DNA from: a bacterium
Lineage (GTDB): Bacteria; UBP6; JAFGXH01
Length of the DNA: 7,452 bases
Direction of reading: 5' to 3'
Assembly (NCBI GenBank): GCA_027064085.1
Contig: JAMOQH010000148.1
Location: 1-7,452, forward strand
Position numbers and translations under genes: made by a program. This document shows, in pieces, positions 1 to 7,452 of this stretch; positions within the stretch are counted from its first letter, which is position 1; every line of letters starts with the position of its first letter. A model generated the notes under the pieces. That model worked only from the letters and a program-made list of their open reading frames with translations, made no database searches and was not told where the DNA came from.

Positions 1-2
1 TA

Positions 3-884
3 ATTACAGGATTCATTAACGAAGATTGGGTTAAAAATATAGATTTTAGAACTTTAAAAAAGGAAAAAACAGATTTTTTATCAGAAGACTTAAAAGAATT
101 TAGAAAAGATTTACTTTGGAGTGTTAAGCTTAAAAACAATAAAATTTATTTTTATATCCACATAGAATTTCAATCAATACCCGATAGAAAAATGCCTTTT
201 AGATTTTTAATTTATGATAGTTTATTACATATTGATATTTTAAAAAACAGAAATAAAAATGATAAAGATAAAAAACTACCCTTTATTTTCCCTATATTAT
301 TTTACATTGGAGATAATGATTGGAAGTTTGAATTTGATTTAACTAAACTAATAGAACAACCATTTGATAATGCAATAAATTATATACCTAAATTTAATAT
401 TTATAAAATAATGTTAAACGAAAAGAGTTTAAAAGACTTAAAAGCGATAGATAATTTATTGAGTAATATTTTAGCAACAGATAATAAAGAAATTAATCAA
501 GAAGATTTAGACGAAATAATATTAAAAATAAAGCAAATATTATCAGGTTATGACAAAGAAAAAGAATTAATAATGCTTGATAAAATTAATAAATTTGTTA
601 AATTAATATCAAGTGATAGAATAAATATTAAAGAAGCTCTGAAAACTTTAAATGAGGAGGATAACATGGGTGGAATGATGAGATTGATTAATGAAATTGA
701 AGAAAGAGGAGAGAAAAAAGGTATAGAAAAGGGTATAGAAAAGGGTATAGAAAAAAAAGCAATAGAAACAGCGATTGAAATGTTAAAATTAGCTTCAGAA
801 CCTATATTTGTGTCAAAAGTTACCAAATTATCCATAGAAAAAATCAAAGAATTACAAAAAGAATTAAATATAGAAGATAACTAA
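3..884 (+). CDS. Rpn-family recombination-promoting nuclease / Transposase_31 protein, 5' end cut by window edge
   Basis: The reading frame is open from base 3, so the gene starts before the window; 293 residues are visible and perhaps 30 are missing. The ATG at 192 is internal because the conserved core begins before it. The core has the family pattern: an acidic residue in 'KDLLWSV' (Asp at 108-110), then 'IEFQS' (Glu at 165-167, Gln at 171-173) followed by 'PDRKMPFRF'. These are the D and E-x-Q parts of the PD-(D/E)XK nuclease site. Proteins of this family (E. coli RpnA is the reference) are DNA endonucleases that promote RecA-independent recombination, and some act in phage defence. The C-terminal part is charged and helical, with a GIEK tandem repeat typical of the family's variable tail. 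The gene converges with mutS. An internal Shine-Dalgarno and ATG (see 655-668) suggest a second product. Family assignment is firm; activity is inferred. Confidence 0.88.
   Translation: MTGFINEDWVKNIDFRTLKKEKTDFLSEDLKEFRKDLLWSVKLKNNKIYFYIHIEFQSIPDRKMPFRFLIYDSLLHIDILKNRNKNDKDKKLPFIFPILFYIGDNDWKFEFDLTKLIEQPFDNAINYIPKFNIYKIMLNEKSLKDLKAIDNLLSNILATDNKEINQEDLDEIILKIKQILSGYDKEKELIMLDKINKFVKLISSDRINIKEALKTLNEEDNMGGMMRLINEIEERGEKKGIEKGIEKGIEKKAIETAIEMLKLASEPIFVSKVTKLSIEKIKELQKELNIEDN
655..668 (+). promoter_or_regulatory. Internal Shine-Dalgarno and start codon inside the rpn gene
   Basis: AGGAGG at 655-660, then a 5-base spacer (ATAAC), then ATG at 666-668. This is a stronger ribosome site than those before the four complete genes in this window, which have GAGG, AGG, AGGA or a poor GGTAG. 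It lies in frame within a coding region, where such a site is not needed for the main product. Confidence 0.65.
666..884 (+). CDS. Candidate gene-within-gene: C-terminal short form of the Rpn protein (72 aa)
   Basis: An ATG at 666-668 is in frame with the rpn gene and lies five bases after a perfect AGGAGG. Translation from it would give a 72-residue protein starting MGGMMRLINEIEER and ending at the same stop as the full protein. The short form lacks the whole nuclease core and keeps only the charged helical tail with the GIEK repeats. In E. coli, rpn genes have been reported to make such short C-terminal proteins from internal starts, and these bind and block the toxic full-length nuclease. 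The position here, at the junction of core and variable tail, fits that arrangement. The sequence shows the ribosome site and the frame; the antitoxin role is inferred. The alternative is that the AGGAGG is chance from 'NEED'-type codons. Confidence 0.55.
   Translation: MGGMMRLINEIEERGEKKGIEKGIEKGIEKKAIETAIEMLKLASEPIFVSKVTKLSIEKIKELQKELNIEDN
720..755 (+). repeat. Three tandem copies of a 12-base unit encoding GIEK
   Basis: Units begin at 720, 732 and 744. The first two are identical (ggtatagaaaag) and the third differs only in its last base. Each encodes Gly-Ile-Glu-Lys, so gain or loss of a unit keeps the frame. Tails with repeated EGIEKG-like units are common in Rpn proteins and probably form a helix or coiled coil. 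The repeat is present in both the full and the short form. Confidence 0.9.
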
Positions 885-897
885 TATTAAATATTAG
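881..897. repeat. Perfect inverted repeat overlapping the rpn stop codon
   Basis: CTAATATT (881-888) and AATATTAG (890-897) are exact reverse complements around one central base. The rpn stop codon TAA (882-884) lies in the left arm. As RNA it could form a 7-pair stem with a 3-base loop. It has only A-T pairs apart from the outermost pair, and no T run follows on the plus strand, so it is at best a weak end-of-transcript structure for either convergent gene. Confidence 0.5.
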
Positions 898-963
898 GCT
901 TACCTTATGTTTTCAATATTTTTCTGAATTTTATTGCTTTATTTTTATTAAAGCCCACCATAA

Positions 964-3600
964 TTACTTAATTTCATTAACTAGTTCATTTAAATAATTC
1001 ATGGCATCTATAGGAGTCATATTATTAACATTTACTTTTTTAAGTTTATTTATAATTGTTGAATTTACTGATATACTACTTGATTCTTTTGGAGTATTAT
1101 CAATTTCAAATAATGGCAATTTCTTTTTTCTAGCACTATCTATATTTATTTCCTTTTCTTCTAGCTTTTTTAATATTTTATCAGCTTTTCTAACAATATT
1201 ACTAGGTATTCCTGCAAGTTTAGCTACATGTATACCATAAGATTTATTTGCAGCTCCTTTAATTAATTTTCTTAAAAAATATAAATTCCCATCTATCTCT
1301 TTTATACCTATACTGTAATTTAAAATATGTTCTTTTTTATTTTTTAATTTAGTCATTTCATGATAATGGGTTGCAAAAATAGTTAAAGCCTTTATTTTAT
1401 CATGTATGTACTCCGCTATAGCCCAAGCCAAAGAGATACCATCAAATGTAGATGTTCCTCGACCTAATTCATCAACAATAATTAAAGAACTTGCCGTTGC
1501 ACTCTGTAATATCTCTGCCGTTTCTTTCATCTCTACCATAAAAGTACTTTCACCCTTAGTTAAATTATCACTAGCCCCTACCCTTGTAAAAATTGCATCA
1601 AAAATAGTTGCTTGATAAAAAGATACAGGAACAAAAGAGCCAATTTGAGCCATTAATACTATTAATGCCGTTTGCCTCATTACCGTTGATTTACCAGCCA
1701 TATTAGGGCCAGTTAAAACAATAAATCTATTATCAGTATCAAAAGACAAATCGTTAGGAATAAATGTTTCAAGCTCCAAGTTTTTCTCTAAAACGGGATG
1801 TCGCCCTTCTTTTATATCAATAATTGAATTATTTTCTTCATTTTCTAAGAAATTAGGCTTAGTATAATCATTTTCTACAGCTAAAACAGATAAACCATAT
1901 AATAAATCAATATTGGAAATCAATTCTGAATTTTCTTTTATTTCTAAATAATTATCTGAAATAACTTTATGTAATTTTTCATATTGTTCCTGCTCTAATA
2001 TTAGCCTTTGCTCTTTTGCATTTAATAACTTCACTTCTAGTTCTTTTAGTTCTTGAGTAATATACCTAGTGGCATTTGCAAGAGTTTGTTTGGGTTGATA
2101 ATGACTAGGAACACTTTTAGTATAAGACTTAGAAACTTCTATAAAATAACCAAATACTCTATTAAATCTAACTTTTATTGTTGGAATATTAGTTTTTTTC
2201 TTTTCTTCTACTTCTAGTTTTAATAATAATTCTGTTCCATGTTCTGAAATTTCAATAATTTCATCAAGTTTTTTATCAACTCCTTTTTTAATATAGCCAC
2301 CATCTTTCATTGTTGCTGGAGGTTCTTCTACTATTGTGTTATCTATCAAATCTACTAAAGAACTCAAATCTTTATGGGATTTAATTAGTTTTTTTAAAAT
2401 AATAGGGGTATTTTTTATATTTAATGATTTTAATACTGTAATTATATTATCAAGTTTTTTTAGTGTATTTGACATAGCAAGCATATCTTTAGCTTGTAAA
2501 GAGTTTGATAATGTCCTGCCTAATAATCTTTCTATATCGTATATTTCTTTAAGATTTTCTTCTATTTTTTGGGATATATCTGTATTTTTTATTAAAAAAT
2601 CAACTCCATCTACACGGTTTTTTATTTTACTTATATCTTTTAAAGGATGTGATATTACATTTTTTAATCTTCTTGCTCCCATAGGAGTAATTGTTTTATT
2701 CATTATATAAAACAAAGAACCTTTTTTGGTTTTATCACTCATATTTTTAAATAATTCTAAATTATTTATGGTAGATTCTGGCAATTTCATATATGTATTT
2801 ATAGAATATTCTATTATTTTAGGTAATTTGCTAGGATTAAGTTTTTTTAATGAATCTAAGTATGAAAAGCTAGTATTAATTAGCTCTTTATATTTTTTAT
2901 TATATTTGATGTTATAGAACATTAAAATGTTTTCCTCAAACTCCTTTTTATTTACATAATATTTTCTTTCAATACTATCTAATATGGGTTTAGGTGGTAG
3001 AAATTGAGTATTTAATAGTATTTCTGATGGTGAAATTTTAGATATTTCATAAAAAAATTCAATTTCACTATCCGATTTAGTTATATAAAAATCCAAAGTT
3101 GACATATCAAAATAAGCGATATAGTAATTTTTATTTATATAAAGAAGTGTTAGTAAATAATTATTGGTTTCTGGTGATAAACTCACAAAATCAAATTGTA
3201 CTCCAGGAGTAATAATTTCTACAACTTCTCGTTTTACAACTCCTTTTGCCTTTTTAGGGTCTTCAACTTGTTCACATATAGCAACACTATAACCTTTATT
3301 TATCAATCTCCTTAGATAAGATAATTTTGCATGTTGTGGAACTCCTGCCATAGGATAGGAACTTTTACTTCTTTTGGTTAAAGTAATATTTAATTCTCTT
3401 GAAGCAGTAACAGCATCTTCAAAAAACATTTCATAAAAATCTCCCATTCTATAAAATAAAATATGGTCGGGATATTCTTCTTTAGTTTTTAAGTAATGCT
3501 CAAGCATTGGCGTTATTTTTACATTATCTTTGTATTTCTCTTTTTTAGCAGTATAAGCTACTGACTCATCCTTACTAGTGTTTTCTATTTTTTTAGTCAT
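964..3600 (-). CDS. mutS: DNA mismatch repair protein MutS
   Basis: This 878-residue protein recognises mismatches and small loops as a dimer and recruits MutL. The mismatch-reading motif is GDFYEMF (Phe55, Glu57) after the typical start 'TPMLEHYL' (30-37). Connector and core domains follow, with the clamp at roughly 450-560. The ATPase domain has Walker A GPNMAGKST (631-639), STFMVEM (685-691), Walker B with Asp710-Glu711 in DELGRGTSTFDG, and ATHYHE (743-748). The helix-turn-helix dimer region is near 785-812, and the short C-terminal region ends 'PIDAMNYLNELVNEIK'. All key residues are present and the length is normal. The ATG at 3600 is the only workable start; it adds about 29 charged residues before the conserved start and has only a poor Shine-Dalgarno (GGTAG). 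KLPLF (827-831) resembles a sliding-clamp binding motif. No mutL is adjacent. It is transcribed alone, divergent from the 487-residue gene and convergent with rpn. Confidence 0.98.
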   Translation of the reverse strand: MTKKIENTSKDESVAYTAKKEKYKDNVKITPMLEHYLKTKEEYPDHILFYRMGDFYEMFFEDAVTASRELNITLTKRSKSSYPMAGVPQHAKLSYLRRLINKGYSVAICEQVEDPKKAKGVVKREVVEIITPGVQFDFVSLSPETNNYLLTLLYINKNYYIAYFDMSTLDFYITKSDSEIEFFYEISKISPSEILLNTQFLPPKPILDSIERKYYVNKKEFEENILMFYNIKYNKKYKELINTSFSYLDSLKKLNPSKLPKIIEYSINTYMKLPESTINNLELFKNMSDKTKKGSLFYIMNKTITPMGARRLKNVISHPLKDISKIKNRVDGVDFLIKNTDISQKIEENLKEIYDIERLLGRTLSNSLQAKDMLAMSNTLKKLDNIITVLKSLNIKNTPIILKKLIKSHKDLSSLVDLIDNTIVEEPPATMKDGGYIKKGVDKKLDEIIEISEHGTELLLKLEVEEKKKTNIPTIKVRFNRVFGYFIEVSKSYTKSVPSHYQPKQTLANATRYITQELKELEVKLLNAKEQRLILEQEQYEKLHKVISDNYLEIKENSELISNIDLLYGLSVLAVENDYTKPNFLENEENNSIIDIKEGRHPVLEKNLELETFIPNDLSFDTDNRFIVLTGPNMAGKSTVMRQTALIVLMAQIGSFVPVSFYQATIFDAIFTRVGASDNLTKGESTFMVEMKETAEILQSATASSLIIVDELGRGTSTFDGISLAWAIAEYIHDKIKALTIFATHYHEMTKLKNKKEHILNYSIGIKEIDGNLYFLRKLIKGAANKSYGIHVAKLAGIPSNIVRKADKILKKLEEKEINIDSARKKKLPLFEIDNTPKESSSISVNSTIINKLKKVNVNNMTPIDAMNYLNELVNEIK

Positions 3601-3626
3601 ATTTCTACCATAAAAACATAAAGTTT

Positions 3627-3655
3627 ATAGTATATTTTTATTATTTTAATTGCAA
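3627..3655 (-). promoter_or_regulatory. Probable mutS promoter
   Basis: On the minus strand, TTGCAA (3650-3655) is followed by two overlapping -10 candidates: TACTAT (3627-3632) after 17 bases, or TATACT (3629-3634) after 15 bases. Both lie 26-28 bases before the mutS ATG. TTGCAA sits inside a 10-base palindrome AATTGCAATT (3648-3657). In DNA this AT-rich, such matches arise easily, so the call is tentative. Confidence 0.35.
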
Positions 3656-3704
3656 TTGTTTTTTATATTTCACTTTAAAATATCATCTTTAATAACATAT
3701 ATTA

Positions 3705-4029
3705 TTAATAAAACGAAAACATTTTATGGTTGAGTGTTAAAATTTTAATTGGAAATACAGAAACGGTTTCTGCGAACATTTTATAAAAATGTAGTTTTCA
3801 AGCTGATGTTCTTGAGATTTTCTCATCTTTCTTCCATTTCCTTCTGTTTCATTGCAGCCCCAAAAATTAGGACTTTTACTTTTTAAACTATCTTTAACTA
3901 ATTTATGAAAATTATTTTCATTACTAATATCTTTGAAAATTCTGCACTACCTAAAAGTTTATTACTGAAAGACTCATAAGAAACCTCTAAAATACCGATA
4001 TTACTATTTTGAACTTTTAAGATTGACAT
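3705..4029 (-). pseudogene. Possible decayed minus-strand gene of unknown family
   Basis: In the gap before mutS the minus strand carries protein-like text split over frames. A 43-codon ORF runs from an ATG at 4029 to a TAG at 3898 (starts MSILKVQNSNIGILEVSYES). A second frame is free of stops for 69 codons, from 3946 to a TAA at 3737, and overlaps the first, so one frameshift between about 3898 and 3946 would join them. Later segments in other frames also look protein-like: FGAAMKQKEMEER before a TGA at 3823-3825, and MFAETVSVFPIKILTL from 3779 to a TAA at 3705. I do not recognise the product. The -35 box of the downstream plus-strand promoter overlaps its first codons. It could be a real relic of a lost gene or chance open frame; no motif decides this. 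Confidence 0.3.
3758..3772. repeat. 15-base inverted repeat, operator-like
   Basis: CAGAAAC (3758-3764) and GTTTCTG (3766-3772) are exact reverse complements around one base. The GAAAC...GTTTC core resembles operators of LacI-family repressors in general form, but it has an odd-length centre and does not fit the CcpA cre consensus. It lies about 100 bases before the likely mutS promoter and about 250 bases before the plus-strand promoter, so no direct control can be assigned. Confidence 0.4.
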
Positions 4030-4050
4030 TAAATCTTTAAATTATATAAT
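4023..4050 (+). promoter_or_regulatory. Perfect consensus sigma-70-type promoter
   Basis: TTGACA (4023-4028), a 16-base spacer and TATAAT (4045-4050) match the housekeeping consensus at all twelve positions. Transcription should begin near 4057, leaving a leader of about 17 bases that still contains the GAGG ribosome site (4064-4067) before the GTG at 4074. It drives the 487-residue gene and the coupled ATPase gene. Confidence 0.82.
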
Positions 4051-4073
4051 AATTATTGATTTTGAGGTTTTAA

Positions 4074-5537
4074 GTGATTGAAGAAAATATTAAAATACAT
4101 GATAAATTTAAATTTGAAATAAAATTTAATTATCCAATTAAAGATAAAAAAACAAAATATCAAATTGAAAGCTATTTATTCTTTCCTAAAACTCTAGGAA
4201 TGGCAGAATCATTTAATAATGATAATTTTTATGAGTCTATTCAATCTTATATTAGATTTAAAACACCTACAATTTTATTAAAAGATATAATATCTAAAAA
4301 TGGAGTCATTACAATATTAAAAAATAATTTTGAAACTTTAGTGAGGGATTTTAATAAAAAGAAAAAAAAGAACTTTGAAAATAGTATAAAACTGTATGGA
4401 GTAATCGTAAAATCTTCTTTTAGAGAACATAGTGAATTGATTCAGAAAAAAACAAATAATAAAGATATTGATTTTCTAGTTAATGAATATATTACTCATG
4501 CTAAAAAAGTTTTAGAAGAATATAGAAAGCTGAGATACATCATAACCGTTCCAACCATAAGAGAAAAAACTTTTGCTATTTATAAATATGGAAATGAATA
4601 CCTAAGCTTAATTTTCAATAAATACACTTATAATATTCTTGAAGATATAAAAAATAATGAAATTATTAATAAAAAATTTAGAATTAAATTGTTAGATTTA
4701 ATAAAAGAAGAAACTCAATACAGAATTGATAATAATCTAAAAATAAAAATCAATAAAGATGGAGACAACTCATTATTTTTATATAGGGCAAGTAATTTAA
4801 AAAAGTATATATCAAGTTTATTATTCTTAAATACAAGAACCAATAAAGCAGATACAGTGATAACTCAAATAGTTTATTCTTTAGCAGCAGCCTTATCTAT
4901 GGTTTTTGCAACTTTAGTTGCTTTTAATGCACAGCAATATTTTGGTAATTTCACAACACCATTATTTGTAGCATTAGTTATTTCTTATGTATTTAAAGAT
5001 AGAATTAAGGATTTAGTTAAGTTATATTTTCATAATAATTTTAGAAAAAGAGTTTTTGATTATAAAACAGTAATAAAAGATGATGACAACAAAATAGGAT
5101 TAGCAAATGAAAGGGCAACTTTGTTAGAATCAAAACATTTAAATGATGAAATAAAAAAAGCAAGAATACCAAAAAGATTTAGTTTAATACAAAATGGAAT
5201 GAGAGGTGAAGATATTATCCTTTATGAAAAGAAAATAAAAATATATAATACAGCATTAAATGAAAACTTAAATGGAATAAAGGTTGATGGCATAAATGAT
5301 ATTATTAGATTTGATGTAAGTAATTATTTAAAAAATATGGATAATCCAACTAAAAAAATATATTATTATGAAAATAATGATTACTCAATAATAAAAGCAA
5401 AAAGAATATATCATATAAATTTAGTAATGCTATATAAAGATAGTAAAAAAAATAAAGTACTTAAACGATTTAGAATTGTTTTAAACAGAAAAGGTATAGT
5501 TGATATAATAAATTTAGATAAACTAGGTAAAATATGA
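4074..5537 (+). CDS. Conserved-type membrane protein of unknown function, two central transmembrane helices
   Basis: This is a 487-residue protein I cannot name. It starts at GTG, chosen because GAGG (4064-4067) lies six bases before it and a consensus promoter lies just upstream. Residues 1-255 are soluble, Lys-rich and mixed alpha/beta in look, with a possible helical stretch near 130-155. Two membrane helices form a hairpin, about 262-285 (TVITQIVYSLAAALSMVFAT onward) and 292-307, joined by a short loop AQQYFGNFTTP. Basic residues follow at once (KDRIKD), so both ends are probably cytoplasmic. Residues 320-487 are again soluble and beta-rich. There is no signal peptide and no catalytic motif I can see. 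I have an impression that the AQQYFGNFT/KDRIK block recurs in unnamed proteins of other Gram-negative bacteria, but this is memory, not a search. Its TGA stop overlaps the ATG of the ATPase gene (ATGA), so the two are translationally coupled. It may anchor or regulate that ATPase. Confidence 0.85.
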   Translation: MIEENIKIHDKFKFEIKFNYPIKDKKTKYQIESYLFFPKTLGMAESFNNDNFYESIQSYIRFKTPTILLKDIISKNGVITILKNNFETLVRDFNKKKKKNFENSIKLYGVIVKSSFREHSELIQKKTNNKDIDFLVNEYITHAKKVLEEYRKLRYIITVPTIREKTFAIYKYGNEYLSLIFNKYTYNILEDIKNNEIINKKFRIKLLDLIKEETQYRIDNNLKIKINKDGDNSLFLYRASNLKKYISSLLFLNTRTNKADTVITQIVYSLAAALSMVFATLVAFNAQQYFGNFTTPLFVALVISYVFKDRIKDLVKLYFHNNFRKRVFDYKTVIKDDDNKIGLANERATLLESKHLNDEIKKARIPKRFSLIQNGMRGEDIILYEKKIKIYNTALNENLNGIKVDGINDIIRFDVSNYLKNMDNPTKKIYYYENNDYSIIKAKRIYHINLVMLYKDSKKNKVLKRFRIVLNRKGIVDIINLDKLGKI

Positions 5538-6253
5538 TTAAAATTGAACATTTATCTCAAAAATTTAATGATAATCTTGTTTTAGATGATATTTCTCTTA
5601 GTATAGAAAAAGGAAAGATACATTTTATTATAGGAATGAGCGGAACGGGTAAAACTGTTTTAGTTAAGCATATTGTAGGGCTTTTAAAGCCTGTTAATGG
5701 AAGGGTTATATTTGAAAATAAAGATATAACTAAACTTAAACAAAAGGAGATGGAAAAAACAAGAAAAAAGATAACATATATCTTTCAGAACTCAACTCTT
5801 TTTGACAATTTAACCTTGTACGAAAATATAAAATTACCCTTAATAAAAAATAAATTAGAAGGAAATGTAGAAAAGTTTTTAAAATTAGTAAATATAGAAA
5901 AATATCAAAATAAATACCCCTATGAAATTGGAGAAAGCATAAAAAAAAGAACTGCAATAGCAAGAGGATTAGCTATGAACCCTGAATACATAATTTATGA
6001 TGAGCCAACAACAGGGCTAAGTTATAGTGATGCTAGAAATATAGATAGTTTAATATCGAATATGGCAAAAGAGTTAAATGTAACAGCTATAGTTATTTCT
6101 CATGATTTAAAGTCAATATTTTCAATTGCAGATAGAATTACTATGTTACATAAGGGTAAAATTTTATTAGATGGAACAATTAATGATTTTAAAAACAGTA
6201 AAGATGAGGTAATTCAACAGTTTATAAATGCAAAAGCAGAAGGAGTTATATAA
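5534..6253 (+). CDS. MlaF-like ABC transporter ATP-binding protein with degenerate signature motif
   Basis: This 239-residue single-domain ABC ATPase is closest in pattern to MlaF/Ttg2A, which powers phospholipid movement between the inner and outer membranes with MlaE and an MCE-domain protein. Support is Walker A GMSGTGKT (34-41), then 'VLVKHIVGLLKP', the Q-loop in YIFQNSTLFDNLTLYENI (Gln85), Walker B YIIYDEPTTGL (Asp156, Glu157) and the switch His190. Two parts are abnormal: the signature, usually LSGGM, reads IGESI (132-136), and the D-loop, usually GLDP, reads GLSY (161-164). These normally act across the dimer on bound ATP, so hydrolysis may be slow, or the protein may pair with another subunit. 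The ATG overlaps the upstream stop by four bases, with AGG at 5525-5527. No permease or MCE gene is nearby. The ABC family is certain; the lipid-transport role is inferred. Confidence 0.9.
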   Translation: MIKIEHLSQKFNDNLVLDDISLSIEKGKIHFIIGMSGTGKTVLVKHIVGLLKPVNGRVIFENKDITKLKQKEMEKTRKKITYIFQNSTLFDNLTLYENIKLPLIKNKLEGNVEKFLKLVNIEKYQNKYPYEIGESIKKRTAIARGLAMNPEYIIYDEPTTGLSYSDARNIDSLISNMAKELNVTAIVISHDLKSIFSIADRITMLHKGKILLDGTINDFKNSKDEVIQQFINAKAEGVI

Positions 6254-6270
6254 GATTTTATTAATTATCT

Positions 6271-6300
6271 CCACTCACAACTGTAGCCCACAGCCGTAAG
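6271..6300. other. GC-rich patch in an AT-rich gap, function unknown
   Basis: Of these 30 bases 17 are G or C, more than twice the local level. It lies 17 bases after the ATPase stop and contains CTGT-AGCCC-ACAG (6281-6293), a 4-pair hairpin at most. It is not coding in an obvious frame. It may be a remnant, a protein site or part of an RNA structure; I cannot tell which. Confidence 0.4.
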
Positions 6301-6301
6301 T

Positions 6302-6320
6302 TTTTATCTTTTGGATAAAA
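6302..6320 (+). terminator. Weak hairpin after the ABC gene, possible terminator
   Basis: TTTTATC (6302-6308) pairs with GATAAAA (6314-6320) around the loop TTTTG. The following bases are T-rich (taagtttatttattt) but not a clean T run. It could slow or partly stop transcription between the ATPase gene and rnhC. No good separate promoter for rnhC is visible, so read-through is likely. Confidence 0.3.
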
Positions 6321-6353
6321 TAAGTTTATTTATTTAATATACTAGGATTTAAC

Positions 6354-7289
6354 ATGACAATATTAGAAAATCATACAAAAGAGTTTATCAAAAAACTAGA
6401 GGAATTAAAGTTTGAAGATATAGAAATAAAAGAAATTCCCTATGGAAGGCAAATTTTTGCATATTTTAATGATAAAAAGAATATTTTTAGAATATATCAC
6501 TCAAAAAAGAAAGGTATTACAGAAGATTTTTCTCAAATAAAAGATAATAATATATTAAAAATGTTTTCCCTATCTAAAAAAACAATGAGTAAAGCTAAAA
6601 AAGATGCAATTAGAACAGAAAGTGATGACTATGATCATTTTACTATAGGCTCTGATGAAGCAGGAAAAGGAGATGTAATTGGTCCTCTTATTATTGCTGC
6701 TGTTTATAATGATGATAAATTATCAGAAACATTTAAAGTTTTAGATATTAAAGATTCAAAATTAATAAAATCATTTGCAAAACTTGAAGAAGCATATAAA
6801 AATATTGTCTCAACTGCAATATATCACATTGAAGTAATAGAGCCTGAAGAATACAATAAATTATATAAAGTAGCCCAAAATATTAATAAAGTTCTTGCAA
6901 TAGGTCATAAAAGAGCATTAGAGAGCTGTTTAAAACAAACAAAAACTAAAAATAAAAGAGTTGATAAAATTATAATAGATAAATTTTCTAAAAAACCATA
7001 TTTTAATTCATTAAAAAAAGAAGTTGATATGCTTGTTGAAACACCGAAAGCAGAAAGATTTTCATCTGTTGCAGCAGCTTCTATCTTGGCAAGATATACT
7101 CATTTAAAATACTATGAAAATTTAAACAGAAAGTATAAAAGCAAAAAAATCTCATTTTCTCCAGGAATGAACCCTAAAAATATTGAAAATTTAAATAAAT
7201 ATCTTGATAATTACAAAGAAACTTCGTTGTTCTATTTAACTAAATTACACTTTAAAACCATTAATGAAATTTTAAATAGTAGAAAGTAA
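6354..7289 (+). CDS. rnhC: Ribonuclease HIII
   Basis: This 311-residue enzyme cuts the RNA strand of RNA-DNA hybrids, removing primers and R-loops. The N-terminal part (about 1-85) matches the RNase HIII substrate-binding domain, including 'KKNIFRIYHSKKKGIT'. The catalytic type 2 RNase H domain begins with GSDEAGKGDVIGPL (99-112), where Asp101 and Glu102 are metal ligands. It continues with 'DSKLIKSF' (134-141), IIIDKF (Asp209) and KAERFSSVAAASILAR (232-247), and ends with 'SPGMNP' (269-274) and a C-terminal helix. I do not assign the fourth acidic residue. The extra N-terminal domain and GSDEAGKGD separate it from RNase HII. The ATG has AGGA (6344-6347) six bases before it. It lies 100 bases after the ATPase gene on the same strand and may be read from the same promoter. 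Confidence 0.95.
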   Translation: MTILENHTKEFIKKLEELKFEDIEIKEIPYGRQIFAYFNDKKNIFRIYHSKKKGITEDFSQIKDNNILKMFSLSKKTMSKAKKDAIRTESDDYDHFTIGSDEAGKGDVIGPLIIAAVYNDDKLSETFKVLDIKDSKLIKSFAKLEEAYKNIVSTAIYHIEVIEPEEYNKLYKVAQNINKVLAIGHKRALESCLKQTKTKNKRVDKIIIDKFSKKPYFNSLKKEVDMLVETPKAERFSSVAAASILARYTHLKYYENLNRKYKSKKISFSPGMNPKNIENLNKYLDNYKETSLFYLTKLHFKTINEILNSRK

Positions 7290-7332
7290 GGCTTTTTATT
7301 TAGTTTTTATGATACCCTTTTAGACAGTTAAA

Positions 7333-7452
7333 TCAGTTGAAATAGTATTGTTTCAATAAATTAGTTTTCAGTTTTCTAAAAATAATGCTTGTTTTTTTAT
7401 TATTTTTTTTATAAAAAGTCTTGTAAAAACAGACATTTGTAATAAAAATAGG
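7333..7452 (-). CDS. Possible C-terminal end of a minus-strand gene entering from the right edge
   Basis: The minus strand is free of stops for 39 codons from the right edge to a TGA at 7333-7335. The translation is basic and aromatic, including KKTSIIFRKLKTNLLKQYYFN at its end apart from the first Lys pair. In DNA this AT-rich, stops are frequent, so a run of this length gives slight support for a real gene end convergent with rnhC. No family is recognisable. It conflicts with reading 7413-7434 as a minus-strand terminator, since that hairpin would lie inside the gene. Confidence 0.25.
   Translation of the reverse strand, partial: PIFITNVCFYKTFYKKNNKKTSIIFRKLKTNLLKQYYFN
7336..7357 (+). terminator. 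Weak hairpin after rnhC
   Basis: TTGAAA (7337-7342) pairs with TTTCAA (7351-7356), with an outer G-T pair and an 8-base loop. An alternative stem TATTG/CAATA (7346-7350 with 7354-7358) overlaps it. T-rich sequence follows, but there is no strong GC stem, so this is only a candidate end for the rnhC transcript. Confidence 0.22.
7413..7434 (-). terminator. Candidate minus-strand terminator
   Basis: Read on the minus strand, GTCTGT and ACAAGAC form a 6-pair stem with one bulged A and loop TTTT (7418-7434), directly followed by five T (7413-7417). This layout fits a weak intrinsic terminator for a minus-strand gene lying to the right of the window. It is an alternative to the partial coding reading of the same bases. 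Confidence 0.28.

Follow-up and report, generated by a model that had tools for sequence, protein, structure and literature searches.

Does the Rpn-family nuclease gene at the edge of this contig also encode, from a start codon within its own reading frame, a short C-terminal protein able to restrain the nuclease? We consider it probable (about 0.85) that we are dealing with an intragenic toxin-antitoxin of RpnL/RpnS type. The window, that is the whole stretch of 7,452 nucleotides analysed here, corresponds to contig C148 starting at contig base 1, in a 3.65-Mb assembly of 195 contigs (G000). The features on which the argument relies are the following.

3..884, + strand: rpnL, Rpn-family PD-(D/E)XK nuclease gene (PF04754 E 1.3e-24, TIGR01784 E 1.8e-16)
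21..566, + strand: PF04754 nuclease domain match (G000:C148:21-566)
108..203, + strand: catalytic residues D (108-110), E (165-167), Q (171-173) and R (201-203), from the alignment with E. coli RpnA
655..660, + strand: internal Shine-Dalgarno (SD) AGGAGG, read from the sequence (anti-SD duplex -12.3 kcal/mol)
661-665, + strand: spacer ATAAC, 5 nt, read from the sequence
666..884, + strand: rpnS, internal ORF with ATG at 666-668, 72 aa, putative RpnS-like antitoxin tail (aligned with RpnA M244; profile and fold match to 7TH0)
715..754, + strand: 12-nt tandem repeat, 3.3 copies, coding for the GIEK tetrapeptide repeat (KGIE)n in the predicted long first helix (repeat read from the sequence; AlphaFold helix 3-41)

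The 5' end of rpnL and its own RpnL start lie beyond the contig edge, leaving 293 visible codons, to be compared with the ~352 aa of the full-length paralogue C104. The encoded protein matched PF04754 in Pfam and not PF12784 (PDDEXK_2). In the alignment, the equivalents of RpnA D63, E82, Q84 and R94, residues needed for activity or recombination (PMC5350276), were all intact; the equivalent of D11 falls in the missing 5' part of the gene and is present in the paralogues. The neighbours of rpnL in the window are mutS, an ABC ATPase, RNase HII and a protein of no known family. A phage-defence island was sought among these neighbours and none was found, and the sole PADLOC match was weak (0.0007), to a model for a putative invertase. 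On the one side of mutS that was read in the sister genus G001, the flank contains no rpn, which weakly fits a variable location of rpn genes. Elsewhere in the window, positions 4074-5537 encode a protein of 487 aa that belongs to no recognised family and probably has a membrane segment; the last 4 bases of its gene are also the first 4 of the ABC ATPase gene that follows (5534-6253).

The PF04754 match stops at about nt 566, before the AGGAGG at 655, so that the internal start is located at the junction between the nuclease core and the tail. ATG 666 is in frame with the ORF 3-884 and opens 72 codons up to the TAA at 882-884. The AGGAGG, five-base spacer, in-frame ATG and 72-residue product that the initial annotation had placed at this junction were thus confirmed letter by letter. 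Across the 3.65-Mb genome, AGGAGG-N4-9-ATG was counted 318 times and the reversed control pattern 93 times, the excess presumably corresponding mostly to real gene starts; the control frequency predicts about 0.004 chance occurrences, in sense and in frame, over a gene of the length of rpnL. Judging from the sequences, a chance origin of the internal start is untenable because this start is conserved across Rpn copies (see below). A search for an internal promoter gave 4 promoter-like sites versus 4.9 expected by chance, none of which stood out, and predicted RNA pairing covers the internal ATG in part.

As a positive control, E. coli rpnA was scored in the same way: M244 (tail of 49 aa), the internal start that has been proven by mutation (PMC10327210), came out first. 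In E. coli rpnB, M244 came second by energy, behind a GTG far upstream. The internal Met of the window gene aligned with both RpnA M244 and RpnB M244. Taken together, the sequence data strongly suggest that a short product is made from ATG 666.

We recovered an ATG or GTG at the junction in 50/50 Rpn-clade copies covering it in eight genomes of this small phylum (18 from the window's genome and 32 from seven others), copies that are not independent, many being close kin of one another. A strong SD (duplex of -8 kcal/mol or better) preceded 41 of these 50 junctions (82%) versus 4.3% of the other in-frame ATG/GTG codons of the genes examined, with median anti-SD duplex energies of -10.3 and -0.9 kcal/mol, respectively. 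In the window's genome, all 18 junction-covering copies have AGGAGG 4-5 nt ahead of the ATG/GTG, and the motif and start are present even in copies C20 (48% identical) and C67 (32% identical). The weakest junction SDs, for instance GTCGAGGTTAAAATG in the copies from G015, another genome of the phylum, still exhibit GAGG or a similar purine run. Full-length genes of the window-type group also start at AGGAGG followed by ATG/GTG, such that both starts look strong. In many of these copies (L014, L138, L019, L139, L145), GTTATACT is conserved about 8-10 nt before the AGGAGG of the full-length start, and is likely a -10 element, the leader then being very short. The assembly is fragmented and broken at the rpn repeats, and some paralogues may be mis-joined; several near-identical Rpn tails of G015 (L150-L156) were likewise found at contig ends, again reflecting multiple copies and assembly breakage.

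The internal start appears to follow a family boundary, judging from the genes compared, being present in PF04754-type genes and absent from PF12784-type ones (the Pfam type was checked directly in representatives of each group and assigned for the rest). Among 15 PF12784-type genes of the phylum used as a negative control, none had such a site close to the tail; the strongest candidate start was a TTG at -8.2, 119 codons from the end. These PF12784 putative transposases share with the window gene the NCBI Rpn/putative transposase family name and a repeat-bearing C-terminal tail, but 15/15 lack the junction SD and start, and their tail repeats in the window's genome are of about seven residues. 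In that genome, L130-L137 and L010 have charged repeats of this kind (QREKEKA, EQEKKRA, SGEVENL) and no internal SD and start. A tailless PF04754 protein (L172) had no internal site either. The initial annotation had proposed looking for AGGAGG plus ATG in related Rpn genes, with homologues devoid of the site speaking against the idea. The PF04754-type homologues of the phylum keep it, and the PF12784-type paralogues without it are members of another Pfam family.

Outside the phylum, an SD and internal ATG were found at the tail in Clostridium, Leptospiraceae and Synergistales loci. In two Bacteroidota loci, the tail Met was kept and the SD was absent, which might be expected because Bacteroidota rely little on SD sequences. 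In Acetivibrio (L047, VLTH01000002.1), a PDDEXK_2-type-looking protein carries GIEK tetrapeptide repeats and no internal SD and start; repeats and internal start are thus separable.

A single-sequence search of the PDB gave nothing useful and a profile of the tail was needed. The profile of 14 tails matched the crystal structure of RpnA-S (PDB 7TH0) with an E value of 6.6e-6; the matches scoring above 7TH0 were repeat proteins with no single stretch over the cut-off, and were set aside. AlphaFold predicted a long helix (residues 3-41) followed by two shorter ones (46-53 and 57-66), with a mean pLDDT of 78. The predicted tail superposed on 7TH0 with TMt 0.83 (normalised to target length) and an rmsd of 0.8 over 41 columns, for a Foldseek E value of 2.1 that is alone not significant. 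The GIEK repeat begins about residue 17 after the internal Met, and known RpnS proteins carry variable-number four-residue repeats beginning 8-20 residues past the Met, according to the E. coli work. On profile and model evidence, the tail is homologous to RpnS, with a predicted three-helix fold and a long first helix.

The toxin-antitoxin-in-one-gene design that the initial annotation had suggested by reference to E. coli is therefore supported by the core residues, the aligned start, the tail homology, the repeats and the conservation. We infer the antitoxin role of the short product from its family membership, and its synthesis, its inhibitory effect and an anti-phage role by analogy with published E. 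coli work. In those E. coli studies, the toxicity of the full-length protein is neutralised by the short form and an anti-phage effect was shown; the short form inhibits both nuclease activity and growth arrest, these E. coli proteins being the sole members tested. RpnA-L and RpnA-S form a 2:2 complex, and one extra repeat in only one partner abolishes recognition. By analogy, one mRNA, or a shorter internal one, would be translated from two starts. The first product would be the full-length Rpn nuclease, a non-specific DNA endonuclease acting as the toxin, and the second the helical tail of 72 residues, with AGGAGG-5nt-ATG at 666 as its initiation site. Once free, this tail would use its repeat-bearing long helix to pair with its counterpart in the full-length protein and would thereby hold the nuclease inactive, until the release of the latter under some infection-related condition.

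The window's genome contains 15 near-identical paralogues with 15 different tails, which differ in repeat number (1 to 11 units) and in the sequence of the C-terminal helix, one tail being cut by a contig end. The mean pairwise identity between these 15 copies was 81% upstream versus 61% in the last 36 residues, both values being ungapped and lowered somewhat by offsets at fragment ends. One may tentatively imagine, as a rather doubtful possibility, that at least 15 Rpn nucleases are each made private by their own tail and repeat length, each antitoxin restraining its own toxin only, and that core-deleted copies serve as free antitoxins against particular partners.

In three core-deleted copies of G000, C159 (L139), C151 (L145) and C102 (L140), the core is shorter by 468, 348 and 627 bp, respectively, all multiples of three, and each deletion is flanked by direct repeats some 9-11 bp long (AAAAGAATT, AAGACTTAAAA, TGATAAAATC). 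Each retains the internal SD, the start and the tail. C151 and C102 are well inside their contigs and C159 is close to a contig end. That these copies are kept as free antitoxins is suggestive only, since three in-frame deletions under free decay have a chance of about 1/27.

The junction AGGAGG-ATG could be a by-product of conserved Glu-Glu-Asp coding that ribosomes do not use. Many copies indeed encode the SD by (E/K/Q)-E-D codons, so that part of the signal follows the amino acids. However, the SD survives changes of residues (EQGGDM, NGGDTM, KKGDIM) and of codon frame, the latter differing between lineages: xAG GAG GAN (e.g. GAG GAG GAT), CAA GGA GGT or AAT GGA GGA GAT. This argues that nucleotides are what selection keeps. 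Because the 50 copies are not independent, synonymous recoding was performed on 18 non-redundant genes, with the codon usage of the examined genes of their own genome. The SD was stronger than codon usage predicts, with a combined P of ~5e-6. Gene by gene, these tests were weak (mostly P 0.02-0.5), a point in favour of the by-product reading, and their strength appeared only in combination. The combined value indicates that a nucleotide signal is selected beyond the protein sequence; as far as these comparisons go, the junction SD is the result partly of amino-acid choice and partly of codon choice. The nearly constant 5-nt spacing, the replacement of ATG by GTG in two genes and the use of the aligned position in E. 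coli RpnA also speak against unused Glu-Glu-Asp coding, which we regard as quite unlikely.

The start might instead be used to make a short protein that is not an antitoxin and that serves either as a subunit with a structural role, in the manner of Cas11d in relation to Cas10d, or as an autoregulator that binds DNA. The C-terminal part of the tail is helix-turn-helix-like, TrpR-like and resolvase DNA-binding domains are among its Foldseek neighbours (at low confidence), and the 2:2 complex would suit a subunit, but in the only members tested the short form inhibits the nuclease and its growth arrest, which makes this alternative improbable. That the gene is what remains of an IS-like transposase, ending in a repeat tail and serving in no toxin-antitoxin, would agree with the putative transposase annotation of the family and with the many near-identical copies and truncated remnants in the genome. 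Since neither terminal repeats nor target duplications were found for rpn genes (PMC10327210), the catalytic residues, internal start and tail are all kept here, and even the nuclease-deleted copies are in frame with their tail retained, such an origin seems very unlikely. We thus retain the RpnL/RpnS-type toxin-antitoxin as the most probable reading.

The design itself is already published, the case for intragenic Rpn antitoxins consisting of E. coli and one C. difficile gene; the window gene is a further member, from a distant phylum, with better comparative evidence. It shares with E. coli RpnA-E and RpnP2 (Zhong et al., 2023, PMC10327210) a PF04754 core with the D, E, Q and R residues, an internal SD and ATG at the aligned place, a three-helix tail and variable four-residue repeats near the tail start. 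The tail is longer (72 residues versus 49 in RpnA and 53 in RpnB), and the internal SD is a perfect AGGAGG versus AAGGAG in both RpnA and RpnB. A further difference from the E. coli rpn genes is that a single AT-rich genome contains at least 18 copies bearing the junction. The C. difficile gene, from which RpnS is made at an internal start, is also from outside Proteobacteria (PMC10327210), but it belongs to a different phylum and was tested only after cloning on a plasmid in E. coli. The core-deleted copies resemble the stand-alone rpnS genes of E. coli (rpnES/ypaA and rpnCS) in encoding a tail protein without nuclease core, although the latter are duplicated tails downstream of intact rpn genes, whereas in C159, C151 and C102 the core has been deleted in frame from within an rpn gene whose internal start is kept.

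Beyond the published design, our analysis adds three points: the boundary between the two families, the tails that look private to each copy, and the copies deleted of their core, in which the tail is kept where the toxin is lost. The comparative sequence evidence shows nucleotide-level selection on the internal start across a distant AT-rich phylum. Should the private pairs be real, the tail array would amount to a collection of pair specificities inside one cell, on which diversifying selection acts, and the many close paralogues, each with a different tail, provide a ready set for asking if repeat number sets pair specificity.
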